Assembly (NCBI GenBank): GCA_003280025.1
Contig: QCGD01000004.1
Span: 1 to 64,000 of the forward strand
Origin: Prochlorococcus sp. AG-363-P06
GTDB lineage: Bacteria; Cyanobacteriota; Cyanobacteriia; PCC-6307; Cyanobiaceae
Length of the DNA stretch: 64,000 nt
Direction: 5' to 3'
The number at the start of each line of letters is the position of its first letter. Positions within the stretch are counted from its first letter, which is position 1. Under the pieces are notes generated by a model that had not been told where the DNA came from, ran no database searches, and saw only the letters and a list, made by a program, of their open reading frames with translations. Shown one piece after another: positions 1-64,000 of this stretch. The translations under genes and the position numbers were made by a program.

Positions 1-327
1 AATTTAGCAAATGAACTTTATTTAAGAATTAAAGAAGAGGAAGAAACATTTGACAATGTTGCATCTTTTTATTCTGAAGGATATGAAAAGGATAAAAATG
101 GATCAGTTGGTCCAATTCTAATTTCTAATGTTCATCCAATTATTAGAGAAATTCTTCTAGCTTCAAAATTAAATAAATTAAATAAACCAATAAATATAGA
201 TAAATATTTTGTAATTTTAAAACTTCTAAAAAGAGATATTGCAACTTTAAATGAAGAAACTCGTAGTGCACTTTTAGATGAGTTAGGAGAAAAATATATT
301 TTCGAAAAATTGCAAAATTATAACTAA
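1..327 (+). CDS. Peptidyl-prolyl isomerase (SurA/PpiC-like), C-terminal part
   Basis: This reading frame is open from the first base and stops at TAA 325-327; its 5' part lies outside the window. The 108 visible residues include a parvulin-type pattern (a stretch around YSEG.EKDKNGSVGP followed by a conserved helix and the final beta strand DKYFVILKLL), as in the C-terminal rotamase domain of SurA/PrsA proteins. It lies 58 bases upstream of a type I secretion ABC transporter and its HlyD adaptor on the same strand. A role in folding or presenting the secreted substrate is therefore likely, but that is inferred from neighbourhood only. Confidence 0.7.
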   Translation, partial: NLANELYLRIKEEEETFDNVASFYSEGYEKDKNGSVGPILISNVHPIIREILLASKLNKLNKPINIDKYFVILKLLKRDIATLNEETRSALLDELGEKYIFEKLQNYN

Positions 328-385
328 TACACTAAGTTAGAATAATCAACTCAAATTAATATTACTTTTTTCAAACCTTCTAAAA

Positions 386-3286
386 ATGGATAATATTAAT
401 GACTTTTTAGAAAGTATTTATATAAATAAAGAAAATATTGAGAAAATAATTCCCAAAGCAGATTCCATTAGTCTTTCCCCTGGAGAAAAGCTGAATGATT
501 TTGGTGAACATATTCCAGGATTGTTTTATATCCAGAAAGGCACTATACGTTCTCTTTTCATTAACGAATCAAACGAAATAATTACTTTAAAAAAATATAC
601 TGTTGGAGAAAAATGCGGGACAATTCAATTTTATAATCTTCCTAAAAGTTTTTGCTTAGCAGCCTCCACAAAAGTAAAAGGGATTTTAATAAGAAACGAT
701 CAAATAATAAATATTTTAGAAAAAAATCCAAATTCAAAAAAACTTTTTTCAGGTACAACTATTGAGGAACTTTTTTATCTTTTATATCATTCTTCATCTC
801 GACTAAATAATTTATATTATATTAAAAATTTAGCTGAACAAAATTTATCGAGATTCCAAAATACTCAATTACTTGAAAACAATATTAGATATATAGATGT
901 TGAAAATGAAAATTGGATTTTAATGAGTAATAATATTAAAAAATTTTCTGCTGGAAGTATATTTAATAAAAAAACAAGTATAAAAAAAACAGGTGATTTT
1001 TATATCAAGTTAATCAAAATTGAAGGTAAGTGGCCTTTGGAGAATATAGTTAAAACTAAAAAAAATTTACTTATAAAAAATCAAGAAAAAGATAATGAAT
1101 CTTTTGAAAATTGGTATGGAAATAAAAATGATGATAAATTCCCTCATACAAAAGGAAATGGATTTGAATTTGAATCTTTGGCCTGTATTAGGATGATTTG
1201 TATATATTTTGAAATTCCATTTAATAAGGACTTTATTAAAAAGGTTTTAGATGATCAAATTAAAAGAACCAAACAAAAATATCTTTTACTAAATCAATAT
1301 GCAGCAATATTAGATTTACTAGGAATCAAAACAACTCGAGTAGAGTTAAACAGTATATTTAATTTAACTAAATTACAACTGCCATTACTCTTAATAATAG
1401 ACAATCACCCTCTGATAATCTGGAAAAAAATTAGTAATAAAATTCTTATTAGTAACCCAAAAGTAAATCAAGAATTAGTAGATATAAATGAATTTATTTT
1501 AAAAAATAAAGATAAAGAAATTACTGGATTGATTTTTGAAAAAACAATATTCAGTTTGAGATCTAGATTTAGCCTGAGATGGTTTATACCCTCAATCTTG
1601 AAATATAAAAATAGTTTAGTTGTAGTTGTGATAACAAGCTTTTTTATTCAATTATTTGCATTATTTAACCCACTATTAATACAACAAATTATTGATGCAG
1701 TAATAAGCCAGGGTAATTTATCAAGCTTAAATATCCTTGGATTACTTCTTATAATCATGGCTTTATCTCAAGCAATATTAACTGCTTTGAGGACATTCTT
1801 ATTTGCAAACACCACAAATAAAATAGATTTATCTCTAGGAGGTTTAGTAATTAATCATTTATATAGATTGCCATTAAAATTTTTCTTGAATAGATCAGTT
1901 GGAGAGGTAAATAGTAGAGTCTCTGAATTAGAAAATATTCGAGAATTTTTAACTGGTACTGCTCTTACAGCAGTATTAGATGCAATATTTTCGGTAATTT
2001 ATATTTTCATTATGCTCTTATATTCTGTAACATTGACATTCTGCTCTTTAGCCGTAATTCCTTTCTTTATATTACTTACACTTACTTTCTCACCCATCTT
2101 AAGAACGCAATACAGAGAACAGGCAAAAGCAAAAGCTGCTGTTAGTAGTCATTTAGTTGAGAGTATTAATGGAATAGAAACAATAAAAGGGCAAGGAGCA
2201 GAGGTTTATGGAGAGTGGAGATGGGAAAATCTTTATAATAAACAAATTAAATATGGTTTTAGAAATACCATTACAAGCTCTTCAGCAAGTTCAATTTCAG
2301 GTTTTTTACAACAAATCTCAAGCTTAGTCGTTATTTGGGTAGGAGCTTTGTTAGTTCTAAGAGGAGAACTTACTTTAGGAGGTTTAATAGCATTTAGAAT
2401 TTTATCTGGTTACGTTACAAGTCCATTAATGAGATTAACAAGTCTTTGGCAAAACTTTCAGGAAACAATAATTTCTCTAGAAAGGATATCTGATGTAATA
2501 AATAATCCAAAAGAATCTGAATTAAATGAAAAAAACTTACCTGAGATTTCAATTCTAAAAGGCAATATAAAATATGAGAATGTAAACTTTGCTTTTAATA
2601 AAAATGGCCCTTTACAAATAAAAAATATTAATTTAAATATTGAAGAAGGTAGTTTTGTTGGAATAATTGGAAAAAGTGGATCAGGTAAAAGCACTTTTTT
2701 AAAATTACTCTCAAGATTTTATTTACCTTTAGAAGGTACTATTAAATTAGATGATATAGATATTTCGAAAATAAATTTATATTGCTTAAGAGATCAAATT
2801 GGAATAGTTGCTCAAGAATCTTTTTTATTCGATGGAACTATTCAAGAAAATATTTCTTTAAACAGGCCAGATTCTACATTAGGTGAAGTTAAGAATGCAG
2901 CAAAGATCGCTTGTGCAGATTTATTTATTAGCGAATTACCGCAATCTTACAATACAAAAGTTGGAGAAAGAGGTTCCCTTCTTTCTGGAGGACAAAGACA
3001 AAGAATTTCATTAGCTAGAATGGTTTTATCTGAACCCAAGATAATTATTTTGGATGAAGCCACTAGTTCTTTGGATATTGATACTGAAAGAAAAGTAATT
3101 AGAAATTTACTCAAACATTTTAAAGGTAAAACTATTCTATTTATTAGTCATAGATTAAACGCTATAAAAAATGCAGATAAAATAATAGTTATGAATAAAG
3201 GTTTTATTGATGAAGAGGGCAGCCATCAAGAATTAATAAATCTCGGGGGAAGATATAAAACTTTGTTAAAAGAAAAAGAATTATAA
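386..3286 (+). CDS. Type I secretion ABC transporter with N-terminal cyclic-nucleotide-binding-like domain and C39-like domain
   Basis: The 966-residue product joins four parts. Residues about 15-130 resemble a cNMP-binding/Crp-type beta barrel. Residues about 255-390 resemble a C39 peptidase-like domain. Residues about 410-690 hold the exporter membrane domain, and the rest is the nucleotide-binding domain, with Walker A GKSGSGKST near 761, signature LLSGGQRQR near 864 and Walker B IIILDEAT near 890. Where active C39 domains have the catalytic Cys of the CGPAC motif, this protein reads ESLAC, so the peptidase is probably inactive. That makes it a substrate-docking domain like the one in HlyB. 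The HlyD partner begins one base after the stop codon. It likely exports an unprocessed protein or RTX-type substrate, which is not encoded here. Confidence 0.88.
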   Translation: MDNINDFLESIYINKENIEKIIPKADSISLSPGEKLNDFGEHIPGLFYIQKGTIRSLFINESNEIITLKKYTVGEKCGTIQFYNLPKSFCLAASTKVKGILIRNDQIINILEKNPNSKKLFSGTTIEELFYLLYHSSSRLNNLYYIKNLAEQNLSRFQNTQLLENNIRYIDVENENWILMSNNIKKFSAGSIFNKKTSIKKTGDFYIKLIKIEGKWPLENIVKTKKNLLIKNQEKDNESFENWYGNKNDDKFPHTKGNGFEFESLACIRMICIYFEIPFNKDFIKKVLDDQIKRTKQKYLLLNQYAAILDLLGIKTTRVELNSIFNLTKLQLPLLLIIDNHPLIIWKKISNKILISNPKVNQELVDINEFILKNKDKEITGLIFEKTIFSLRSRFSLRWFIPSILKYKNSLVVVVITSFFIQLFALFNPLLIQQIIDAVISQGNLSSLNILGLLLIIMALSQAILTALRTFLFANTTNKIDLSLGGLVINHLYRLPLKFFLNRSVGEVNSRVSELENIREFLTGTALTAVLDAIFSVIYIFIMLLYSVTLTFCSLAVIPFFILLTLTFSPILRTQYREQAKAKAAVSSHLVESINGIETIKGQGAEVYGEWRWENLYNKQIKYGFRNTITSSSASSISGFLQQISSLVVIWVGALLVLRGELTLGGLIAFRILSGYVTSPLMRLTSLWQNFQETIISLERISDVINNPKESELNEKNLPEISILKGNIKYENVNFAFNKNGPLQIKNINLNIEEGSFVGIIGKSGSGKSTFLKLLSRFYLPLEGTIKLDDIDISKINLYCLRDQIGIVAQESFLFDGTIQENISLNRPDSTLGEVKNAAKIACADLFISELPQSYNTKVGERGSLLSGGQRQRISLARMVLSEPKIIILDEATSSLDIDTERKVIRNLLKHFKGKTILFISHRLNAIKNADKIIVMNKGFIDEEGSHQELINLGGRYKTLLKEKEL

Positions 3287-3287
3287 T

Positions 3288-4307
3288 ATGAAAAATATCT
3301 TAAAAAATATACAACAAATAATCAAAACCAAAAGGAGAGGGGTTATAAAAAATGAGAACTTACATTCTAATTTAGTTGCAGACAACCAAAATTGGATCAC
3401 CTATATAATTTTCACATTTATTTCAATATTTTCTACATTATTTATTTTCTCTGTTTTAGTAAAAATTGATGAGGTGATCTCAGCGCGTGGAGAAATTCAG
3501 ACCGTTGGTTCAGAAAGACCTATAAAATCGCCTTTAAGTGGAGAAATTGAAAAAATACATGTAAAAGAGGGTGATTTTGTAAAAAAAAATCAGAAGCTTA
3601 TAACTCTTAATTCAAATGAATATACAAATCAACTTGAAGGACTTAAAGAGAACAAAATAATTCTTAAAAATAAATATGATTTACAAATGGATCTGATAAA
3701 AAAATTTGAAGAAGCCTATGAAGAGAAAATCGTAACATTTCAAGATTTAACAAATTTATTAATAGCAAAAAATGAACTTTTATCTGATATTAGTGAAAAT
3801 AAATCTCAGATATTAGAAAAAGAAATATTAATCAATAAGACTAAAATCGTATCTCCTGAAGATGGAAAAGTTTTTAATATCGTCCCAAATAGTAAAGGAT
3901 ATATTACATCCTTTAATGAAAATCTTTTATTCATAGTTCCACAAAAATATTTTGAAGTTAAGTTATTTGTTCCAAATTCTGATATTGGTTTTGTCAAAGT
4001 TAATATGCCTGTAGAAATCAGAATAGATTCATATCCTTTTTCACAATTCGGATCAATAAAAGGCAAAATAACAAAAATAGGTGCAGAATCTCTTCCTCCA
4101 GATAATTTCAATAGATTTTCAAGATTTTCGGTTATGGTAAATCTAGAAAAAAAATACCTTTTTAAGAAAAATCAAAAATATAAATTATTTCCAGGTCAAA
4201 GCGTATCAGCTAATATTATTCTAAGAAAAAAAAGACTCATAACCGTAGCTTCAGATATATTTGGTAAATCAATTGATAGTTTAAAAAAAATACGAACAAG
4301 AATTTAA
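3288..4307 (+). CDS. HlyD-family membrane fusion protein
   Basis: The 339-residue product is the periplasmic adaptor expected to pair with the preceding ABC transporter. A cytoplasmic N-terminus is followed by one membrane helix (about residues 38-60). A biotinyl-lipoyl-like hairpin half (SERPIKSPLSGEIEKI) comes next, then a short coiled coil (about 105-180), the second lipoyl half (KTKIVSPEDGKVFNI) and a beta-barrel domain. The coiled coil is short compared with E. coli HlyD, suggesting a compact adaptor. It is translationally close-coupled to the ABC gene. An outer-membrane TolC partner is not in the window. Confidence 0.88.
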   Translation: MKNILKNIQQIIKTKRRGVIKNENLHSNLVADNQNWITYIIFTFISIFSTLFIFSVLVKIDEVISARGEIQTVGSERPIKSPLSGEIEKIHVKEGDFVKKNQKLITLNSNEYTNQLEGLKENKIILKNKYDLQMDLIKKFEEAYEEKIVTFQDLTNLLIAKNELLSDISENKSQILEKEILINKTKIVSPEDGKVFNIVPNSKGYITSFNENLLFIVPQKYFEVKLFVPNSDIGFVKVNMPVEIRIDSYPFSQFGSIKGKITKIGAESLPPDNFNRFSRFSVMVNLEKKYLFKKNQKYKLFPGQSVSANIILRKKRLITVASDIFGKSIDSLKKIRTRI

Positions 4308-4480
4308 GAAAAATTATAAATTTAAACTTTTAATAATCAATAAATTTAGATAAATAAAATTTTAGCCCCCCTTAAACTCTCAAAAAAAATTGATGAACTT
4401 TCCCTTTCCGACCTAACGTGTGTCAACTCCATAAAGGTTTCGCACAAATTAGTAAAAATTTCTTAGACCTATATCAAAAT

Positions 4481-4618
4481 CTAGGAAGAAATTTTGATTT
4501 CAACGAGTTTCCTGGAAATCAGTTCCTTTCTTAAATTAGGTAAACTTGTAAACCTTAGACCCATATCCAATGTTAATAAAGCTAATAAGGTTGATAAAGC
4601 TATCAAAAATTTAATCAT
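4481..4618 (-). CDS. Small hydrophobic protein, 45 aa
   Basis: ATG at 4618, stop at 4481-4483. The N-terminal half is a single hydrophobic helix (MIKFLIALSTLLALL), followed by a basic tail. A weak purine stretch (GAGGGTT) lies about 9 bases upstream of the ATG. No family is recognised. The coding-like amino-acid composition supports a real membrane microprotein, but a chance ORF cannot be excluded. Confidence 0.4.
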   Translation of the reverse strand: MIKFLIALSTLLALLTLDMGLRFTSLPNLRKELISRKLVEIKISS

Positions 4619-5005
4619 TATCTTGAACCCTCGACTAATTTCTTATAAAGATCTTCTGAAATAGGTTTCATAGTCAAAAATAGAAGTTGCCTACAATTTA
4701 ATTATTTTTATCCTTCTTATTGGTTACAAGCTATACGAATAAAAACTCTAATTAATTGGTATAGACTATATCTATTATTAGGTTTACTTATAAAGTATCA
4801 AGCAATACTTAATAGATTTAATCACATTCAATAAACCTTGTACTGGAATCGGGTTTGGAAGAAAAATAGCCATTTAATGACATTTAACACATAACCCCTA
4901 AATACAAAAAACCAATCGGTTGAACTTTTCACAAAAACAGTTGTTGGCATAATTGTATTGATTGACAGTAGATCTAAGGATAAGAAGAAAAAAGATTACT
5001 GATAT
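4619..5005. other. Intergenic, no convincing gene
   Basis: About 390 bases with no convincing ORF from a normal start codon on either strand. A plus-strand frame from about 4650 to 4830 reads like protein but has no ATG, GTG or TTG, so it may be a decayed gene. The region contains the first copy of a 17-base direct repeat (4953-4969). Confidence 0.5.
4953..4969 (+). repeat. Direct repeat copy 1 (TTGTATTGATTGACAGT)
   Basis: Exact 17-base match to 5314-5330, 361 bases apart. The two copies flank the minus-strand ORF 5006-5269. The repeat contains TTGACA, which resembles a -35 element, but no good -10 follows at the right spacing. Confidence 0.75.
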
Positions 5006-5269
5006 TTACTTGAAAAAATTATTAAACAAAAAAAGACCCCCTTGACGCTTCGCATTTCTCCTTTTCAACTTCATAGGAGCCATTTTCCACTCTCTATACC
5101 ACTGGCGATCATCAAGCCATCTAATTAGAGGCCAATTAATGAGTATGGAAAAAATCAAAACAGCATAAGCAGAAAATCTACCTGAATTAATAACGAATAG
5201 AAGAGTCGGAGGTAAAGACATAATTACGGCTGTAAGACAAGCTCTTCTAGGGGACATTTTGGTTCTCAT
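5006..5269 (-). CDS. Conserved-looking small membrane protein, 87 aa
   Basis: Function not recognised. The product has two hydrophobic segments (about residues 10-28 and 33-50), a conserved-looking amphipathic stretch (WLDDRQWYREWKMAP) and a strongly basic C-terminus, so the tail should face the cytoplasm. The start could be ATG 5269 or the second Met (MSPRRACL) 12 bases further in. It stands alone between two copies of a 17-base direct repeat. Confidence 0.6.
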   Translation of the reverse strand: MRTKMSPRRACLTAVIMSLPPTLLFVINSGRFSAYAVLIFSILINWPLIRWLDDRQWYREWKMAPMKLKRRNAKRQGGLFLFNNFFK

Positions 5270-5313
5270 AAATAGATCTTTTCAATTTTTAGTACTTATT
5301 CCTTAAATCCAAT

Positions 5314-5330
5314 TTGTATTGATTGACAGT
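5314..5330 (+). repeat. Direct repeat copy 2 (TTGTATTGATTGACAGT)
   Basis: Exact second copy of 4953-4969. In this copy the internal TTG (5323-5325) is a possible start codon for a 56-codon ORF. The similarity continues weakly downstream (GATCTAA in copy 1 and CAATCTAA here). Confidence 0.75.
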
Positions 5331-5493
5331 CAATCTAACATGGAGGGCTATCAATGCATTTTTTAGGGTTATTGAGAGAGCTTGCTTTATAAGAAAAGGT
5401 ATTCCTGCAAAAATAATTAAAAAAGGAATAATGAAAGCTGGAAGTAGGTATTGGTATTCAGAAGATCATATACAAGAACAAAATAAAGCTTAA
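5323..5493 (+). CDS. Possible 56-aa basic protein with TTG start
   Basis: The frame is open from TTG 5323 to TAA 5491-5493 and reads like a real protein (a basic helix around ERACFIRKGIPAKIIKKG and a tail around SRYWYSEDH). No ATG or GTG is available upstream of residue 36, and an in-frame TGA lies just before the TTG. It could be an intact small gene with a TTG start, or the 3' remnant of a longer gene. Function unknown. Confidence 0.35.
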   Translation: MTVNLTWRAINAFFRVIERACFIRKGIPAKIIKKGIMKAGSRYWYSEDHIQEQNKA

Positions 5494-5562
5494 GGAACCT
5501 GCTTAAAATAAAGTTTATTAGCTTATTTCCTCAGTAAAAATAAATTCAAAAAGAGTAAGATA

Positions 5563-5573
5563 GGTGTAACACT
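5563..5573. promoter_or_regulatory. AGTG-N3-CACT-like half site after the RHH gene
   Basis: GGTGTAACACT differs by one base from the AGTGTAACACT palindrome in the promoter of the same gene. It lies immediately downstream of its stop codon. The paralogous gene at 46723-47103 has a related element at the same distance from its stop. Confidence 0.45.
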
Positions 5574-5574
5574 A

Positions 5575-5940
5575 TTAATGTGTATTATTTTCTTTTTGAT
5601 TCATAATTTTTTTAAACAACTTAAACTCAATAAAGTCGTGGATCATTTTTATATCTTCTTTTAGAGTTTTTTTATTTAAAGTAGAGATATCAAAATTATT
5701 TGATATATCATTATAAAATGATAATTTTTTCTGTTTTTGAGGCTCGTTTAAAGAGTCATTAATTAAAGAAGATTTATTAGAAAATGAATTATTTAGTAGG
5801 CCTCTAGACCTTAATGCTTCTTCAACTAATATGCCAGTTACTTTTGATTGACTATAATTGTTATCTGTTGATATTTTTTCAATAATGCTATGAACCTCTT
5901 CACTAGGTAAAAACCCAATTCTTTTTCTATGAGAGGGCAT
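5575..5940 (-). CDS. Ribbon-helix-helix-like DNA-binding protein, 121 aa (paralogue of 46723-47103)
   Basis: The N-terminal 52 residues fit a ribbon-helix-helix (MetJ/Arc/CopG) fold: a basic strand (KRIGFLP), helix A (SEEVHSIIEKI) and helix B (SQSKVTGILVEEALRSRGLL). The rest is a hydrophilic tail with no recognised domain. A paralogue at 46723-47103 shares MP..KKR.GF.P at the start and ILVEEAL..RGL.N at the end of the fold. Upstream lies a double palindrome and a divergent membrane microprotein, an arrangement shared with the paralogue. A self-regulating repressor is the simplest reading; the target is inferred, not shown. Confidence 0.65.
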   Translation of the reverse strand: MPSHRKRIGFLPSEEVHSIIEKISTDNNYSQSKVTGILVEEALRSRGLLNNSFSNKSSLINDSLNEPQKQKKLSFYNDISNNFDISTLNKKTLKEDIKMIHDFIEFKLFKKIMNQKENNTH

Positions 5941-5955
5941 AACTCTGACAAAAAT

Positions 5956-5988
5956 AGTGTAACACTTGCTTATTATAAGTGTTGCACT
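5956..5988. promoter_or_regulatory. Double palindromic operator candidate
   Basis: AGTGTAACACT (5956-5966) and AGTGTTGCACT (5978-5988) are each AGTG-N3-CACT palindromes, with centres 22 bases apart, about two helical turns. They lie between the RHH gene and the divergent microprotein gene. The same architecture and spacing recur at 47120-47152. Two RHH dimers side by side would fit this geometry (inference). Confidence 0.6.
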
Positions 5989-6016
5989 ATATTATGTTTA
6001 AGTCAATTAAATTTTT

Positions 6017-6181
6017 ATGCATTTATTGATATTTCCTGCAGGATTTATACTTTGGTACCTGGCTTATAAAGCGAAACCAATAACTAATGATGAGGTAACT
6101 AAACTATGGGAAAAGGATAATCTAGCAAAGAGGAGCAAACTTCTAAATATTCTTAAAGAAAGTTTTAGTACCAATGAATAG
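6017..6181 (+). CDS. Single-helix membrane microprotein, 54 aa
   Basis: ATG 6017 to TAG 6179-6181. One N-terminal membrane helix (LLIFPAGFILWYLAY) is followed by a charged helical tail (KLWEKDNLAKRSKLL). It is divergent from the RHH gene and shares its palindromic promoter. The gene in the equivalent position beside the RHH paralogue (47181-47300) is also a one-helix peptide. The last 20 or so bases before both starts include ACTATATT and TTAAGTCAAT. Function unknown. Confidence 0.55.
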   Translation: MHLLIFPAGFILWYLAYKAKPITNDEVTKLWEKDNLAKRSKLLNILKESFSTNE

Positions 6182-6183
6182 AA

Positions 6184-6354
6184 TTAAAAGCCAATATTTC
6201 TTGACCAATCCTTATGTTTTGAATCTAAATTAGAAATTAATTGTCTTTGATATGTCAATTTAAGATGGTGTTCAGTAAGAAATTTTTTAGTTACTATCAT
6301 TTCATCGGAGTAAAAATTTAAACTTTCTTCTCTAAACAATTTATTAATATTCAT
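6184..6354 (-). CDS. Hypothetical protein, 56 aa
   Basis: I prefer ATG 6354; a GTG at 6399 would add 15 mostly hydrophobic residues. The product is charged and probably helical (KKFLTEHHLKLTYQRQLISN), with no recognised domain. It converges with the microprotein at 6017-6181, two bases away. No good ribosome binding site was seen. Confidence 0.4.
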   Translation of the reverse strand: MNINKLFREESLNFYSDEMIVTKKFLTEHHLKLTYQRQLISNLDSKHKDWSRNIGF

Positions 6355-6533
6355 AAAAAATATAAAACATAACCATTTATTTATATTATTCAGAATCACA
6401 AAATCACTAAATGTTTTATATTTTTTTTATCTTTGCTTAATAAAAAATTATTTTATATTTTAAATAAGTTTGTGAAAAATTAATTATTATTTTGATGATA
6501 TGGCTATAATTAGAAAAATTATTTTTTATAACT

Positions 6534-6689
6534 ATGAACTTAAGGGATAGAGGTATAACGGTGGGAGATTTACTTATAATTTTAATTATTATATTTTCAA
6601 CAATTTTTATAATTAAAAAATATAATCATAAAAACCAATCTAGTCTAAGTAACGTAAATACAGAAATAATCTCCTTACATAGTTTTTAA
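6534..6689 (+). CDS. Single-helix membrane microprotein, 51 aa
   Basis: ATG 6534 to TAA 6687-6689. A short polar N-terminus (MNLRDRGITVGD) precedes a strong membrane helix (LLIILIIIFSTIFII) and a KK-containing polar tail. The polar start, hydrophobic core and polar tail suggest a genuine thylakoid or plasma-membrane microprotein. It ends head-on against the next minus-strand ORF with essentially no gap. Confidence 0.5.
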   Translation: MNLRDRGITVGDLLIILIIIFSTIFIIKKYNHKNQSSLSNVNTEIISLHSF

Positions 6690-6839
6690 TTACTCAGAAA
6701 ATGGAAAGACGTTCGGATTTCCATTACAAACTCTATCAAGCATAATTTCTTTACTAGCCTTACTCACTAAGCATTCATTAGGTTTTATATTTCTTAAGTA
6801 ATTATCTACTTTATTTTTTATATTAGTATTTTCTTTCAC
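6690..6839 (-). CDS. Hypothetical protein, 49 aa, GTG start
   Basis: The only reasonable start is GTG 6839, because an in-frame stop lies just upstream. The C-terminal half (NECLVSKASKEIMLDRVCNG) with two cysteines looks like a folded small protein rather than noise. No ribosome binding site is visible. Function unknown. Confidence 0.4.
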   Translation of the reverse strand: MKENTNIKNKVDNYLRNIKPNECLVSKASKEIMLDRVCNGNPNVFPFSE

Positions 6840-6911
6840 TTTAAAAAAATTTTATCAATATAAACATTATTAATCCAAGTTAAAATAAAGGGTTATATTC
6901 TTTATCTTAAT

Positions 6912-7079
6912 TTAATATTTTACGCGAGATGTCTCCCATTTAAGATTATCTTTTAGATCACTGAGATCATTTGATATTGATACTAATGATACCATTTGAA
7001 GAATTTCAGATTTATTAAGTCTTTCAGAAACAATAAACTTATTAAGTATATCAAGGACATAGTTATCATTAACATTCAT
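6912..7079 (-). CDS. Hypothetical helical protein, 55 aa
   Basis: ATG 7079 (a second ATG is at 7075 in another frame) to a stop at 6912-6914. Composition is that of a small soluble helical protein (DILNKFIVSERLNKSEILQM, then DLKDNLKWETSRVKY). It belongs to the run of microproteins between 4.4 and 7.8 kb. No family recognised. Confidence 0.5.
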   Translation of the reverse strand: MNVNDNYVLDILNKFIVSERLNKSEILQMVSLVSISNDLSDLKDNLKWETSRVKY

Positions 7080-7391
7080 TATTATCAATTATATGTATTT
7101 ATATAACTTAGTAAAAATAATTAAAAATATGAATGAAATGAACATATAAGAAATTAAATTTTACATAAAAAATCTTTTTTTCAATAATTACTTAATCAAT
7201 AAAATAAATAATGATATCCGTAAAGAATACATTAGAGAATAATAAAGCCATTGCAATTATTTAGTATGCTCTATGGAATATTATTTAGGATGATATTCAT
7301 TCTGTTTATTTTAGGCGGTAAAAACAATGAATTATATTCCAAAATATAATTACCATTTAAATGGTAGATTAGAGAATAATAAAAATAAATT
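7080..7391. other. Intergenic with a 16-base direct repeat
   Basis: No supported gene. ATTAGAGAATAATAAA occurs exactly at 7231-7246 and 7368-7383, 137 bases apart; the second copy lies just upstream of the next gene's ATG. The long minus-strand frame here (7271-7498) is a low-complexity hydrophobic shadow of the plus-strand gene. Confidence 0.5.
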
Positions 7392-7613
7392 ATGAGGGAA
7401 TATATTGAAACTAACTTAAAAGTAATTAAAAAGCATATAAATAAAAGGAAAAAAGTAATTTCAAGATTAAATAAATTATCTATCATGGAGGAATTCAAGG
7501 AATGGAGTGAAGATCCAATCCCAGATAATGAATTGATATGGACATTGCCTGATTTAACAAGTGTTAATAGATTAAAAAACTTTTGCAGACAAATAAAAAA
7601 AGAAATTAAATAA
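7392..7613 (+). CDS. Hypothetical protein, 73 aa
   Basis: ATG 7392. The product has a basic N-terminal helix (residues 1-30, rich in Lys), then an acidic, Trp-containing middle (EEFKEWSEDPIPDNELIW) and a basic end. It looks soluble and structured, but no family is recognised. It is preceded by the second copy of a 16-base direct repeat. Confidence 0.5.
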   Translation: MREYIETNLKVIKKHINKRKKVISRLNKLSIMEEFKEWSEDPIPDNELIWTLPDLTSVNRLKNFCRQIKKEIK

Positions 7614-7621
7614 TTAATAAA

Positions 7622-7777
7622 TTAATTTAAGTGAATATTATTCAACTTTAAATAAATAAACCCTGAAAATCCAATCAAATTTAGTAAAAGTACGAAAAGC
7701 CAAGCTTTAATTGGCTGTTTTTTATCTGGTTTTTTGATTTTAAGTTTATTTTTTAATCGTTCAAGATAATTACCCAT
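7622..7777 (-). CDS. Small membrane protein, 51 aa
   Basis: I choose ATG 7777; extension to TTG 7825 would add a very hydrophobic 16-residue segment and is less likely. A basic N-terminal half (LERLKNKLKIKKPDKK) precedes one membrane helix (AWLFVLLLNLIGFSGFIYL). This fits a type II single-pass microprotein. Function unknown. Confidence 0.45.
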   Translation of the reverse strand: MGNYLERLKNKLKIKKPDKKQPIKAWLFVLLLNLIGFSGFIYLKLNNIHLN

Positions 7778-8088
7778 ATCAAAAAACAAAAGAACTAAAT
7801 CTATTAAAAATAATCTAATAAACAAATGAAATTAAATTATTAAAAGAATATAAAAAAGTTATATAGTATCTAATTATTATTAGATCGCGTTATTGGGTAT
7901 TTAATTAATTCCTTTTTAAGGTTTTTTAATAATTTAGTATAATTTAAAATTGAATATTTTCTCGCAAAGGATTGATGCCACTTCATAAATTTAAAATAAA
8001 AAGCTTGCTAATTTAAGAATAATAAAATTATAATATATAAAAAGGTCAATTTAGACCAAACATTTTTCAAATTAGGACAAACAATTCC
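7778..8088. other. Upstream region of the peroxiredoxin gene
   Basis: No ORF of note. AT-rich stretches such as TATAATATATAAA at about 8029-8041 could provide the -10 for the downstream peroxiredoxin gene. A small inverted repeat GGTC-N6-GACC follows at about 8043-8056. Confidence 0.35.
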
Positions 8089-8673
8089 ATGAGTTTAAAA
8101 GTAGGACAAGAAGCACCAAATTTTAGTGCTACCGCAGTATATGATCAAGAATTTAAAGAGGTTTCGCTTTCAAGCCTTAGAGGTAAATGGGTTGTATTAT
8201 TTTTCTACCCACTTGACTTCACCTTTGTTTGTCCAACAGAAATTACAGCCTTTAGTGACAGATATTCCGATTTCTCAGCTTTAAATACAGAGATACTTGG
8301 AGTATCAGTAGATAGTAAACATTGTCATTTAGCATGGATACAGACACCTAGAAATGAAGGAGGTATAGGTGATATTAATTACCCATTAGTTTCTGACTTA
8401 AAAAGAGAAATATGCCAGGCCTACAATGTTTTAAATGATGATGGAGAAGCTGATAGAGGATTATTCCTAATTAATCCACAAGGAATAATTATGCACACTA
8501 CAGTTAACAAGGCTCCCGTCGGCAGAAATGTAGATGAGACATTGAGAATTCTACAAGGCTATCAATATGTTGCAGCAAACCCAGATGAAGTATGCCCGGC
8601 GAACTGGACACCAGGAGAAAAAACTATGTTAGAGGATCCTAAAGGAAGTAAAGAGTATTTTTCTGCACTTTAA
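8089..8673 (+). CDS. 2-Cys peroxiredoxin (AhpC/TSA family)
   Basis: The 194-residue protein reduces hydrogen peroxide and alkyl peroxides in the cytosol using thioredoxin-type donors. The peroxidatic cysteine is in FTFVCPTE (near residue 49), with the family's upstream Pro and Thr. The resolving cysteine is in EVCPANW near the C-terminus, as in typical two-cysteine enzymes. Length is normal for the family. It is monocistronic, with an AT-rich promoter region upstream and a perfect 13-base-pair hairpin just downstream. Confidence 0.95.
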
Positions 8674-8698
8674 AATAATCAATAAATATTTTAATAAT

Positions 8699-8727
8699 GT
8701 CTATTATTCAAGTATTGAATAATAGAC
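8699..8727. terminator. Perfect 13-bp hairpin between convergent genes
   Basis: GTCTATTATTCAA, loop GTA, then its exact reverse complement. It sits between the peroxiredoxin gene and the convergent membrane-protein gene and overlaps the last codons of the latter. No uridine run follows on either strand, so it may act as a weak bidirectional terminator or as an mRNA 3'-end stabiliser. Confidence 0.55.
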
Positions 8728-9450
8728 AATTACAAATGAATAAAAAATTATAATGTTTAAACCATTAAAAAAATCTGTTATTAGAGGTTTATTAACAACC
8801 CAGTCACTTAAATTATTTTTATATGAAATAAATGACCAGAAATAAAATATAATCTCAATTAAAAACAAAAAAATAATATTTATAAAATTTGAATTATTTA
8901 ACTTTAAATAATTATTAATAACAAAATTATTATCAATATTATTAATTTGTGAATACCAAATAAACAATGTCATAAAAAAGAAGTTAATTAAAACCAATTT
9001 CTTTATGAGAATTCTTGTTTTTTTTAAAATTAAGAAAAAAGATATTATAAAAATAAAATAAAGATGTTGAGTAATTCTAATATTAGGTAGAAAAATATTA
9101 TCCCCAAATAAGTTAGTAATTAAATTTAAATTTAAATATAAATAATTAGTTATAAGAAATGAAAGTGGAATTATTGTTAAGAAAACAAATATTAATAATG
9201 TCTTTCCTTTAATTATTTTATTATTTTCAAAATTTTTGAAATTAAATTGATAATATGTAAATTTATTTAGTGAATATAAGATAATCAAAATTGGACATAT
9301 AATGCCACTTAAATAATATAAGATTGAATAAAAAGAAAAACTATTTCTATTAAATAAATATAAATTAAACCATTGTTTTTGAACAAATGGAAATGTAAGG
9401 ACAAAAGTAATAATTAGAATTAATCTAATTTGTTTATAGTTTATAATCAA
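8704..9450 (-). CDS. Polytopic membrane protein of unknown function, 248 aa
   Basis: Function not recognised. There are about seven hydrophobic segments spread through the protein, with many Asn, Ile and Phe residues and few charges. The start appears to be TTG 9450, since no ATG occurs in the first half of the frame. Composition is extreme even for this genome, suggesting a fast-evolving or accessory gene. Two convergent-end features, the hairpin and the head-on peroxiredoxin gene, mark its 3' end. Confidence 0.55.
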   Translation of the reverse strand: MIINYKQIRLILIITFVLTFPFVQKQWFNLYLFNRNSFSFYSILYYLSGIICPILIILYSLNKFTYYQFNFKNFENNKIIKGKTLLIFVFLTIIPLSFLITNYLYLNLNLITNLFGDNIFLPNIRITQHLYFIFIISFFLILKKTRILIKKLVLINFFFMTLFIWYSQINNIDNNFVINNYLKLNNSNFINIIFLFLIEIIFYFWSFISYKNNLSDWVVNKPLITDFFNGLNIIIFYSFVIVYYSILE

Positions 9451-9482
9451 GATTAATATTTATTTGATTTGATTTAATTTAA

Positions 9483-11240
9483 TCACACTTTCAAAAAATC
9501 AGAAGTCTCTTTCTTAAATATATTTTTATCTATAGTTTCTAGGTTTAGGAGAATATCAACCAATTTATCTAGTAAGTTTCTGTTCTTATTGAGGATATCT
9601 ATTGAATTATTTAGGGCAACTTTTGAGATTTTTATGATTTCATTATCAATTTTGGAATAAGTATTGTCTGCTATAGAAGACTGTTTTTTAAAAAGTCCGT
9701 CACCTATGAATATATCTCCACCTTCAGAATCTATAGAAATAGGACCAATAATTGAAAATCCATATTTTGTGACCATTTCTCTTACTATATTAGTTGCATA
9801 AGATATATCATTTATTGAGCACTGAGTTATTTCATTCTCACCAAAAACGATAGTTTCAGCTGCCCGACCTGCAAGAGATATTTCAATATTTGATAATAAA
9901 ATTTTTTTTGAAATCAATCCACTAGAAATAACATCTTCATCGGGATTAAGTTTTGTATAACCACCTAAGGATCCGGATCTAGGTAAAATAGTAATTTTAT
10001 CTACTGAATCAACACCATTTTTAACCGCTGAAACAATTGCTCGGCCAACCTCATTGTATGCAATAATTTTTTTCATATTTGGTGAAACTATTTTTGAAGT
10101 CCTTAGGCCAATAGTAATTTTATCTAAAGCATTTTCTATATGAAAATCATTAATAAATTTAGATTTACCCCTCGCACAATGAATAGCGCTTTCATTCATA
10201 AGATTTGCTAAGTCAGCTCCAGAAAATCCAACTGTTCTTGAAGCCCAATAACCTAAATCAACATTCTTTGATAAAGGTTTGGAGAGAGAATGAACTGAAA
10301 GTATTTTTTTTCTACCAACCAAATCAGGAAGCATTACTTCTATTTTTCTATCAAAACGTCCAGGCCTTAAAAGGGCTGAATCTAATATATCTGGCCTATT
10401 AGTTGCCGCTATAACAATAATTCCAGAATTATCTGAGAAACCATCTAATTCAGTTAGCAATTGATTAAGAGTTTGCTCCCTTTCATCATTTCCCCCTCCA
10501 ATTCCAGAACCTCTTTGCCTACCAATAGAATCAATTTCGTCAATGAAAATTATACAAGGTGACTTCTCTTTAGCCTTAGAGAAAATATCTCTTACTCGAC
10601 TAGCTCCAACACCTACAAAAAGTTCAACAAATTCTGATGCAGCAATAGAAATAAATGGGACTCCAGATTCTCCAGCAATTGCCTTAGCCAATAATGTTTT
10701 TCCAGTTCCGGGAGGACCAATTAGTAAAACACCTTTAGGAACTTTTGCACCAAGATTTGTATATTTTTTTGGTTCTTTCAGGAAAGTTATTACTTCTTTT
10801 AATTCCTCCGCTGCTTCAGGTACTCCCGCAACATCATCAAATCTAGTTTCAACATCTTCAATAGTAATAAATTTAGATTTATTTTTACCAAAACCAAATG
10901 TTTTTGAAGCAAAATTTGACGTGCTTCTCAATATTAAAAATATAGCAACTAAAAAAATCAAGAAGAGTCCCACTGAAGCAAATGAATTAGCAGCTGTAGA
11001 TTCCTTCCTACTATTGTTAATAGTAAGTTCAACGTTGTTTTCGGTAGCTTTTTCTAGAATTAATTGATCATTGTAAAGGATAGGAATTTTTTCTTTTTCA
11101 CCATTCTTGTACAAAACATCAGTCTCTCGTCGTCTAGGATAAAAATAAATTGCTTGTATTTTGCCAGAGTCTATATCTAATAAGAGATCAGAATAACTAG
11201 AATTAGAGTTAGAGTATGAGAACTTTGTTTTAAAGAACAC
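9483..11240 (-). CDS. FtsH-family AAA protein lacking the zinc protease motif and the first membrane helix
   Basis: The 585-residue product has a complete AAA module: Walker A GPPGTGKT (175-182), Walker B IIFIDEIDSI, and a second region of homology with NRPDILDSALLRPGRFDR. A single membrane helix is visible at about 86-105, after a partial extracytoplasmic domain. The usual first helix is absent: the frame starts at GTG 11240 directly after a stop. The protease region aligns, but the HEXXH motif (AYHEAGH in active FtsH) reads AYNEVGR at 394-400. Both zinc histidines are therefore lost, while the distal Asp region (INDISYAT) remains. It probably works as an unfoldase or chaperone subunit rather than a protease, comparable to plant FtsHi proteins. 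Confidence 0.85.
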   Translation of the reverse strand: MFFKTKFSYSNSNSSYSDLLLDIDSGKIQAIYFYPRRRETDVLYKNGEKEKIPILYNDQLILEKATENNVELTINNSRKESTAANSFASVGLFLIFLVAIFLILRSTSNFASKTFGFGKNKSKFITIEDVETRFDDVAGVPEAAEELKEVITFLKEPKKYTNLGAKVPKGVLLIGPPGTGKTLLAKAIAGESGVPFISIAASEFVELFVGVGASRVRDIFSKAKEKSPCIIFIDEIDSIGRQRGSGIGGGNDEREQTLNQLLTELDGFSDNSGIIVIAATNRPDILDSALLRPGRFDRKIEVMLPDLVGRKKILSVHSLSKPLSKNVDLGYWASRTVGFSGADLANLMNESAIHCARGKSKFINDFHIENALDKITIGLRTSKIVSPNMKKIIAYNEVGRAIVSAVKNGVDSVDKITILPRSGSLGGYTKLNPDEDVISSGLISKKILLSNIEISLAGRAAETIVFGENEITQCSINDISYATNIVREMVTKYGFSIIGPISIDSEGGDIFIGDGLFKKQSSIADNTYSKIDNEIIKISKVALNNSIDILNKNRNLLDKLVDILLNLETIDKNIFKKETSDFLKV

Positions 11241-11375
11241 TTATCTTGATAAAACTTTTATTAATAAACCTTACGATATAAGGCAAGTAATTGTCTTAAT
11301 CAAACTAAATATAATCAATTATTTGGGAGATAACCACTTAAAGGTTATATTATTATATGGAAATAAACAAAGAGT

Positions 11376-11549
11376 ATGGCTGTACCTAAGAAGAAAAAAT
11401 CAAAAAGTAAAAGAAATCAAAGACATGCTGTTTGGAAAGGTAAGGCAGCTTTAGCGGCACAAAAAGCAATATCACTAGGTAAATCTGTTTTAACGGGTAA
11501 AGCCCAAGGTTTTGTATACCCTATTGATGAAGAAGAAAACGAAGAATAA
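11376..11549 (+). CDS. rpmF: 50S ribosomal protein L32
   Basis: The 57-residue protein starts [18 protein letters not shown], the standard L32 N-terminus. It lacks the CxxC zinc ribbon pairs seen in some L32 proteins, as is usual in cyanobacteria. It is divergent from the FtsH-like gene and converges with the DUF565 gene three bases downstream. Confidence 0.95.
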
Positions 11550-11552
11550 TTA

Positions 11553-11879
11553 TTAAGAACCTAATTTAAATGCTTCGAGTATAACGGCGTAGGTTGATCC
11601 TATTCGCACTTTATCAAGTACTAACCAAAATTTATAAATTCTAGACTTTGAAGAAGGTTTAATCCTTATTAGTAATTCACTAAATAAAATGATTATAGGT
11701 ACCATTAACAATTCATTCTTACCCTCAGATATAAATTTTGTTATAAAATTTGCAAATAAAAAATAACCTGTCAATATCGAGATAATACTAATTGATTTTG
11801 ATTTCCAAGTAGAACTTATAAAACCAAAAATAATATTATTTGATTGATCTATAATTCTTGAAAAATTAGTGTTTTGCAT
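11553..11879 (-). CDS. DUF565/Ycf20-like membrane protein
   Basis: The 108-residue protein has two hydrophobic segments (about 30-50 and 58-72) and the family's C-terminal pattern (VLDKVRIGSTYAVILEAFKLGS). Ycf20 relatives are conserved in cyanobacteria and plastids and have been linked in plants and algae to thermal energy dissipation; the mechanism is unknown. It overlaps the 3' end of the HAD gene by 14 bases and is likely co-transcribed with it. Confidence 0.75.
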   Translation of the reverse strand: MQNTNFSRIIDQSNNIIFGFISSTWKSKSISIISILTGYFLFANFITKFISEGKNELLMVPIIILFSELLIRIKPSSKSRIYKFWLVLDKVRIGSTYAVILEAFKLGS

Positions 11880-12627
11880 TAAAATTTGAAATTAAAAAGT
11901 TATTCAAAAAGGAATAATCAATATAATTTTTAATTAGTTTAGGTCCTTTAACAACATTTGCCACCTTATTAATATCTCCCAAGCAACCAATAATACAATC
12001 TAAATTTATTTCCCTATCAATAACGGTAGGTATATTAGAAGGGAAAAAAATAGTTGGTAGATTAGCTCCTAAAGAAGATTTAATCCCTTGGTTAGAATCT
12101 TCAAAAACGATTGAATTATTGTTTTGAATACCACTTAATTTTATGGCTTTTAGATAAGGCAGTGGATTAGGTTTATGATGTTTAACATCATCACTTGAAA
12201 TAATAAACTCAAAAGGATTAAAATCAGGAAATAAATATTCTATTAGCAAATCTACCTGGCTTCTAGAACTTGAAGTTACTATAAATTGTCTTACATTTTT
12301 ATCAAACAACTCGAGTATTAACCTTTTAACACCATTTTTAAGATGAACAGTATTTTTTTTTATAGTTTCTAAATAATATAATTGTTTTTTTTCATGAATT
12401 CTATTAACTAATTCATCTGTTATGGATTCATCATTGATTTTAGAAAAATGGGATATTCTATTTTTACCTCCATTTATTTTTAAAAGATCAATGTAATTAG
12501 AAGAGTCCCAATTCCAATTAAGTCCAAAATCATCAAATGCCAAATTAAAAGCTGGTAAATGTGCCTCTAATTCTGTATTAGCTAAAGTTCCATCTAAGTC
12601 CCAATAAACACCTTTTAGGAAGCTCAC
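11866..12627 (-). CDS. HAD-superfamily hydrolase (CbbY/Gph-like)
   Basis: The 253-residue protein has HAD motif I WDLDGTLANTE near the N-terminus, motif II VTSSSR, the motif III lysine region (DVKHHKPNP) and motif IV EDSNQG. The small helical cap after motif I is typical of CbbY and phosphoglycolate-phosphatase-like enzymes. The start is GTG 12627, with a stop immediately upstream. Substrate cannot be assigned: phosphoglycolate and xylulose-1,5-bisphosphate are plausible in a carbon-fixing cell. Confidence 0.85.
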   Translation of the reverse strand: MSFLKGVYWDLDGTLANTELEAHLPAFNLAFDDFGLNWNWDSSNYIDLLKINGGKNRISHFSKINDESITDELVNRIHEKKQLYYLETIKKNTVHLKNGVKRLILELFDKNVRQFIVTSSSRSQVDLLIEYLFPDFNPFEFIISSDDVKHHKPNPLPYLKAIKLSGIQNNNSIVFEDSNQGIKSSLGANLPTIFFPSNIPTVIDREINLDCIIGCLGDINKVANVVKGPKLIKNYIDYSFLNNFLISNFNAKH

Positions 12628-12642
12628 TTAGATGAAAAAATA

Positions 12643-12720
12643 TTATTTGCGATAAAAAATAAGTGCTACTACAGCAACTCCGGATAGCGCAACCAAGGTT
12701 AAAGGTATAAGTGTAGGCAT
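12643..12720 (-). CDS. 25-aa single-helix membrane peptide
   Basis: ATG 12720 to TAA 12643-12645. The product is a single clean transmembrane helix (LIPLTLVALSGVAVVALIF) ended by YRK, the size and form of the small subunits of photosystems, cytochrome b6f or NDH-1. I do not recognise it as a specific Psa, Psb, Pet or Ndh subunit. It lies 15 bases upstream of the HAD gene. An AT-rich promoter-like stretch precedes it. Confidence 0.55.
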   Translation of the reverse strand: MPTLIPLTLVALSGVAVVALIFYRK

Positions 12721-12799
12721 AATTTAATTTATAATGTGATACTATTTTTACAAATAAAACAAACAACTGTACCGATACGTTACAAGATTGAATTAAATT

Positions 12800-13147
12800 A
12801 TGAAATCATGGAATTGTATAGAAAATTGTGGAGCTTGTTGCAAGTTTGATTTAAATGAAAGGACTGATTTAGAAGATAAGTTAAATAGTCAAGATATGGA
12901 TTTAATCGTTAAAATGACCTCTGAGGATGGTTGGTGCAGAAATCTGGATAGGGATAATAAAAAATGTTTAATTTACGAAAATAGGCCTCACTTTTGTAGA
13001 GTCACTGAATTCTCAATCCAATTTAAAGAATATTTAAAATTAGGGGATAAGTTTCTAATTGATTGCTGCAAACAACATATTTCATCTAATTACGGAACAA
13101 AAAGTAAAGAAATGAAGAACTTCAAATTGGCAATTAATAAAAAATGA
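12800..13147 (+). CDS. YkgJ-family cysteine cluster protein
   Basis: The 115-residue product carries the zinc/iron-chelating cluster pattern of the family: CIENCGACCKF near the N-terminus, a middle Cys pair (GWCRNLDRDNKKCLIY), RPHFCRV and a C-terminal DCC. These cysteines are thought to bind a metal ion. It overlaps the first Gdt1-like manganese exporter gene by four bases (ATGA), suggesting translational coupling and perhaps a metal-related partnership. Confidence 0.85.
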   Translation: MKSWNCIENCGACCKFDLNERTDLEDKLNSQDMDLIVKMTSEDGWCRNLDRDNKKCLIYENRPHFCRVTEFSIQFKEYLKLGDKFLIDCCKQHISSNYGTKSKEMKNFKLAINKK

Positions 13148-13470
13148 ATAGCAATTTAAAAAAAGAAGATAAAGTATTAGAAAAAAGCTTTTTATCTATA
13201 TTCATAACAACTTTTACGACAATTTTTATAGCTGAATTAGGAGACAAAACTCAAATAGCTACTTTAATGTTGTCTGCTGAATCAGGGAAGCCAATTATCG
13301 TATTCATCGGAAGCTCTCTTGCTTTGATAAGCTCTAGTGTAGTAGGAGTACTAATTGGTAAATGGTTATCTAAAACCATATCTCCTAGTAAATTTGAGTT
13401 TTTTACTGGTTGTTTAATGATTATAATTAGTATCTTTTTAGCTTATGACATTTCCAGTAAATATATATAA
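13144..13470 (+). CDS. Gdt1/TMEM165 (UPF0016) family half, first copy
   Basis: The 108-residue protein carries one copy of the family motif E-x-G-D-K-T-x (AELGDKTQIATLML) with three predicted membrane helices. Full-length Gdt1/Mnx proteins have two such repeats and export manganese across thylakoid or plasma membranes. Here the second repeat is a separate gene starting one base after this one stops. A heterodimer of the two halves is the likely functional unit. Confidence 0.88.
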   Translation: MNSNLKKEDKVLEKSFLSIFITTFTTIFIAELGDKTQIATLMLSAESGKPIIVFIGSSLALISSSVVGVLIGKWLSKTISPSKFEFFTGCLMIIISIFLAYDISSKYI

Positions 13471-13782
13471 ATGATATTAAGCTTATTATTATCTACATTC
13501 TTAACTGTATTTATTGCGGAATTAGGAGACAAAACACAATTAGCTACCTTAACTATAAGCGGCACATCTAAGAAACCATTAGCAGTTTTCTTAGGTTCTG
13601 CATCTGCTCTTGTCTTGGCAAGTTTACTAGGAGCATTGACAGGTGGTTCAATTTCAACTTTTTTGCCTGAAGTTGTTCTGAAATTATTAGCATTATTAAC
13701 ATTCTTAATTATTGGTATTCGACTTTTTAGGAAATCATTTATTACTAGCAGGAATGAAAAAGAACAAACAGATATTAATTAG
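13471..13782 (+). CDS. Gdt1/TMEM165 (UPF0016) family half, second copy
   Basis: The 103-residue partner of the preceding gene has AELGDKTQLATLTI as its motif, three helices and a basic C-terminus (GIRLFRKSF). The ATG directly abuts the previous stop codon. The pair probably forms a manganese/proton exporter that keeps Mn supply to photosystem II and cytosolic Mn in balance; this is known from the single-gene homologues and inferred here. Confidence 0.88.
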   Translation: MILSLLLSTFLTVFIAELGDKTQLATLTISGTSKKPLAVFLGSASALVLASLLGALTGGSISTFLPEVVLKLLALLTFLIIGIRLFRKSFITSRNEKEQTDIN

Positions 13783-13856
13783 TTTTATGCTTAATAAATG
13801 GTTTAATAATATAATATACAAACCCATAGATTCTAGAAAAATATTAAGGGGATAAA

Positions 13857-16088
13857 ATGTTCTCAGCATCTACGATAATTGATAATATAAACCAAGAAGA
13901 CGGTTTAGAATATAATAAATTATGCCGATTATTAAAAATATCAAAAAAAACAGATCAGGATAAATTAAATATCGCTTTACTAGCACTGGAAAAGCTTGAA
14001 ATAATAAATAAAAATGAAGAAAATAAGTATACCAATATAAAAGACAGCAAACATCTAGTCGCCAAGATAAGGTGCAGTAGTAAAGGTTATTGCTTTGCTG
14101 TAAGAGAAAACACCAAAGAAGATATTTACATAAAAGAAAATCTCCTTAATCATGCTTGGAATGGAGACAAAGTTTTAGTAAGAATAATTAAAGAGGGTTA
14201 TAGAAGAAAGTCCCCGGAAGGAATAGTAGATTGTATTCTTGAAAGATCAAATCAGATCCTTTTATCAAAAGTTGAGATTATCAATAATCAGGCATACGCT
14301 ATTCCAATTGACGATAGAATCTTAGCTAAAATAAAACTTCCGAAAAAAGATGAGAAATATAAATATAATCTAGAAGATAAAAATATAGTTAAGGTTGAAA
14401 TTGATATGTTCCCTATTGGACAAGAAGAGGGGTTAGGTCATGTAATAAAGGAATTAAAATTAAATAAAAATGAAAAATTAGATACTGAATTTGTTTTATC
14501 AAAAAGCTATTTTAATAATCTAAAAAACCCTAATAATATTAAACCTAAAGATATAAAAAAAGAAAAAAGATTAGATTTGTCAGGTAAGAATTCTTATATG
14601 TTCAAAAGTTGGAAAGCAGATGATTCACCAATACTTCCAATTATACAAATAGAGAATCATAAGGACGAGACAACCAAACTTTGGATACATACAAATGCAA
14701 TTGCAGAAAGATTAAATCTAAATAGTAAAAAATCTCTAGAAATATTTTCTGATAGATTTGAATCATTTCCTTTACTAAACAGATGGCAAAACTATCTTAA
14801 TGAAAACATAATTAATATTTCAAAATTTAATTTAGGAGAAAAAAATGAAGCTATAAGTCTTTGTATCTATCTGAATAGTGAGAATGAAATAATTAATTGG
14901 TCATTCCATTTAACATTAGTGAAATGTTCATTAATTGTTGAGAATAAACATACCGAAGCACTTCTAACGAGAAAGTCTAAGACAAGAATTACCTCAAGAG
15001 TTTTAAAACCTATAAAGGAATATATTGAAGATTTAGATCGAATTTTGGAAATAGCAACTGAATTCAGAAAAAGTCATCTTTCAAAAGGTAAAATTGAGAT
15101 CTCTAGAACACTTAATCATATTGAATCTTTAGATGAATTTTTCGTTTGCACCCCAGGAGAATATTCAAAGGAATATTTTGAAGCTTTAAGTAATACTGAT
15201 TGCCAAACTTATCTTTCTTCAATACTTTATGAAGCAGATTTTATATGGTTCAAACATTCAAATAAATTCGGATTAAAAAGCGCAGCATACACTTCAAAAG
15301 AATTAGACAATATAAACTTAAGTGAAATTATTAAATACTCTGAACTGGTAGGCAACAATTTAGAACTTAATCATGATGGGAATTTAACATTCACACAAAT
15401 TCTTGACTTATGTATAGATGAAGATAAAAAGAGGGTTTTAAATAAACTTTTTATTAATGCATTAATAGATAATGAGGTAAAAATAATATTAGATAATTCA
15501 GATATTAATCACTCTGAAAATTGTATTAAATCACCTTGGACATTGCCTTCATATGACTTTACTAATTTAATTAATCAATACAATGTCTTTAACATGATAG
15601 TAAATGGTAAAAGGTCTAATAAAAATAATAAAAATAATACAAATTATATAAATATAATGGAAATGGATTCAGATAAGAAAGTTAATTGGGAGATTTATAA
15701 TTCATCAATGAAAAAGAATATGGATTTATTATTTAATAATTTACTGATTGATAAGATTAATGAATATAAAAATAAAGCAAAGCAATATAAAGCAAATATG
15801 AAAAGTATAAAACAAGTTAGAAAAGCCCAAAATTTTATAGGAAACATTTATAACGGAATGATTTTTGCAGTACAAAGTTATGGGTTTTTCGTAGAAATAC
15901 CAGATTTGAATGTAGAAGGATTAGTTCACGTAAGTACCCTAAACAATGATTGGTACGAGTATAGATCAAGACAAAACTTACTAATTGGTAGGAAATCTAA
16001 GAAATCTTATAAAATTGGAGATAAAATAGAAATTAAAATAGTAAAAGTTGATATACTGAAATACCAAATTGACTTAGAATTAATTTAG
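13857..16088 (+). CDS. RNase II/RNB-family protein with S1 domain, catalytic aspartates not evident
   Basis: The 743-residue product has N-terminal cold-shock-like RNA-binding regions (residues 60-230), an RNB-like core (about 240-600) and a C-terminal S1 domain (from about 662, NIYNGMIFAVQSYGFFVEIP). In RNase II/R the core begins with a Thr-Ile-Asp and Asp-Asp-Ala pattern that holds the metal-binding aspartates. Here the equivalent stretch reads LPIIQIENHKDETTKLWIHT and keeps no D-x-D-D arrangement. The core is thus either degenerate or uses a different site. Annotation as exoribonuclease is by family only. Confidence 0.75.
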   Translation: MFSASTIIDNINQEDGLEYNKLCRLLKISKKTDQDKLNIALLALEKLEIINKNEENKYTNIKDSKHLVAKIRCSSKGYCFAVRENTKEDIYIKENLLNHAWNGDKVLVRIIKEGYRRKSPEGIVDCILERSNQILLSKVEIINNQAYAIPIDDRILAKIKLPKKDEKYKYNLEDKNIVKVEIDMFPIGQEEGLGHVIKELKLNKNEKLDTEFVLSKSYFNNLKNPNNIKPKDIKKEKRLDLSGKNSYMFKSWKADDSPILPIIQIENHKDETTKLWIHTNAIAERLNLNSKKSLEIFSDRFESFPLLNRWQNYLNENIINISKFNLGEKNEAISLCIYLNSENEIINWSFHLTLVKCSLIVENKHTEALLTRKSKTRITSRVLKPIKEYIEDLDRILEIATEFRKSHLSKGKIEISRTLNHIESLDEFFVCTPGEYSKEYFEALSNTDCQTYLSSILYEADFIWFKHSNKFGLKSAAYTSKELDNINLSEIIKYSELVGNNLELNHDGNLTFTQILDLCIDEDKKRVLNKLFINALIDNEVKIILDNSDINHSENCIKSPWTLPSYDFTNLINQYNVFNMIVNGKRSNKNNKNNTNYINIMEMDSDKKVNWEIYNSSMKKNMDLLFNNLLIDKINEYKNKAKQYKANMKSIKQVRKAQNFIGNIYNGMIFAVQSYGFFVEIPDLNVEGLVHVSTLNNDWYEYRSRQNLLIGRKSKKSYKIGDKIEIKIVKVDILKYQIDLELI

Positions 16089-16148
16089 TAAAAAAGTCAT
16101 TAATTATGATATACAAATCTAAACTTAAGAAAAATATTTATATCAAAT

Positions 16149-16616
16149 ATGAACTATAAAAAAAAAGGTTTTTTAATAACTTTTATTTTAATAATTATTA
16201 TTCAAACATTAATATATATAAATAATACACAAAAGACTTCGTTTAGATATTTTATTTGGAACATTCAAGAAATAAAAATAGGAAAGCTAATAGTTATATC
16301 ATTCTTTTCTGGAATATTAATATCTAATCTTTTAAACCATAATATAAATTTGTATGCAGCTAATAATGGCAAAAATGATTATTTTGACAAAAATCAAGAT
16401 CACGAAGATCTTTTCAATGAAGAAGAGGATGAAGAAGAGGGGATAACTGATGTTGAACCTCCACCCCAAAGGGATATTAGAGATACCCAGCCAACAATAT
16501 CTGTTAATTACAGAGTAATAAAAAATACCGGAGATAATTATTCTAAATATGATGAGAGCATCTCTAATGACTCAAAATATCAAGATGATTGGAATATCAA
16601 TGATTCTGACTGGTAG
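16149..16616 (+). CDS. LapA-domain (DUF1049) membrane protein with acidic tail
   Basis: Two hydrophobic segments (about 8-25 and 45-62) are separated by a short loop containing NTQKTSFRYFIWN, the arrangement of LapA/DUF1049 proteins. The remaining 90 residues form a very acidic, disordered tail (NEEEDEEEGITDVEPPPQ), rich in Asp, Asn and Ser. Function in cyanobacteria is unknown. It stands between the RNB gene and the DUF2996 gene on the same strand. Confidence 0.6.
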   Translation: MNYKKKGFLITFILIIIIQTLIYINNTQKTSFRYFIWNIQEIKIGKLIVISFFSGILISNLLNHNINLYAANNGKNDYFDKNQDHEDLFNEEEDEEEGITDVEPPPQRDIRDTQPTISVNYRVIKNTGDNYSKYDESISNDSKYQDDWNINDSDW

Positions 16617-16692
16617 AAATATAGTTAATTAAAAATAATGACTAAAAAGCTAATTTATATTTATAATTATTGTTGTGCAATAATTTGTTTTT

Positions 16693-17292
16693 ATGGAAGA
16701 GAATACAGACTCTAATGAAGAAGTTAATAATAAAAAATCTGATAAAGGAAGGAATACTCCTATTAAAGTTGATGAAAATCGATCCGAATCAAAAGAAATT
16801 AAAACAGATTCTAATAGAAAAGTTTTAGATGAAAATAAAATATCTACTGAAAAAAATATAGATTCAAAAAAAAATAACAAAAAGGACATTGCTTCATTAG
16901 ATACAAATGAATTACCTCAAAAAAAAGCAATCCCAATTGAAAAGAAACCTTTTCAAGAATTTGTTAAGGCGCATTTAATACCCTCTATAGAAAAAGAATT
17001 TATGCAAAGAGGTTTTGAAGTAGAGGTAATTACTTTCAAAAACACCTTAAGACCAATTGCAGAGGATAAATGCTGGGTAATTAATTGTGTTATTAAAGAT
17101 ACTTGCAATTTTTGGTTATCATTTGAGAAAGAGGATATAAGCTCTTCAAAAAGTATTTCTTTATCAAAACCTAATCATAAACCTAGCATTATTGAATCAT
17201 TTCTAATTGATGAGAGAAGAATAACCCTAGGATTAATAATATCAAGAATATTGCAGAGAATAAATGGGCAAAAGCTATTAGGAGTTAATTGA
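16693..17292 (+). CDS. DUF2996 protein
   Basis: The 199-residue product has a disordered charged N-terminus of about 80 residues, then the DUF2996 domain: KPFQEFVKAHLIPSIEKEF at its start and a strongly conserved end (IESFLIDERRITLGLI, then RINGQKLLGVN). The family is restricted to cyanobacteria and plastids; work on homologues links it to photosystem II or thylakoid complex assembly, which I treat as tentative. It lies just upstream of acsF. Confidence 0.75.
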   Translation: MEENTDSNEEVNNKKSDKGRNTPIKVDENRSESKEIKTDSNRKVLDENKISTEKNIDSKKNNKKDIASLDTNELPQKKAIPIEKKPFQEFVKAHLIPSIEKEFMQRGFEVEVITFKNTLRPIAEDKCWVINCVIKDTCNFWLSFEKEDISSSKSISLSKPNHKPSIIESFLIDERRITLGLIISRILQRINGQKLLGVN

Positions 17293-17375
17293 TAATAAAA
17301 AGAATGACACCTAGTTAACTTTTCCCTCGAAAATACAGATAATAGTAAATAATAGTAATAACAAATAATATAAAG

Positions 17376-18548
17376 ATGTCTCAGTCAACTATTGAATCTA
17401 AAAATAAAAAAGAAGTAAATAATGGAAAGGTACCCGCCAAGGAAACAATTTTGTCCCCAAGGTTCTATACAACAGACTTTGAGGCAATGGAAAATATGGA
17501 TTTATCCATAAATGAGGAAGAATTGGAAGCCATATGTGAAGAATTTAGGAAAGACTACAATAGGCATCATTTTGTAAGGAATAGTGAATTTGATGGAGCT
17601 GCAGAAAAACTAGATCCTGAGACAAGAGAACTTTTTGTTGATTTTCTCGAGGGCAGTTGTACATCAGAATTTTCAGGTTTTCTACTTTATAAGGAACTTA
17701 GCAAGAGGATTAAAGCCAAAAATCCTCTTCTTGCTGAATGTTTTGCTCATATGGCCAGAGACGAAGCTAGACATGCAGGCTTCTTGAATAAATCAATGAG
17801 TGACTTTGGATTACAGTTAGACTTAGGATTCTTAACAGCCAATAAAGATTACACTTATTTCCCACCAAGAAGTATTTTTTACGCTACATATTTATCTGAA
17901 AAAATAGGTTATTGGAGATACATAGCAATTTATAGACATCTTGAAAAGAATCCAGATAGCAAGATATTTCCTCTATTTAATTACTTTGAAAATTGGTGTC
18001 AAGATGAAAATAGACATGGTGATTTCTTTGATGCACTGATGAAAGCACAACCACGAACTGTTAAATCTCTAAGTCAAAAAATCACCATAGGGGGCTCTAC
18101 CTTTACACATCCACTATTTGACTATTTTCATAGATTCAGATACTTTTTGAACAATCTTCCATTAACATCAAAATTATGGTCAAGGTTTTTCCTACTGGCT
18201 GTTTTTGCCACTATGTACGCTAGGGATTTGGGAGTTAAAAAAGATTTCTACAGTTCTTTAGGTTTAGATGCTAGAGATTACGACCAGTATGTTATTAATA
18301 AAACCAATGAAACTTCTGCTAGAGTCTTTCCTGTAGTATTAAATGTATATGATAAATCTTTTTATGGAAGACTAGATAAAATAGTTGAAAATAATAAGGT
18401 CCTTTCTGAAATTGAAAACAGCAATGGTAATAAATTATCCAAAACATTAAAAAAATTACCTACCTATTTATCAAACGGTTACGAGCTTTTAAGACTATAC
18501 TTATTAAAACCTCTGGAAAGTTCAGATTTTCAACCAACAATTAGATAA
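17376..18548 (+). CDS. acsF: Mg-protoporphyrin IX monomethyl ester oxidative cyclase (aerobic)
   Basis: The 390-residue di-iron enzyme forms the fifth (isocyclic) ring of chlorophyll, using oxygen, to give protochlorophyllide precursors. Iron-ligand motifs [10 protein letters not shown] (near 126-136) and [11 protein letters not shown] (near 208-218) are present, and the earlier Glu ligand is in [12 protein letters not shown]. Length matches other cyanobacterial AcsF/CycI. It works one step after ChlM and downstream of magnesium chelatase, whose H subunit is at 31.5 kb. The gene precedes tldD by 35 bases. Confidence 0.96.
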
Positions 18549-18583
18549 TCTTTCTGTAAAAGAGAAAAATTTAAAAAATTCAA

Positions 18584-20005
18584 ATGCTTTCTTCAAAAAT
18601 TAAATATTGTGATGTTGAATTTGGTAAATGCAATAAAGAATTATTAGAAGAAGTAATTTCTTATGGAATTTCGCTTGGAGCAGATTTTGTAGAAATTTTT
18701 TTAGAAAATAGTGACAACTCAACTATACTTGCAGAAGAAGATTGCATAACTAGCGTAAGCCCATCATTTGGCAAAGGAGCTGGAATTAGAATTTTTAAAG
18801 ATAAAAGAGATGGTTTTGTAAGTACTAATGATTTAACAAAAAAAGGATTAATGGGATCAGTATCTCAGGCAATAGAGATGTTAGATATTTCAGATAAAAA
18901 GAATAAAGAACTATTTAGAGGTTTTAACGAACTTAAAGATTATACTGCTTCAAAAAAAACTTGGATTGATGAAATACCAACAATTAATGAAATAAGTGAA
19001 AAATTAATCCAAAGCACAAACTCTCTAAAAAAAAATAAAATAATTGTAAGGAAAGGAAGCTACTCAAGAAATTGGCAAGAAGTAATCATAGCTTCTAGTG
19101 ACGGAACATATGCTACTGATATTAGATTGCATCAAACAGTTGGTCTAAATGTAATAGCTAGTGATGCCCAATACAGGTCAAATGGGAGTAGAAGATTTGG
19201 ATCGTCAGGTATGCCTAATGAATTTAGATTATGGAATCATGAAAAAGCTGCTAATGAAGTTTATGAAAGTTCAATGAATATGTTATATGCAGATTACGTA
19301 GAAGCTGGACAGATGCCAGTTGTACTAGCTAATAAATTTGGTGGTGTTATATTTCATGAAGCATGCGGTCATTTACTTGAAACTACGCAAATAGAAAGGG
19401 GAACAACTCCATTTAAAGATAAATTAAATCAGAAAATTGCTCACGAATCTTTAACTGCTATTGATGAAGGAATTTCCGCCGGATCATTTGGCTCTCTTTC
19501 TGTGGATGATGAAGGAATGGAACCAGAGAAATCAATACTTATAAAAGATGGAGTTTTAAAAAAGTTTATATCTGATAGAGCTGGGGAGTTAAGAACTGGC
19601 CACAAAAGAACAGGTAGTGGAAGAAGACAAAATTACTCATTTGCCGCAGCCTCAAGGATGAGAAATACCTTCATAGCAAAAGGAGAATACTCTAAAGAAG
19701 AATTGATAAATAGTATTAGTGATGGTCTTTACTGTAAATCAATGGGAGGAGGAAGCGTAGGAGCTACGGGACAATTCAATTTTGCCGTAGAAGAAGGTTA
19801 CTTAATTAAAAATGGAAAATTGACTAAACCAGTAAAGGGTGCAACATTAATTGGTGATGCCAAAGAAGTTATGCCAAAAATATCTATGTGCGGTAATGAC
19901 TTAGAACTCGCACCTGGGTTTTGTGGGTCTATAAGTGGAAGTGTAAATGTAACGGTAGGTCAACCTCATATAAAGGTTGATTCAATCACTGTTGGAGGAA
20001 GATAA
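18584..20005 (+). CDS. tldD: TldD metalloprotease subunit
   Basis: The 473-residue product carries the HExxxH zinc motif (VIFHEACGHLLET, near residues 258-270) and the downstream glycine-rich end (GSISGSVNVTVGQP). TldD forms a heterodimer with TldE/PmbA that trims unfolded peptides and matures peptide antibiotics or antitoxin products in other bacteria. The partner gene starts four bases after the stop. The pair is conserved in cyanobacteria; the local substrate is unknown. Confidence 0.95.
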   Translation: MLSSKIKYCDVEFGKCNKELLEEVISYGISLGADFVEIFLENSDNSTILAEEDCITSVSPSFGKGAGIRIFKDKRDGFVSTNDLTKKGLMGSVSQAIEMLDISDKKNKELFRGFNELKDYTASKKTWIDEIPTINEISEKLIQSTNSLKKNKIIVRKGSYSRNWQEVIIASSDGTYATDIRLHQTVGLNVIASDAQYRSNGSRRFGSSGMPNEFRLWNHEKAANEVYESSMNMLYADYVEAGQMPVVLANKFGGVIFHEACGHLLETTQIERGTTPFKDKLNQKIAHESLTAIDEGISAGSFGSLSVDDEGMEPEKSILIKDGVLKKFISDRAGELRTGHKRTGSGRRQNYSFAAASRMRNTFIAKGEYSKEELINSISDGLYCKSMGGGSVGATGQFNFAVEEGYLIKNGKLTKPVKGATLIGDAKEVMPKISMCGNDLELAPGFCGSISGSVNVTVGQPHIKVDSITVGGR

Positions 20006-20009
20006 GACC

Positions 20010-21362
20010 ATGAAAGCAAAAGAGATAACAAATAAAATCTCGAAATCAGCAGAGTCTTTAAATCTTAAAAAATGGGATTTTGGAGCAAGTTTTTCTAACG
20101 ACTATTCTGTACAAGTAGATAAAGGCATAGCGAAACAATTAAAGGCCTCACAAAAACAAGTTTTAACTATAAGAGTTTGGAATAATTCTAATTTAGTTGG
20201 TATTACTACAACAAGCGATATAAGTGAGTCAGGAATTTACAAGGCACTTAAACAAGCAAATATCGCATCGGAATTTGGTAATAAGAAAGAAACTACTGAT
20301 TTTTCACCTTTAGCAAAAGAACCTATTCAAGTTCAAGAAGTTAGGAAAATTAATCCCGTAGGAATAAAAAAATTACTAAAAGTTCTTAGAGAAGCTGAAC
20401 TAAAACTTTTAGATAGTCATGAAGCTATTACTTCGATTCCTTACAACGGTTTATCGGAAAGCTTCTATGAAATAATCTATGCCAATAGTGACGGTGCGTT
20501 TAGAAATTATTCTAAAAGTCAGGCTGCATTATATTTATATGCAAGAGCTGAAGAAAAAGATAAGAAACCTCGTAGTTCAGGTTCTGTTAAACTTGGATAT
20601 GGAGTTGATGATATAGATATTGAATCATGCATTAAAGAGGCCTCAAATAAAACAATTGCTCATCTAAACTATTCCACAATTAAAACGGATAAATATTTAA
20701 TTTGTTTTTCCCCTGAGGCATTTTTAACCATAATTAATGCCTTTAGTTCAATATTTAATGCAAGAAATATTATCGATGGAGTGAGTTTATCCAATAAAAA
20801 TTCAATTGGAGAACAACTATCAACTGAAGCACTCAATATTTATGATGACGGACTTAATGAGAAGAATATAACCTCGGCGCCATTTGATGGTGAAGGAACT
20901 CCTACAAAGAAATTATGCTTAATTAATAAAGGGAAATTAGAAAACTTTTTACATTCAGAATCAACGGCAAGAATCTTTAAAACAATTCCTACTGGTCATG
21001 CAGGACTAGGATCTAAAGTATCAGTATCTCCTGATTGGTTAGTTGTTAAAAGATCTGATGAATGTACTAATCTAAAAAATTACCTAACCCATTCTAATTA
21101 CGAAGGTGAATATGTTTACATAGAAGAATTAAATGCTATCCATGCTGGTGTCAGAGCAAGTCAAGGTTCGTTTTCACTTCCATTTGAAGGATGGTTATGT
21201 AATAAAGGTATAAAGAGTTCAATCGAATCAGCAACTGTTGCAGGAGATATTAAATACCTTTTGAAAAATATAGTAAATATTGAAATGCAGGAAGAGCTAA
21301 CCACTAATGGTATTTCTCCACATGTTTGGGTTAATGAATTATCAATAACTGGTGACGCGTGA
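20010..21362 (+). CDS. pmbA: TldE/PmbA, partner of TldD
   Basis: I use ATG 20010, preceded by GGAGGAAG, rather than the in-frame TTG 33 bases earlier. The 450-residue product belongs to the same family as TldD but lacks the HExxxH motif, as TldE subunits do. It overlaps the fmt start by four bases (GTGA), giving a tldD-pmbA-fmt operon. Confidence 0.93.
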   Translation: MKAKEITNKISKSAESLNLKKWDFGASFSNDYSVQVDKGIAKQLKASQKQVLTIRVWNNSNLVGITTTSDISESGIYKALKQANIASEFGNKKETTDFSPLAKEPIQVQEVRKINPVGIKKLLKVLREAELKLLDSHEAITSIPYNGLSESFYEIIYANSDGAFRNYSKSQAALYLYARAEEKDKKPRSSGSVKLGYGVDDIDIESCIKEASNKTIAHLNYSTIKTDKYLICFSPEAFLTIINAFSSIFNARNIIDGVSLSNKNSIGEQLSTEALNIYDDGLNEKNITSAPFDGEGTPTKKLCLINKGKLENFLHSESTARIFKTIPTGHAGLGSKVSVSPDWLVVKRSDECTNLKNYLTHSNYEGEYVYIEELNAIHAGVRASQGSFSLPFEGWLCNKGIKSSIESATVAGDIKYLLKNIVNIEMQEELTTNGISPHVWVNELSITGDA

Positions 21363-22345
21363 GAATAATATTTTGGGGGACACCTGAATACTCAGTTGCA
21401 AGCCTTAATATTTTAAATAAATCTGATCATGAAGTAATCGCTGTTATAAGTCAACCTGATAAAAAAAGATCAAGAGGGAAAAAGCTGGTTTCTTCTCCTG
21501 TTAAGGCATTTGCAAATAATGAAAAAATACCAGTTCTCACTCCAAAAATAATTAAAGGGAATAATGATTTTATAAATGAACTAAAATCTCTTTATTGCGA
21601 TCTATTTATTGTAATCGCTTATGGAAAGATTTTACCAAAAGAAATATTAGAAATACCTAAATATGGTTGTTGGAATGCTCATGCATCACTACTTCCAACA
21701 TGGAGAGGTGCGGCACCCATTCAATGGTCCTTATTGGAAGGGGATGATTTCAGTGGCGTCGGCATTATGCAAATGGAAGAAGGACTTGATACTGGAGATC
21801 TATTACTGGAAAAGAAAATTAAAATTGAAGATGAAGATCATTTAATATCATTAAGTGAAAAATTAAGTAATTTATCAGCAAAATTATTTATGGAAGCTAT
21901 ATCTAAACTTGAAATAAATATGGATAAAAATATAAACTCTTTTTTAACTAAACAGAAAAGTCTTGGTAGAAAAATTAAATATGCAAGAATGATAAATAAG
22001 GAAGACTATAAAATAGATTGGGAAAAGAATCCTATTGAAATTTCCCGAAAAATTAAAGGACTATATCCACGCGCAAATACAAATTTTAGAGGTAAAAATC
22101 TAAAAATAATAAAAATTAGAATTTTAAGAGGTTCTGAATTTCCTAATAAAAACAATAATCTTAATAGTGACCTCTTAAAACCAGGAACTATTATTGGCGT
22201 TATAGAAAATGAAGGTATAGTTATCTCAACAAAAACTAACCCAATAATTTTGTTAGAAGCAAAGCTTGAAGGCAAGAACATCTCTAGCAAAATGCAGCTC
22301 ATACAACAATTACAGCCGATAGTAGGTGAAAAGTTTTCAGATTAA
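21359..22345 (+). CDS. fmt: Methionyl-tRNA formyltransferase
   Basis: The 328-residue enzyme formylates initiator Met-tRNA, using 10-formyl-tetrahydrofolate. The catalytic region SLLPTWRGAAPIQW and the preceding NAHA (Asn and His of the active site) are present, followed by the D of EGLDTGD. It starts with GTG overlapping the pmbA stop. The matching initiator tRNA gene lies at 45192-45268. Its end overlaps the convergent terC gene by four bases. Confidence 0.96.
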   Translation: MRIIFWGTPEYSVASLNILNKSDHEVIAVISQPDKKRSRGKKLVSSPVKAFANNEKIPVLTPKIIKGNNDFINELKSLYCDLFIVIAYGKILPKEILEIPKYGCWNAHASLLPTWRGAAPIQWSLLEGDDFSGVGIMQMEEGLDTGDLLLEKKIKIEDEDHLISLSEKLSNLSAKLFMEAISKLEINMDKNINSFLTKQKSLGRKIKYARMINKEDYKIDWEKNPIEISRKIKGLYPRANTNFRGKNLKIIKIRILRGSEFPNKNNNLNSDLLKPGTIIGVIENEGIVISTKTNPIILLEAKLEGKNISSKMQLIQQLQPIVGEKFSD

Positions 22346-23052
22346 GTATTAGATTCTTTTCTAGAGAAACCCCAAATGAAAGCGAATAGAATCAAAATGT
22401 AAAAATAGTAATCTGGAAGAATTGATTCTTTAATTAAAGTGTTTAGAAGAAGTTTAATCCCAACAATTAAAATTGCTATGTAACCAGCTGTTTCTAGTCT
22501 TGAAAACTTATCTAAGAGTTTTAAAAATATACCTGAGGTAAACCTTAAAGCCAATACACCAATTAATGCTCCAAAAATAATAAGTATGTATTGGTCGCTG
22601 ATCGCTACAGCAGTTGTAATGCTATCAATGGAAAAAGCAAAATCAGTAATTGATAAAAGAGCAACAACTTTTAGAAACTTATATTTATTCTGAATCATAT
22701 TTTTGTCAGATTCAGAATTTTGTAATTCAGGATTAATTAAAACATTTGAAAAGAACAAATATATTAGATATAAACCAGCAAAAATACGAATAAAAATAAA
22801 TTTGAGTAAAAGGTTAGATAATAGAATAAGAAAAATTCTAAATAATAAAGATATAGTTATCCCAATGTTTAATGCTCTAGCTCTTAATTTCGAACTTTCA
22901 AGAGATTTAGCAAGAGAAGCAAGTGCTACTGCATTATCAGCCGATAATAATAATTCTAATGAAATTAATATTGGTAAAAGAGTAAAAATTTCGTACCAAC
23001 TATCTACCTGATCAAGGGTGGGGATAAAAGAATTTATTGCAGCTGAATCCAT
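22342..23052 (-). CDS. TerC-family integral membrane protein
   Basis: The 236-residue protein has seven hydrophobic segments and the TerC signature ELLLSADNAVALASLA in its first third, with the second acidic site near TDFAFSIDSITTAVA. Members export manganese (Alx, MeeF, YkoY) or aid membrane-protein insertion (plant TERC). A metal-export role alongside the Gdt1 pair would fit but is not shown. It is divergent from mfd. Confidence 0.88.
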   Translation of the reverse strand: MDSAAINSFIPTLDQVDSWYEIFTLLPILISLELLLSADNAVALASLAKSLESSKLRARALNIGITISLLFRIFLILLSNLLLKFIFIRIFAGLYLIYLFFSNVLINPELQNSESDKNMIQNKYKFLKVVALLSITDFAFSIDSITTAVAISDQYILIIFGALIGVLALRFTSGIFLKLLDKFSRLETAGYIAILIVGIKLLLNTLIKESILPDYYFYILILFAFIWGFSRKESNT

Positions 23053-23129
23053 TAATTATTATTATTCACAACTTATATAAAACCCAATATAATATAATGC
23101 AAAGTAGGAATCAAGTTAAATAGAAATAA

Positions 23130-26100
23130 ATGAGTTTAAATTCATTAATTAATTATATTTCTAATTCGCAAATTACAGCTGAATTAATAAAAAGAATTAC
23201 ACAATCTAATGAATTAAATATTATTGGATCTAGTAGATATGCCAAGTCTATAATTATAAATAGTATTGCAAAAAAAGAGGGAAAAGATTTATTATTAGTT
23301 TGTCCTAATGTTGAAATTGCATATAAATGGATTGGTTATTTCGAAAGTATTGATAGTAAAAATGTCTTATATTATCCACCGAAAGAAAATCTACCCTATT
23401 CATCAATTAACAAATCAAAAGAAATCGAATATACACAGTTAACTGTTATATCAAAATTAATTAAAAATGAAGGAAAAAATTTAAATATAATTATAACTAC
23501 AGAGAGAGCTCTGCAACCACATTTAATTAATAAAAAGTTATTAATTGATAATAGATTAAACTTAAATAAAGGTAAAGAAATTGAAATTAAAGAATTATCT
23601 AATAGTCTCACATTACTAGGCTATGAGAAGGAAAATGTAACTTCTCTAGAGGGTAAATGGAGTAGAAGAGGTGAGATAATTGATATTTATCCAGTTAATA
23701 ATGAATTACCTATAAGACTTGAATTCTTTGATAACATAATAGAAAAAATAAGAGAATACGACCCATATACTCAAAAAACACTTGATAATATTAATAATAT
23801 TGAGATAATACAGTCTGGAATTAATTTATTAATAAAAGATAAATTAAATAAGTTATCTAAAGACTCAGTATTTAATTCAGAGGATATAAAAAAGAATAAT
23901 CTTGATAGATATTTAGGGATAATAGAAAAAAAACCATCAAATATAATAGATTTCATTAATGAAGATACAATAATTATTATTGATGAACTTGATGAATGCA
24001 TAAAATTTTCAGATAATTGGTACTTAGAAGCTGAAAATAACTTTAATCAATTTAAAGACGAATTAAATGAAAACCTTAAAAATAATAATATCGATGTTGT
24101 AGTACCTCAAAATCTAAACTTGAAATTTAATAATATTTTAAATTCAATAAGAAAATATAATATTATTAATTTATTTGAATTTGAATCAAAAGGTAATATT
24201 AATAATAGTTTTTTATTAAATGATAAAAGATTAAATATTTTCTCTAAAAATATGGGAAAGTTATCAAATAAAATAAATAAACACATAACTAATAAAGAAA
24301 AAGTCTGGATATTATCTGCACAACCATTAAGAACTAGGACGTTGCTATTCGAGCATGAATGTAATACAAATTGCTTAGAAAACCCTGATGATATTGACGA
24401 AGCCTATAAATCAATTAATAATTTAACACCATTAATTGTAAAGAATAAGAATAATTATGAAATTGAGGGTTTTTATTTACCAATATGGAAAATAGCATTA
24501 TATACAGACAAAGAATTATTTTCACAACAGTACTTATTTAATAATGTTTTTATTAGGAGGAGAAAAAGGAGTGTAAATTCAAATATCAATGTTAACAAAA
24601 TAAATCCTGGCGATTACATAGTTCACAAAAATCATGGAATAGGAAAATTCCTAAAAATAGAAAAAATAAACATAACTGGCGATTCCAGAGATTACTTAGT
24701 TATTCAATATCAAGATGGGAAGATAAGTGTTGCTGCTGATCAACTTGGAAGTGTAAATAGATATAGATCTAGTGGGAAACTTAAACCAAAAATAAATAAA
24801 TTGGGCGGAACCGAATGGTACAAAATAAAAGAAAAAAATAAGAAACAGATAAAAAAAGTTGCCTTTGACATCTTAAAACTTTATGCAAAGAGAGAAAAAC
24901 TTAAAGGACATATATATCCAGAAGATGGCCCTTGGCAAAAAGAATTAGAAGAATCATTTCCGTATCAACCAACTCCAGATCAACTTTCGGCAGTAAAAGA
25001 AATAAAATCAGATATGGAAAGCGAAAAGCCAATGGACAGATTGGTTTGTGGAGATGTAGGATTTGGCAAGACAGAAGTGGCTATAAGAGCTATTTTCAAA
25101 GCTATTACTTCCGGCAAGCAGGTAATATTACTTGCTCCAACAACGATATTAGCTCAACAACATTGGAGAACTATAAGTAATAGATTTTCTCCGTATCCGA
25201 TAAAAGTTTCATTACTTAATAGATTTAAAAGTAATAATGAAAAGAAAAAAATATATTCTGATTTGAAAAATAAAAATATTGATTTAGTTGTAGCAACTCA
25301 CCAAATTTTGGGAAAAGAAATAGAAATCACAAACTTAGGATTACTCGTGATTGACGAAGAGCAAAGATTTGGAGTAAGGCAAAAAGAAAAAATCAAGAGA
25401 ATAAAAACAAACATCGACGTTCTAAGTCTCTCAGCGACACCAATACCCAGAACCCTTTACATGAGTTTGTCAGGCTTAAGACAAATGAGTTTACTCAATA
25501 CTCCCCCTCCTTCCAGGAGATCTATAAAAACATATTTGTCTGAAATAGATATGGATGTAATAAGAACTGCCATAAGTCAAGAACTTGATAGAGGTGGTCA
25601 AATATTTTACGTTCTTCCTCGGATTGCTGATATTGATCAAGCTGTAAATAAATTAAAAAATATGTTTCCAAATTTAAAATTTATAGTCGCTCATGGACAA
25701 ATGAACGAAACAGAACTAGAGAATGCAATGATTGCATTTAACAATGGTGAAGTTGATCTTTTGATATGTACAACAATTATTGAAAGCGGATTAGACATCC
25801 CAAAAGTAAATACAATAATTATTGAAGATGCTCAAAAATTTGGACTCTCACAACTTTATCAATTAAGAGGAAGAGTTGGCAGAAGCGGAATACAAGCTCA
25901 CGCCTGGTTGTTTTATCCAAATTTGAATAAAATAAATGATGCGGCCAAGCAAAGATTAAAAGCTATCAAAGACTTCTCAGAACTAGGTAGTGGATATCAG
26001 TTAGCAATGAAAGATATGGAAATAAGAGGTGTTGGAAGTTTATTAGGAGAAGAACAAAGTGGAAAAGTTAGCGCTATTGGATATGATCTTTACATCGAAA

Positions 26101-26642
26101 TGCTCCATGAGGCGATCTCAGAAATAAGTGGGCAGGAAATCCCTGAAGTTAATGATACCCAAATTGATCTACCAATAAATGCTTTTATACCAGCGACATG
26201 GATATTAAATAGAGAAGAAAAGCTTGACGCTTATAAGTCAGCAACAGAGTGTTCTAATGATACAGAGCTAACTGAATTAGCTACTGATTGGACAAATAGA
26301 TATGGAACTTTACCTAAACCAGTTGAATCATTAATTTTGTTAATGAAATTAAAGTTACTAGCTAAAAGTTGTGGTTTTAATAAAATAAAACTCAAAAAAC
26401 CAAATATCGTAATAGAAACAAAATTAAAGAAATCTACATATAAATTACTTAAAAAGTCTTTATCAAGTAGTGTTCAAAATAAATTTGATTTCCAAGAAGG
26501 TGATCAATTTTCAAAAATAATTATTAGAGGATTAGGAGTTACTGAGATTCAAAATCAAATTGATAAATTAACTTTATGGTTTGGTTCATTCATAAAAGAA
26601 ATTCATAATTTTAACAACGAATCTCAATTAGAAAAAAAATAA
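23130..26642 (+). CDS. mfd: Transcription-repair coupling factor
   Basis: The 1170-residue protein releases stalled RNA polymerase and recruits UvrA. Visible parts are a UvrB-like N-terminal half with no ATPase motif, and an RNA-polymerase-interaction domain (NPGDYIVHKNHGIGKF, near residue 490). Then comes the translocase with Walker A DVGFGKTE (near 642), the DEEQ box (near 742) and helicase motif VI (QLRGRVGRS), followed by the TRG-like and C-terminal domains. Length is standard. It stands alone with a TATAAT-like AT-rich promoter region. Confidence 0.97.
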   Translation: MSLNSLINYISNSQITAELIKRITQSNELNIIGSSRYAKSIIINSIAKKEGKDLLLVCPNVEIAYKWIGYFESIDSKNVLYYPPKENLPYSSINKSKEIEYTQLTVISKLIKNEGKNLNIIITTERALQPHLINKKLLIDNRLNLNKGKEIEIKELSNSLTLLGYEKENVTSLEGKWSRRGEIIDIYPVNNELPIRLEFFDNIIEKIREYDPYTQKTLDNINNIEIIQSGINLLIKDKLNKLSKDSVFNSEDIKKNNLDRYLGIIEKKPSNIIDFINEDTIIIIDELDECIKFSDNWYLEAENNFNQFKDELNENLKNNNIDVVVPQNLNLKFNNILNSIRKYNIINLFEFESKGNINNSFLLNDKRLNIFSKNMGKLSNKINKHITNKEKVWILSAQPLRTRTLLFEHECNTNCLENPDDIDEAYKSINNLTPLIVKNKNNYEIEGFYLPIWKIALYTDKELFSQQYLFNNVFIRRRKRSVNSNINVNKINPGDYIVHKNHGIGKFLKIEKINITGDSRDYLVIQYQDGKISVAADQLGSVNRYRSSGKLKPKINKLGGTEWYKIKEKNKKQIKKVAFDILKLYAKREKLKGHIYPEDGPWQKELEESFPYQPTPDQLSAVKEIKSDMESEKPMDRLVCGDVGFGKTEVAIRAIFKAITSGKQVILLAPTTILAQQHWRTISNRFSPYPIKVSLLNRFKSNNEKKKIYSDLKNKNIDLVVATHQILGKEIEITNLGLLVIDEEQRFGVRQKEKIKRIKTNIDVLSLSATPIPRTLYMSLSGLRQMSLLNTPPPSRRSIKTYLSEIDMDVIRTAISQELDRGGQIFYVLPRIADIDQAVNKLKNMFPNLKFIVAHGQMNETELENAMIAFNNGEVDLLICTTIIESGLDIPKVNTIIIEDAQKFGLSQLYQLRGRVGRSGIQAHAWLFYPNLNKINDAAKQRLKAIKDFSELGSGYQLAMKDMEIRGVGSLLGEEQSGKVSAIGYDLYIEMLHEAISEISGQEIPEVNDTQIDLPINAFIPATWILNREEKLDAYKSATECSNDTELTELATDWTNRYGTLPKPVESLILLMKLKLLAKSCGFNKIKLKKPNIVIETKLKKSTYKLLKKSLSSSVQNKFDFQEGDQFSKIIIRGLGVTEIQNQIDKLTLWFGSFIKEIHNFNNESQLEKK

Positions 26643-26712
26643 AATATTAAATAAATATTTAAAATTCGCAGAAAAATTTAATTTAAGTTAGTTTATAAAA
26701 AAAATTATTTAT

Positions 26713-26874
26713 ATGGGTGAATATATTGATGTCGGATTACAAAGTTCGATTTTACCTTTTACTTTAATTTTATCTTCATTAGTCTTAGGAGCTTACGCAT
26801 TGTTTGGCGTTGAGACAGAAAATGACGATGATGACTCTGACTCGGGAAGTGGTGGGCTAATGCAACCTATTTGA
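26713..26874 (+). CDS. Single-helix membrane microprotein with acidic tail, 53 aa
   Basis: ATG 26713 to TGA 26872-26874. One membrane helix (SILPFTLILSSLVLGAYALF) is followed by a run of Asp residues and a Gly/Ser end. The regular architecture and intergenic position strongly suggest a real gene. I do not recognise its family; it has the size of a photosynthetic complex accessory subunit. Confidence 0.6.
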   Translation: MGEYIDVGLQSSILPFTLILSSLVLGAYALFGVETENDDDDSDSGSGGLMQPI

Positions 26875-26885
26875 AATTATTTATT

Positions 26886-27245
26886 TTAAAAGTATTTAGA
26901 ATTTTGCCTTAGAACTTTTATTAATCTAGAAAAAGAACCTAGAAATAAAATCAATGAAAGCATTAAAGATATTACAATGGCAATCACTAAAAGTAATTGT
27001 AAAATATAACCAAAAAGATCTATTAATAATAAGAAAGATTTTTCAAAAGTGTTTATGAAATTTTTAAAAAGCAAAGACTTATTAGGAATTAAATAATTCA
27101 AATAAGCTAATATGCAGCTAATAATTAACATATAAAAAGATTCAATTATTAGTTTCTTCTTAGTAGTTTTTTTTGAAGAGAATTTATTTTTGAAGAGATA
27201 TTTATCCGTTTTTTTATTTAAACTTGGTATTTTTAAATCTGCCAT
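26886..27245 (-). CDS. Conserved-looking membrane protein, 119 aa
   Basis: A basic N-terminal 32 residues (many Lys) precede two hydrophobic segments (about 34-50 and 72-105) and a short basic tail. Function unknown. It is the last gene of a minus-strand run that also holds DUF4335 and DUF3038, so it may belong to that operon; a 47-base gap separates them. Confidence 0.55.
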   Translation of the reverse strand: MADLKIPSLNKKTDKYLFKNKFSSKKTTKKKLIIESFYMLIISCILAYLNYLIPNKSLLFKNFINTFEKSFLLLIDLFGYILQLLLVIAIVISLMLSLILFLGSFSRLIKVLRQNSKYF

Positions 27246-27292
27246 ACATTAAACAATAAAAATGAAACTTTAATGATTAAAAAGGAATTATC

Positions 27293-27922
27293 CTATAATA
27301 TCGTGTTTATTGATTTAATGCTATGAAGAGTATTATTTGAATTTATTAATGCTTTTTTTTCTTTATCTTCACTTAAATTATATAAATATATAAACGATGA
27401 AGATATCAGAAATAGGGAGCATAAGGAAATAAGCGGTGGCAAAATATAATTGAAAGTTATATCTTTATTGATAAATTTTAAAAACGCTTTTTTAGGAGGA
27501 TTATCTAAAACAACTGAATTAACTTTTCTTACTTTAATTGAAGCATTAAACTGATCAAAACAATTTATGATGTCAGAGAGTACGGCGTTACCAATATTTA
27601 TCTTTAAAGGTTTAATATTAGGCTTTGAACTTTTAAGAAGAACTTTATGAGTGAAATAATTTTCAGCTATTATATCAATAAACTTTGATTCATAAAATGC
27701 ATTATCGTTATTAATAAGAAAATTGGAATAACTATAAAATGCTCCCATAATTGAACTTAAATGATCAATATTACCCTCAATAAGTGGAGTATCAATTATC
27801 ATTAACTTCCATTGTGAAATTATAGATATTTGATTTTTGTTCTCATTATTTGAATAATCAGGCAATCCTATTATTTCAAGTCTAACGGAAGATTGATTGA
27901 AAACTAATTTGTTTTGGAGCAT
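27293..27922 (-). CDS. DUF4335 protein
   Basis: The 209-residue product starts with a beta-rich region (RLEIIGLPDYS) typical of DUF4335 proteins and ends with one membrane helix (about 165-185). The family is cyanobacteria-specific and is regularly encoded next to DUF3038, as here: the ATG lies one base after the DUF3038 stop. Function unknown. Confidence 0.7.
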   Translation of the reverse strand: MLQNKLVFNQSSVRLEIIGLPDYSNNENKNQISIISQWKLMIIDTPLIEGNIDHLSSIMGAFYSYSNFLINNDNAFYESKFIDIIAENYFTHKVLLKSSKPNIKPLKINIGNAVLSDIINCFDQFNASIKVRKVNSVVLDNPPKKAFLKFINKDITFNYILPPLISLCSLFLISSSFIYLYNLSEDKEKKALINSNNTLHSIKSINTIL

Positions 27923-27923
27923 A

Positions 27924-28391
27924 TCAGAAATTCAATAAAGAAGTTCTTAACTTCTGATAACCTTCATCAGAGCTACATAAAGCCAAAGTTAGAAGATTTT
28001 TTAAAAGAATCTTGTCATTTCCATTTCTATCAATAAGCTTTTTAACTCTCATACTATTAATGTTAAATCTTTCATTAATTAACTCAATAAATCTATTCTT
28101 GAAATCATTCCATGGATAAGGATTCTTATCAATATCATCTCTTGATTGAAGTATTTCTCTTATATAAGGATATAAAGCTTTAGACATTTCAACAGTTATT
28201 TTAGTCAAAGCATCAAATGCCTCTATTGTGATTTTGTTATTAATATATGATTTTCTCATTGGATTATTATTCCTCAATTTCCAAATAGTAATTTTATTAG
28301 GCAAAATCTTATTTAAGTTAAGATTATTGGATAAGTTCAATAAAGATTGGGCACCATTTAGATCTATAGTTTCTAAGGTTAACAAAAGCAA
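27924..28391 (-). CDS. DUF3038 protein, 5' end uncertain
   Basis: The family core LLLTLETIDLNGAQSLL, WKLRNNNPMR and the helical remainder are clear. The printed start is TTG 28391, but the open frame continues upstream with SRESIQRLD, which looks like the family N-terminus. No ATG, GTG or TTG exists there. A ribosome-binding-like AAGAGGA (28452-28458) and a TATAAT (28473-28478) lie just upstream, so translation may begin at an unusual codon such as ATT 28448. Paired with DUF4335; function unknown. Confidence 0.75.
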   Translation of the reverse strand: MLLLTLETIDLNGAQSLLNLSNNLNLNKILPNKITIWKLRNNNPMRKSYINNKITIEAFDALTKITVEMSKALYPYIREILQSRDDIDKNPYPWNDFKNRFIELINERFNINSMRVKKLIDRNGNDKILLKNLLTLALCSSDEGYQKLRTSLLNF

Positions 28392-28472
28392 ATCTAGTCT
28401 CTGTATAGATTCTCTTGATATATTATTTCGTTTATATAAAACAGTAATAGTTCCTCTTATCGCGATAATAGA

Positions 28473-28478
28473 ATTATA
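28473..28478 (-). promoter_or_regulatory. TATAAT -10 element candidate for DUF3038-DUF4335
   Basis: A perfect TATAAT on the minus strand, 15 bases upstream of AAGAGGA. The -35 is weak (TTCAAA at a long spacing). It would produce a very short leader before the DUF3038 gene. Confidence 0.4.
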
Positions 28479-28487
28479 ACAGAATCC

Positions 28488-28694
28488 TTATTCTATGTTT
28501 TGAAATAAAAATGAATATAACTTATCAAGTTCCTCAATAGTCAACATTCCATAACTCCATAATAATATTGGAAGAGGGGTATTATTTCTTAATGATAATT
28601 TAAGTCCTAGTTCAATTGATGAATGATCTAAACCAATTTCATCTAAAAGAAAAAATATCATCTTTTTAGAAAAAATGTAATTACTATTTGTCAT
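28488..28694 (-). CDS. DUF2949 protein, 68 aa
   Basis: A small helical protein with the family pattern PLPILLWSYGMLTIEELDKLYSFL. Members are limited to cyanobacteria and have no known function. It overlaps the 3' end of the monooxygenase gene by four bases and is probably co-transcribed with it. Confidence 0.75.
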   Translation of the reverse strand: MTNSNYIFSKKMIFFLLDEIGLDHSSIELGLKLSLRNNTPLPILLWSYGMLTIEELDKLYSFLFQNIE

Positions 28695-29845
28695 TTAATT
28701 AATTTAAAAATAGTAGACTTCGTCATTTGATTTAGTACTATTTTTCTAATAAAACAAAACTTATTTAAAAGTATAAATGATATTTTTCTTATAGGAATTA
28801 AAAGATAATTTCTATTTGCAAAAAAAGTAATTAAAGAATCAGTTATAACTAGTGTGAAAAAAATATCTTTAAACCTACTCAAATAATATTTAGATTTTAG
28901 ATATTTTAAATTATGATTTCTGACAAATGAATTCTCATTTAATATATCAAAAATATTATTTACATCTCGCCAACAAGTATTTAGACCTTGACCTCCCACA
29001 GGATGAAATGTGTGAAATGAATCACCTACAAATAATAATTTTTTCGAGTTAAAAATCGACAGGTTTATAGAAAGTGAAACAGGGAATAAATTAACGTCTC
29101 CAACTATTTGATCCAACTTAAAGGAATCAGGTAAAATTGTTGATAAATTATCTATTAAAAAATTCTTATCAGTATTCAATCTATCTATAGATTTAGAGGT
29201 GCTAGATGTCCAAATAATTTGGTATAAATTTTTATCTAAAGGTAATAAAGCTAAAGGGCCTTCTTCTCTAAAGATTTCATAGGCACAGCTTTCCACATTA
29301 CCTCTTAAGAGGACCTTAAAGGTTAAACAAGACTGATTATATTTTTTCCTAAAATACAAAAAATTGAAAGATTTTTTATGAATAGGAATAGCTCCAGTTG
29401 AAATAAATTTATAATCGAATTTAATTTTCTCTTGTGATAAATTTTGAGGAGATATAAAAAAGATATTGCTGTGATTATCAATTTCCCAAAAAAACACATT
29501 CATAAGATCAGAATGTTTAACAACCCAACCAATATTTTTTTCAGCACTTATATCATCATCTAAGTCAGAGATGTTTAAATTTGTGAAAGATGAAGTAACA
29601 CTATCTGATATTGAAAGTTTATCAAATCCAAATAAATATGGTTTCAACTTCTCCCAAATGCCAAATTTAAGAAGAATTTTTCTCGTTGAATGAGTAATTG
29701 CATAAGTCTTGTCTTGATAAATAAGCTGTTCTCTAGTTAATAAATCAGTTAAATAGATATATAAATCTAATTTTGATAGAGCAATGGATAATAGTATTCC
29801 AGTGGGACCTGAACCAACAATGTTAAAATTAAGCCTATTGCTCAT
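28691..29845 (-). CDS. UbiH/COQ6-like FAD-dependent monooxygenase
   Basis: The 384-residue protein has the dinucleotide-binding motif IVGSGPTGILLS at its start and the second FAD motif LFVGDSFHTFHPVGGQGLNT near residue 270. These are characteristic of aromatic-ring hydroxylases of the ubiquinone family. In cyanobacteria such enzymes are candidates for plastoquinone- or tocopherol-related ring hydroxylation; the substrate is not known. The C-terminal 70 residues are basic and hydrophobic, suggesting membrane association. Confidence 0.85.
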   Translation of the reverse strand: MSNRLNFNIVGSGPTGILLSIALSKLDLYIYLTDLLTREQLIYQDKTYAITHSTRKILLKFGIWEKLKPYLFGFDKLSISDSVTSSFTNLNISDLDDDISAEKNIGWVVKHSDLMNVFFWEIDNHSNIFFISPQNLSQEKIKFDYKFISTGAIPIHKKSFNFLYFRKKYNQSCLTFKVLLRGNVESCAYEIFREEGPLALLPLDKNLYQIIWTSSTSKSIDRLNTDKNFLIDNLSTILPDSFKLDQIVGDVNLFPVSLSINLSIFNSKKLLFVGDSFHTFHPVGGQGLNTCWRDVNNIFDILNENSFVRNHNLKYLKSKYYLSRFKDIFFTLVITDSLITFFANRNYLLIPIRKISFILLNKFCFIRKIVLNQMTKSTIFKLIK

Positions 29846-29870
29846 TGATAAAAATATTTATTTCTTCAAT

Positions 29871-30515
29871 CTATTTAAGATAAATATAGCAAATTTCTTC
29901 AAATGCTGGCCTTAATAAGTAAGGGTAATCTCCAACCCACAAATTAATATCAGGTAACCAAGCATCAGTTAAATTAATATCCCTATCAAAATTTCGATTA
30001 TTTGATGTAACTAAACATCTTATGTTAGCGCCAACTCTAATTTGACTATGTTTATTTTCCATTGGAAAAGTTATCTTATCTAAATAACCATCTTCATCTT
30101 CTAATTCAATAACAAGCCATGTTCTCTTTTTATTAACAACCTCTAATCTACCTTCTCTATTAGACTGTTCTCGTGAACTTTCAATCTTTTCCGTTTTATA
30201 AATATCTGATACGTAACCATCAAAGATAGAAAAAAATTTATATTTTCTGAATTGCAAATTTTTCCTGCTTGATTCAAGAATTGGGCCCCATAAAATATAA
30301 AGAAAAAAAACAACACATAGTATTAACCACAAATTATAAGTCTGATTTCCTATTTGGGTAATACTTATCAAGAAAGTAATTATCCCCCCAATAGAAGAAA
30401 TAATTAATCTTTGAAGAATTTTATTAGGATCTCCTAATGCATATTTAAATTGTCCACCAGTTCCAACAGCTGGAATTAATCTAGAAATTTGACTTAACTT
30501 TATTGGAATCAGCAT
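29871..30515 (-). CDS. Conserved cyanobacterial-type membrane protein, 214 aa
   Basis: There are two adjacent hydrophobic segments (about 38-55 and 62-80) after an N-terminal SRLIPAVGTGGQFKYALGD. A soluble C-terminal domain of about 130 residues follows, with beta-rich character (WLVIELEDEDGYLDKITFP). Homologues are sometimes labelled phosphate ABC transporter permease, but I see no permease signature. It begins one base after dapB's stop codon and probably shares its transcript. Confidence 0.6.
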   Translation of the reverse strand: MLIPIKLSQISRLIPAVGTGGQFKYALGDPNKILQRLIISSIGGIITFLISITQIGNQTYNLWLILCVVFFLYILWGPILESSRKNLQFRKYKFFSIFDGYVSDIYKTEKIESSREQSNREGRLEVVNKKRTWLVIELEDEDGYLDKITFPMENKHSQIRVGANIRCLVTSNNRNFDRDINLTDAWLPDINLWVGDYPYLLRPAFEEICYIYLK

Positions 30516-30516
30516 T

Positions 30517-31365
30517 TTAAAAAATCAATTTTTCAAGTCCGTAAACTAATGACTCGTAATTACCTATTTTTTGTATTGCTTGCAAAACTCCTGGCATATA
30601 GGCTTTTCTATCTATAGTGTCATGCTTAATAGTATAAGTTTCACCTGGAGAACCCATAATTACTACTTGATGAGCTAACAGTCCTGGCAATCTTACTGAA
30701 TGTATATTTAGACCTGAATCTCTAAGACCTCCTCGAACTCCTTTTAAAGATTCTGACTCCTTAACCAAATTTTCATTATATTTCTTTGGATATTCTTCAA
30801 TCATTTCAGCAGTTTTTATACATGTACCACTAGGTGAATCTGCTTTTTGGTTATGGTGCATCTCTATCAATTCAATATTGTCATAAAATTTCGCAGCAAC
30901 AGATGCAGCCTGTTGAAGTAGAATCATGCCCACTGAAAAATTTGGGATAATCGCACAACCAACAGAAGCTTTCTGAGCAAAGAGGGCTAATTCATTAATT
31001 TGGGAGGGTGTAAGACCTGTAGTCCCAACAACAGGAGAGATCCCATATGCTATTGCAGACCTAGTATTTTCATAAACAGAATCGGGATGAGTAAAATCTA
31101 CTAAAACTGGTTTAATATTTTCATTTCTATATTCTTGACTAATGGAGCATAAAGTTCCTTCGAAATCATTCGAAACAAAAACATCGCATTTTTTTACTTT
31201 TAATATTTCTGAAATATTTGCTCCATTATTATTCTCAGTTATGTCAATTGCTGCAACAAGATGACAATCTGGTGAATTTAAAACAGAGTTCACAACTTCA
31301 CTTCCCATTCTACCCAAAGCTCCAGAAACAAGTACTGGTATGGTTTTTCCGGAATTTTTATTCAT
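30517..31365 (-). CDS. dapB: 4-hydroxy-tetrahydrodipicolinate reductase
   Basis: The 282-residue enzyme of the lysine/diaminopimelate pathway has the NAD(P)-binding motif [11 protein letters not shown], the catalytic His pair region [14 protein letters not shown], and the conserved VVGTTGL. Length is normal. It is divergent from chlH across about 105 bases, which must hold both promoters. Confidence 0.96.
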
Positions 31366-31469
31366 TTTGGTTAAAAAATTTTTTTTAAAAGGTTGTTACA
31401 CGCTATGTATAAAGGTCACAATAACGTCATTTCACCCGTAGGCTGGTAAGAAATACTTAAAAAGAATCA

Positions 31470-34400
31470 ATGTTTACGCAGGTCCGCTCAGCAAACCGCA
31501 GAGTATCTCCTGTTGAGGATAACAAACACAAAGTTGTAATAAAAGCAGTTTATGTTGTCCTTGAGCCACAATACCAAAATTCCTTAACTGAAGCAGCAAG
31601 GTCAATAAATGAGATAAATGGCCCAATTGGGATAGACCTTAGTGGTTACCTTATTGAGGAACTGCGAAATGAAAATAATTTTAATGATTTTAAAGCAGAC
31701 ATAGCTAATGCAGATATTTTTGTAGCTTCACTAATTTTTATTGAAGATTTAGCTCAAAAGGTAGTAGATGCTGTTACTCCACACAAGGAAAACCTCAAAG
31801 CTTCAATAATATTTCCTTCTATGCCAGAAGTTATGAGATTGAATAAGTTGGGTTCATTTAGCATGGCACAACTAGGGCAATCAAAAAGTATTATTGGAGA
31901 TCTAATAAAAAAGAAAAAAGAATCAGACGGAGCTAGTTTCCAGGATTCAATGTTGAAATTGTTAAATACATTGCCATCAATACTGAAATATCTTCCAGTA
32001 GAAAAAGCTCAAGATGCTAGAACATTTATTCTAAGTTTTCAGTACTGGTTGGGTGGTACTACTGAAAACCTAAAAAACTTCTTATTAATGATTTCAGAGA
32101 AATATGCAATCTCTGAAAATATAAAAGATCAAATAGAAGACTTCAAAATACAAGATCCAGAAACATTCCCTGACCTTGGAATTTGGCACCCGTTAGCACC
32201 ATGCATGTTTGAAAGTTTAGAGGAATATCAAAATTGGGAAAACAATAGAAAAGATATAAAACCACAAGATGACAAAACTCCAACAATAGGATTAGTACTT
32301 CAAAGAAGCCATATAGTAACAGGAGATGATGCTCATTACGTTGCTATTATTCAAGAATTAGAATATAGAGGAGCAAGAGTACTTCCCATATTCTGTGGAG
32401 GACTAGATTTTTCTAAGCCAGTTAATGAGTTCTATTATAACTCGATTAATAAAGAGGAACCTATAGTTGATGGAGTTGTATCTTTAACAGGATTTGCATT
32501 GGTTGGAGGACCTGCAAGGCAAGACCATCCAAAGGCTATTGAAGCTTTAAAAAAGCTTAACAGACCTTATATGGTTGCACTACCTTTAGTTTTTCAAACA
32601 ACTCAAGAATGGGAAGATAGTGATTTAGGATTGCATCCTGTTCAAGTTGCTTTACAAATTGCGATACCAGAACTAGATGGAGCTATTGAACCTATTATTC
32701 TTTCAGGTCGTGATGATGCTACAGGCAAAGCTCATACGCTACAAGATAGAGTTGATGTAATTGCAGAAAGAGCAATAAAGTGGTCATCGCTTAGAGTAAA
32801 AAAAAGAGAAGAAAAGAAATTAGCAATTACTGTATTTAGTTTTCCGCCAGATAAAGGGAACGTAGGAACAGCAGCATATCTGAATGTATTTGGTTCTATT
32901 TATAGAGTTCTATTGGAAATGAAAGCAAAAGGATATCAAATAGATGGGCTACCAAAAAATTCAAAAGAATTAATGGAAAAAGTCATAAATAATCCAGAAG
33001 CAATGGATGGATCTCCTGAATTAAATATTGCACATAAAATGTCAGTTAAAGAATATGAGGAATATACACCCTATTCACAGCGACTTGAAGAGAATTGGGG
33101 TAAACCTCCCGGAAATTTAAATAGTGATGGTCAAAATTTACTTATATATGGAAAACATTTTGGAAATGTATTTATTGGAGTACAACCAACATTTGGCTAT
33201 GAAGGGGATCCAATGAGATTACTTTATTCAAGGAGCGCAAGTCCTCATCATGGTTTTGCAGCTTACTATACATATGTAGAAAAGATATGGGGTGCTGATG
33301 CTGTCCTACATTTTGGTACTCACGGTTCTCTTGAATTCATGCCTGGGAAGCAAATGGGTATGAGTGAGACATGCTATCCAGATTCGTTAATTGGATCATT
33401 ACCAAATTTATATTATTACGCAGCAAATAATCCATCTGAAGCAACAATTGCAAAAAGAAGGGGATATGCATCAACTATAAGTTACCTTACTCCCCCAGCC
33501 GAAAATGCGGGTCTTTATAAAGGACTTAAAGAATTAAGCGAACTAGTTGGTTCTTATCAACAACTAAGGGAAGGTAGCAGAGGAATTCAAATTGTTAATG
33601 CAATTATTGAGACTTCTAAGCAATGTAATCTTGATAAAGATGTTGAGCTACCTACTAAAGATGTAGAAGAACTTGACATCGATGAAAGAGATCTATTCGT
33701 AGGTAATATCTACAAACAACTAATGGAAATAGAAAGTAGATTATTACCTTGTGGTTTGCATACTATTGGAGAGGCGCCAACTGCAGAGGAAGCTGTAGCA
33801 ACCCTTGTAAATATTGCTTCTTTAGAAAGAGAACAAGAAGGTATAAGATCACTCCCGGGTCTGTTGGCAGAGTCCATAAACCTTACTATTGATAAAATTT
33901 ATGATGGTAACAATAAAGGAGAGCTTAAGTATGTTGAGCTAAATGAAAAAATTATAAAGACAGCAAGAGAATCAATATTTGCAATGGTTAATTCACTGAA
34001 AATAATTAATGGAAGAGTTTATTTAGAAAAATCTTTATTTTCAAAACTTTTAGACTTTCTAAAAATATTTGGTTTAATTTTACCCACTCCATGGCTAAGA
34101 GTATGCAGATTAAATGGATTTAATGAAGTAAATCAAAAAGATTTAAATAAACTTTTTGATTATTTACTTTACTGTCTAGAACAGGTTTGTGCGGATCAAG
34201 AAATGGATAGTCTTATTAAAGCATTAGATGGCAATTATGTTTTACCTGGCCCAGGAGGAGATCCTATAAGGAATCCTGGTGTATTACCAAGTGGCAAAAA
34301 TATTCATGCACTTGATCCTCAATCAATTCCAACGACAGCAGCTGTGGCTGCAGCAAAGGTGGTTGTAGACAAACTAATTGAGAGACAAAAAGAAGAACAA

Positions 34401-35480
34401 GGAACATGGCCCGAAACAATAGCTTGTGTTTTATGGGGCACTGATAACATTAAAACTTATGGAGAATCTTTAGCACAAATCTTATGGTTTGTGGGGGTAA
34501 AACCACAACCAGACTCTGTAGGAAGAATAAATAAATTAGAGTTAATTCCTCTAGAAGAATTAGGAAGACCTAGGATAGATGTAGTTGTTAATTGTTCTGG
34601 AGTTTTTAGAGATCTATTTATTAATCAAATGGCATTGATAGATCAAGCAGTTAAATTAGCAGCAGAAGCTGATGAACCTTTAGACTCAAATTTTGTAAGA
34701 AAACACTCTTTAGAACAATCAGAAAAAGAAGGTACCTCTATACGAGAAGCTTCAGCGAGAGTCTTCTCTAATGCAAGTGGCAGTTACAGTTCGAATGTAA
34801 ATTTAGCTGTAGAAAATTCAACATGGGAAGAAGAAAACGAGTTACAAGAAATGTATTTATCAAGGAAGACCTATGCTTTTAATGCCGACAATCCTGGCGA
34901 GATGAATCAAAAAAGAGATGTATTTGAATCAGTCATGAAAACTGCTGATGTTACATTCCAAAACCTTGACTCTTCTGAGATATCCCTAACAGATGTAAGT
35001 CATTATTTTGATTCAGACCCAACTAAATTAATAAAAACATTAAGAGATGATGGAAAAGAACCAAGTAGTTACATTGCAGACACCACAACTTCTAACGCTC
35101 AAGTAAGGACACTCGGAGAAACTATAAGACTTGATTCTAGAACAAAACTTTTAAATCCAAAATGGTATGAAGGCATGCTCAAATCAGGTTATGAGGGTGT
35201 AAGAGAACTTTCTAATAGACTTAATTACACGCTAGGATGGAGTGCGACAAGTGGTCAAGTTGATAATTTTGTCTATGAAGAAACTAATGAAACATTTATA
35301 AATGATGAAGAGATGAGGAAAAGACTTATGGATTTAAATCCTAACAGTTTTAGAAGGATAGTTGGAACATTATTGGAAGTTAATGGGAGAGGGTATTGGG
35401 AAACATCAGAAGAGAATATAGAACAATTAAAAGAGTTATACCAAGAGGTAGAAGATAAAATTGAAGGAGTAAAAGAATAA
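31470..35480 (+). CDS. chlH: Magnesium chelatase subunit H
   Basis: The 1336-residue porphyrin-binding subunit inserts Mg2+ into protoporphyrin IX together with ChlI and ChlD, committing tetrapyrroles to chlorophyll. Highly conserved regions are visible, such as [18 protein letters not shown] near residue 615 and [18 protein letters not shown] near 985. Full length for the family. ChlI and ChlD are not in the window. It is transcribed alone and converges with folP nine bases downstream. Confidence 0.98.
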
Positions 35481-35488
35481 ATATAATT

Positions 35489-36334
35489 CTATTTTCTGTA
35501 AATCCTATCAGCAACTTTTAATATCTCATAGTTAATTTTAACGTTATGAACCCTAACTAAATTAATATTTAGCTGGGAGCAAAGACAACTAATTGCAAGT
35601 GTACCAATATCCCTTTCCTTTGGATTAGTCTCATTTAAGATATCTCCTATAAACCTTTTTCTAGAAGCTCCAATTAAAATTGGAAAATTTAATTTTTTAA
35701 ATAATTCTAAGTTTTTTAAAACATCCAAATTTTGTTGAAGATTTTTAGAAAAACCAATACCTGGATCTAAAATTATTTTTTCTTTGGAAATTTTGTTTTC
35801 TAAAGCTTTATTTATCAAATTTTCAAGTGAAGAAATTACTTCGTTTAAAAAATTTGTATATTGATTTAGATCATTCATATTTTGACTATTTCCTCGACTA
35901 TGAGTGATTACAAATGGACAATTAAATTTTGAGACAATATCCAATATTTTCTCGTCTCTTCTTCCTCCCGTAACATCATTTATCCAATTGGCTCCATTTA
36001 GAAGTGCTTCATTAGCAACCTCAGAATTAAATGTATCAATAGAAATTAAAATCTCTGGAAATTCTGCTCTTATTATTTTCAAATAAGGTATTAATCTTTT
36101 TATTTCGTATCTTGATCCAATTTCTTCTGCTCCAGGCCTAGTGCTTTGAGCTCCTAAATCAATTATGTCGACTCCATTAGATATAAAATCTTTAACTTTA
36201 TTTAAAACTTTATCTCTAGAGTTTAAATCTCCTCCATCGCTAAATGAATCAGGGGTTAAATTAATAACGCCCATTATAGAAGTTTTTTTGCCCCAATCCT
36301 TAGGCCATGGATTTTTTTTATTTGTAATTTGCAA
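35489..36334 (-). CDS. folP: Dihydropteroate synthase
   Basis: The 281-residue folate enzyme joins pterin diphosphate with p-aminobenzoate. Motifs include [26 protein letters not shown], and NDVTGG with the later GASRKRF loop. The only plausible start is TTG 36334, which gives a 17-base overlap with the end of tpiA. The two are co-transcribed. Confidence 0.95.
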
Positions 36335-37043
36335 TTCTTGCGAAACTATTAGGATCTAATGAGGCACCGCCAACCAGAACACCATCAATATCGCTCATTG
36401 ACATAATTTCATCTATATTGCTTGGTTTAACAGATCCTCCATACTGAATGATTACATCTTCAAAACCTATTAATTTTCTTATCAAAGCACATATCTTATT
36501 AGCATCTCTAGCTTCACATGTTTTGCCAGTTCCAATGGCCCAAATAGGTTCATAGGCAACTATAAGATTAGAAGGATCAGTATTTTCCAATCCCTGTTCT
36601 ACTTGTCTAGTAATAACCCTATCAGCTTCTCCCCTTTCTCTTTGTTCAAGGGACTCACCTACACAAACAATAGGAGTAAGTCCACTCGCCTGGGCAAATA
36701 CTGCACGTTTATTAATTTGTTCATCGCTCTCACTAAAATATTTTCTGGGTTCACTATGTCCCACAATTGCATATTTCACACCATGTTCGAGGAGCATTTT
36801 AGGAGATATCTCTGCTGTGAAAGCTCCTTGATCCTCCCAATGAATATTTTGACTAGAAATACCTAAATAATCGAAATCTGAATAACTAGAAAAGGTTGAA
36901 ATAGCCGTAAATGGGGGAGCAACAACAATTTTACGATCGTTCGGAATATTTCTTATTAAGGGTAGAAATTCTTCCAAATAATTCTTTGCTTCTGCACATG
37001 TCATGTGCATTTTCCAATTACCAGCGATTACAGATTTTCTCAA
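36318..37043 (-). CDS. tpiA: Triosephosphate isomerase
   Basis: The 241-residue enzyme interconverts dihydroxyacetone phosphate and glyceraldehyde-3-phosphate in glycolysis and the Calvin cycle. The catalytic Lys is in GNWKMH, His in [10 protein letters not shown] and Glu in [12 protein letters not shown]; the phosphate loop is YGGSVKP. It starts with TTG 37043 ([10 protein letters not shown]). Its upstream neighbour is the S4 protein gene, 52 bases away. Confidence 0.97.
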
Positions 37044-37095
37044 AATTGAATGACCAAGAAAAATATAATAATATACCCTGTGCTGAATAACCTAA

Positions 37096-37272
37096 TTATT
37101 CAAATATTAATTCATTTTTTAGAAACATAACTTTATCTCCTCTGTTTAATTTTCTGCCTCTTCTTGTCTCAATTTTACCATTCACTTTAATAGTACCAGA
37201 TTTAATTAGAAATTTTGCCTCACCTCCTGATGAGACTAAATTTTGCCATTTTAAGAATTGATCTAATTTCAT
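37096..37272 (-). CDS. S4-domain RNA-binding protein (YaaA/RlbA-like), 58 aa
   Basis: ATG 37272 to TAA 37096-37098. The protein is essentially one S4 fold: MKLDQFLKWQNLVSSGGEAK, then IKSGTIKVNGKIETRRGRKL and a final strand GDKVMF. Such small S4 proteins bind structured RNA, often near ribosome assembly. It lies upstream of tpiA on the same strand. Confidence 0.85.
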   Translation of the reverse strand: MKLDQFLKWQNLVSSGGEAKFLIKSGTIKVNGKIETRRGRKLNRGDKVMFLKNELIFE

Positions 37273-37311
37273 AGTTTATAAATCTAAAGGTTTTGATATT
37301 AATGAAGTAAA

Positions 37312-39042
37312 ATGTTTAATAAAATATATAATATCTTGCGATTAATACCTCCAGTCAGACCCTATACAAATAGGTTTATAAAAGGTTTTATATGTATGCT
37401 TATTTATGTAGCTTGTTGGCCATTGTTAGCTTTTTTGGCTGGAATCTTAATCCCCGCAATTGGCTCTGGTAATCTTTCAAAAGTTTCTAGCATAATAATT
37501 AGATGTTTAATAGTATTTTTAATTCAGAAAATTGCACAATTTGGGCAAGATGTTTTTATTGCAAAACCTTCACTAGAAATAAGTGAAGTAATGAGAGCAA
37601 ATTTATTTAGCAAAATTCAAAAAATAAAAATGAATTTTGTTGAAAAAATTTCAGCAGGAGATATTACATATAGACTTACAGAAGACGCAGATAGAGTAAG
37701 CGAAGTAATTTATAAAACAGTGCAGGATACTATTCCATGTACCTTACAATTATTAGCTGTAATAATATATATGTTTTATTTAGATTGGTCTCTAACATTA
37801 TCAACTTTTATATTAGCACCATTGATTATTCTTTCAGTTAATAGTTTTGGAAGAAAAGTTTTAATAGCATCTGAAAAAAGTCAAGAATCGACAAGTGACT
37901 TAGCAGGTTTAATAGGAGAATCCATAAATGGAATGTCTACAATAAGAGCATTTGCCGCCGAAAATTGGATTGAGAGAAGATTTAATAAAAGATTAATTGC
38001 TAATAAAAAAGCAAAATATAAAACATTAAAATTACTCGCTTTTCAACATCCAGTTGTAGGCTTTGTTGAAGCATTCGGAATATTAGCAATATTAGGTTTG
38101 GGAGCCGCAAGAATTAACCTAGGACTTTTAACGAGTCAAGAATTTAGTAGTTTTTTTGCTGCAATATTAATGCTTATTGATCCAATAAGCCATGTAAGTA
38201 CAAATTTCAACGACTATAAACAAGCAGAGGCATCGATAAAAAGATTGCAAAACATAAATTTAGAACCTATAGAAGATGATATAAAACTTTTAAACAGGAT
38301 ATACAAAATTGAAGGTAAGATAAAATTTAAGGAAGTTAACTTTGAATACAAAAAAGATAATCTAGTTCTTAGAAATATAAATTTAGAAATTCAAAAAGGG
38401 GAAGTAACAGCTTTCGTTGGAGCTTCTGGAGCTGGAAAAAGTACTATGATGGCTCTAATATTAAAATTCTTGACTCCAAGTAATGGGGAAATTTCTATTG
38501 ATGATAAAAATTTAAATTCATTAAATACAAAAGATATTAGGAATAACATTGCATTAGTACAACAACAGCCGTTTTTATTTTCAGGAAAAATTATTGACGT
38601 GATAAGAATGGGAAGAAGCTATACGAAAGAGGAAGTTATAGAGTCAGCAAAGATTGCAAATGCTCATAACTTCATTAAACAGCTCCCTAATAAATATGAG
38701 ACTAAGCTAAGTGAAAGAAGCTCAAACCTTTCTGGAGGACAAATCCAAAGAATAGCAATTGCAAGAGCAATCTTAGGGAACCCATCTGTTCTGCTTTTAG
38801 ATGAGGCAACTAGTGCATTAGACGCAGAATCCGAAAATGAAGTACAAAAAGGTCTTAAAAGAGCAATGAGAAATAGAACTGTTGTTGTTATCGCTCATAG
38901 ATTGGCTACGACTCAAGAAGCAGATAAAATTGTAGTATTTGATAAAGGAGAAATTATTGACATTGGAAGACATAAAGATTTACTTAACAAACAAGGAATT
39001 TATAAAGAATTATGTGAAAAGCAATTAATAAATAATATATGA
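37312..39042 (+). CDS. ABC exporter half-transporter (MsbA-like)
   Basis: The 576-residue product has a six-helix membrane domain (residues about 20-300) and a nucleotide-binding domain with Walker A GASGAGKST, signature LSGGQIQR and Walker B LLLDEATSALD. It resembles lipid or multidrug exporters of the MsbA/LmrA type and would act as a homodimer. Substrate unknown. It is followed 30 bases later by a small DUF6447 gene. Confidence 0.88.
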   Translation: MFNKIYNILRLIPPVRPYTNRFIKGFICMLIYVACWPLLAFLAGILIPAIGSGNLSKVSSIIIRCLIVFLIQKIAQFGQDVFIAKPSLEISEVMRANLFSKIQKIKMNFVEKISAGDITYRLTEDADRVSEVIYKTVQDTIPCTLQLLAVIIYMFYLDWSLTLSTFILAPLIILSVNSFGRKVLIASEKSQESTSDLAGLIGESINGMSTIRAFAAENWIERRFNKRLIANKKAKYKTLKLLAFQHPVVGFVEAFGILAILGLGAARINLGLLTSQEFSSFFAAILMLIDPISHVSTNFNDYKQAEASIKRLQNINLEPIEDDIKLLNRIYKIEGKIKFKEVNFEYKKDNLVLRNINLEIQKGEVTAFVGASGAGKSTMMALILKFLTPSNGEISIDDKNLNSLNTKDIRNNIALVQQQPFLFSGKIIDVIRMGRSYTKEEVIESAKIANAHNFIKQLPNKYETKLSERSSNLSGGQIQRIAIARAILGNPSVLLLDEATSALDAESENEVQKGLKRAMRNRTVVVIAHRLATTQEADKIVVFDKGEIIDIGRHKDLLNKQGIYKELCEKQLINNI

Positions 39043-39072
39043 TTTTATTTTAATTATTAAATAATAAAAATT

Positions 39073-39297
39073 ATGAACGAAAATACTAATGACATTAATA
39101 ATCCTGTTTTGACCTTTGAGGGGAAAAAATATTTAATTAATAATCTATCAAGTGATATAAAAGAAACTATAAAAGGATTACAGATTGCTGAAAATCAGTT
39201 AAGAATGCATGAAGATACATTGAAATTATTATCAATAAGTAGAAACTCATTAGCAAATCAACTAAAAGAAAAACTTAAAAATATTGAGGAAGTTTAA
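39073..39297 (+). CDS. DUF6447-like protein, 74 aa
   Basis: The small soluble protein begins with a strand region around [16 protein letters not shown] and continues as a long helix with heptad character ([18 protein letters not shown]). This matches my memory of DUF6447, found in bacteria and phages with unknown function. Its stop overlaps the end of carB by four bases. Confidence 0.55.
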
Positions 39298-42200
39298 GAG
39301 TTATGTATTTCCTGTAGAGAGAAAGTATCAATCTTGTTTAAATGTAAAGATTTTATTGCTTTAATCGCTGCATTAGCTCCAGGGATAGTTGTAAATGTTG
39401 GTATATTATATTCTAAAGCAGCACGTCTAAGATATGCATCATCATGAATAGCTTGAGAACCTACTGGAGTATTAATAATTAATTGAATAAGACCTGATCG
39501 AATAAGATCTTCAATATTTGGTCTTCCTTCATGAACTTTCAATACTTCTTCAACTTCTATTCCTAAATTAGACAAGTATGCTGCAGTACCCTTCGTAGCA
39601 TTCAATTTAAAACCTAAAATTAATAATTGTCTAGCAATATTTTCAAGATTTACTTTATCTAAATCATTAGTAGATAAAAAAGCTACCCCATTAGATGGGA
39701 CTCCATTACCCGCCGCTAATTCTGATTTAGCATAAGCCAGACCAAAATCCTTAGCTAAACCCATTACTTCCCCAGTAGATCGCATTTCCGGACCAAGGAG
39801 AGTGTCAGAGCCAGGAAATCTCTTAAAAGGTAAAACTGCTTCTTTAACTGCCTGAAATTTTGGAATGTATTCTTTAGTAAAATTTACATCCTCTAATGTA
39901 TAACCTTGCATTAACTGGGTTGCTATTTTTGCAATCGGCTTACCTATAGCTTTAGAAACAAAAGGGATAGTTCTTGAAGCTCTAGGGTTTGCCTCAAGAA
40001 TAAATACTTTGTTATCTTTATTATTTAAATTAGTTACTGCAAATTGTAAATTGATTAAGCCTACAACATTTAATCTATTTGCAATTAATTTTGTCCATTT
40101 TTTTACAGTATCTAACGTCTCTTTTGAAAGAGAAATTGAAGGAAGACAACATGCTGAATCACCAGAATGAATCCCAGCAGGTTCGACATGCTCCATAAGG
40201 CCAGCAATTACAACTGAACCATTTGAGTCACATAAAGCATCAACATCTATCTCAATAGCATTATTCAAATACTGATCTAAAAGTATTGGATGATCTGGTG
40301 AAACTTTAACTGCTTCAGAAATATATCTAGATAATTCTTTTTCGTTTTTAACAATTTCCATAGCCCTACCACCCAAAACATAAGAAGGCCTTACAACTAA
40401 AGGAAAGCCAATATTTGTTGCTACAGTTTGTGCTTCTTCTTGAGTACGCGCAATACCATTTAGAGGCTGTCTAATATCTAATTCTTCAAGTATATTAGTA
40501 AATTCCTCTCTATCTTCCGCAATATCAATTGAAATTGGTGAAGTACCCAAAATTTTGGATCCGCTATTAAATCCATCTTTTGTTTTTAGCCATTCAAATA
40601 AAGGCAATGATAATTTTAGAGGGGTTTGTCCTCCAAATTGAACAATTAAACCATAAGGATTCTCAGCTTCTATTATATTTAAAACATCCTCTAAAGTTAC
40701 TGGCTCAAAATATAAAATATCACTGGTATCATAATCAGTTGAAACAGTTTCAGGATTACTATTAACCATTATAGTTTTACATCCATTTTTTGATGCTTGA
40801 TAAGAAGCATGACAACAACAATAATCAAATTCTATGCCTTGACCAATTCTGTTAGGTCCTCCGCCTAGGATCATAATTTTTTTAAATTGATTGTCATTTT
40901 TAGAAAAAATCTCATCATCAAAAATAATTTCATTTAAATTAATATAAGAATCTTCATAAGTTGAATAATGATATGGAGTTGAGGACAAAAATTCAGCGGA
41001 ACAAGTATCAACAGTTTTAAAAACTGGAACAATATTCAAAGCTTTTCTGTATTGCCTAACTTCAAAGAAATCAGAACCTGTCAATTTTGCAATTTGTTGA
41101 TCTGAAAAGCCTTTTTGCTTTGCCTGAAAAATAGTATCTCTATCTAAATCAATAAGTTCTTTACTTTTTAAATATTGCTTTTCAAAATTAAAAATATTAC
41201 GTAATTTTTCGATAAACCACAAATCTATATTGGTAACTTCATTTATAAATGAGTTTGTCTTGCCTAACTGCATCGCTTTTTTGATTAGAAGAATTCTTTC
41301 AGCGGTAGGGGTTCTCAAACTATTATTCAAATCATTTTCATTATTAACTTCATCCAAAGAATCACATTCCCAGCCAAAGATACCTATTTCTAAAGACCTC
41401 AAAGCTTTTTGAAAAGATTCTTCAAAAGAGCGGCCAATTGCCATTGATTCTCCTACTGATTTCATTGAGGTACTTAAGGTTTTTGAGGAACCCTTGAATT
41501 TTTCAAAAGCAAATCTAGGGATTTTAGTAACCACATAATCAATTGAAGGTTCAAAACATGCTGGAGTCTTTTTTGTAATATCATTAACTATTTCATCAAG
41601 TGTAAAACCAACAGATAATAAAGCTGCAATCTTTGCAATAGGAAATCCAGTAGCTTTGCTTGCCAAAGCTGATGATCTACTTACACGTGGATTCATTTCA
41701 ATAACAATAACTTCTCCATTTCTTGGATTTATCGCAAATTGAATATTACTTCCACCCGTTGCGACTCCTATCTCTCTTATGATTTTCAAAGAACAATCTC
41801 TGAGCCTTTGATATTCCTTATCTGTAAGAGTTTGCGCGGGTGCAACTGTAATAGAATCTCCTGTATGAACACCCATTGGATCAAGATTTTCAATACTACA
41901 AACAATTACTACGTTGTCAGCAGTATCTCTCATCACCTCTAATTCAAACTCTTTCCATCCTATAAGTGATTTCTCAATCAATATTTGATTACTAGGACTT
42001 TCTTCTAAACCTGTTTTACAAAGTTCGACAAATTCCTCAAGATTATATGCAATACCACCACCACCACCACCTAAGGTAAAAGCAGGCCTTATTATCAAAG
42101 GGAATGAGTTTATTTCCTTTGAGACTTCATTAGCTTCTGTTATGTTAGAAGCGATTCCGGAAGGACATACATTAACATTTATTTTTGTCATCGACTCTTT

Positions 42201-42596
42201 AAATAATTTCCTATCTTCTGCTTTATTAATAGCTTTTAAATTAGCGCCTATTAATTCAACATCATTATTTTTCAAAAAATCTGACTCAGATAATTTAACA
42301 GCAAGATTCAACGCTGTCTGTCCTCCCATAGTTGGTAGAAGAGCGTCAGGCTTTTCCTTTAAGATAATTTGGGATACTATTTCAGGAGTTAAAGGTTCAA
42401 TATAGGTTTTGTTAGCAATATCAGGGTCAGTCATTATTGATGCAGGATTTGAATTAATCAAAATAATTTCATAACCAGCTTTTCTTAAAGCCTTACAAGC
42501 TTGAGTACCAGAATAATCAAATTCGCATGCTTGTCCTATAACAATTGGACCTGAACCCAAAATAAGGATTCTTTTAAGATCACCTCTTTGAGGCAT
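39294..42596 (-). CDS. carB: Carbamoyl-phosphate synthase large subunit
   Basis: The 1100-residue enzyme makes carbamoyl phosphate for arginine and pyrimidines with the CarA glutaminase subunit, which is not in this window. The two duplicated ATP-grasp halves are visible: first half [20 protein letters not shown] and the GGGGGG loop near residue 178; second half [19 protein letters not shown] and [10 protein letters not shown]-terminal MGS-like allosteric domain follows. Length is standard. Confidence 0.98.
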
Positions 42597-42704
42597 AATT
42601 AAAAAATTTCATTTATTTCATGCTACTTATAAATCATCAGATGTTAATCAAGTTACTTGAAAAGCAACATTTGTTTCTATAGTATTGAAAGAAAATTATT
42701 TTTT

Positions 42705-43343
42705 ATGAGCGAACTTCAGCGACTAAAAAGTTTGTTGCCTCCAGAGAATGAAAGTTGGGTTTTTATTGAAGCAGCAGCAGCTATAGACCCTCCACTTATA
42801 ACTCTAGAAGAAATTGGTCGTGACGAAGTTGAAATCCAAATAGATTTAGAGGAATGGGATAATTTTGCAATTGACCATAGGAACTTGTTGTTTTGGCACG
42901 AAGTAGGAAAGATACAGAACGACACAATACCTAGAGATGGATGGGAAATGGCTGCTCTGGCAATAGGATTGGGGGGTGCCATTGGTGAGTTATGGGTACA
43001 AGATGGATTACTTTTATTACTAGCTCTTGGTTTGTCAAGTTTCGCAGGATATAGATTATACTTAAAAAACAATTCTGAAAAAAAGCTCCAAGATGCTATC
43101 TTTGCAGATGAAAGAGCTATAGATCTTGCTTGTAGATTTGGTTATAGCATACCTAATGCTTATAAAAGTCTAGGTGGGGCATTAAAAGAATTAATTGAAA
43201 AAACAAGAAAAAAGAAAAAAAGAAGTTTTTTTGAAGACAGACTAGATGCATTAAGAAAAAGTGCTGAGATAGCCAGATCAGAATTGTCACAGCAAGAAGG
43301 TTCAGAAAGATCAGTATCAAGCGAAAATGTTTATGGACAATAA
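42705..43343 (+). CDS. DUF3318 protein
   Basis: ATG 42705 (MSELQRLKSLLPPENESW) is preferred to an in-frame TTG 48 bases earlier. The 212-residue product has the DUF3318 N-terminus, the conserved NLLFWHEVGKIQNDTIP stretch and two hydrophobic segments (about 80-115). A basic and finally acidic helical tail follows. The family is cyanobacteria- and plastid-specific with unknown function. It overlaps rsfS by 17 bases. Confidence 0.8.
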   Translation: MSELQRLKSLLPPENESWVFIEAAAAIDPPLITLEEIGRDEVEIQIDLEEWDNFAIDHRNLLFWHEVGKIQNDTIPRDGWEMAALAIGLGGAIGELWVQDGLLLLLALGLSSFAGYRLYLKNNSEKKLQDAIFADERAIDLACRFGYSIPNAYKSLGGALKELIEKTRKKKKRSFFEDRLDALRKSAEIARSELSQQEGSERSVSSENVYGQ

Positions 43344-43677
43344 ACAACTAGTTTTAATTGCCGCTAAAGCCTGTGATGAGAAAAAAGCTAAAGATATAAA
43401 GTTGATAAATATTGAAAAAGTTTCTTTTATTAGTGAATGGATATTAATTGCCGAAGGATTATCAGATGTACAAGTAAGATCAATAACTAACTCCGTAGAA
43501 GGTGAATTAAGAGAGAAGGGTAAAATTGAACCAATTAGAAAAGAGGGAGTTAATGAAGCTAAATGGGCTTTACTTGATTATGGGGACTTAATAGTAAATA
43601 TTTTTCAGCCAGAAATAAGAAGTTTTTACGATCTAGAATCATTTTGGAGCAATGGAGATAGTTTAGATTTTCCATAA
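43327..43677 (+). CDS. rsfS: Ribosomal silencing factor (RsfS/Iojap)
   Basis: The 116-residue protein binds L14 and blocks subunit joining when nutrients are scarce. The core (SEWILIAEGLSDVQVRSI, then WALLDYGDLIVNIFQPEIR and FYDLESFW) is characteristic. The start could be ATG 43327 or the third codon ATG 43333. It sits in a DUF3318-rsfS-ycf36-asparaginase operon, an order common in cyanobacteria. Confidence 0.93.
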   Translation: MFMDNKQLVLIAAKACDEKKAKDIKLINIEKVSFISEWILIAEGLSDVQVRSITNSVEGELREKGKIEPIRKEGVNEAKWALLDYGDLIVNIFQPEIRSFYDLESFWSNGDSLDFP

Positions 43678-43686
43678 TTTATATTT

Positions 43687-44181
43687 ATGAGTGAATTTAA
43701 ATGCCCAGTTCCAAAGGAACAACAGCCAACCAATGAATTTATTGAATTATCAAAATCAAAAATATTTTCATGGCCAAAATCAAAAAAAATATTCTCAATG
43801 ATATTAATAAAATTTTGGTTAGTTACTTTTATTTTGTTTTTACTTATTTCATCTGGAAGTATATATTTCAAAACCTTTATTCTTAAGTATATCTTCTTAA
43901 GTCTTATTAGTAGCTTATCAATACCACTACTAATAACTATAAGGTTATATCTTGGTTGGAATCATATATTTAAAAGATTGAACTCTGAGAAAGTGGAGTA
44001 TGAAGAATCTGGTTGGTATGATGGTCAAATATGGATCAAGCCTTTAAATTTAAAAGAGAAAGAATCTCTAATAGCATCTGTCGAAGTAAAACCTATATTA
44101 AAAAATCTAACTCAAATATCATCTATTATTTTAATCATAGTTTTAACAGGAATATTAATATTCCAATACAAAAACATCTAA
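43687..44181 (+). CDS. Ycf36/CGLD27 (DUF1230) membrane protein
   Basis: The 164-residue product begins with the family signature CPVPKEQQPTNEFIEL and has two hydrophobic segments (about 45-85), then WYDGQIWIKPLN and a C-terminal helix. Homologues in plants and algae (CGLD27) are linked to iron deficiency and photosynthesis; function at the molecular level is unknown. It directly abuts the asparaginase gene, whose ATG follows its stop. Confidence 0.85.
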   Translation: MSEFKCPVPKEQQPTNEFIELSKSKIFSWPKSKKIFSMILIKFWLVTFILFLLISSGSIYFKTFILKYIFLSLISSLSIPLLITIRLYLGWNHIFKRLNSEKVEYEESGWYDGQIWIKPLNLKEKESLIASVEVKPILKNLTQISSIILIIVLTGILIFQYKNI

Positions 44182-45147
44182 ATGAGTTCTAATTTTAAAA
44201 ATCTTTATACATCAAATAATCCTCCTTTACAGGCAACATTAATGAGAGGTTCAAATATTGAATCTATCCATAAAATTCATGCTGTTATTAGTGATAAAAA
44301 AGGTAGAGTTTTAATGTGTGCGGGAAATCCAGAGTATAAAAGTTTTATAAGGTCATCATTAAAACCTTTTCAAGCGATACCATTTTTGAGTAGTGGAGCA
44401 ACATCTGAAATTAATAACGCATCGAAATCCATAGCTTTAGCATGCGGATCTCATAGTGGATCTAAATTGCATACGAGAGAAGCCTTTAGAATCTTATGGG
44501 CCTATGATATTGATATAAACTATTTAAAATGTCCTAAATTAATCAAAAGTCCGCTAGAGAATAATTGTTCTGGAAAGCATGCTGCTTTTCTCGCAACATG
44601 TAAAAAACTAAATTTGCCCTTAGATAGCTATTTAAAAGGAGATCACCCACTTCAAAAAGAAATATTTAGGATTATTTCAGAATTCCTTGAAATTCCATTA
44701 TCTGATATTTGCGCAGAGCGTGACGACTGCGGAGCTCCAACTCTATATATGAAATTACTTGAGATGGCTAAGTTATATGCTCTCCTAAGTTCCTCAGAGA
44801 ATGCGGAATTAGAACAAATCAGTAGATCAATAAGAAACAACCCTGTAATGATAGGAGATAAGAATAAATTTGATACTAAAATCATTGAAGCTTCTCACGG
44901 ACAAGTTATAAGTAAAGGTGGCGCTGAAGGGATACAATGTCTATGCAAGGTTAATGAAGGAATAGGACTTGCATTAAAAGTTGAAGATGGTTCAAAAAGA
45001 GCCAAGCATGCAGTGAGCCTCCATTTATTAAAACAGTTAGAATGGATTTCTGATTTAAGGATACAAGATATAGAAGATAAGATTTTAAAATTCGCAGAAG
45101 GTGTTCAAATAGAAGTAAAAGGTCAATTAAAATTCCAAGAATCCTAA
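44182..45147 (+). CDS. Asparaginase II-family protein
   Basis: The 321-residue protein matches the bacterial asparaginase II (PF06089) family, with RSSLKPFQAIPFLSSG, ACGSHSGSKLH, NCSGKHAAFLATC and DDCGAPT. This family is unrelated to the classic AnsA/AnsB fold and is serine-nucleophile-like. Substrate is probably L-asparagine, but only by family. It is the last gene of its operon, followed by the initiator tRNA. Confidence 0.88.
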   Translation: MSSNFKNLYTSNNPPLQATLMRGSNIESIHKIHAVISDKKGRVLMCAGNPEYKSFIRSSLKPFQAIPFLSSGATSEINNASKSIALACGSHSGSKLHTREAFRILWAYDIDINYLKCPKLIKSPLENNCSGKHAAFLATCKKLNLPLDSYLKGDHPLQKEIFRIISEFLEIPLSDICAERDDCGAPTLYMKLLEMAKLYALLSSSENAELEQISRSIRNNPVMIGDKNKFDTKIIEASHGQVISKGGAEGIQCLCKVNEGIGLALKVEDGSKRAKHAVSLHLLKQLEWISDLRIQDIEDKILKFAEGVQIEVKGQLKFQES

Positions 45148-45191
45148 AAAATAGAAAAAAGAACCCTTTCAGATGTATGCTATAGATATGA

Positions 45192-45268
<77 letters not shown>

Positions 45269-45275
45269 ATGATAT

Positions 45276-45298
45276 AGCCCCTTTTTAGGGGCTTTTTT
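45276..45298 (+). terminator. Rho-independent terminator after tRNA-fMet
   Basis: AGCCCC, loop TTTTTA, GGGGCT, then five more T residues, eight bases after the tRNA end. Confidence 0.9.
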
Positions 45299-45653
45299 AT
45301 TGCAAATACTAGGTTTTAAGGTGTCAGAGATAACTTTACCTAATAGACTGTCTATGATTTAATTGAACTAAAATATACTTATTTAGACCTTTTCAAGGAC
45401 ACTCCAAGTACACTTTTATATGAACAGATCCCTCAGAAAAACTAGGACTTGGGAAGATGAAATCGACTTCAAGTTTTGTCCGAGACCTCAACATTAGAGC
45501 AAGCAGTAGGTAAAGCGATGGCAGCCTTATGGTACAGAACATAGAGCCAATTACCCCTAGTTAATAAAATGGAATTATTATTGCTAAATAAAATAACTAA
45601 ATAAACAATTTTTACAGGTTTGGTTTCCTTAAAATTTGCACTAATAGATAAAA

Positions 45654-45670
45654 AAGGGGTAATACCCCTT
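45654..45670 (-). terminator. Palindrome, terminator-like on the minus strand
   Basis: AAGGGGT, loop AAT, ACCCCTT. On the minus strand the stem is followed by six T residues, so it could end a leftward transcript; the nearest leftward gene is at 46263-46577. Confidence 0.5.
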
Positions 45671-45683
45671 AAAAAAGCTAGAT

Positions 45684-45699
45684 AATCCCCATCACCCAG
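45684..45699 (+). repeat. Direct repeat copy 1 (AATCCCCATCACCCAG)
   Basis: Exact 16-base repeat of 45796-45811, 112 bases apart. Confidence 0.8.
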
Positions 45700-45795
45700 C
45701 CTTTAAAAAATCATAGCACTACATATGGTGTTTGTAAGTAACATATTTTACCTATTTATGGGGTTGTCTTCATCTCATTAATTTGCCATGATAGG

Positions 45796-45811
45796 AATCC
45801 CCATCACCCAG
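45796..45811 (+). repeat. Direct repeat copy 2 (AATCCCCATCACCCAG)
   Basis: Second exact copy. It leads directly into the stem of the terminator at 45811-45844, giving a C-rich single-stranded segment before a terminator hairpin. Confidence 0.8.
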
Positions 45812-45844
45812 GCTCTACGTTGATCGTCAGAGTCTTTTTTTTTT
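45811..45844 (+). terminator. Strong rho-independent terminator, possible small RNA end
   Basis: GGCTCTACG, loop TTGAT, CGT, one unpaired C, AGAGTC, then ten T residues. No protein gene ends on the plus strand nearby, so a small RNA starting somewhere between about 45670 and 45800 is a possible source. Confidence 0.7.
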
Positions 45845-46022
45845 AATCTCTCAATTCTAAAATTTGTAAAGGAATTACTAACACTTATGCATCTTTTAAC
45901 TAAGTCTAGAAAACAGAAGAACTGCAAAATGCTATTTGATTAGGAAAATAACTTTTGATAAAGATTAAGTAGCTTATATTTCATTTTATAGCTAAGTATA
46001 AAAAAGAATCAGATTATTTCTT

Positions 46023-46127
46023 ATGCATTTTGACATGTTACTTATACCAATTTGTGTATTAGCTATTTTTTATTTTTTTACCAGGCCTAAAAAGGGAAGG
46101 CTATCTAAAAAATGGACTAGAGAATAA
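46023..46127 (+). CDS. Single-helix membrane microprotein, 34 aa
   Basis: ATG 46023 to TAA 46125-46127. One membrane helix (LLIPICVLAIFYFF) is followed by a strongly basic tail (RPKKGRLSKKW). Composition and the positive-inside tail argue for a real peptide. Function unknown. Confidence 0.45.
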   Translation: MHFDMLLIPICVLAIFYFFTRPKKGRLSKKWTRE

Positions 46128-46262
46128 TTTTTAAACTCTCTATATATACGATTATAGATTTTAAATGGTCTTAGAAAATCTTTATTAATTGCTAATTAAT
46201 TGAAAAAATCAAGAAATAATATTTAAATAATATAAATTTGGATTTGAGATAAAATTAATAAT

Positions 46263-46577
46263 TTATATTTTTATAAGTTCAAAGTAGCCATCTTTATTTA
46301 GTAGATACTTATCAAACCAAAGATTTAATAGGTTATCAATTCCTATTCCACTCATATTGTTTAATTGAGATTTTTTATAATCAGATAAAGCCAATATTAA
46401 ATAAGGGAAAATCATATCAGATATACCATTAGGCAGTTTTTTTAAAGGAACACCATGAGATCGATCCCACAAAATTTTCATATCACGAGAGAACATAGAA
46501 CTCCAATTATCAAAGTCACAATATAACTTCTCTGGAGGCAGGAGATTTAATGTTAAAACAGGAGAAGATGAGGTCAT
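46263..46577 (-). CDS. Hypothetical protein, 104 aa
   Basis: Function not recognised. The product looks soluble and folded, with aromatic and proline content (LNLLPPEKLYCDFDNW, then DMIFPYLILALSDY and LLNLWFDKYL). It lies in the accessory stretch after the tRNA, on the same strand as the RHH paralogue 146 bases upstream. Confidence 0.5.
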   Translation of the reverse strand: MTSSSPVLTLNLLPPEKLYCDFDNWSSMFSRDMKILWDRSHGVPLKKLPNGISDMIFPYLILALSDYKKSQLNNMSGIGIDNLLNLWFDKYLLNKDGYFELIKI

Positions 46578-46700
46578 AGTAGAATTTATTATTTTGTCTA
46601 GGATTTTATTTAGAGATGATTGGTGTAGGAATTTATTTAATAATTATATTTCAACTTAAATCGCCCCCTTGATCACAAATACAGACTAATATTATCTCAC

Positions 46701-46721
46701 AGTGCTGAACTAATCAACACT
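46701..46721. repeat. Hairpin after the second RHH gene
   Basis: AGTGCTGA and TCAACACT, separated by a five-base loop, pair with one G-T wobble. The element begins one base after the stop codon of the RHH gene and echoes the AGTG/CACT units of its promoter. No T-run follows. Confidence 0.5.
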
Positions 46722-46722
46722 T

Positions 46723-47103
46723 TTAATACTTCTCGTATCTTTGTAACATTTCTTGGAACTTAAGGAATGATAAAAATTTTTTATAAGTTTTTAAATCAAG
46801 AGTTTCTTTATTATTTTCATTGTTAAAAATTCTTTTTGATGAATCTAATTGAGCTCTGCTAATACAAGTATTAACATCTGAAGAATTGCTAGTTAAACTC
46901 TCATATTCTTTTTTTTTATTTATATATAAAAGATTATCCTTTCCTGTCTCGATATTAAATAGACCTCTTTGAGCCAAAGCTTCCTCTACTAGTATGCTTA
47001 TAATTTTTGAATTGCTTAAATTATTTTCAAAGCTCAATTTATCTACTATTTTCATTACTCCGTCTCTAGGAATAAAACCAACTCTTTTTTTCTTTGTAGG
47101 CAT
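46723..47103 (-). CDS. Ribbon-helix-helix-like DNA-binding protein, 126 aa (paralogue of 5575-5940)
   Basis: The N-terminal 52 residues repeat the RHH pattern: strand KKRVGFIP, helix DGVMKIVDKLSFENN, helix NSKIISILVEEALAQRGLF. The tail is unrelated in sequence to that of the other copy but is similarly hydrophilic. It has the same neighbours as the first copy: a divergent membrane microprotein, a double palindrome between them and an AGTG-type element after the stop. Two duplicated cassettes 41 kb apart are therefore likely. Confidence 0.65.
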   Translation of the reverse strand: MPTKKKRVGFIPRDGVMKIVDKLSFENNLSNSKIISILVEEALAQRGLFNIETGKDNLLYINKKKEYESLTSNSSDVNTCISRAQLDSSKRIFNNENNKETLDLKTYKKFLSFLKFQEMLQRYEKY

Positions 47104-47119
47104 TTAAAACTTAACTTAA

Positions 47120-47152
47120 AGTACAGCACTTGACTGTCACCAGTGTTGCACT
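47120..47152. promoter_or_regulatory. Double palindromic operator candidate, second locus
   Basis: AGTACAGCACT (47120-47130) and AGTGTTGCACT (47142-47152) repeat the arrangement at 5956-5988, with the same 22-base centre spacing. The second unit and the following TATATT are identical in both loci. Confidence 0.6.
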
Positions 47153-47180
47153 ATATTCGGATTAAGTCAATCTTGCTCCA

Positions 47181-47300
47181 ATGGTAGTACTCATAACTTT
47201 GCTTTTTTGTTATCTTGGTTATCTTTTTTACTCGTCAAAACATGAGGTTTCTTTAATGGATAAACACCTTATAGATCATGTTGAAAATGACACCGATTAG
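47181..47300 (+). CDS. Single-helix membrane microprotein, 39 aa
   Basis: ATG 47181 to TAG 47298-47300. One N-terminal membrane helix (VVLITLLFCYLGYLFY) precedes a charged tail with several His and Asp. It occupies the same divergent position relative to the RHH gene as 6017-6181. The sequence before both starts includes TTAAGTCAAT. Function unknown; a small membrane effector under RHH control is a hypothesis. Confidence 0.5.
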   Translation: MVVLITLLFCYLGYLFYSSKHEVSLMDKHLIDHVENDTD

Positions 47301-47588
47301 TTTTAAGACTTGAAGGATGTTTTTAATTAAATTGATTATATTTATTTATAATTTTTATAATTAATTTTAGAAAGGCAATGGTAAAAGATATTTACTAGAA
47401 AGAATTAACATAATAAATAAAATAATCATCATTTATATTTTCTAATTTATTGAAAGTTAAAAAATTGCCTTATAGATTAAATTTTTAAATTTGGATTAAT
47501 GATTAAATACTAAAAAATATAAGAACTTCATTTCTTAACTAAACATATACAATCTCTGCAGAATTATTAGAATTAAAAAAAAAACTTT
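47301..47588. other. AT-rich intergenic region
   Basis: No supported ORF. An 8-base inverted repeat AAGGCAAT/ATTGCCTT is present, separated by about 80 bases; I attach no function to it. Confidence 0.4.
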
Positions 47589-47885
47589 ATGACTGTTCAT
47601 CAAGATTACGAAATAAAAATTAATTTAAATGAATTGATTGAAAAAAGAATACCTTGTTGTGATTTGCTTAACTCAAATCATTGTTTAACTGAAAAACAAG
47701 TTTCTGAAATTGCTCATGCAATCCGCAATGATTTAAATTTGCATGACCTTTACAGGCAAGTTGATCAACATATTATGAATTTTGTAAATGAGGCTGGTAT
47801 TGATAACAATGATCATTGGGTTGAACCTCATCTGCCAGATTTGGAACGGGATTTAAAAGAAGAAGTAGGAATAGAATTTGATTAA
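47589..47885 (+). CDS. Hypothetical protein, 98 aa
   Basis: Function not recognised. The product is acidic, soluble and rich in His and Asn, with a Cys pair (KRIPCCDLLN) and a helical middle (EKQVSEIAHAIRNDLNLHDL). It is preceded by a long AT-rich leader. It belongs to the accessory stretch between the tRNA and the iron cluster. Confidence 0.55.
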   Translation: MTVHQDYEIKINLNELIEKRIPCCDLLNSNHCLTEKQVSEIAHAIRNDLNLHDLYRQVDQHIMNFVNEAGIDNNDHWVEPHLPDLERDLKEEVGIEFD

Positions 47886-47908
47886 ATCTTTTTCTTTTTT
47901 CAATTTAA

Positions 47909-48058
47909 TTAATATATATATTTCTTTTCTAAGTCATCAATTAACTTATAAATCCTTTTAGCTGATAATTTCCTTTTTTTAGAAAATTTAAAAGTTATAA
48001 AAAAAATTGATGAGATAAAAATAGGGGTAAATATTATAAGTTCAGAATTGATGGACAT
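47909..48058 (-). CDS. Single-helix membrane microprotein, 49 aa
   Basis: ATG 48058 to TAA 47909-47911. A membrane helix (LIIFTPIFISSIFFITF) is followed by a basic then mixed-charge helix (KKRKLSAKRIYKLIDDLEKK). The positive-inside tail suggests a real protein. Function unknown. Confidence 0.5.
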   Translation of the reverse strand: MSINSELIIFTPIFISSIFFITFKFSKKRKLSAKRIYKLIDDLEKKYIY

Positions 48059-48232
48059 TAAATAACTTTTCTCTAATATTTAAATTATTTAAAAATATGC
48101 ATCTACAAAATAGGTACTTAATACAATTAATTGTTAAAGCTAATTAATTAAGTTTTTTTTTTTACAACTCATATCTAATAATTATGTTATTAAAATGAGT
48201 TATAACTAAAAACAATTAAAATATAAAGGAAA

Positions 48233-48415
48233 ATGATTAATTATTTTGGCTTAACTCTAAACGAAATGGGTATAAGTAAATTAGAATTTGCTGTTATTGG
48301 ATTAGTAACAATAATATTTCCAATATTATTTGTAATTGCATCAAAGAATCTTGATTCCAAAGGAATATTCGAGTGGATGTTGGAAAAACCTGATGATTGG
48401 ATTGGAAAAAAATAA
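48233..48415 (+). CDS. Small membrane protein, 60 aa
   Basis: ATG 48233, preceded by AAAGGAAA. An amphipathic N-terminus precedes one membrane helix (FAVIGLVTIIFPILFVIA) and a soluble end with GIFEWMLEKPDDWIG. The regular design supports a real gene. No family recognised. Confidence 0.6.
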   Translation: MINYFGLTLNEMGISKLEFAVIGLVTIIFPILFVIASKNLDSKGIFEWMLEKPDDWIGKK

Positions 48416-48428
48416 AAATTATAATTAT

Positions 48429-48773
48429 TTATGAATCGAATTTCAATTTATCTAAACTTGCAACTGGGAAATCATACAACTGACAATTATTTTCTAAATC
48501 ATTAATTATATTATTTTTTAGAAGGGCATAATCTATAAAATTATTTAATTTATTTTTTTTGAATTCCTTATTAGTTTCTCCAATTGCAAATGATAGCGCA
48601 CCGTCATTAGAAATCCCAAATTGAATTGTGTTGCAATAAGTTCTAGAAAATTTATTTGAAATCTTATTAATATACTTCTCAATAGAGTTAGGAGAAATTT
48701 CTTTTGAAGAAACTGGATTACTGAAAACAAGAAAGAAAACAGAAATTAAGATTATAAAACTTCTTTTAATCAT
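48429..48773 (-). CDS. Secreted or periplasmic protein, 114 aa
   Basis: The N-terminus is a clear signal peptide (MIKRSFIILISVFFLVFSN, cleavage probably near VSS-KE). The mature part of about 90 residues has two cysteines (TYCNTIQFG and NNCQLYDFP), which could form a disulfide. The TIQFGISNDGALSFAIGETN core looks like a small cyanobacterial secreted family. Function unknown. Confidence 0.6.
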   Translation of the reverse strand: MIKRSFIILISVFFLVFSNPVSSKEISPNSIEKYINKISNKFSRTYCNTIQFGISNDGALSFAIGETNKEFKKNKLNNFIDYALLKNNIINDLENNCQLYDFPVASLDKLKFDS

Positions 48774-49151
48774 TGAATTTTATAATTAAATAATTGAATA
48801 TAATTTAATACTATCTTGAGATCTTTAAAGGCAAGTCTTATTAAAAATTCAAAAACATATTAATGACAGAAAAAAATTCGAAAAAGAGTTTTATGTATTG
48901 TTGGTACATATTATCTAAAAATACTGAATTTTAATTTTCATTAGAATTCTATTTAAAAACTAATATCCTCTTGAAAAAACATTTTGCTTACGAAAATAAT
49001 GTTTTCTAAAAATTTAGAAAAGATGAAATCAATTAAATTTATTAATTAAAATAAGTAATTTTGCTATTAAAGATAGTCTTTGTTCTTTATAGATATTAAG
49101 TAAAGCTTGATTTATGTTTAATAAATAGTAATTTAGAAAAAAATAAACATT
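48774..49151. other. Intergenic, no supported gene
   Basis: About 380 AT-rich bases. The only candidate is a 23-codon frame from ATG 48863, too short to trust. No repeats or strong hairpins were noticed. Confidence 0.45.
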
Positions 49152-49352
49152 ATGGCTTTACCAGAATTAATATATGCTCCTATTGAGGGAGGCACAATTC
49201 ACAGGTATGAAATTATTGGTGGTAAAAGAAAATTTTTAAGATTCATAGGTTGTTATCTTGGTAAATGCAACTTCCACAAAAGTATTGATGATGCTATTGA
49301 TTACATAAGAAGCCTCAAGGATGTTAAAAATATGAAAAAAGATAATAATTAA
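49152..49352 (+). CDS. Hypothetical protein, 66 aa
   Basis: The small basic, beta-looking protein (MALPELIYAPIEGGTIHRYE, then GKRKFLRFIGCYLGKCNFHK) ends in a helix (DDAIDYIRSLKDVKN). It has two cysteines close together. It seems folded and conserved, but no domain is recognised. It precedes the Rieske gene by about 137 bases. Confidence 0.55.
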   Translation: MALPELIYAPIEGGTIHRYEIIGGKRKFLRFIGCYLGKCNFHKSIDDAIDYIRSLKDVKNMKKDNN

Positions 49353-49489
49353 AAGAAAATATTTAATCTATATGTTGCTTTTTAGTTATTGCTACAAATA
49401 ATATACAATTGTTATTTTAATAGGAATTGAATATTTACTTGAGTTATAGTTCCAAAAGATAACTTGCAATTAATAAAAGAAATTAGTTT

Positions 49490-50806
49490 ATGGAAAATAG
49501 GCAAACTAATTTTTTTAAATCTAAAGACTTTATAGACAATATAAAGCCAATTGAAAAAGGAATAGAAATTGATACTTTTGAGAAGATCGAAAATCAAAAA
49601 GATTTAAATATTGGATTATACGGTTGGTATTCAATTTGCCCATCAAATGAACTAAAAAGAAATAAACCTTTTTATTTTTCACTTTTTGATGAGCCTCTTC
49701 TTCTATTTAGAGATGAGAATACAAATGTAAGGTGTATTAAAAATATTTGTCCCCACAGAGGAGCATCCTTTTATGGAGGTTCAATAAGAGATGGGGAAAT
49801 AACATGTCCATATCATGGAGCAAGATTCTCTTCTGAGGGTAATTGCAAAAATTTAGACAGAATAACATGTACACATATAGTAGATAATAATTATGACAAC
49901 TATGCCAAGAGAATTCATTTATCTCAATACAAAACATTAGAAATAAATAATTATATTTATGTCTACTTTTCAAAAAATTCTAAAACTGATTTAAATGATA
50001 TTAAAGAAGAACAATCCATTACTAATTATGAATTAATTAATAATGGATTTCCCGAAGAGGACTATGTTTTTGAGGAAGTTTTAATTGATTTTAAGTGTGA
50101 CTGGTCAAGGATTATTGAAAATCATTTAGATATACTTCATATATTTTGGGTTCATGGAGACACAATACCAGATAAAGATGTAAATAAAAATGTACTAGTT
50201 AGTTTCAATCAAAAAATAGAAATTAATCCAAAATATATTGAAAGTATTTATTTTTATAAGAGTGATCCTACAAAAGAATTTATAAGGATAAAGTATATAC
50301 CACCAGGAAGAATATTAATTTATAAAGGAAATGCTGCTAATTGTAGATATGTTCAGGTTCTTGACCATATTCCATTAGGTCATAATAAAGCTAGAGTTAT
50401 AGTCAGACATTATAGGAAGTTCCTAAAAAACAAATTCCTTAACAATTTACTACTATTTAAAGAGACTCAAAAAAAGATATTTTATAAGATATTTAATGAA
50501 GATTATATGATTTTAAAAACTCAAACATATAATCATAACTCAGGTCAAATAAAAAAGGATGATATAAAATTATTAGGTGAAGACAGAATGATTAATTACT
50601 TCTGGAAATGGTATAAAAAATCAGAAGATAAAGATCAACCTTGGAAATATAATAAAAATAATAATATCCTAAATGTTTACGATGAGGTAATTTTACAATA
50701 CCCCCCTGAAATAAATCGATATGAGGTTATTAATAATATAAACATTATCAGAAAAACATGTATAAGATTTATAGCTCCTCTTTTATTTTTTATACTAATA
50801 ATATAG
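49490..50806 (+). CDS. Rieske oxygenase of the PaO/Tic55/CAO type with C-terminal membrane anchor
   Basis: The 438-residue product has the Rieske [2Fe-2S] motif CPHRGASF and TCPYHGARF (near residues 88-113). The mononuclear iron triad region ENHLDILHIFWVHGD lies near 204-218. A final hydrophobic segment (about 418-438) probably anchors it in the thylakoid or plasma membrane. This matches pheophorbide a oxygenase, Tic55 and chlorophyllide a oxygenase relatives. Chlorophyll b formation in Prochlorococcus depends on a divergent CAO, but I cannot tell whether this is that gene. It heads an apparent operon with a membrane peptide and an ABC ATPase. Confidence 0.85.
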   Translation: MENRQTNFFKSKDFIDNIKPIEKGIEIDTFEKIENQKDLNIGLYGWYSICPSNELKRNKPFYFSLFDEPLLLFRDENTNVRCIKNICPHRGASFYGGSIRDGEITCPYHGARFSSEGNCKNLDRITCTHIVDNNYDNYAKRIHLSQYKTLEINNYIYVYFSKNSKTDLNDIKEEQSITNYELINNGFPEEDYVFEEVLIDFKCDWSRIIENHLDILHIFWVHGDTIPDKDVNKNVLVSFNQKIEINPKYIESIYFYKSDPTKEFIRIKYIPPGRILIYKGNAANCRYVQVLDHIPLGHNKARVIVRHYRKFLKNKFLNNLLLFKETQKKIFYKIFNEDYMILKTQTYNHNSGQIKKDDIKLLGEDRMINYFWKWYKKSEDKDQPWKYNKNNNILNVYDEVILQYPPEINRYEVINNINIIRKTCIRFIAPLLFFILII

Positions 50807-50811
50807 TTTTC

Positions 50812-50919
50812 ATGAAAAAAGTTAATAGACCTATTTGGCTTAATTGGTTATATCTATTTATATTTATTTTAAGTTCAATTCAATTGTTTATATTTTGGAG
50901 CACTAAGTTAAGTGGTTAA
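50812..50919 (+). CDS. Single-helix membrane peptide, 35 aa
   Basis: ATG 50812, five bases after the Rieske stop; TAA 50917-50919. A basic start (MKKVNRP) precedes one membrane helix (WLYLFIFILSSIQLFIFW). It overlaps the ABC ATPase start by eight bases. Tight packing between two same-strand genes suggests translation. It could be a small partner of the membrane-anchored Rieske protein (inference). Confidence 0.5.
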   Translation: MKKVNRPIWLNWLYLFIFILSSIQLFIFWSTKLSG

Positions 50920-51706
50920 TGAATTTTGGTTTGAAGCAGAAAATATAAGTTGTTATAAGAATGGGTATAAAGTAGTTAAAGATTTAAATTTAAATTTAAA
51001 ATACTCAGAAAATGTTATCATAATGGGACCAAATGGTTCGGGAAAATCCTCTTTAATAGATTTAATTAATAGAAATATATATCCAGTATTGGGGGACAAT
51101 GTTCTTTTAAAAATATTTAATAAAGATCTTATTAATTTATGGGAACTAAGAAAAAGAATAAGTACCGTAAATAGTGAAATTAAGAATAGAATTAATCCAT
51201 ATTTAACAGTTATTGATTTAGTAATAAGTGGTTTATATGGAAAATATTGCCTTATCTCAAAAAAATCTGAAAGAGATATTTCTATAGCAGAAGATGTTAT
51301 AAGTAAAATGAATTTAGTTAATTTGTCTCGAAAATATTTTTCTTATTTATCAGACGGTGAAAAACAAATTGCACTTATTGCTAGAGCTTTAATTAATAAT
51401 CCAGAAATTTTAATCTTAGATGAGCCAATTGCAAATTTAGATTACAGATCTAAGTTTTATATTATTGATAAAATTAATGAATTGTCAAAATTAAATACTA
51501 ATATCTTATGCATAACACATGATCTTACAATGATTACAAAGATTTATGATCGAGTTATATTGTTAAAAGACAGATCGATAATTGCTGATGGAAGTCAAAA
51601 AGAAATTTTAACTAGTAAAAATATTAATAAATTATTTAATATTAATATTGAACTTATTGAGTATAAAGGCAAATGGAATATATACCAGAATTCATATAAT
51701 GATTAA
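50912..51706 (+). CDS. ABC transporter ATP-binding protein (ModF/FhuC-like)
   Basis: The 264-residue ATPase starts at GTG 50912. Walker A is MGPNGSGKSSL, the signature is YLSDGEKQIALIARAL, Walker B is ILILDEPIANLD and the switch His is in CITHDLT. It is closest to the ATPases used for iron-siderophore, metal or molybdate uptake and to stand-alone proteins of that family. No permease gene is adjacent. Its operon position with a Rieske oxygenase and proximity to iron genes suggests a metal-linked role (inference). Confidence 0.85.
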   Translation: MVNEFWFEAENISCYKNGYKVVKDLNLNLKYSENVIIMGPNGSGKSSLIDLINRNIYPVLGDNVLLKIFNKDLINLWELRKRISTVNSEIKNRINPYLTVIDLVISGLYGKYCLISKKSERDISIAEDVISKMNLVNLSRKYFSYLSDGEKQIALIARALINNPEILILDEPIANLDYRSKFYIIDKINELSKLNTNILCITHDLTMITKIYDRVILLKDRSIIADGSQKEILTSKNINKLFNINIELIEYKGKWNIYQNSYND

Positions 51707-51883
51707 AAAAACAATTAATATTGCAATTACAAAAAACATAATTTTTTTATTTGTTATTTGAGAAAAAGTTTTTCTTCCAAATAATGATGATCCACATTTA
51801 AGGCAAACCATCTTGCCTCCCAAGGATCTATCAGAAACAAAAGTAGAACTACCACAATTAAGACAATATTTATTTGAGTTCAT
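51692..51883 (-). CDS. Zinc-ribbon protein with C-terminal membrane anchor, 63 aa
   Basis: ATG 51883 is chosen over an upstream TTG. Two CxxC pairs (YCLNCGS and VCLKCGS), spaced by about 15 residues, form a zinc ribbon, and the last 20 residues are a single membrane helix (IMFFVIAILIVFLIII). The tail-anchored zinc ribbon design suggests a small regulatory or assembly factor at the membrane. Its 3' end overlaps the ABC ATPase end by 15 bases, head-on. Confidence 0.75.
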   Translation of the reverse strand: MNSNKYCLNCGSSTFVSDRSLGGKMVCLKCGSSLFGRKTFSQITNKKIMFFVIAILIVFLIII

Positions 51884-51961
51884 TTTCAAATAGGAATAAC
51901 TTTACTCCATACAAATTATATTCTTTTTTTTGAATGTTAAGAAAGATAAATAAAATGTTTT

Positions 51962-52025
51962 GATAATGAGAATCGCTTGCAATAATACGTTTCATAATGC
52001 ATAATTGATAATAATTCTCATTATC
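51962..52025. promoter_or_regulatory. Fur-box-like inverted repeats upstream of the Crp-family gene
   Basis: GATAATGAGAAT (51962-51973) and ATTCTCATTATC (52014-52025) are perfect 12-base inverted repeats. The right-hand unit is part of GATAATAATTCTCATTATC (52007-52025), which matches the 19-base Fur consensus at 16 positions. The region lies 13 bases upstream of the Crp-family ATG and is shared with the leftward zinc-ribbon gene. Confidence 0.75.
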
Positions 52026-52038
52026 AATGTTTTCGTAG

Positions 52039-52626
52039 ATGACTTTCCGTGCTTATGGGGAATCTCCAAATAAATCAGTAAGAATAATAACTGGGCAATC
52101 AGTGTTAATTGATCCCTCTTCAAGGCCAAAAGGAACTTGTCTTGAAGTTGAAAGTGGTATCGCAAGAGTATATTGTCCTTGCGAAGAAACTGAAGGGATG
52201 ACACTTGCTTTTTTGCAATCAGGAGACCAATTGAGAACTGACCTTTTGTGTAGTGAAGGAGTTTGCGTGGAAGCCTTAACTGATTTATCGTTTCATAGCA
52301 ATGTACATATTGATGAGAATATTGGTTTTGATGCTGTTAATGAATGGACTCTGCAACTCCTTAGGATTAGACATCTTGGTAATGCAGAACAAAGATTACA
52401 AGCATTATTATCAATATTAGTAAATCGATTAGGAAAAAGATGTGGTCAATGGTGTGAATTACCTTTTAGGCTTACACATGAAAGGATAGGGGAGTTAATA
52501 GGCTCAACACGTGTAACATCAACAAGGTTAATATCAAAATTACGTTCATCAGAGTTATTAATTGCTCCTTTAGGAACTCAGACAGTAAGTTTAGCCCCTT
52601 CTTTTATTGAATCTTCACTAATTTAA
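52039..52626 (+). CDS. Crp/Fnr-family transcriptional regulator, iron-linked
   Basis: The 195-residue product has a reduced N-terminal sensor barrel with several cysteines (VYCPCEETEG, LLCSEGVCVEAL). The C-terminal winged helix has the recognition region PFRLTHERIGELIGSTRVTSTRLISKL. Cysteine richness suggests a metal or redox input rather than cAMP. Fur-like boxes directly upstream and the ferritin gene nearby support iron control. In picocyanobacteria an iron-responsive Crp-type regulator near ferritin is known; this gene fits that description. Confidence 0.85.
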   Translation: MTFRAYGESPNKSVRIITGQSVLIDPSSRPKGTCLEVESGIARVYCPCEETEGMTLAFLQSGDQLRTDLLCSEGVCVEALTDLSFHSNVHIDENIGFDAVNEWTLQLLRIRHLGNAEQRLQALLSILVNRLGKRCGQWCELPFRLTHERIGELIGSTRVTSTRLISKLRSSELLIAPLGTQTVSLAPSFIESSLI

Positions 52627-52630
52627 AATA

Positions 52631-52921
52631 ATGAAAGTATCCGAATCAATAATTAATAATCTATTAATAGAAGTCGATACATTAACTTATAGACTTAGAA
52701 GCATTAAGCTATCTTTCCAAACTACTTCTAATGATCGACTAAAAGAGAGATTAATTTATGAAAAAAAGTCTATTTTTGAAAGAGTCAATGAAATAAATAA
52801 AACTGCATTTTACTTAAATAAAAGCGGAAACGAAAAAATTAGTTTTTCTTCTTTATTACTTGAAAAGTCAAGGAGAACTTTAAAAGAAATTAGTACAGAA
52901 AGTAATTTATTTTTTATTTAA
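52631..52921 (+). CDS. Hypothetical helical protein, 96 aa
   Basis: The product is charged and mostly helical (VDTLTYRLRSIKLSFQ, then LLLEKSRRTLKEIS) without recognised domain. It starts five bases after the Crp-family stop, so it is co-transcribed with the regulator, and its end overlaps the ferritin gene by 15 bases, head-on. An iron-regulated accessory protein is inferred from context. Confidence 0.6.
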   Translation: MKVSESIINNLLIEVDTLTYRLRSIKLSFQTTSNDRLKERLIYEKKSIFERVNEINKTAFYLNKSGNEKISFSSLLLEKSRRTLKEISTESNLFFI

Positions 52922-53461
52922 GTCACTATCAATCAAAAGAACAGCAGAAGGTTGTTTATTTGCAAATTTTACTTTTCCAAGAATGTGTGCAAACTCATCT
53001 TCAGAGTTTGTTTGAGCATCAATAATTGGATCTAGAAATACATTAGTCCTTGTATCAGAAATTCTTTCTGAAATTGAATATATTTGTTGTAGAGATGAAG
53101 TTAAATCAGCCTCCATATTAAATGAGTAAGAGACCAAATCCTCAATAGAATCCCAATTCTGAATAGGTTCAGGCAATTCTCTTAATTTAACATTCTGTCC
53201 CCGAGCAATTAAATAATCAGCAAATTTTTGTGCATGTTCCATCTCTCCTTGAGACTCACTAAGAAAAAAAGATGCAAATCCAGCCAAATCGCGCTCCTTG
53301 AACCATAAGTAATTAGAAAAATATTGAACATTAGCATATCTTTCCATTGTTAGATGTTCAAAAAGATTATCCAACAAACCAATATCAATTGGCTGTGCAA
53401 CAGCTCTGCCAGAAGGGCCAAAATTTACTAACTTTTTTGTTTTTAAAATATTCTCAGTCAT
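52907..53461 (-). CDS. Ferritin
   Basis: The 184-residue iron-storage protein has ferroxidase ligands in LFEHLTMERYANVQYF (first Glu) and ESQGEMEHAQKFADYL (Glu and the ExxH pair), with further Glu in the third and fourth helices (NMEADLTSSLQQI, NSEDEFAH). Length is that of bacterial ferritins, and no heme-binding Met of bacterioferritin is evident. A Fur-like box lies upstream at 53547-53565. Confidence 0.95.
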   Translation of the reverse strand: MTENILKTKKLVNFGPSGRAVAQPIDIGLLDNLFEHLTMERYANVQYFSNYLWFKERDLAGFASFFLSESQGEMEHAQKFADYLIARGQNVKLRELPEPIQNWDSIEDLVSYSFNMEADLTSSLQQIYSISERISDTRTNVFLDPIIDAQTNSEDEFAHILGKVKFANKQPSAVLLIDSDLNKK

Positions 53462-53546
53462 TATTTTATAAATAACTTAATTAAATAATACAACATTTTG
53501 TATAAATAAGTAATTAAAAAAATATTTAAATTGTTTTAAATAATAT

Positions 53547-53565
53547 GATAATGAATATCAATAGC
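53547..53565. promoter_or_regulatory. Fur-box-like site between ferritin and the Cys-rich peptide gene
   Basis: GATAATGAATATCAATAGC matches the 19-base Fur consensus at 15 positions. It lies 86 bases upstream of the ferritin start and 12 bases upstream of the divergent Cys-rich peptide ATG, so it may serve both. Confidence 0.55.
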
Positions 53566-53576
53566 AATACATCGAT

Positions 53577-53699
53577 ATGAATTTTGAATACAACGATTCT
53601 GAGTTGCTATTAATTAACAAATTATATGTGAATAAAAAAAAGAAATGTAAAAAGAAAAAATGCTCTAACTGGAAGGGAGGTAAGTGTAACTGTTTATAA
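53577..53699 (+). CDS. Lysine- and cysteine-rich peptide, 40 aa
   Basis: ATG 53577 to TAA 53697-53699. An acidic/hydrophobic N-terminal half is followed by a basic, cysteine-rich end (KKKKCKKKKCSNWKGGKCNC) with four cysteines in 17 residues. It lies next to a Fur-like box, divergent from ferritin and convergent with the iron ABC ATPase. A metal-binding or iron-delivery role is a hypothesis. No family recognised. Confidence 0.55.
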   Translation: MNFEYNDSELLLINKLYVNKKKKCKKKKCSNWKGGKCNCL

Positions 53700-53708
53700 A
53701 AAACTTAT

Positions 53709-54767
53709 TTAAATATATACTTTGTAAGCACCAGGATATAAATAGAAAAAGCTATCTTTATTTATATTAAGAGTACATTTATCTCCAATATTAAGAAGGT
53801 TATTAATATTAGTTCTGACCCTTAAATTTTCTCCATTAATAGATACTTTATACATAAAATATTCTCCTAGGAATTCTTTTGAAATTACAACTGCATTACC
53901 ATTCCTTGATCTATTAATAGAAATAAATTTCGGGGAAATCGAAAGAAATTCTAGATTTTGATTACTTCGTAAATCAAGATTATTTATTTTACCTAAACAA
54001 GAAAAAGAAGAATTATCTTCTTTTCTGATATTTAGAATATTGTTCCCCAAGATGAAACTACTGACAAAAAGAGTTTTAGGATTTTCTAGAAGATTAATTG
54101 GTTTATCAATTTGATGTATTGTACCCTCTTTCATTACCGCAACTTTATCACAAATGGACATAGCCTCTTCAGGGTCGTGCGTAACCATTAATCCACTAGC
54201 ATTACATCTTCTTAGAATGTTTGGAAGCTCACTTCTCAATTTCAATTTGACATGCATATCAAGACTACAAAATGGTTCATCTAATAATATGAAATTTGTT
54301 CCTGGGGCCAAAGCCCTTACAATTGCCAGTCTTTGCTTTTGTCCTCCTGACAATTCATGCGGATACCTACTCAATAAGTTATCAAGACCAACAATATTTA
54401 GTAAATAATCAACCCTAGATCTATCATTCTTATTCTTCAAGCCAAACATTACATTTTCCAGAACAGTTAAATGAGGAAAAAGTGCATAATCCTGAAAAAC
54501 CATGCCAATATTTCTTTTTTCTGGAGTAAGTATTCTTGTTGCACTTGAAATTTCTTTTTCATTTAATGTTATTCTTCCTTTAGAAGGGAATTCGAATCCT
54601 GCTATCAATCTCAAAAGAGTAGTCTTTCCACAACCTGAAGGACCAAGTAAACCTAATAATTCACCAGCCTCAATTTCTAAATTAATTGCATTTAAGATCC
54701 AATTCGAAAGATTTTGTTTATTATATTTATGATGTAAATCATCAATTATTAGCCCCTCTTTTTTCAC
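53709..54767 (-). CDS. futC: Ferric-iron ABC transporter ATPase (FutC/FbpC-like)
   Basis: The 352-residue ATPase starts at GTG 54767. Walker A is GPSGCGKTTLLR, signature LSGGQKQRLAIVRAL, Walker B FILLDEPFCSLD, and a C-terminal TOBE-like regulatory domain spans about residues 235-350. The CysA/PotA-type architecture with ferric-iron neighbours points to FutC. The binding protein (FutA) and permease (FutB) genes are not in this window. It lies beside ferritin, so uptake and storage are encoded together. Confidence 0.8.
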   Translation of the reverse strand: MKKEGLIIDDLHHKYNKQNLSNWILNAINLEIEAGELLGLLGPSGCGKTTLLRLIAGFEFPSKGRITLNEKEISSATRILTPEKRNIGMVFQDYALFPHLTVLENVMFGLKNKNDRSRVDYLLNIVGLDNLLSRYPHELSGGQKQRLAIVRALAPGTNFILLDEPFCSLDMHVKLKLRSELPNILRRCNASGLMVTHDPEEAMSICDKVAVMKEGTIHQIDKPINLLENPKTLFVSSFILGNNILNIRKEDNSSFSCLGKINNLDLRSNQNLEFLSISPKFISINRSRNGNAVVISKEFLGEYFMYKVSINGENLRVRTNINNLLNIGDKCTLNINKDSFFYLYPGAYKVYI

Positions 54768-54864
54768 TAAAAACTATTACTTTAAAATTATTAAATTAGC
54801 AGAAAATATTCAACAAAAATAATGCTTGTATAATTTTATACATCGATCAAAGAATCTAAATGAA

Positions 54865-55518
54865 ATGAGAAAGATTGAAAGAGCCGAAATAATCCTCAAA
54901 GAGCTTAAAAAACTATATCCATCACCACCAATACCTCTTGACCATACAAATGCTTTCACACTATTAGTGGCAGTAGTTTTAAGTGCTCAATCAACAGATA
55001 AGAAAGTTAATGAATTAACTAAGGAATTATTTAAAGTAGCAGATAATCCTGAAAAAATGGTAAAGCTTGGAATAACAGGAATATATCAATATATAAAACA
55101 ATTAGGTCTATCTAATCAGAAATCAAAAAATATTTTTCATCTGTCAATGCTACTTGTCGAAAGATTTAACAAACAAGTCCCAAATACTTATAAAGAACTT
55201 GAATCTCTTCCAGGAGTAGGTCATAAAACTGCATCAGTTATAATGGCACAAGTTTTTAATATTCCTTCATTTCCAGTTGATACTCACATACATCGTTTAT
55301 CACAAAGATGGGGTTTAACGAAAGGGGACAATGTAATACAGACAGAAAAGGATCTCAAAAGAATATTCCCTAGTACTGAATGGAATAAATTACACTTACA
55401 AATAATCTTCTACGGAAGAGAATATTGCACAGCAAGAGGATGTGATGGGACAAAATGCTATATTTGCAGAACTCTTTATCCCAAAAGAAAAAGTAAGTTC
55501 ATATGTAAAAAGCCTTAA
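54865..55518 (+). CDS. nth: Endonuclease III (base-excision DNA glycosylase)
   Basis: ATG 54865 gives 217 residues; the TTG 39 bases earlier is less likely. The helix-hairpin-helix with catalytic Lys and Asp is clear (LPGVGHKTASVI, then FPVDTHIHRLSQRWG). It removes oxidised pyrimidines. The C-terminal cysteines read C-x4-C-x4-C-x2-C with a last Cys 12 residues later, which departs from the usual C-x6-C-x2-C-x5-C of the [4Fe-4S] cluster. Confidence 0.93.
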   Translation: MRKIERAEIILKELKKLYPSPPIPLDHTNAFTLLVAVVLSAQSTDKKVNELTKELFKVADNPEKMVKLGITGIYQYIKQLGLSNQKSKNIFHLSMLLVERFNKQVPNTYKELESLPGVGHKTASVIMAQVFNIPSFPVDTHIHRLSQRWGLTKGDNVIQTEKDLKRIFPSTEWNKLHLQIIFYGREYCTARGCDGTKCYICRTLYPKRKSKFICKKP

Positions 55519-55555
55519 AAATAAATATAATTATTAAATTAGCTTTTGTAAAATT

Positions 55556-56215
55556 ATGAACATAGCAATTTCAGGCGCATCAGGGAAAACAGGTTTTAGA
55601 ATTGCCGAAGAAGCAGTTAAAAAAGGATTAAAAGTAAGGCAAATAATTAGAAAAAACTCAGTAGTTGGTGCTGGACTTGAAAATATAGAAACGATTAGGG
55701 TCTCATTAGATAATAAAAAAGAATTAGATAAATCTTTAGAGAATATAGATACTTTAGTAATTGCTACTGGTGCAAGAGCATCTTTAGATTTAACTGGACC
55801 AGCAAAGGTTGATGCTTTAGGTGTGTATAGACAATTACAGAGTTGCAAAAGAGTTGGTGTTAAAAGAGTAATATTAGTAAGTTCTTTGTGTACAGGTAAA
55901 CTTTTTCACCCATTAAATTTATTTGGGCTAATTCTAATCTGGAAAAAAATAGGTGAGAATTACATACGAAATTCAAGCTTAGACTGGACTATTATTAGAC
56001 CTGGAGGATTAAAAGAAAGTGAAGATATAAAGTTAGAAAGAATTGAATACTCAAAAGAAGACACTCAAATTAAGGGCTCAATACCCAGAAGACTGGTCGC
56101 AAAGTGTTGTATAGATTCTCTAAACAATAAGGAATCAATTAACAAAATAATTGAAGTTACAAGTTCACCTGATAATAAAAAAATTTCTTTTAAAAAAGCT
56201 ATGCAAATGATTTAA
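55556..56215 (+). CDS. Atypical SDR/NmrA-like NAD(P)-binding protein
   Basis: The 219-residue product has the nucleotide-binding motif ISGASGKTGFRIAEEA and the later VSSLCTG and TIIRPGGL segments of atypical short-chain reductases (the group that includes Ycf39 and chloroplast relatives). No complete YxxxK active site is seen. Function is probably as a chaperone or regulator near photosystem assembly or isoprenoid metabolism; not assignable. It shares its strand with nth and the small gene after it. Confidence 0.8.
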   Translation: MNIAISGASGKTGFRIAEEAVKKGLKVRQIIRKNSVVGAGLENIETIRVSLDNKKELDKSLENIDTLVIATGARASLDLTGPAKVDALGVYRQLQSCKRVGVKRVILVSSLCTGKLFHPLNLFGLILIWKKIGENYIRNSSLDWTIIRPGGLKESEDIKLERIEYSKEDTQIKGSIPRRLVAKCCIDSLNNKESINKIIEVTSSPDNKKISFKKAMQMI

Positions 56216-56240
56216 AAGATGTAAATATATAAATAAAACC

Positions 56241-56429
56241 ATGCAAATAAATCCCAAAATTGATGCATTACAATTGATGCTTACAGATTTAAGAACAAGA
56301 AATGAACCAATAAGACATAAAGCTGCGTTTAAAGGTTGTCAGCCAGAATTTCAAACTCTTGTTTCTAGGTTAATAAAGCAATTGGAGGATGAATTAATTT
56401 CTGAGAAACTCAATAACCGTTATAATTAA
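56241..56429 (+). CDS. Small conserved-looking soluble protein, 62 aa
   Basis: A basic helical protein (KIDALQLMLTDLRTRNEPIR, then FQTLVSRLIKQLEDELISEK). Short intergenic spacing (25 bases) to the SDR gene suggests co-transcription. No family recognised. Confidence 0.6.
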   Translation: MQINPKIDALQLMLTDLRTRNEPIRHKAAFKGCQPEFQTLVSRLIKQLEDELISEKLNNRYN

Positions 56430-56441
56430 GTAAAAATTAGG

Positions 56442-57053
56442 TTACTTAAAAGAAAGTAAATAATCCAATTTTGCTTGTTTTGAAAGCTCATCATATCCAC
56501 CAAAAAATCTATTATCCAAAAATATTTGTGGAAAAGTATTATGATTACTTTGATTCATAACTTTTTTAAAGCTATCATCATTCTCAATTAGAATAGATTG
56601 ATGGGGAATAGATAATGAATTAAGCAATCTAACAGCTCTTTTTGACCAAGGACAATCTTTCAAAATATATATTTTCACTCTTGAATTATTTTCATTCAAT
56701 GTTTTATTTGAAATTTCAATAATCTTTTGTTCAAAAGAAAGTAAGAATATATCGGTACCTTTTTTTACAATACAGCCCTCCTCTAAATGTCCTCCAAAAA
56801 CATTACATCCCTCATCAGCGAAACTCAAATGAAGATGTACTTCACCTTTATTAAAATGACCATTAAGAGATACTATTTCTAAGTTCCCTTCAAATTTATT
56901 AATTTCTTGATTTCCAGGGCACTGAATACAAACCTGTCTAAGATTTCCAACTACACCTGAAACATAACCATATATTTGATTTAAGAGAGAATACTCTTTA
57001 ATACAAGAAATCAAATCAGATTCTGGAGATAGCTTTAAGCTATGCGGATGCAT
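56442..57053 (-). CDS. Fusion of PPC (DUF296) domain with a monothiol glutaredoxin domain
   Basis: ATG 57053 is chosen over TTG 57071. Residues 1-115 fit the PPC/DUF296 fold found in AT-hook proteins and small bacterial proteins (VSLNGHFNKGEVHLHLSFAD, then FGGHLEEGC). Residues about 126-203 form a glutaredoxin domain with active site KDCPWSKRA, the cis-Pro region NTFPQIFLD and the GGYDEL glutathione-binding end. CPWS has one active cysteine, so the domain is monothiol-like. The fusion suggests redox control of a ligand-binding PPC unit. Confidence 0.8.
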   Translation of the reverse strand: MHPHSLKLSPESDLISCIKEYSLLNQIYGYVSGVVGNLRQVCIQCPGNQEINKFEGNLEIVSLNGHFNKGEVHLHLSFADEGCNVFGGHLEEGCIVKKGTDIFLLSFEQKIIEISNKTLNENNSRVKIYILKDCPWSKRAVRLLNSLSIPHQSILIENDDSFKKVMNQSNHNTFPQIFLDNRFFGGYDELSKQAKLDYLLSFK

Positions 57054-57296
57054 TTTGGTTAATAGTAACAATAATAGTTAAATAATATAAAATACTGAGA
57101 TTAATTGAGAGAAGAAGTGTTGATAATCTTTAGGAAATAGAAAGATGTCAAAATAAGAATTTTAAAATTATTCTTTAAAATCAATAAAAATTAATTTTTT
57201 CTAAAAGTTAAAGTTTCTTATAAGTGTAAAATAATTATATTAATAGAAAATAATTTGTTAAATAAGAAAGAGAATCTCAAGAAATTAATCGTAAAT

Positions 57297-57797
57297 ATGC
57301 CAAATATTTTAACGATTTATAGATTATTGCTTGTATTTCCTTTAATACTTTTTTTAGAAATAAATAGACCTTTTTATGTTTTTATCCTCCTTATTATTGG
57401 AGGATTAACTGATTATTTTGATGGTTTTATAGCAAGAAGATTAAATCTTAAAACTAGACTTGGAGCAGTTCTAGATCCTCTGAGCGATAAAGTATTTTTA
57501 TTGATTCCATTAGTTTTACTTTGTAAAAATAATTTAATCCCATTCTGGTCTTTATCAATCATAATATTTAGAGAATTAGTAATCTCTGGTATAAGAAAAA
57601 ATACCGATGATGGTTTACCTGCATCTCAACTAGGAAAATATAAAACCTTTTTCTTTTTTATTTCTCTATTTCTATTCTTTATACCTTTAAGAAATGACTT
57701 ATTTAATGAATTAGGTTTAGTTTTTTATTGGTTAGGTTTTATTCTAACTATAATAACTTGTTTAGATTATTTAAGAATTAAAAAGGACACTGTCTAG
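57297..57797 (+). CDS. pgsA: CDP-diacylglycerol-glycerol-3-phosphate 3-phosphatidyltransferase
   Basis: ATG 57297 (MPNILTIYR) gives 166 residues; a TTG 42 bases upstream is less likely. The CDP-alcohol phosphotransferase motif is complete: DYFDGFIARRLNLKTRLGAV followed by LDPLSD. Four or five membrane helices. It makes phosphatidylglycerol phosphate, the precursor of PG, which is required in thylakoids. Its end overlaps the convergent CSP41-like gene by 27 bases. Confidence 0.93.
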   Translation: MPNILTIYRLLLVFPLILFLEINRPFYVFILLIIGGLTDYFDGFIARRLNLKTRLGAVLDPLSDKVFLLIPLVLLCKNNLIPFWSLSIIIFRELVISGIRKNTDDGLPASQLGKYKTFFFFISLFLFFIPLRNDLFNELGLVFYWLGFILTIITCLDYLRIKKDTV

Positions 57798-58691
57798 TTT
57801 TTTATCAAACGTATCTTCTTTTTTAAATTCAAAATCCTTTATAAAGCTATCCTTTAAACCACTCAACAAATCAAAATTAGGCTTCCAATCTAAATCATTT
57901 TTGATCTTAGAAATATCTATCTGATAGTGATTTAATCTAATTGGAAATCCCTTTCTTGATTTAGGATCTAATTGTTTATAATCAAATGTTTCTAAAGAAA
58001 TATCATTTTTATTTAAGCCACAAACCTCAGCACAAAAATAAATTAAACCTTTAATAGTTACTCCTTTATTACCAGAACAGTTATAAATATTATTTTTAGA
58101 AATATCATAATTTATACACCTAATCATTACATCAGTAAGATCAGAGACATGACCTAATTGAGTAATTAAGGAGCCATCTCCAGGAATTGGGATGGATTTA
58201 TTAGTATATAACCTTTCAAAAAACCAATTTTCGATTTTATTATAATTACCTGGTCCATAAATATATGTAGGTCTAAAGCTTGTAAAAGGAATCTTTTGAT
58301 TGATTAACCAATTTTCCGTCTCAAACTTCCCTTTATGTCTACTATTAGGGTCAAGTGGTGACTTTTCAGATAATGGCAATTCATAATTATCTTTATAAAC
58401 ACCCGCAGAACTAACATATATATATCTCTGGAAAGAGTCACATAAATTTTGAATAAGAAGTTTCGTTTGTTCTAGCTCTCTCCCAGAAATATCATAAACA
58501 TAATCATATTTTATATTTTTAAGCTTAAGAATACTTTCTAGATTGTTCCTATCACCCTTAATTAAATTTGTATTCTCGTGATGAGCCTTATTACCTCTAG
58601 TGAAAACATCAACATCATAATTCTGATCTAATAACTTTCGAACCAAAGACTTTCCAACAAATCTAGTTCCTCCCATTACAAGAATTTTCAT
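57771..58691 (-). CDS. CSP41-like atypical SDR (NAD-dependent epimerase fold)
   Basis: ATG 58691 is chosen. The 306-residue protein has the nucleotide-binding motif ILVMGGTRFVGKSLV and conserved YVYDISGRE, YVSSAGVYKD and SFRPTYIYGPGNYN. Plastid CSP41a/b homologues bind RNA and stabilise ribosomes or transcripts, and a similar role is plausible. The catalytic Tyr-x3-Lys of true epimerases is not evident. Confidence 0.8.
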   Translation of the reverse strand: MKILVMGGTRFVGKSLVRKLLDQNYDVDVFTRGNKAHHENTNLIKGDRNNLESILKLKNIKYDYVYDISGRELEQTKLLIQNLCDSFQRYIYVSSAGVYKDNYELPLSEKSPLDPNSRHKGKFETENWLINQKIPFTSFRPTYIYGPGNYNKIENWFFERLYTNKSIPIPGDGSLITQLGHVSDLTDVMIRCINYDISKNNIYNCSGNKGVTIKGLIYFCAEVCGLNKNDISLETFDYKQLDPKSRKGFPIRLNHYQIDISKIKNDLDWKPNFDLLSGLKDSFIKDFEFKKEDTFDKKLDSVLFNS

Positions 58692-58783
58692 ATTCAAAAA
58701 ATATTAAATTGAAGTAGTAATCTAAGTTAGAACTACATAATGAATAGTACTACCAAGTAGCAATTATTGAAAAGGATGATTTT

Positions 58784-59551
58784 ATGAAACTAATACCAGC
58801 AATTGATTTAATGAATGGTAAGTGTGTAAGGCTTTTCAAAGGTGACTTTAATAAAAGAAAAGACTTCTCTAAAGAACCTCATGAACAAGCTCAATTTTGG
58901 GAGAGTGAAGGGGCAGAATGTATTCATATAGTTGATTTAGATGCGGCAAAAAGTGGAAATCCAAGTAATGATAAGACAATAAAAGAGATAGTAAAAACAG
59001 TTAATATACCAATTCAAATTGGTGGAGGCATAAGGTCTCAAGAAAGGATAGAACAATTATTTTCATATGGTATTGACAAAGTAATAATGGGAACTTCTGC
59101 CATAGAAAATAAAGCCTTAGTTAAAGAATTATCAAATAAATTTCCAGGAAGAATAATTGTTGGAATTGACGCTAAAGAGAGGAAAGTTAGTACAAGAGGA
59201 TGGCTAGAACAATCCAATATTTTAGCTACAGATTTAGTAAAGGAATTATCTTCGTTTAAAATTGCTAGTTTTATTGTGACCGATATAAACACAGATGGAA
59301 CGTTAGAGGGGACAAATGAGGATTTTATAAGAGATATCCTTAATATTACTGATATTCCAGTTATCGCCTCAGGAGGTATAGGTTCAATTTCGGATTTATT
59401 ATCTTTAATCAAATTTGAAAGTTTTGGACTATATGGAGTAATAGTGGGTAAAGCTCTTTATGAAAATAAATTTACAATAAATGAAGCAAATAAAGTATTG
59501 TCAACAGAAAGGCTAACTGATATTGAATTGAATAAAAAATATCAAGCTTAA
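58784..59551 (+). CDS. hisA: Phosphoribosylformimino-5-aminoimidazole carboxamide ribotide isomerase
   Basis: The 255-residue enzyme performs the Amadori rearrangement in histidine synthesis. The TIM barrel has the first catalytic Asp in IPAIDLMNGKCVRL, IQIGGGIRS and the second Asp in VTDINTDGTLEG. It is preceded by a good AAAGGATG ribosome binding site. Length is normal. Confidence 0.96.
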   Translation: MKLIPAIDLMNGKCVRLFKGDFNKRKDFSKEPHEQAQFWESEGAECIHIVDLDAAKSGNPSNDKTIKEIVKTVNIPIQIGGGIRSQERIEQLFSYGIDKVIMGTSAIENKALVKELSNKFPGRIIVGIDAKERKVSTRGWLEQSNILATDLVKELSSFKIASFIVTDINTDGTLEGTNEDFIRDILNITDIPVIASGGIGSISDLLSLIKFESFGLYGVIVGKALYENKFTINEANKVLSTERLTDIELNKKYQA

Positions 59552-59630
59552 TTGGATAAAATTTTTCACTTAAGGCTGGTATTTACCTTAATTATTAGTT
59601 AATTTTGGAAAAGATATAAGAAATTAAGTC

Positions 59631-61247
59631 TTGGAATTACTTTCAAAAAAATCCATACTAATTATTGCTCCAAGCTTAATAGCAGAATCTCTATCGCTTA
59701 AATTAACATCTCTAGACAAAAATTTAGATATAACATTAAATAATGGTATAGAGGGGAAAACTCCTGATTTAATAATATGGAATATTCTTAATTTTCAATC
59801 AGAAGATCTAATTAGATTGGAATTATTAAAATTAAGAGAAAGATGGGCTGAATCAAAGATTCTAATAATTCTTTCAGGTGAGTTTGTAGCCCAAAAGTCT
59901 CCATCTTTAAATGCTGAAGGTTTTCTTTCAAACCCTACCGTAGATAATGTTCTTGAATCTATTAATATTATTTTAAATGGTGGTAGAGTTTTTGATCTCG
60001 AGAATAATTCAAATGTGAAAAACAAAAAAGAAAAGTTACTCACATTTAATCAAAAATTACTCACATCAGGCCTTAAACAAATTGATAACGAGATAAATTA
60101 TATTTTTAAATATGTAAACTCAGACTCCACTCCAGATTTTTATAAATTTATTTTAAAAGGAAGGTTAAGGGAACTTATAACTGCAAAATCTTTTTTAATT
60201 TTCATATGGGGCAATTCATTAGACCTTTATACAGAATCAATTTACACTGAAAAGAAAATTACTATAGAGAATACAAATAAAAATACAATAATTATTAAAG
60301 AAAAGAATACTTTAGAAATATGGAATTTAATTTTAAATAGACTTAGAGAAAGATATAACTCCTCTAATATAAATATAGACTTTAATAATTCTTCAATTAT
60401 TCTTTCAGGTATAAAGAAAGAATTCATCTCTCGTCTAATATGTAAAATGTTAGATGAATTAGATAATTTAATAAAAAATATAAAAGAAAATTATAAAGAA
60501 AAAGATTTTAAAGAAGACTTCAATTCACTAATAAATGAACTTAAAGTTAATACAATTTCAAATATAACCGAAAATTATTTTAGATTACGAAGAGATAAGG
60601 AATCTTTATCAATAAATGAATTTCTTTATAAAGAAGTAAATTTTGATGAAATCGATAAAGAATCTCATGAATCAATAATGTTTATTGAACCAATTATAAA
60701 AAATCAACCACTAGAATACGATGGGAAAATATTGCCCTTATATGAGACAGAATCATTTATCCTACTAGAGAATATAATCTCTAATTGGATAATAAGAAAT
60801 TGTAATTTGTTAGCTTCTGAATTATTTAATATTTGTTCAAATTGGCCGGAGTTAAGAACTGTTCTTATTAATCCTGAATTACAGTCAACCAGGAATTTTG
60901 AAAGGTTTAGAAATAATATTAATAACTATAATCGCTGGCATGAATATATTTATATGCCTATTTATTTATATGAAAGTAAACGAGAGTATATTGACATAAT
61001 AGATAATAAATTCACCAGATACTTTAAAAATGAGAATAGGGAAAAAGAACTAGAAAATTTAGAATGGCTACAAAAACAAGTTACGTTATTAGTTGAAATA
61101 AGAGATGCAATAGCACCACAATTAGAGATTGCTGTAAAATATATTGGAGATCTTTTCGTTTCTTTCCTTACAAAAGTCCTTGGCAAAGCTATAGGATTAG
61201 TTGGGAAAGGTATCCTTCAAGGATTAGGAAGATCCATCTCAAAGTAA
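59631..61247 (+). CDS. DUF3685 protein with N-terminal receiver-like domain
   Basis: TTG 59631 is the only reasonable start. Residues about 1-120 resemble a CheY-like fold without obvious phospho-acceptor (SILIIAPSLIAESLSLKL, then DLIIWNIL and ILIILSGEF). The remaining 400 residues are the cyanobacterial DUF3685 region, mostly helical, ending in a glycine/hydrophobic amphipathic tail (LGKAIGLVGKGILQGLG). Function unknown. It is followed 14 bases later by the thioredoxin-fold gene. Confidence 0.7.
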   Translation: MELLSKKSILIIAPSLIAESLSLKLTSLDKNLDITLNNGIEGKTPDLIIWNILNFQSEDLIRLELLKLRERWAESKILIILSGEFVAQKSPSLNAEGFLSNPTVDNVLESINIILNGGRVFDLENNSNVKNKKEKLLTFNQKLLTSGLKQIDNEINYIFKYVNSDSTPDFYKFILKGRLRELITAKSFLIFIWGNSLDLYTESIYTEKKITIENTNKNTIIIKEKNTLEIWNLILNRLRERYNSSNINIDFNNSSIILSGIKKEFISRLICKMLDELDNLIKNIKENYKEKDFKEDFNSLINELKVNTISNITENYFRLRRDKESLSINEFLYKEVNFDEIDKESHESIMFIEPIIKNQPLEYDGKILPLYETESFILLENIISNWIIRNCNLLASELFNICSNWPELRTVLINPELQSTRNFERFRNNINNYNRWHEYIYMPIYLYESKREYIDIIDNKFTRYFKNENREKELENLEWLQKQVTLLVEIRDAIAPQLEIAVKYIGDLFVSFLTKVLGKAIGLVGKGILQGLGRSISK

Positions 61248-61261
61248 ATTCTCAAACTTTA

Positions 61262-61813
61262 ATGAAGATATTTCAATATTTACTAATTATCTTAATTATT
61301 TTTAGTAGCTATCCAGCAAATGCAGCTAGAGATACAGACAGTTTTGATGGCAATATTTTTCCAATATACGCAGGTAATGGTTCAATAGTCCCGCCTAAGA
61401 CAACACTAAAAGAATCATTAAAAAATAAAAGGACCTCTGTTCTTTTTTTCTACCTTGATGATAGTTCTGAAAGCAAAGCAATGGCTCCAGTAATATCAGG
61501 CTTAGATCTATTATGGAGAGAAAATATAGATATTATTGCTTTAACCACAGACGAATTGCAAAATGAAGAAGCTTTAAAAGAACCAAATCAACCAAATTTC
61601 TATTGGAATGGATTAATTCCCCAAACTATCATTCTTGATGGTAATGGTGAAATTAAATTTTATCAAAATGGAATGGTTGATTTTGGTGAATTGAACAATA
61701 TCATTTCGGAAAGCACAGGTATCAAAGTAAACACTAATTCTAAATTTACTGTAGAAGCTTTTAATGAATACAATAGTACAATTTCAGAAGAAGAAGACTT
61801 AAATACGGATTAA
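61262..61813 (+). CDS. Exported thioredoxin-fold protein without active cysteines
   Basis: The 183-residue product starts with a signal or anchor sequence (MKIFQYLLIILIIFSSYPAN). The fold resembles thioredoxin (SVLFFYLDDSSESKAMAPVI, then NGLIPQTIILDGNGEIKF), but the CxxC site is replaced by SSES. The tail is acidic. It is likely lumenal or periplasmic and may act as a binding or chaperone domain. It lies between DUF3685 and the CofE-like gene. Confidence 0.7.
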   Translation: MKIFQYLLIILIIFSSYPANAARDTDSFDGNIFPIYAGNGSIVPPKTTLKESLKNKRTSVLFFYLDDSSESKAMAPVISGLDLLWRENIDIIALTTDELQNEEALKEPNQPNFYWNGLIPQTIILDGNGEIKFYQNGMVDFGELNNIISESTGIKVNTNSKFTVEAFNEYNSTISEEEDLNTD

Positions 61814-61826
61814 ATATTTCTAGAAA

Positions 61827-62993
61827 ATGTTATTTATAAATATTCCTTTAGTACTTTTAGCCTTATTAATTTTATCAGATCTATATCTTAAATATTCACC
61901 AAGATCTGATTTGGTTTTAATACCTATAGATTATAAAATCAAAAAGAAAGATAACCTAAATGAAATAAAAATTGATTTAAAAATAGTTAATAAAAGTAAA
62001 TTCAAAGAGACGATGGTATCTAATCTAAACCTTGAATTAGACTTTTTTAAAAGTAGAGGAAATGAATATTTTAAAAATATGGATTATGAAGAAGATATTT
62101 ATATTTATAATGGATCAAGAAAAGAAAACATAAAAAATTACTGGCCAACAACTATTATCAAGTCAAATTCTGAAACTTTTATACAGGTAATTATAAAGTT
62201 TAATAATAGTGATTTTAGAAATAAGATAAAATATATTTGGTTAAAAGTGTTTTGGGAAAATTACGGACATTTTGGAATAACTAATAAAAAAGATTGTTTT
62301 TTACTGAATTTAGATAGTAAAAAACTTAAGACAAAAGAAGTAATTGAAGTTCCTATTAATAATGATTATGATGCTTTAGCAATTAGAACAGACATACTTG
62401 GATGTTTTGATGAGCCATTAGATACATTAATTAATTACAGCAAAGGAATTGTTCATAAAAATGATATTTTGACCATAGGAGAAAGTCCTCTAGCAATTAT
62501 GCAAAGTAGATATATATCTCCACAAAATCTTGAATATAGTTTTTTTTCTAAATTACTTTGTTATTTTTTCAACCCTACAAGTAGTCTTGCGACAGCTTGC
62601 GGAATGCAATTACTAATCAATAAAATCGGCGTTACCAGAATAACTCTTTCATTATTTATAGGATTTCTTTTTAAATTAATAGGTGTTAAAGGAATATTTT
62701 ATAGATTAACTGGCTCTGAATCATCGCTAATTGACGATATAAGTGGCACAGTAACTCCTTATGATAAAAGCATCGTTATGGGCCCCAAAAATGTAAAATT
62801 ATTCTGTAAGAACTTATCAAGATATCTTAATATAGAGGTAGCTGTAGTAGATGTTAATGATCTAGGAGGAGTAAAAATATTAGCCAGTTCAAATAAATCG
62901 GTGAATAAAATACTCAAAAGAACCTTGAAATTTAATCCTGCAGGTAATGCCGATGAAAAAACGCCTATAGTATTAATAAGACATAAAGAATAA
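61827..62993 (+). CDS. CofE-like (F420-0 gamma-glutamyl ligase family) protein
   Basis: The 388-residue product has an N-terminal membrane segment (about 1-20), a soluble region of about 150 residues, then the CofE-like domain (YDALAIRTDILGCFDEPLDT, KGIVHKNDILTIGESPLAIM, and DVNDLGGVKILAS). Cyanobacteria of this group do not make F420, so the substrate is probably different. Proximal genes on the same strand are a thioredoxin-fold protein and a GNAT-like gene. Confidence 0.75.
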   Translation: MLFINIPLVLLALLILSDLYLKYSPRSDLVLIPIDYKIKKKDNLNEIKIDLKIVNKSKFKETMVSNLNLELDFFKSRGNEYFKNMDYEEDIYIYNGSRKENIKNYWPTTIIKSNSETFIQVIIKFNNSDFRNKIKYIWLKVFWENYGHFGITNKKDCFLLNLDSKKLKTKEVIEVPINNDYDALAIRTDILGCFDEPLDTLINYSKGIVHKNDILTIGESPLAIMQSRYISPQNLEYSFFSKLLCYFFNPTSSLATACGMQLLINKIGVTRITLSLFIGFLFKLIGVKGIFYRLTGSESSLIDDISGTVTPYDKSIVMGPKNVKLFCKNLSRYLNIEVAVVDVNDLGGVKILASSNKSVNKILKRTLKFNPAGNADEKTPIVLIRHKE

Positions 62994-64000
62994 ATGAAAC
63001 TAAATAAAGCCAAATTTTTAAATTTTGAAAATGAAATTAAAGTGACTTATGAGGAACTTCATATACGTCACATTAACCTTTTAATAGATATTAAAAATAA
63101 GGAGTTAAATAATTGGTTTTTAAAAATGGCAATTATTAATACCTTTGATGACTTAAAAATTTTCTTAAATAATTTAAAAAAAAATAAGAATAAATGTATT
63201 ATTGCTATTGATGGAAACAAAATTATAGGTTATTTAAATATATTTCCTTTAAATACTAAAGAGACCTGCTTAAAAATATCTAAACCTAAGTTAATAAACA
63301 AAAACTGTTACTTAACTAGTAGGGAATTGACTTTAGGTCTGATAAAGAAATCAATCTCTATAACAGGTATTAAGACATCAAGTTGGTTAATTAACTCTGA
63401 AATAAATAATCATGACCTTATATCAACCGCTCGAGAATTAGGTTTTCAACCATCAGAGGAAATTAAACTTTGGATAAGAAATAATCACAATAGCTCTATG
63501 GGAAAAGCTATTCTAAAGGAAAATTTAATCAATGAATTTGAAGAGATAAATAAAGCAAATCTAATAAAAGTAGTAAATTTTATTAGATCAAATCAATCTC
63601 CTTTAATACGTAATATTTTAGATTTTGATCAAAAAGATATTCTTAAAAGAAACAACTCTAATAGTGGAGCATTAATTTTAAATAATTCAGTTTTATGTAC
63701 CATATTAAAAGATATCAATTATCAAAATTTAGAGATTTACACCTTAACTATAAGTAGATATTGGGATAACAGTTTTAATCCTATTTTGAAGAAATTTATC
63801 AATAAATTTTTTGTAAGATCACCTTTTTCAATTTTAAAAACTTATAAAGAAAATATTCAACTAAATTCCTTCCTTGAGGAATGTGAGTTAGAAGAAAAAT
63901 CTCAAGAGATTATTCTTTTAAGAAATACAATAATTAAAAATGAAGCTACGCAAGTTAATAAAATAAATAAATCTATAGAATCAATCTTTCAAAAATTGAA
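62994..64000 (+). CDS. GNAT-like protein, 5' part (cut by window end)
   Basis: ATG 62994 follows the CofE-like stop immediately. About 335 residues are visible without a stop, so the gene continues beyond the window. Around residues 50-160 the sequence resembles a GNAT acetyltransferase fold (CIIAIDGNKIIGYLNIFP, then ARELGFQPSEEIKLW). A second, weaker similar region follows. The end is a helical acidic stretch. Tentative. Confidence 0.55.
   Translation, partial: MKLNKAKFLNFENEIKVTYEELHIRHINLLIDIKNKELNNWFLKMAIINTFDDLKIFLNNLKKNKNKCIIAIDGNKIIGYLNIFPLNTKETCLKISKPKLINKNCYLTSRELTLGLIKKSISITGIKTSSWLINSEINNHDLISTARELGFQPSEEIKLWIRNNHNSSMGKAILKENLINEFEEINKANLIKVVNFIRSNQSPLIRNILDFDQKDILKRNNSNSGALILNNSVLCTILKDINYQNLEIYTLTISRYWDNSFNPILKKFINKFFVRSPFSILKTYKENIQLNSFLEECELEEKSQEIILLRNTIIKNEATQVNKINKSIESIFQKL

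Follow-up and report, generated by a model that had tools for sequence, protein, structure and literature searches.

Our analyses of a 64-kb stretch of Prochlorococcus DNA (the window, G000:C4:1-64000; the source genome measures 1.69 Mb) revealed a compact cassette in which a gene for an RHH-like regulator and a divergent gene for a one-helix peptide flank two closely spaced palindromes. We consider it likely that this cassette comprises an RHH repressor that is autorepressed, acts locally, and has the divergent membrane microprotein as its dedicated target. The control DNA common to the two genes has hardly changed across the genus, and thus the regulator very probably represses its own gene as well as the neighboring one. 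Most genomes of the genus retain the cassette, usually in two copies, despite the few transcription factors of Prochlorococcus, given as usually <30 in the excerpts of one survey (PMC1858693) used here. In a main ocean primary producer, it provides a regulator whose dedicated target is obvious, and its predicted operators, promoters, and microprotein can be tested jointly. No description of the regulator–peptide module was found in the open-licence literature of PubMed Central, in agreement with the suggestion of an earlier sequence-only reading of this DNA that it might not have been described before.

The regulator of the first locus, P1, is a 121-aa protein encoded on the minus strand (positions 5575 to 5940; stop codon 5575 to 5577, coding 5578 to 5940), and the divergent peptide has 54 aa and is encoded on the plus strand (6017 to 6181). 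Both open reading frames (ORFs) lie where the sequence-only reading had put an RHH-like gene and a one-helix peptide. Also present as it described are two AGTG-N3-CACT palindromes between the genes, the operator-like sites O1 (5978 to 5988; AGTGTTGCACT, which in the orientation of the regulator reads AGTGCAACACT) and O2 (5956 to 5966), with their centers 22 bp apart. A third site, O3 (5563 to 5573), is located directly 3′ of the P1 stop codon. It had been called a half site; its position stands, but O3 matches the full palindrome at 7/8 letters and counts as a third, conserved site. A second cassette, with the paralogous regulator P2, is found at 46.7 kb, and a third paralogue, P3, lies outside the window.

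Exact AGTG-N3-CACT occurs three times in the window, at O1, O2, and 47142 to 47152, compared to 0.29 copies expected, and none of 100 shuffles reached three. With one mismatch allowed, 14 sites were present versus 10.4 expected, which is no overall excess; each of the two cassettes accounts for three of them, six in all (among them O3 of the first locus as well as 47120 to 47130 and 46701 to 46711 at the second). Elsewhere in the own genome, exact AAGTG-N3-CACT is found at nine places, all inside coding frames (seven according to the ORF list of our script and two by reading the printed sequence). Because these nine places fall inside genes, the exact sites look local, and exact non-coding sites in this genome are confined to the cassette. 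A wider regulon, as judged by exact sites, was rejected on the same count. Across the genus, an exact palindrome pair (gaps of 0 to 30 bp allowed) was detected in 121 of 200 genomes, compared to 5 of 200 for a reversed control pattern, and in 52 of the 66 near-complete genomes. Among the matches listed, every pair has an 11-bp gap, which corresponds to centers 22 bp apart.

We examined conservation over distinct loci, with four duplicate rows left out. These loci are not a random sample: they comprise the best-scoring 29 per paralogue, those of the own genome, and chosen loci, namely 20 stretches, most of which were picked for a missing exact pair or a divergent protein, and 18 further stretches picked as second or third paralogues, three of which are P1. 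A tandem at 22 bp with at least 14/16 letters was evident in 51/51 P1 loci (26 exact, 23 with one letter changed, and 2 with two) and in 41/42 P2 loci, compared to 0/2,550 and 0/2,100 shuffles, respectively. Indeed, AGTGCAACACT itself stands at O1 in 48/51 P1 loci and 41/42 P2 loci. The third site (at least 7/8 letters, no more than 45 bases from the stop codon) was found in 49/51 P1 and 40/42 P2 loci and in 0/32 P3 loci, a score reached by only 0.6% (P1) and 0.7% (P2) of shuffles, and O3 forms a conserved island within a variable region.

The conserved palindromes might instead form an RNA hairpin, acting as a terminator or attenuator. In a generic scan, the two locus 1 palindromes together came up as a single 15-bp stem closed by a 7-base loop (1 stem versus 0.1 in shuffles), and the match of O1 to the complement of O2 is, on average, slightly better (8.6 of 11 letters in P1 and 8.8 in P2) than that of O1 to its own complement (7.9). 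However, the centers of the two sites are never complementary (0/51 P1 and 0/42 P2 loci), and the arms alone account for the match. Further, no such stem was listed at locus 2, the third site stands alone downstream, no Rfam family was found there, and transcripts from both putative start sites would exclude the full stem. As the center triplets of the two sites are not complementary, we set the hairpin reading aside as very improbable and return to the palindromes as candidate operators.

Two promoter-like pairs face each other between the genes and are overlapped by the palindromes. In the orientation of the regulator, the region upstream of P1 reads TTGACTTAAATCAAATATAGTGCAACACTTATAATGTGCAAGTGTGACACT, and that of P2 is similar. 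The putative regulator promoter on the minus strand consists of a −35-like TTGACT (6001 to 6006) and a −10-like AACACT (5978 to 5983), the latter within O1. The pair TTGAC[T/A]-17 bp-AACACT is present on the regulator strand in 51/51 P1 loci; in P2 loci, TTGAC at 17 bp was found in 42/42 and AACACT in 41/42. On the plus strand, the putative peptide promoter consists of a −35-like TTGCTT (5966 to 5971), which adjoins O2, and a −10-like TATATT (5988 to 5993), and its 16-bp spacer contains O1. TTGC-N2-16 bp-TATATT is conserved on the peptide strand in 51/51 P1 loci, and at P2 the peptide side has TTGACT in 38/42 and TATATT in 40/42 loci. Thus, O1 both contains the regulator −10-like box and sits in the spacer of the peptide promoter, while O2 touches the peptide −35-like box. 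We infer both promoters from conserved sequence and spacing. A generic promoter scan of locus 1 gave 8 matches compared to 5.1 ± 2.1, no clear excess, and neither proposed locus 1 promoter was among them; at locus 2, the peptide promoter TTGACT-16-TATATT was the best match of the scan in that stretch, at 10/12 letters.

These data suggest how the cassette might work. The RHH repressor would dimerize, and its dimers would bind the two palindromes, which are separated by two turns of the DNA helix. The bound sites would cover the regulator −10 box together with the spacer and the −35 edge of the peptide promoter, and since they cover both promoters, one bound complex would shut both. The predicted result is that the regulator represses both itself and a single-pass membrane microprotein, the presumed output of the cassette. 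Upon some signal, repressor activity would be lost and the peptide released to act at the membrane. The third site, past the end of the gene, suggests looping or local retention of dimers: it may allow a loop to form or raise the local concentration of the repressor. An autoregulated unit controlling a small membrane peptide was also what the sequence-only reading had considered plausible, and the anatomy and conservation, with the tandem on both probable promoters and a module that recurs, argue for it.

The peptide is itself conserved. A peptide frame with the shared motif was present in 51/52 P1 entries, and the remaining entry is cut by a contig end. The third codon position is the most variable in the peptide frames, and the median dN/dS, obtained by simple counting on non-independent pairs, was 0.19 for the P1 peptide (1,046 pairs, 50/51 peptides) and 0.23 for the P2 peptide (322 pairs, 26/39 peptides, those of one length), showing that the peptide is under purifying selection. 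A hydrophobic stretch extends from the N terminus, with a mean hydropathy of at least 1.6 in 47/51 P1 and 36/39 P2 peptides; the P1 peptide of the window, at 1.56, is just under this value. In a profile search of 30 genomes, the P1 peptide gave one strong match in each of six own-genus genomes and nothing convincing in the 24 other genomes. Outside the genus, the matches of peptide profile A3 did not exceed 15.5 bits and mostly fell within long frames, and profile A4 gave one match with an E of 0.002 (in genome G429). The P1 and P2 peptide families are weakly alike, with a common YLxYxxK stretch (hhalign P of 1.5e-4 over 16 columns, probability 52%), as expected if the cassette duplicated whole.

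The cassette at 46.7 kb is an old paralogue of the first. It encodes P2 (126 aa, minus strand, 46723 to 47103), with an exact O1 (47142 to 47152), an O2 with one mismatch (47120 to 47130), an O3 with one mismatch past the stop codon (46701 to 46711), and the peptide promoter TTGACT-16-TATATT on the plus strand (47130 to 47157). The sequence-only reading had the whole set recurring here. Regulator and palindromes do recur, but the second peptide (plus strand, 47181 to 47300) is truncated to 39 aa and stops before its homologous tail, which continues beyond stop codons. More broadly, a P2 peptide frame with the motif was found in 39 of 45 P2 entries, counting the truncated copy of the window; two loci were entered twice, giving 43 loci, and in the 4 loci that lack a motif frame, inspection revealed broken frames or no usual start. 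The P2 peptide profile was strong in four of six own-genus genomes, and in two of these four, including that of the window, the match has internal stop codons. As the P2 peptide is broken or truncated while the regulator persists, it is therefore dispensable there. In genome G015, the peptide frames of both cassettes are unbroken. We also observed one locus (L301, G025:C2:160800-164800) with two tandem cassettes, in which an extra P2-like copy adjoins P1 and each regulator has its own divergent peptide.

To gain insight into the regulator fold, we analyzed an AlphaFold2 model of P1. The model contains confident helices at residues 13 to 27 and 31 to 45 (mean pLDDT of 92 to 96 for residues 11 to 40); the helices that follow are less confident, and the monomer has no strand. 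The predicted fold is RHH-like. Structure lists were led by Arc, CopG, and RHH antitoxins, with ORF56 and AmrZ prominent, at weak scores and with unrelated helical chains mixed in. The best VIA-align Z was 4.1, from a list also holding unrelated chains, and the first-ranked Foldseek hit was a VapBC chain, with no match at an E of 0.001 or better. A relative of solved structure was sought by sequence and rejected, as the sole match (E of 0.26) was unrelated. In Pfam, no model reached the cut-off for the regulator, the best hint being RHH_5 at an E of 0.11 in 5 of 21 members; NCBIfam gave no match for the three regulators tried, and the two peptides of the window had none in Pfam, NCBIfam, or PADLOC. 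Neither regulator nor peptide could be assigned to a named family with the libraries searched.

The antitoxins among the structure matches raise the question of a toxin–antitoxin-like pair, as the sequence-only reading had proposed, in which the peptide would be a membrane toxin restrained by the RHH protein through either repression or contact. The peptide has a small size and a single hydrophobic stretch, and at locus 2 it decays before the regulator, as toxins can. Type II toxin–antitoxin systems with an RHH antitoxin, such as AtaRT, KacAT, and TacAT, are small autoregulated modules, and they resemble the cassette in having an RHH DNA-binding partner. However, the cassette genes are divergent in the loci examined rather than one operon, a hydrophobic peptide replaces the soluble enzyme, and there is no sign of mobility: phages gave no match for P1, P3, or the first peptide, and viral contigs and plasmids none for P1. 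Phage or plasmid origin was rejected on these searches as well, and PHROGs returned only weak matches to unnamed families (best E of 0.023). PADLOC, like NCBIfam, gave no match and Pfam none at cut-off, and near-universal presence in the genus under purifying selection also speaks against a toxin. None of the toxin–antitoxin features open to test was found; little supports this proposal, and we judge it quite improbable.

An autorepressor with a dedicated target remains the preferred reading, and it has precedents among characterized RHH proteins. CopG of plasmid pMV158 and Arc of phage P22 bind a symmetric element or elements on their own promoters and repress themselves. P1 resembles them in its predicted fold and in the symmetric elements on its putative promoter, but it is longer, with further helices, and chromosomal, with a third site past the stop codon, and its cassette has a divergent membrane-peptide target. 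The nearest functional precedent is TrcR (All0854) of Anabaena PCC 7120, described in the portions of the source used here as an RHH autorepressor whose site overlaps its own −10 box and which adjoins, and represses, the small gene asr0855 (PMC10272220). Like TrcR, the regulator is a predicted cyanobacterial RHH autorepressor next to a small gene that it would repress, and the TrcR overlap may have its counterpart in the putative −10 box AACACT, which in every P1 locus sits within O1 and is spaced 17 bp from TTGAC[T/A]. TrcR, in contrast, controls many genes, whereas here exact non-coding sites are confined to the cassette, and its C terminus is unlike that of P1.

A motif resembling O1 had in fact led us to ask whether the regulator is simply the Prochlorococcus form of TrcR, with the same targets. 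The letters of the sites are similar (ACACTTGTATTA in TrcR versus ACACTTGTAAT in a number of P1 loci), both proteins are RHH-like with a site over a −10 box, a putative one in P1, and both adjoin a divergent small gene, which is asr0855 for TrcR. However, comparison with the TrcR proteins from loci found by the published motif gave no sequence relation (hhalign probability 0.2, P of 0.27), the TrcR motif was absent from 14 own-genus genomes in that search, and TrcR is said, in the part of the TrcR study drawn on here, to be missing in Prochlorococcus (PMC10272220). As the TrcR proteins are unrelated in sequence, we dropped membership, which is exceedingly improbable, and kept the functional analogy. 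The best reading is that the regulator would act in the manner of CopG or Anabaena TrcR, while its sequence sets it apart from TrcR. FciC, by the partial account used here (PMC3877281), is a predicted RHH protein of 55 to 67 aa from the CA4-A island of marine Synechococcus. It is likewise a small predicted RHH protein in picocyanobacteria, but it differs in its length and in its location within a chromatic acclimation gene island.

The regulators are widespread in the genus. A P1 query matched at least one of the paralogues in 185 of the 200 genomes from the genus (66/66 of the near-complete ones), and P2 and P3 queries did so in 87/87 near-complete genomes each. Counted from the tables, P1-grade matches (E under 1e-20) were present in 61/66, P2-grade matches in 72/87, and P3-grade matches in 81/87 near-complete genomes. 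P1-grade matches are thus missing from 5/66 and P2-grade matches from 15/87, many of them drafts, so that absence of a paralogue in these genomes is not proven; among the most divergent genomes, some, for example G204 and G211, apparently lack P2. The cassettes are nearly but not strictly universal in the genus. In a quick tree built from few columns, P1, P2 (save one long-branch row), and P3 formed separate groups, and as each group spans much of the genus, the paralogue split probably predates most of it. In the wider family, regulator profile A1 matched 80 of 300 genomes, in 4 of 40 genera.

P3 is the best conserved of the three paralogues (own genome C4:119454-119822, plus strand; L005:1955-2323). 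Its upstream region has a single AGTGTTACAAT-type site adjoining TTGACA and no membrane peptide. Among the best 80 of 162 P3 records, those with names are Prochlorococcus, for example MIT 9314 and MIT 9302, or single cells labeled Synechococcaceae. The P3 loci seen also share a conserved 67-aa divergent ORF that starts ∼120 to 230 bp upstream. The sequence-only reading had proposed that palindrome pairs and a one-helix ORF should recur beside homologues, as they do across P1 and P2 loci, and that homologues lacking both would speak against it. Such homologues exist outside the P1 and P2 clades: the tandem was found in 0/32 P3 loci, most of which have a single 7/8 site on the upstream side, and 26/26 homologues in other genera, for some of which start codons were guessed, have neither a tandem (best 11/16 letters) nor a peptide-like frame. 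Inside the two clades the palindromes are almost never lost, and the P2 peptide is broken in the 4/43 loci noted above.

This distribution bears on whether the peptide might be a membrane-bound anti-repressor, capturing its own RHH regulator at the membrane to yield a positive-feedback switch. There is one peptide type per regulator paralogue, P3 lacks both the tandem site and the peptide, and the tail of the P2 peptide is acidic (median net charge of −6). However, the tail of the P1 peptide is close to neutral (median of −1), a P1/P2-like C-terminal helix is retained by homologues from another genus that have no neighboring peptide, and an interaction between peptide and regulator is purely hypothetical. 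We therefore think an anti-repressor role unlikely. A broader proposal, in which the membrane peptide captures its own DNA-bound repressor, the RHH protein directly reads the state of the membrane (energization, lipid, or light–dark), the third operator loops, and Prochlorococcus retained two of these switches as most of its other regulators were lost, is, taken jointly, distinctly unlikely. In the parts of one MED4 study used here (PMC5082946), a gene named copG, given with no locus tag and so not equated with these paralogues, was one of the most strongly enriched transcripts in a sudden dark shift but had its highest transcript level by day in the diel cycle.

Several features of the surrounding DNA were also evident. 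Three more small ORFs adjoin the P1 peptide (window positions 6534 to 6689, 6690 to 6839, and 6912 to 7088), one of which encodes another small hydrophobic peptide, and look-alikes of the three lie next to P1 in G015 with their order preserved (L306: 686-844, 524-685, and 294-461). The string TGTATTGATTGACAGT is present twice, 361 bp apart, near small ORFs (window positions 4954 to 4969 and 5315 to 5330). At one locus (L300:1128-1201), a tRNA-Met gene is convergent with the regulator, with the third site in between, and the same tRNA-like sequence was seen by eye at several other loci.
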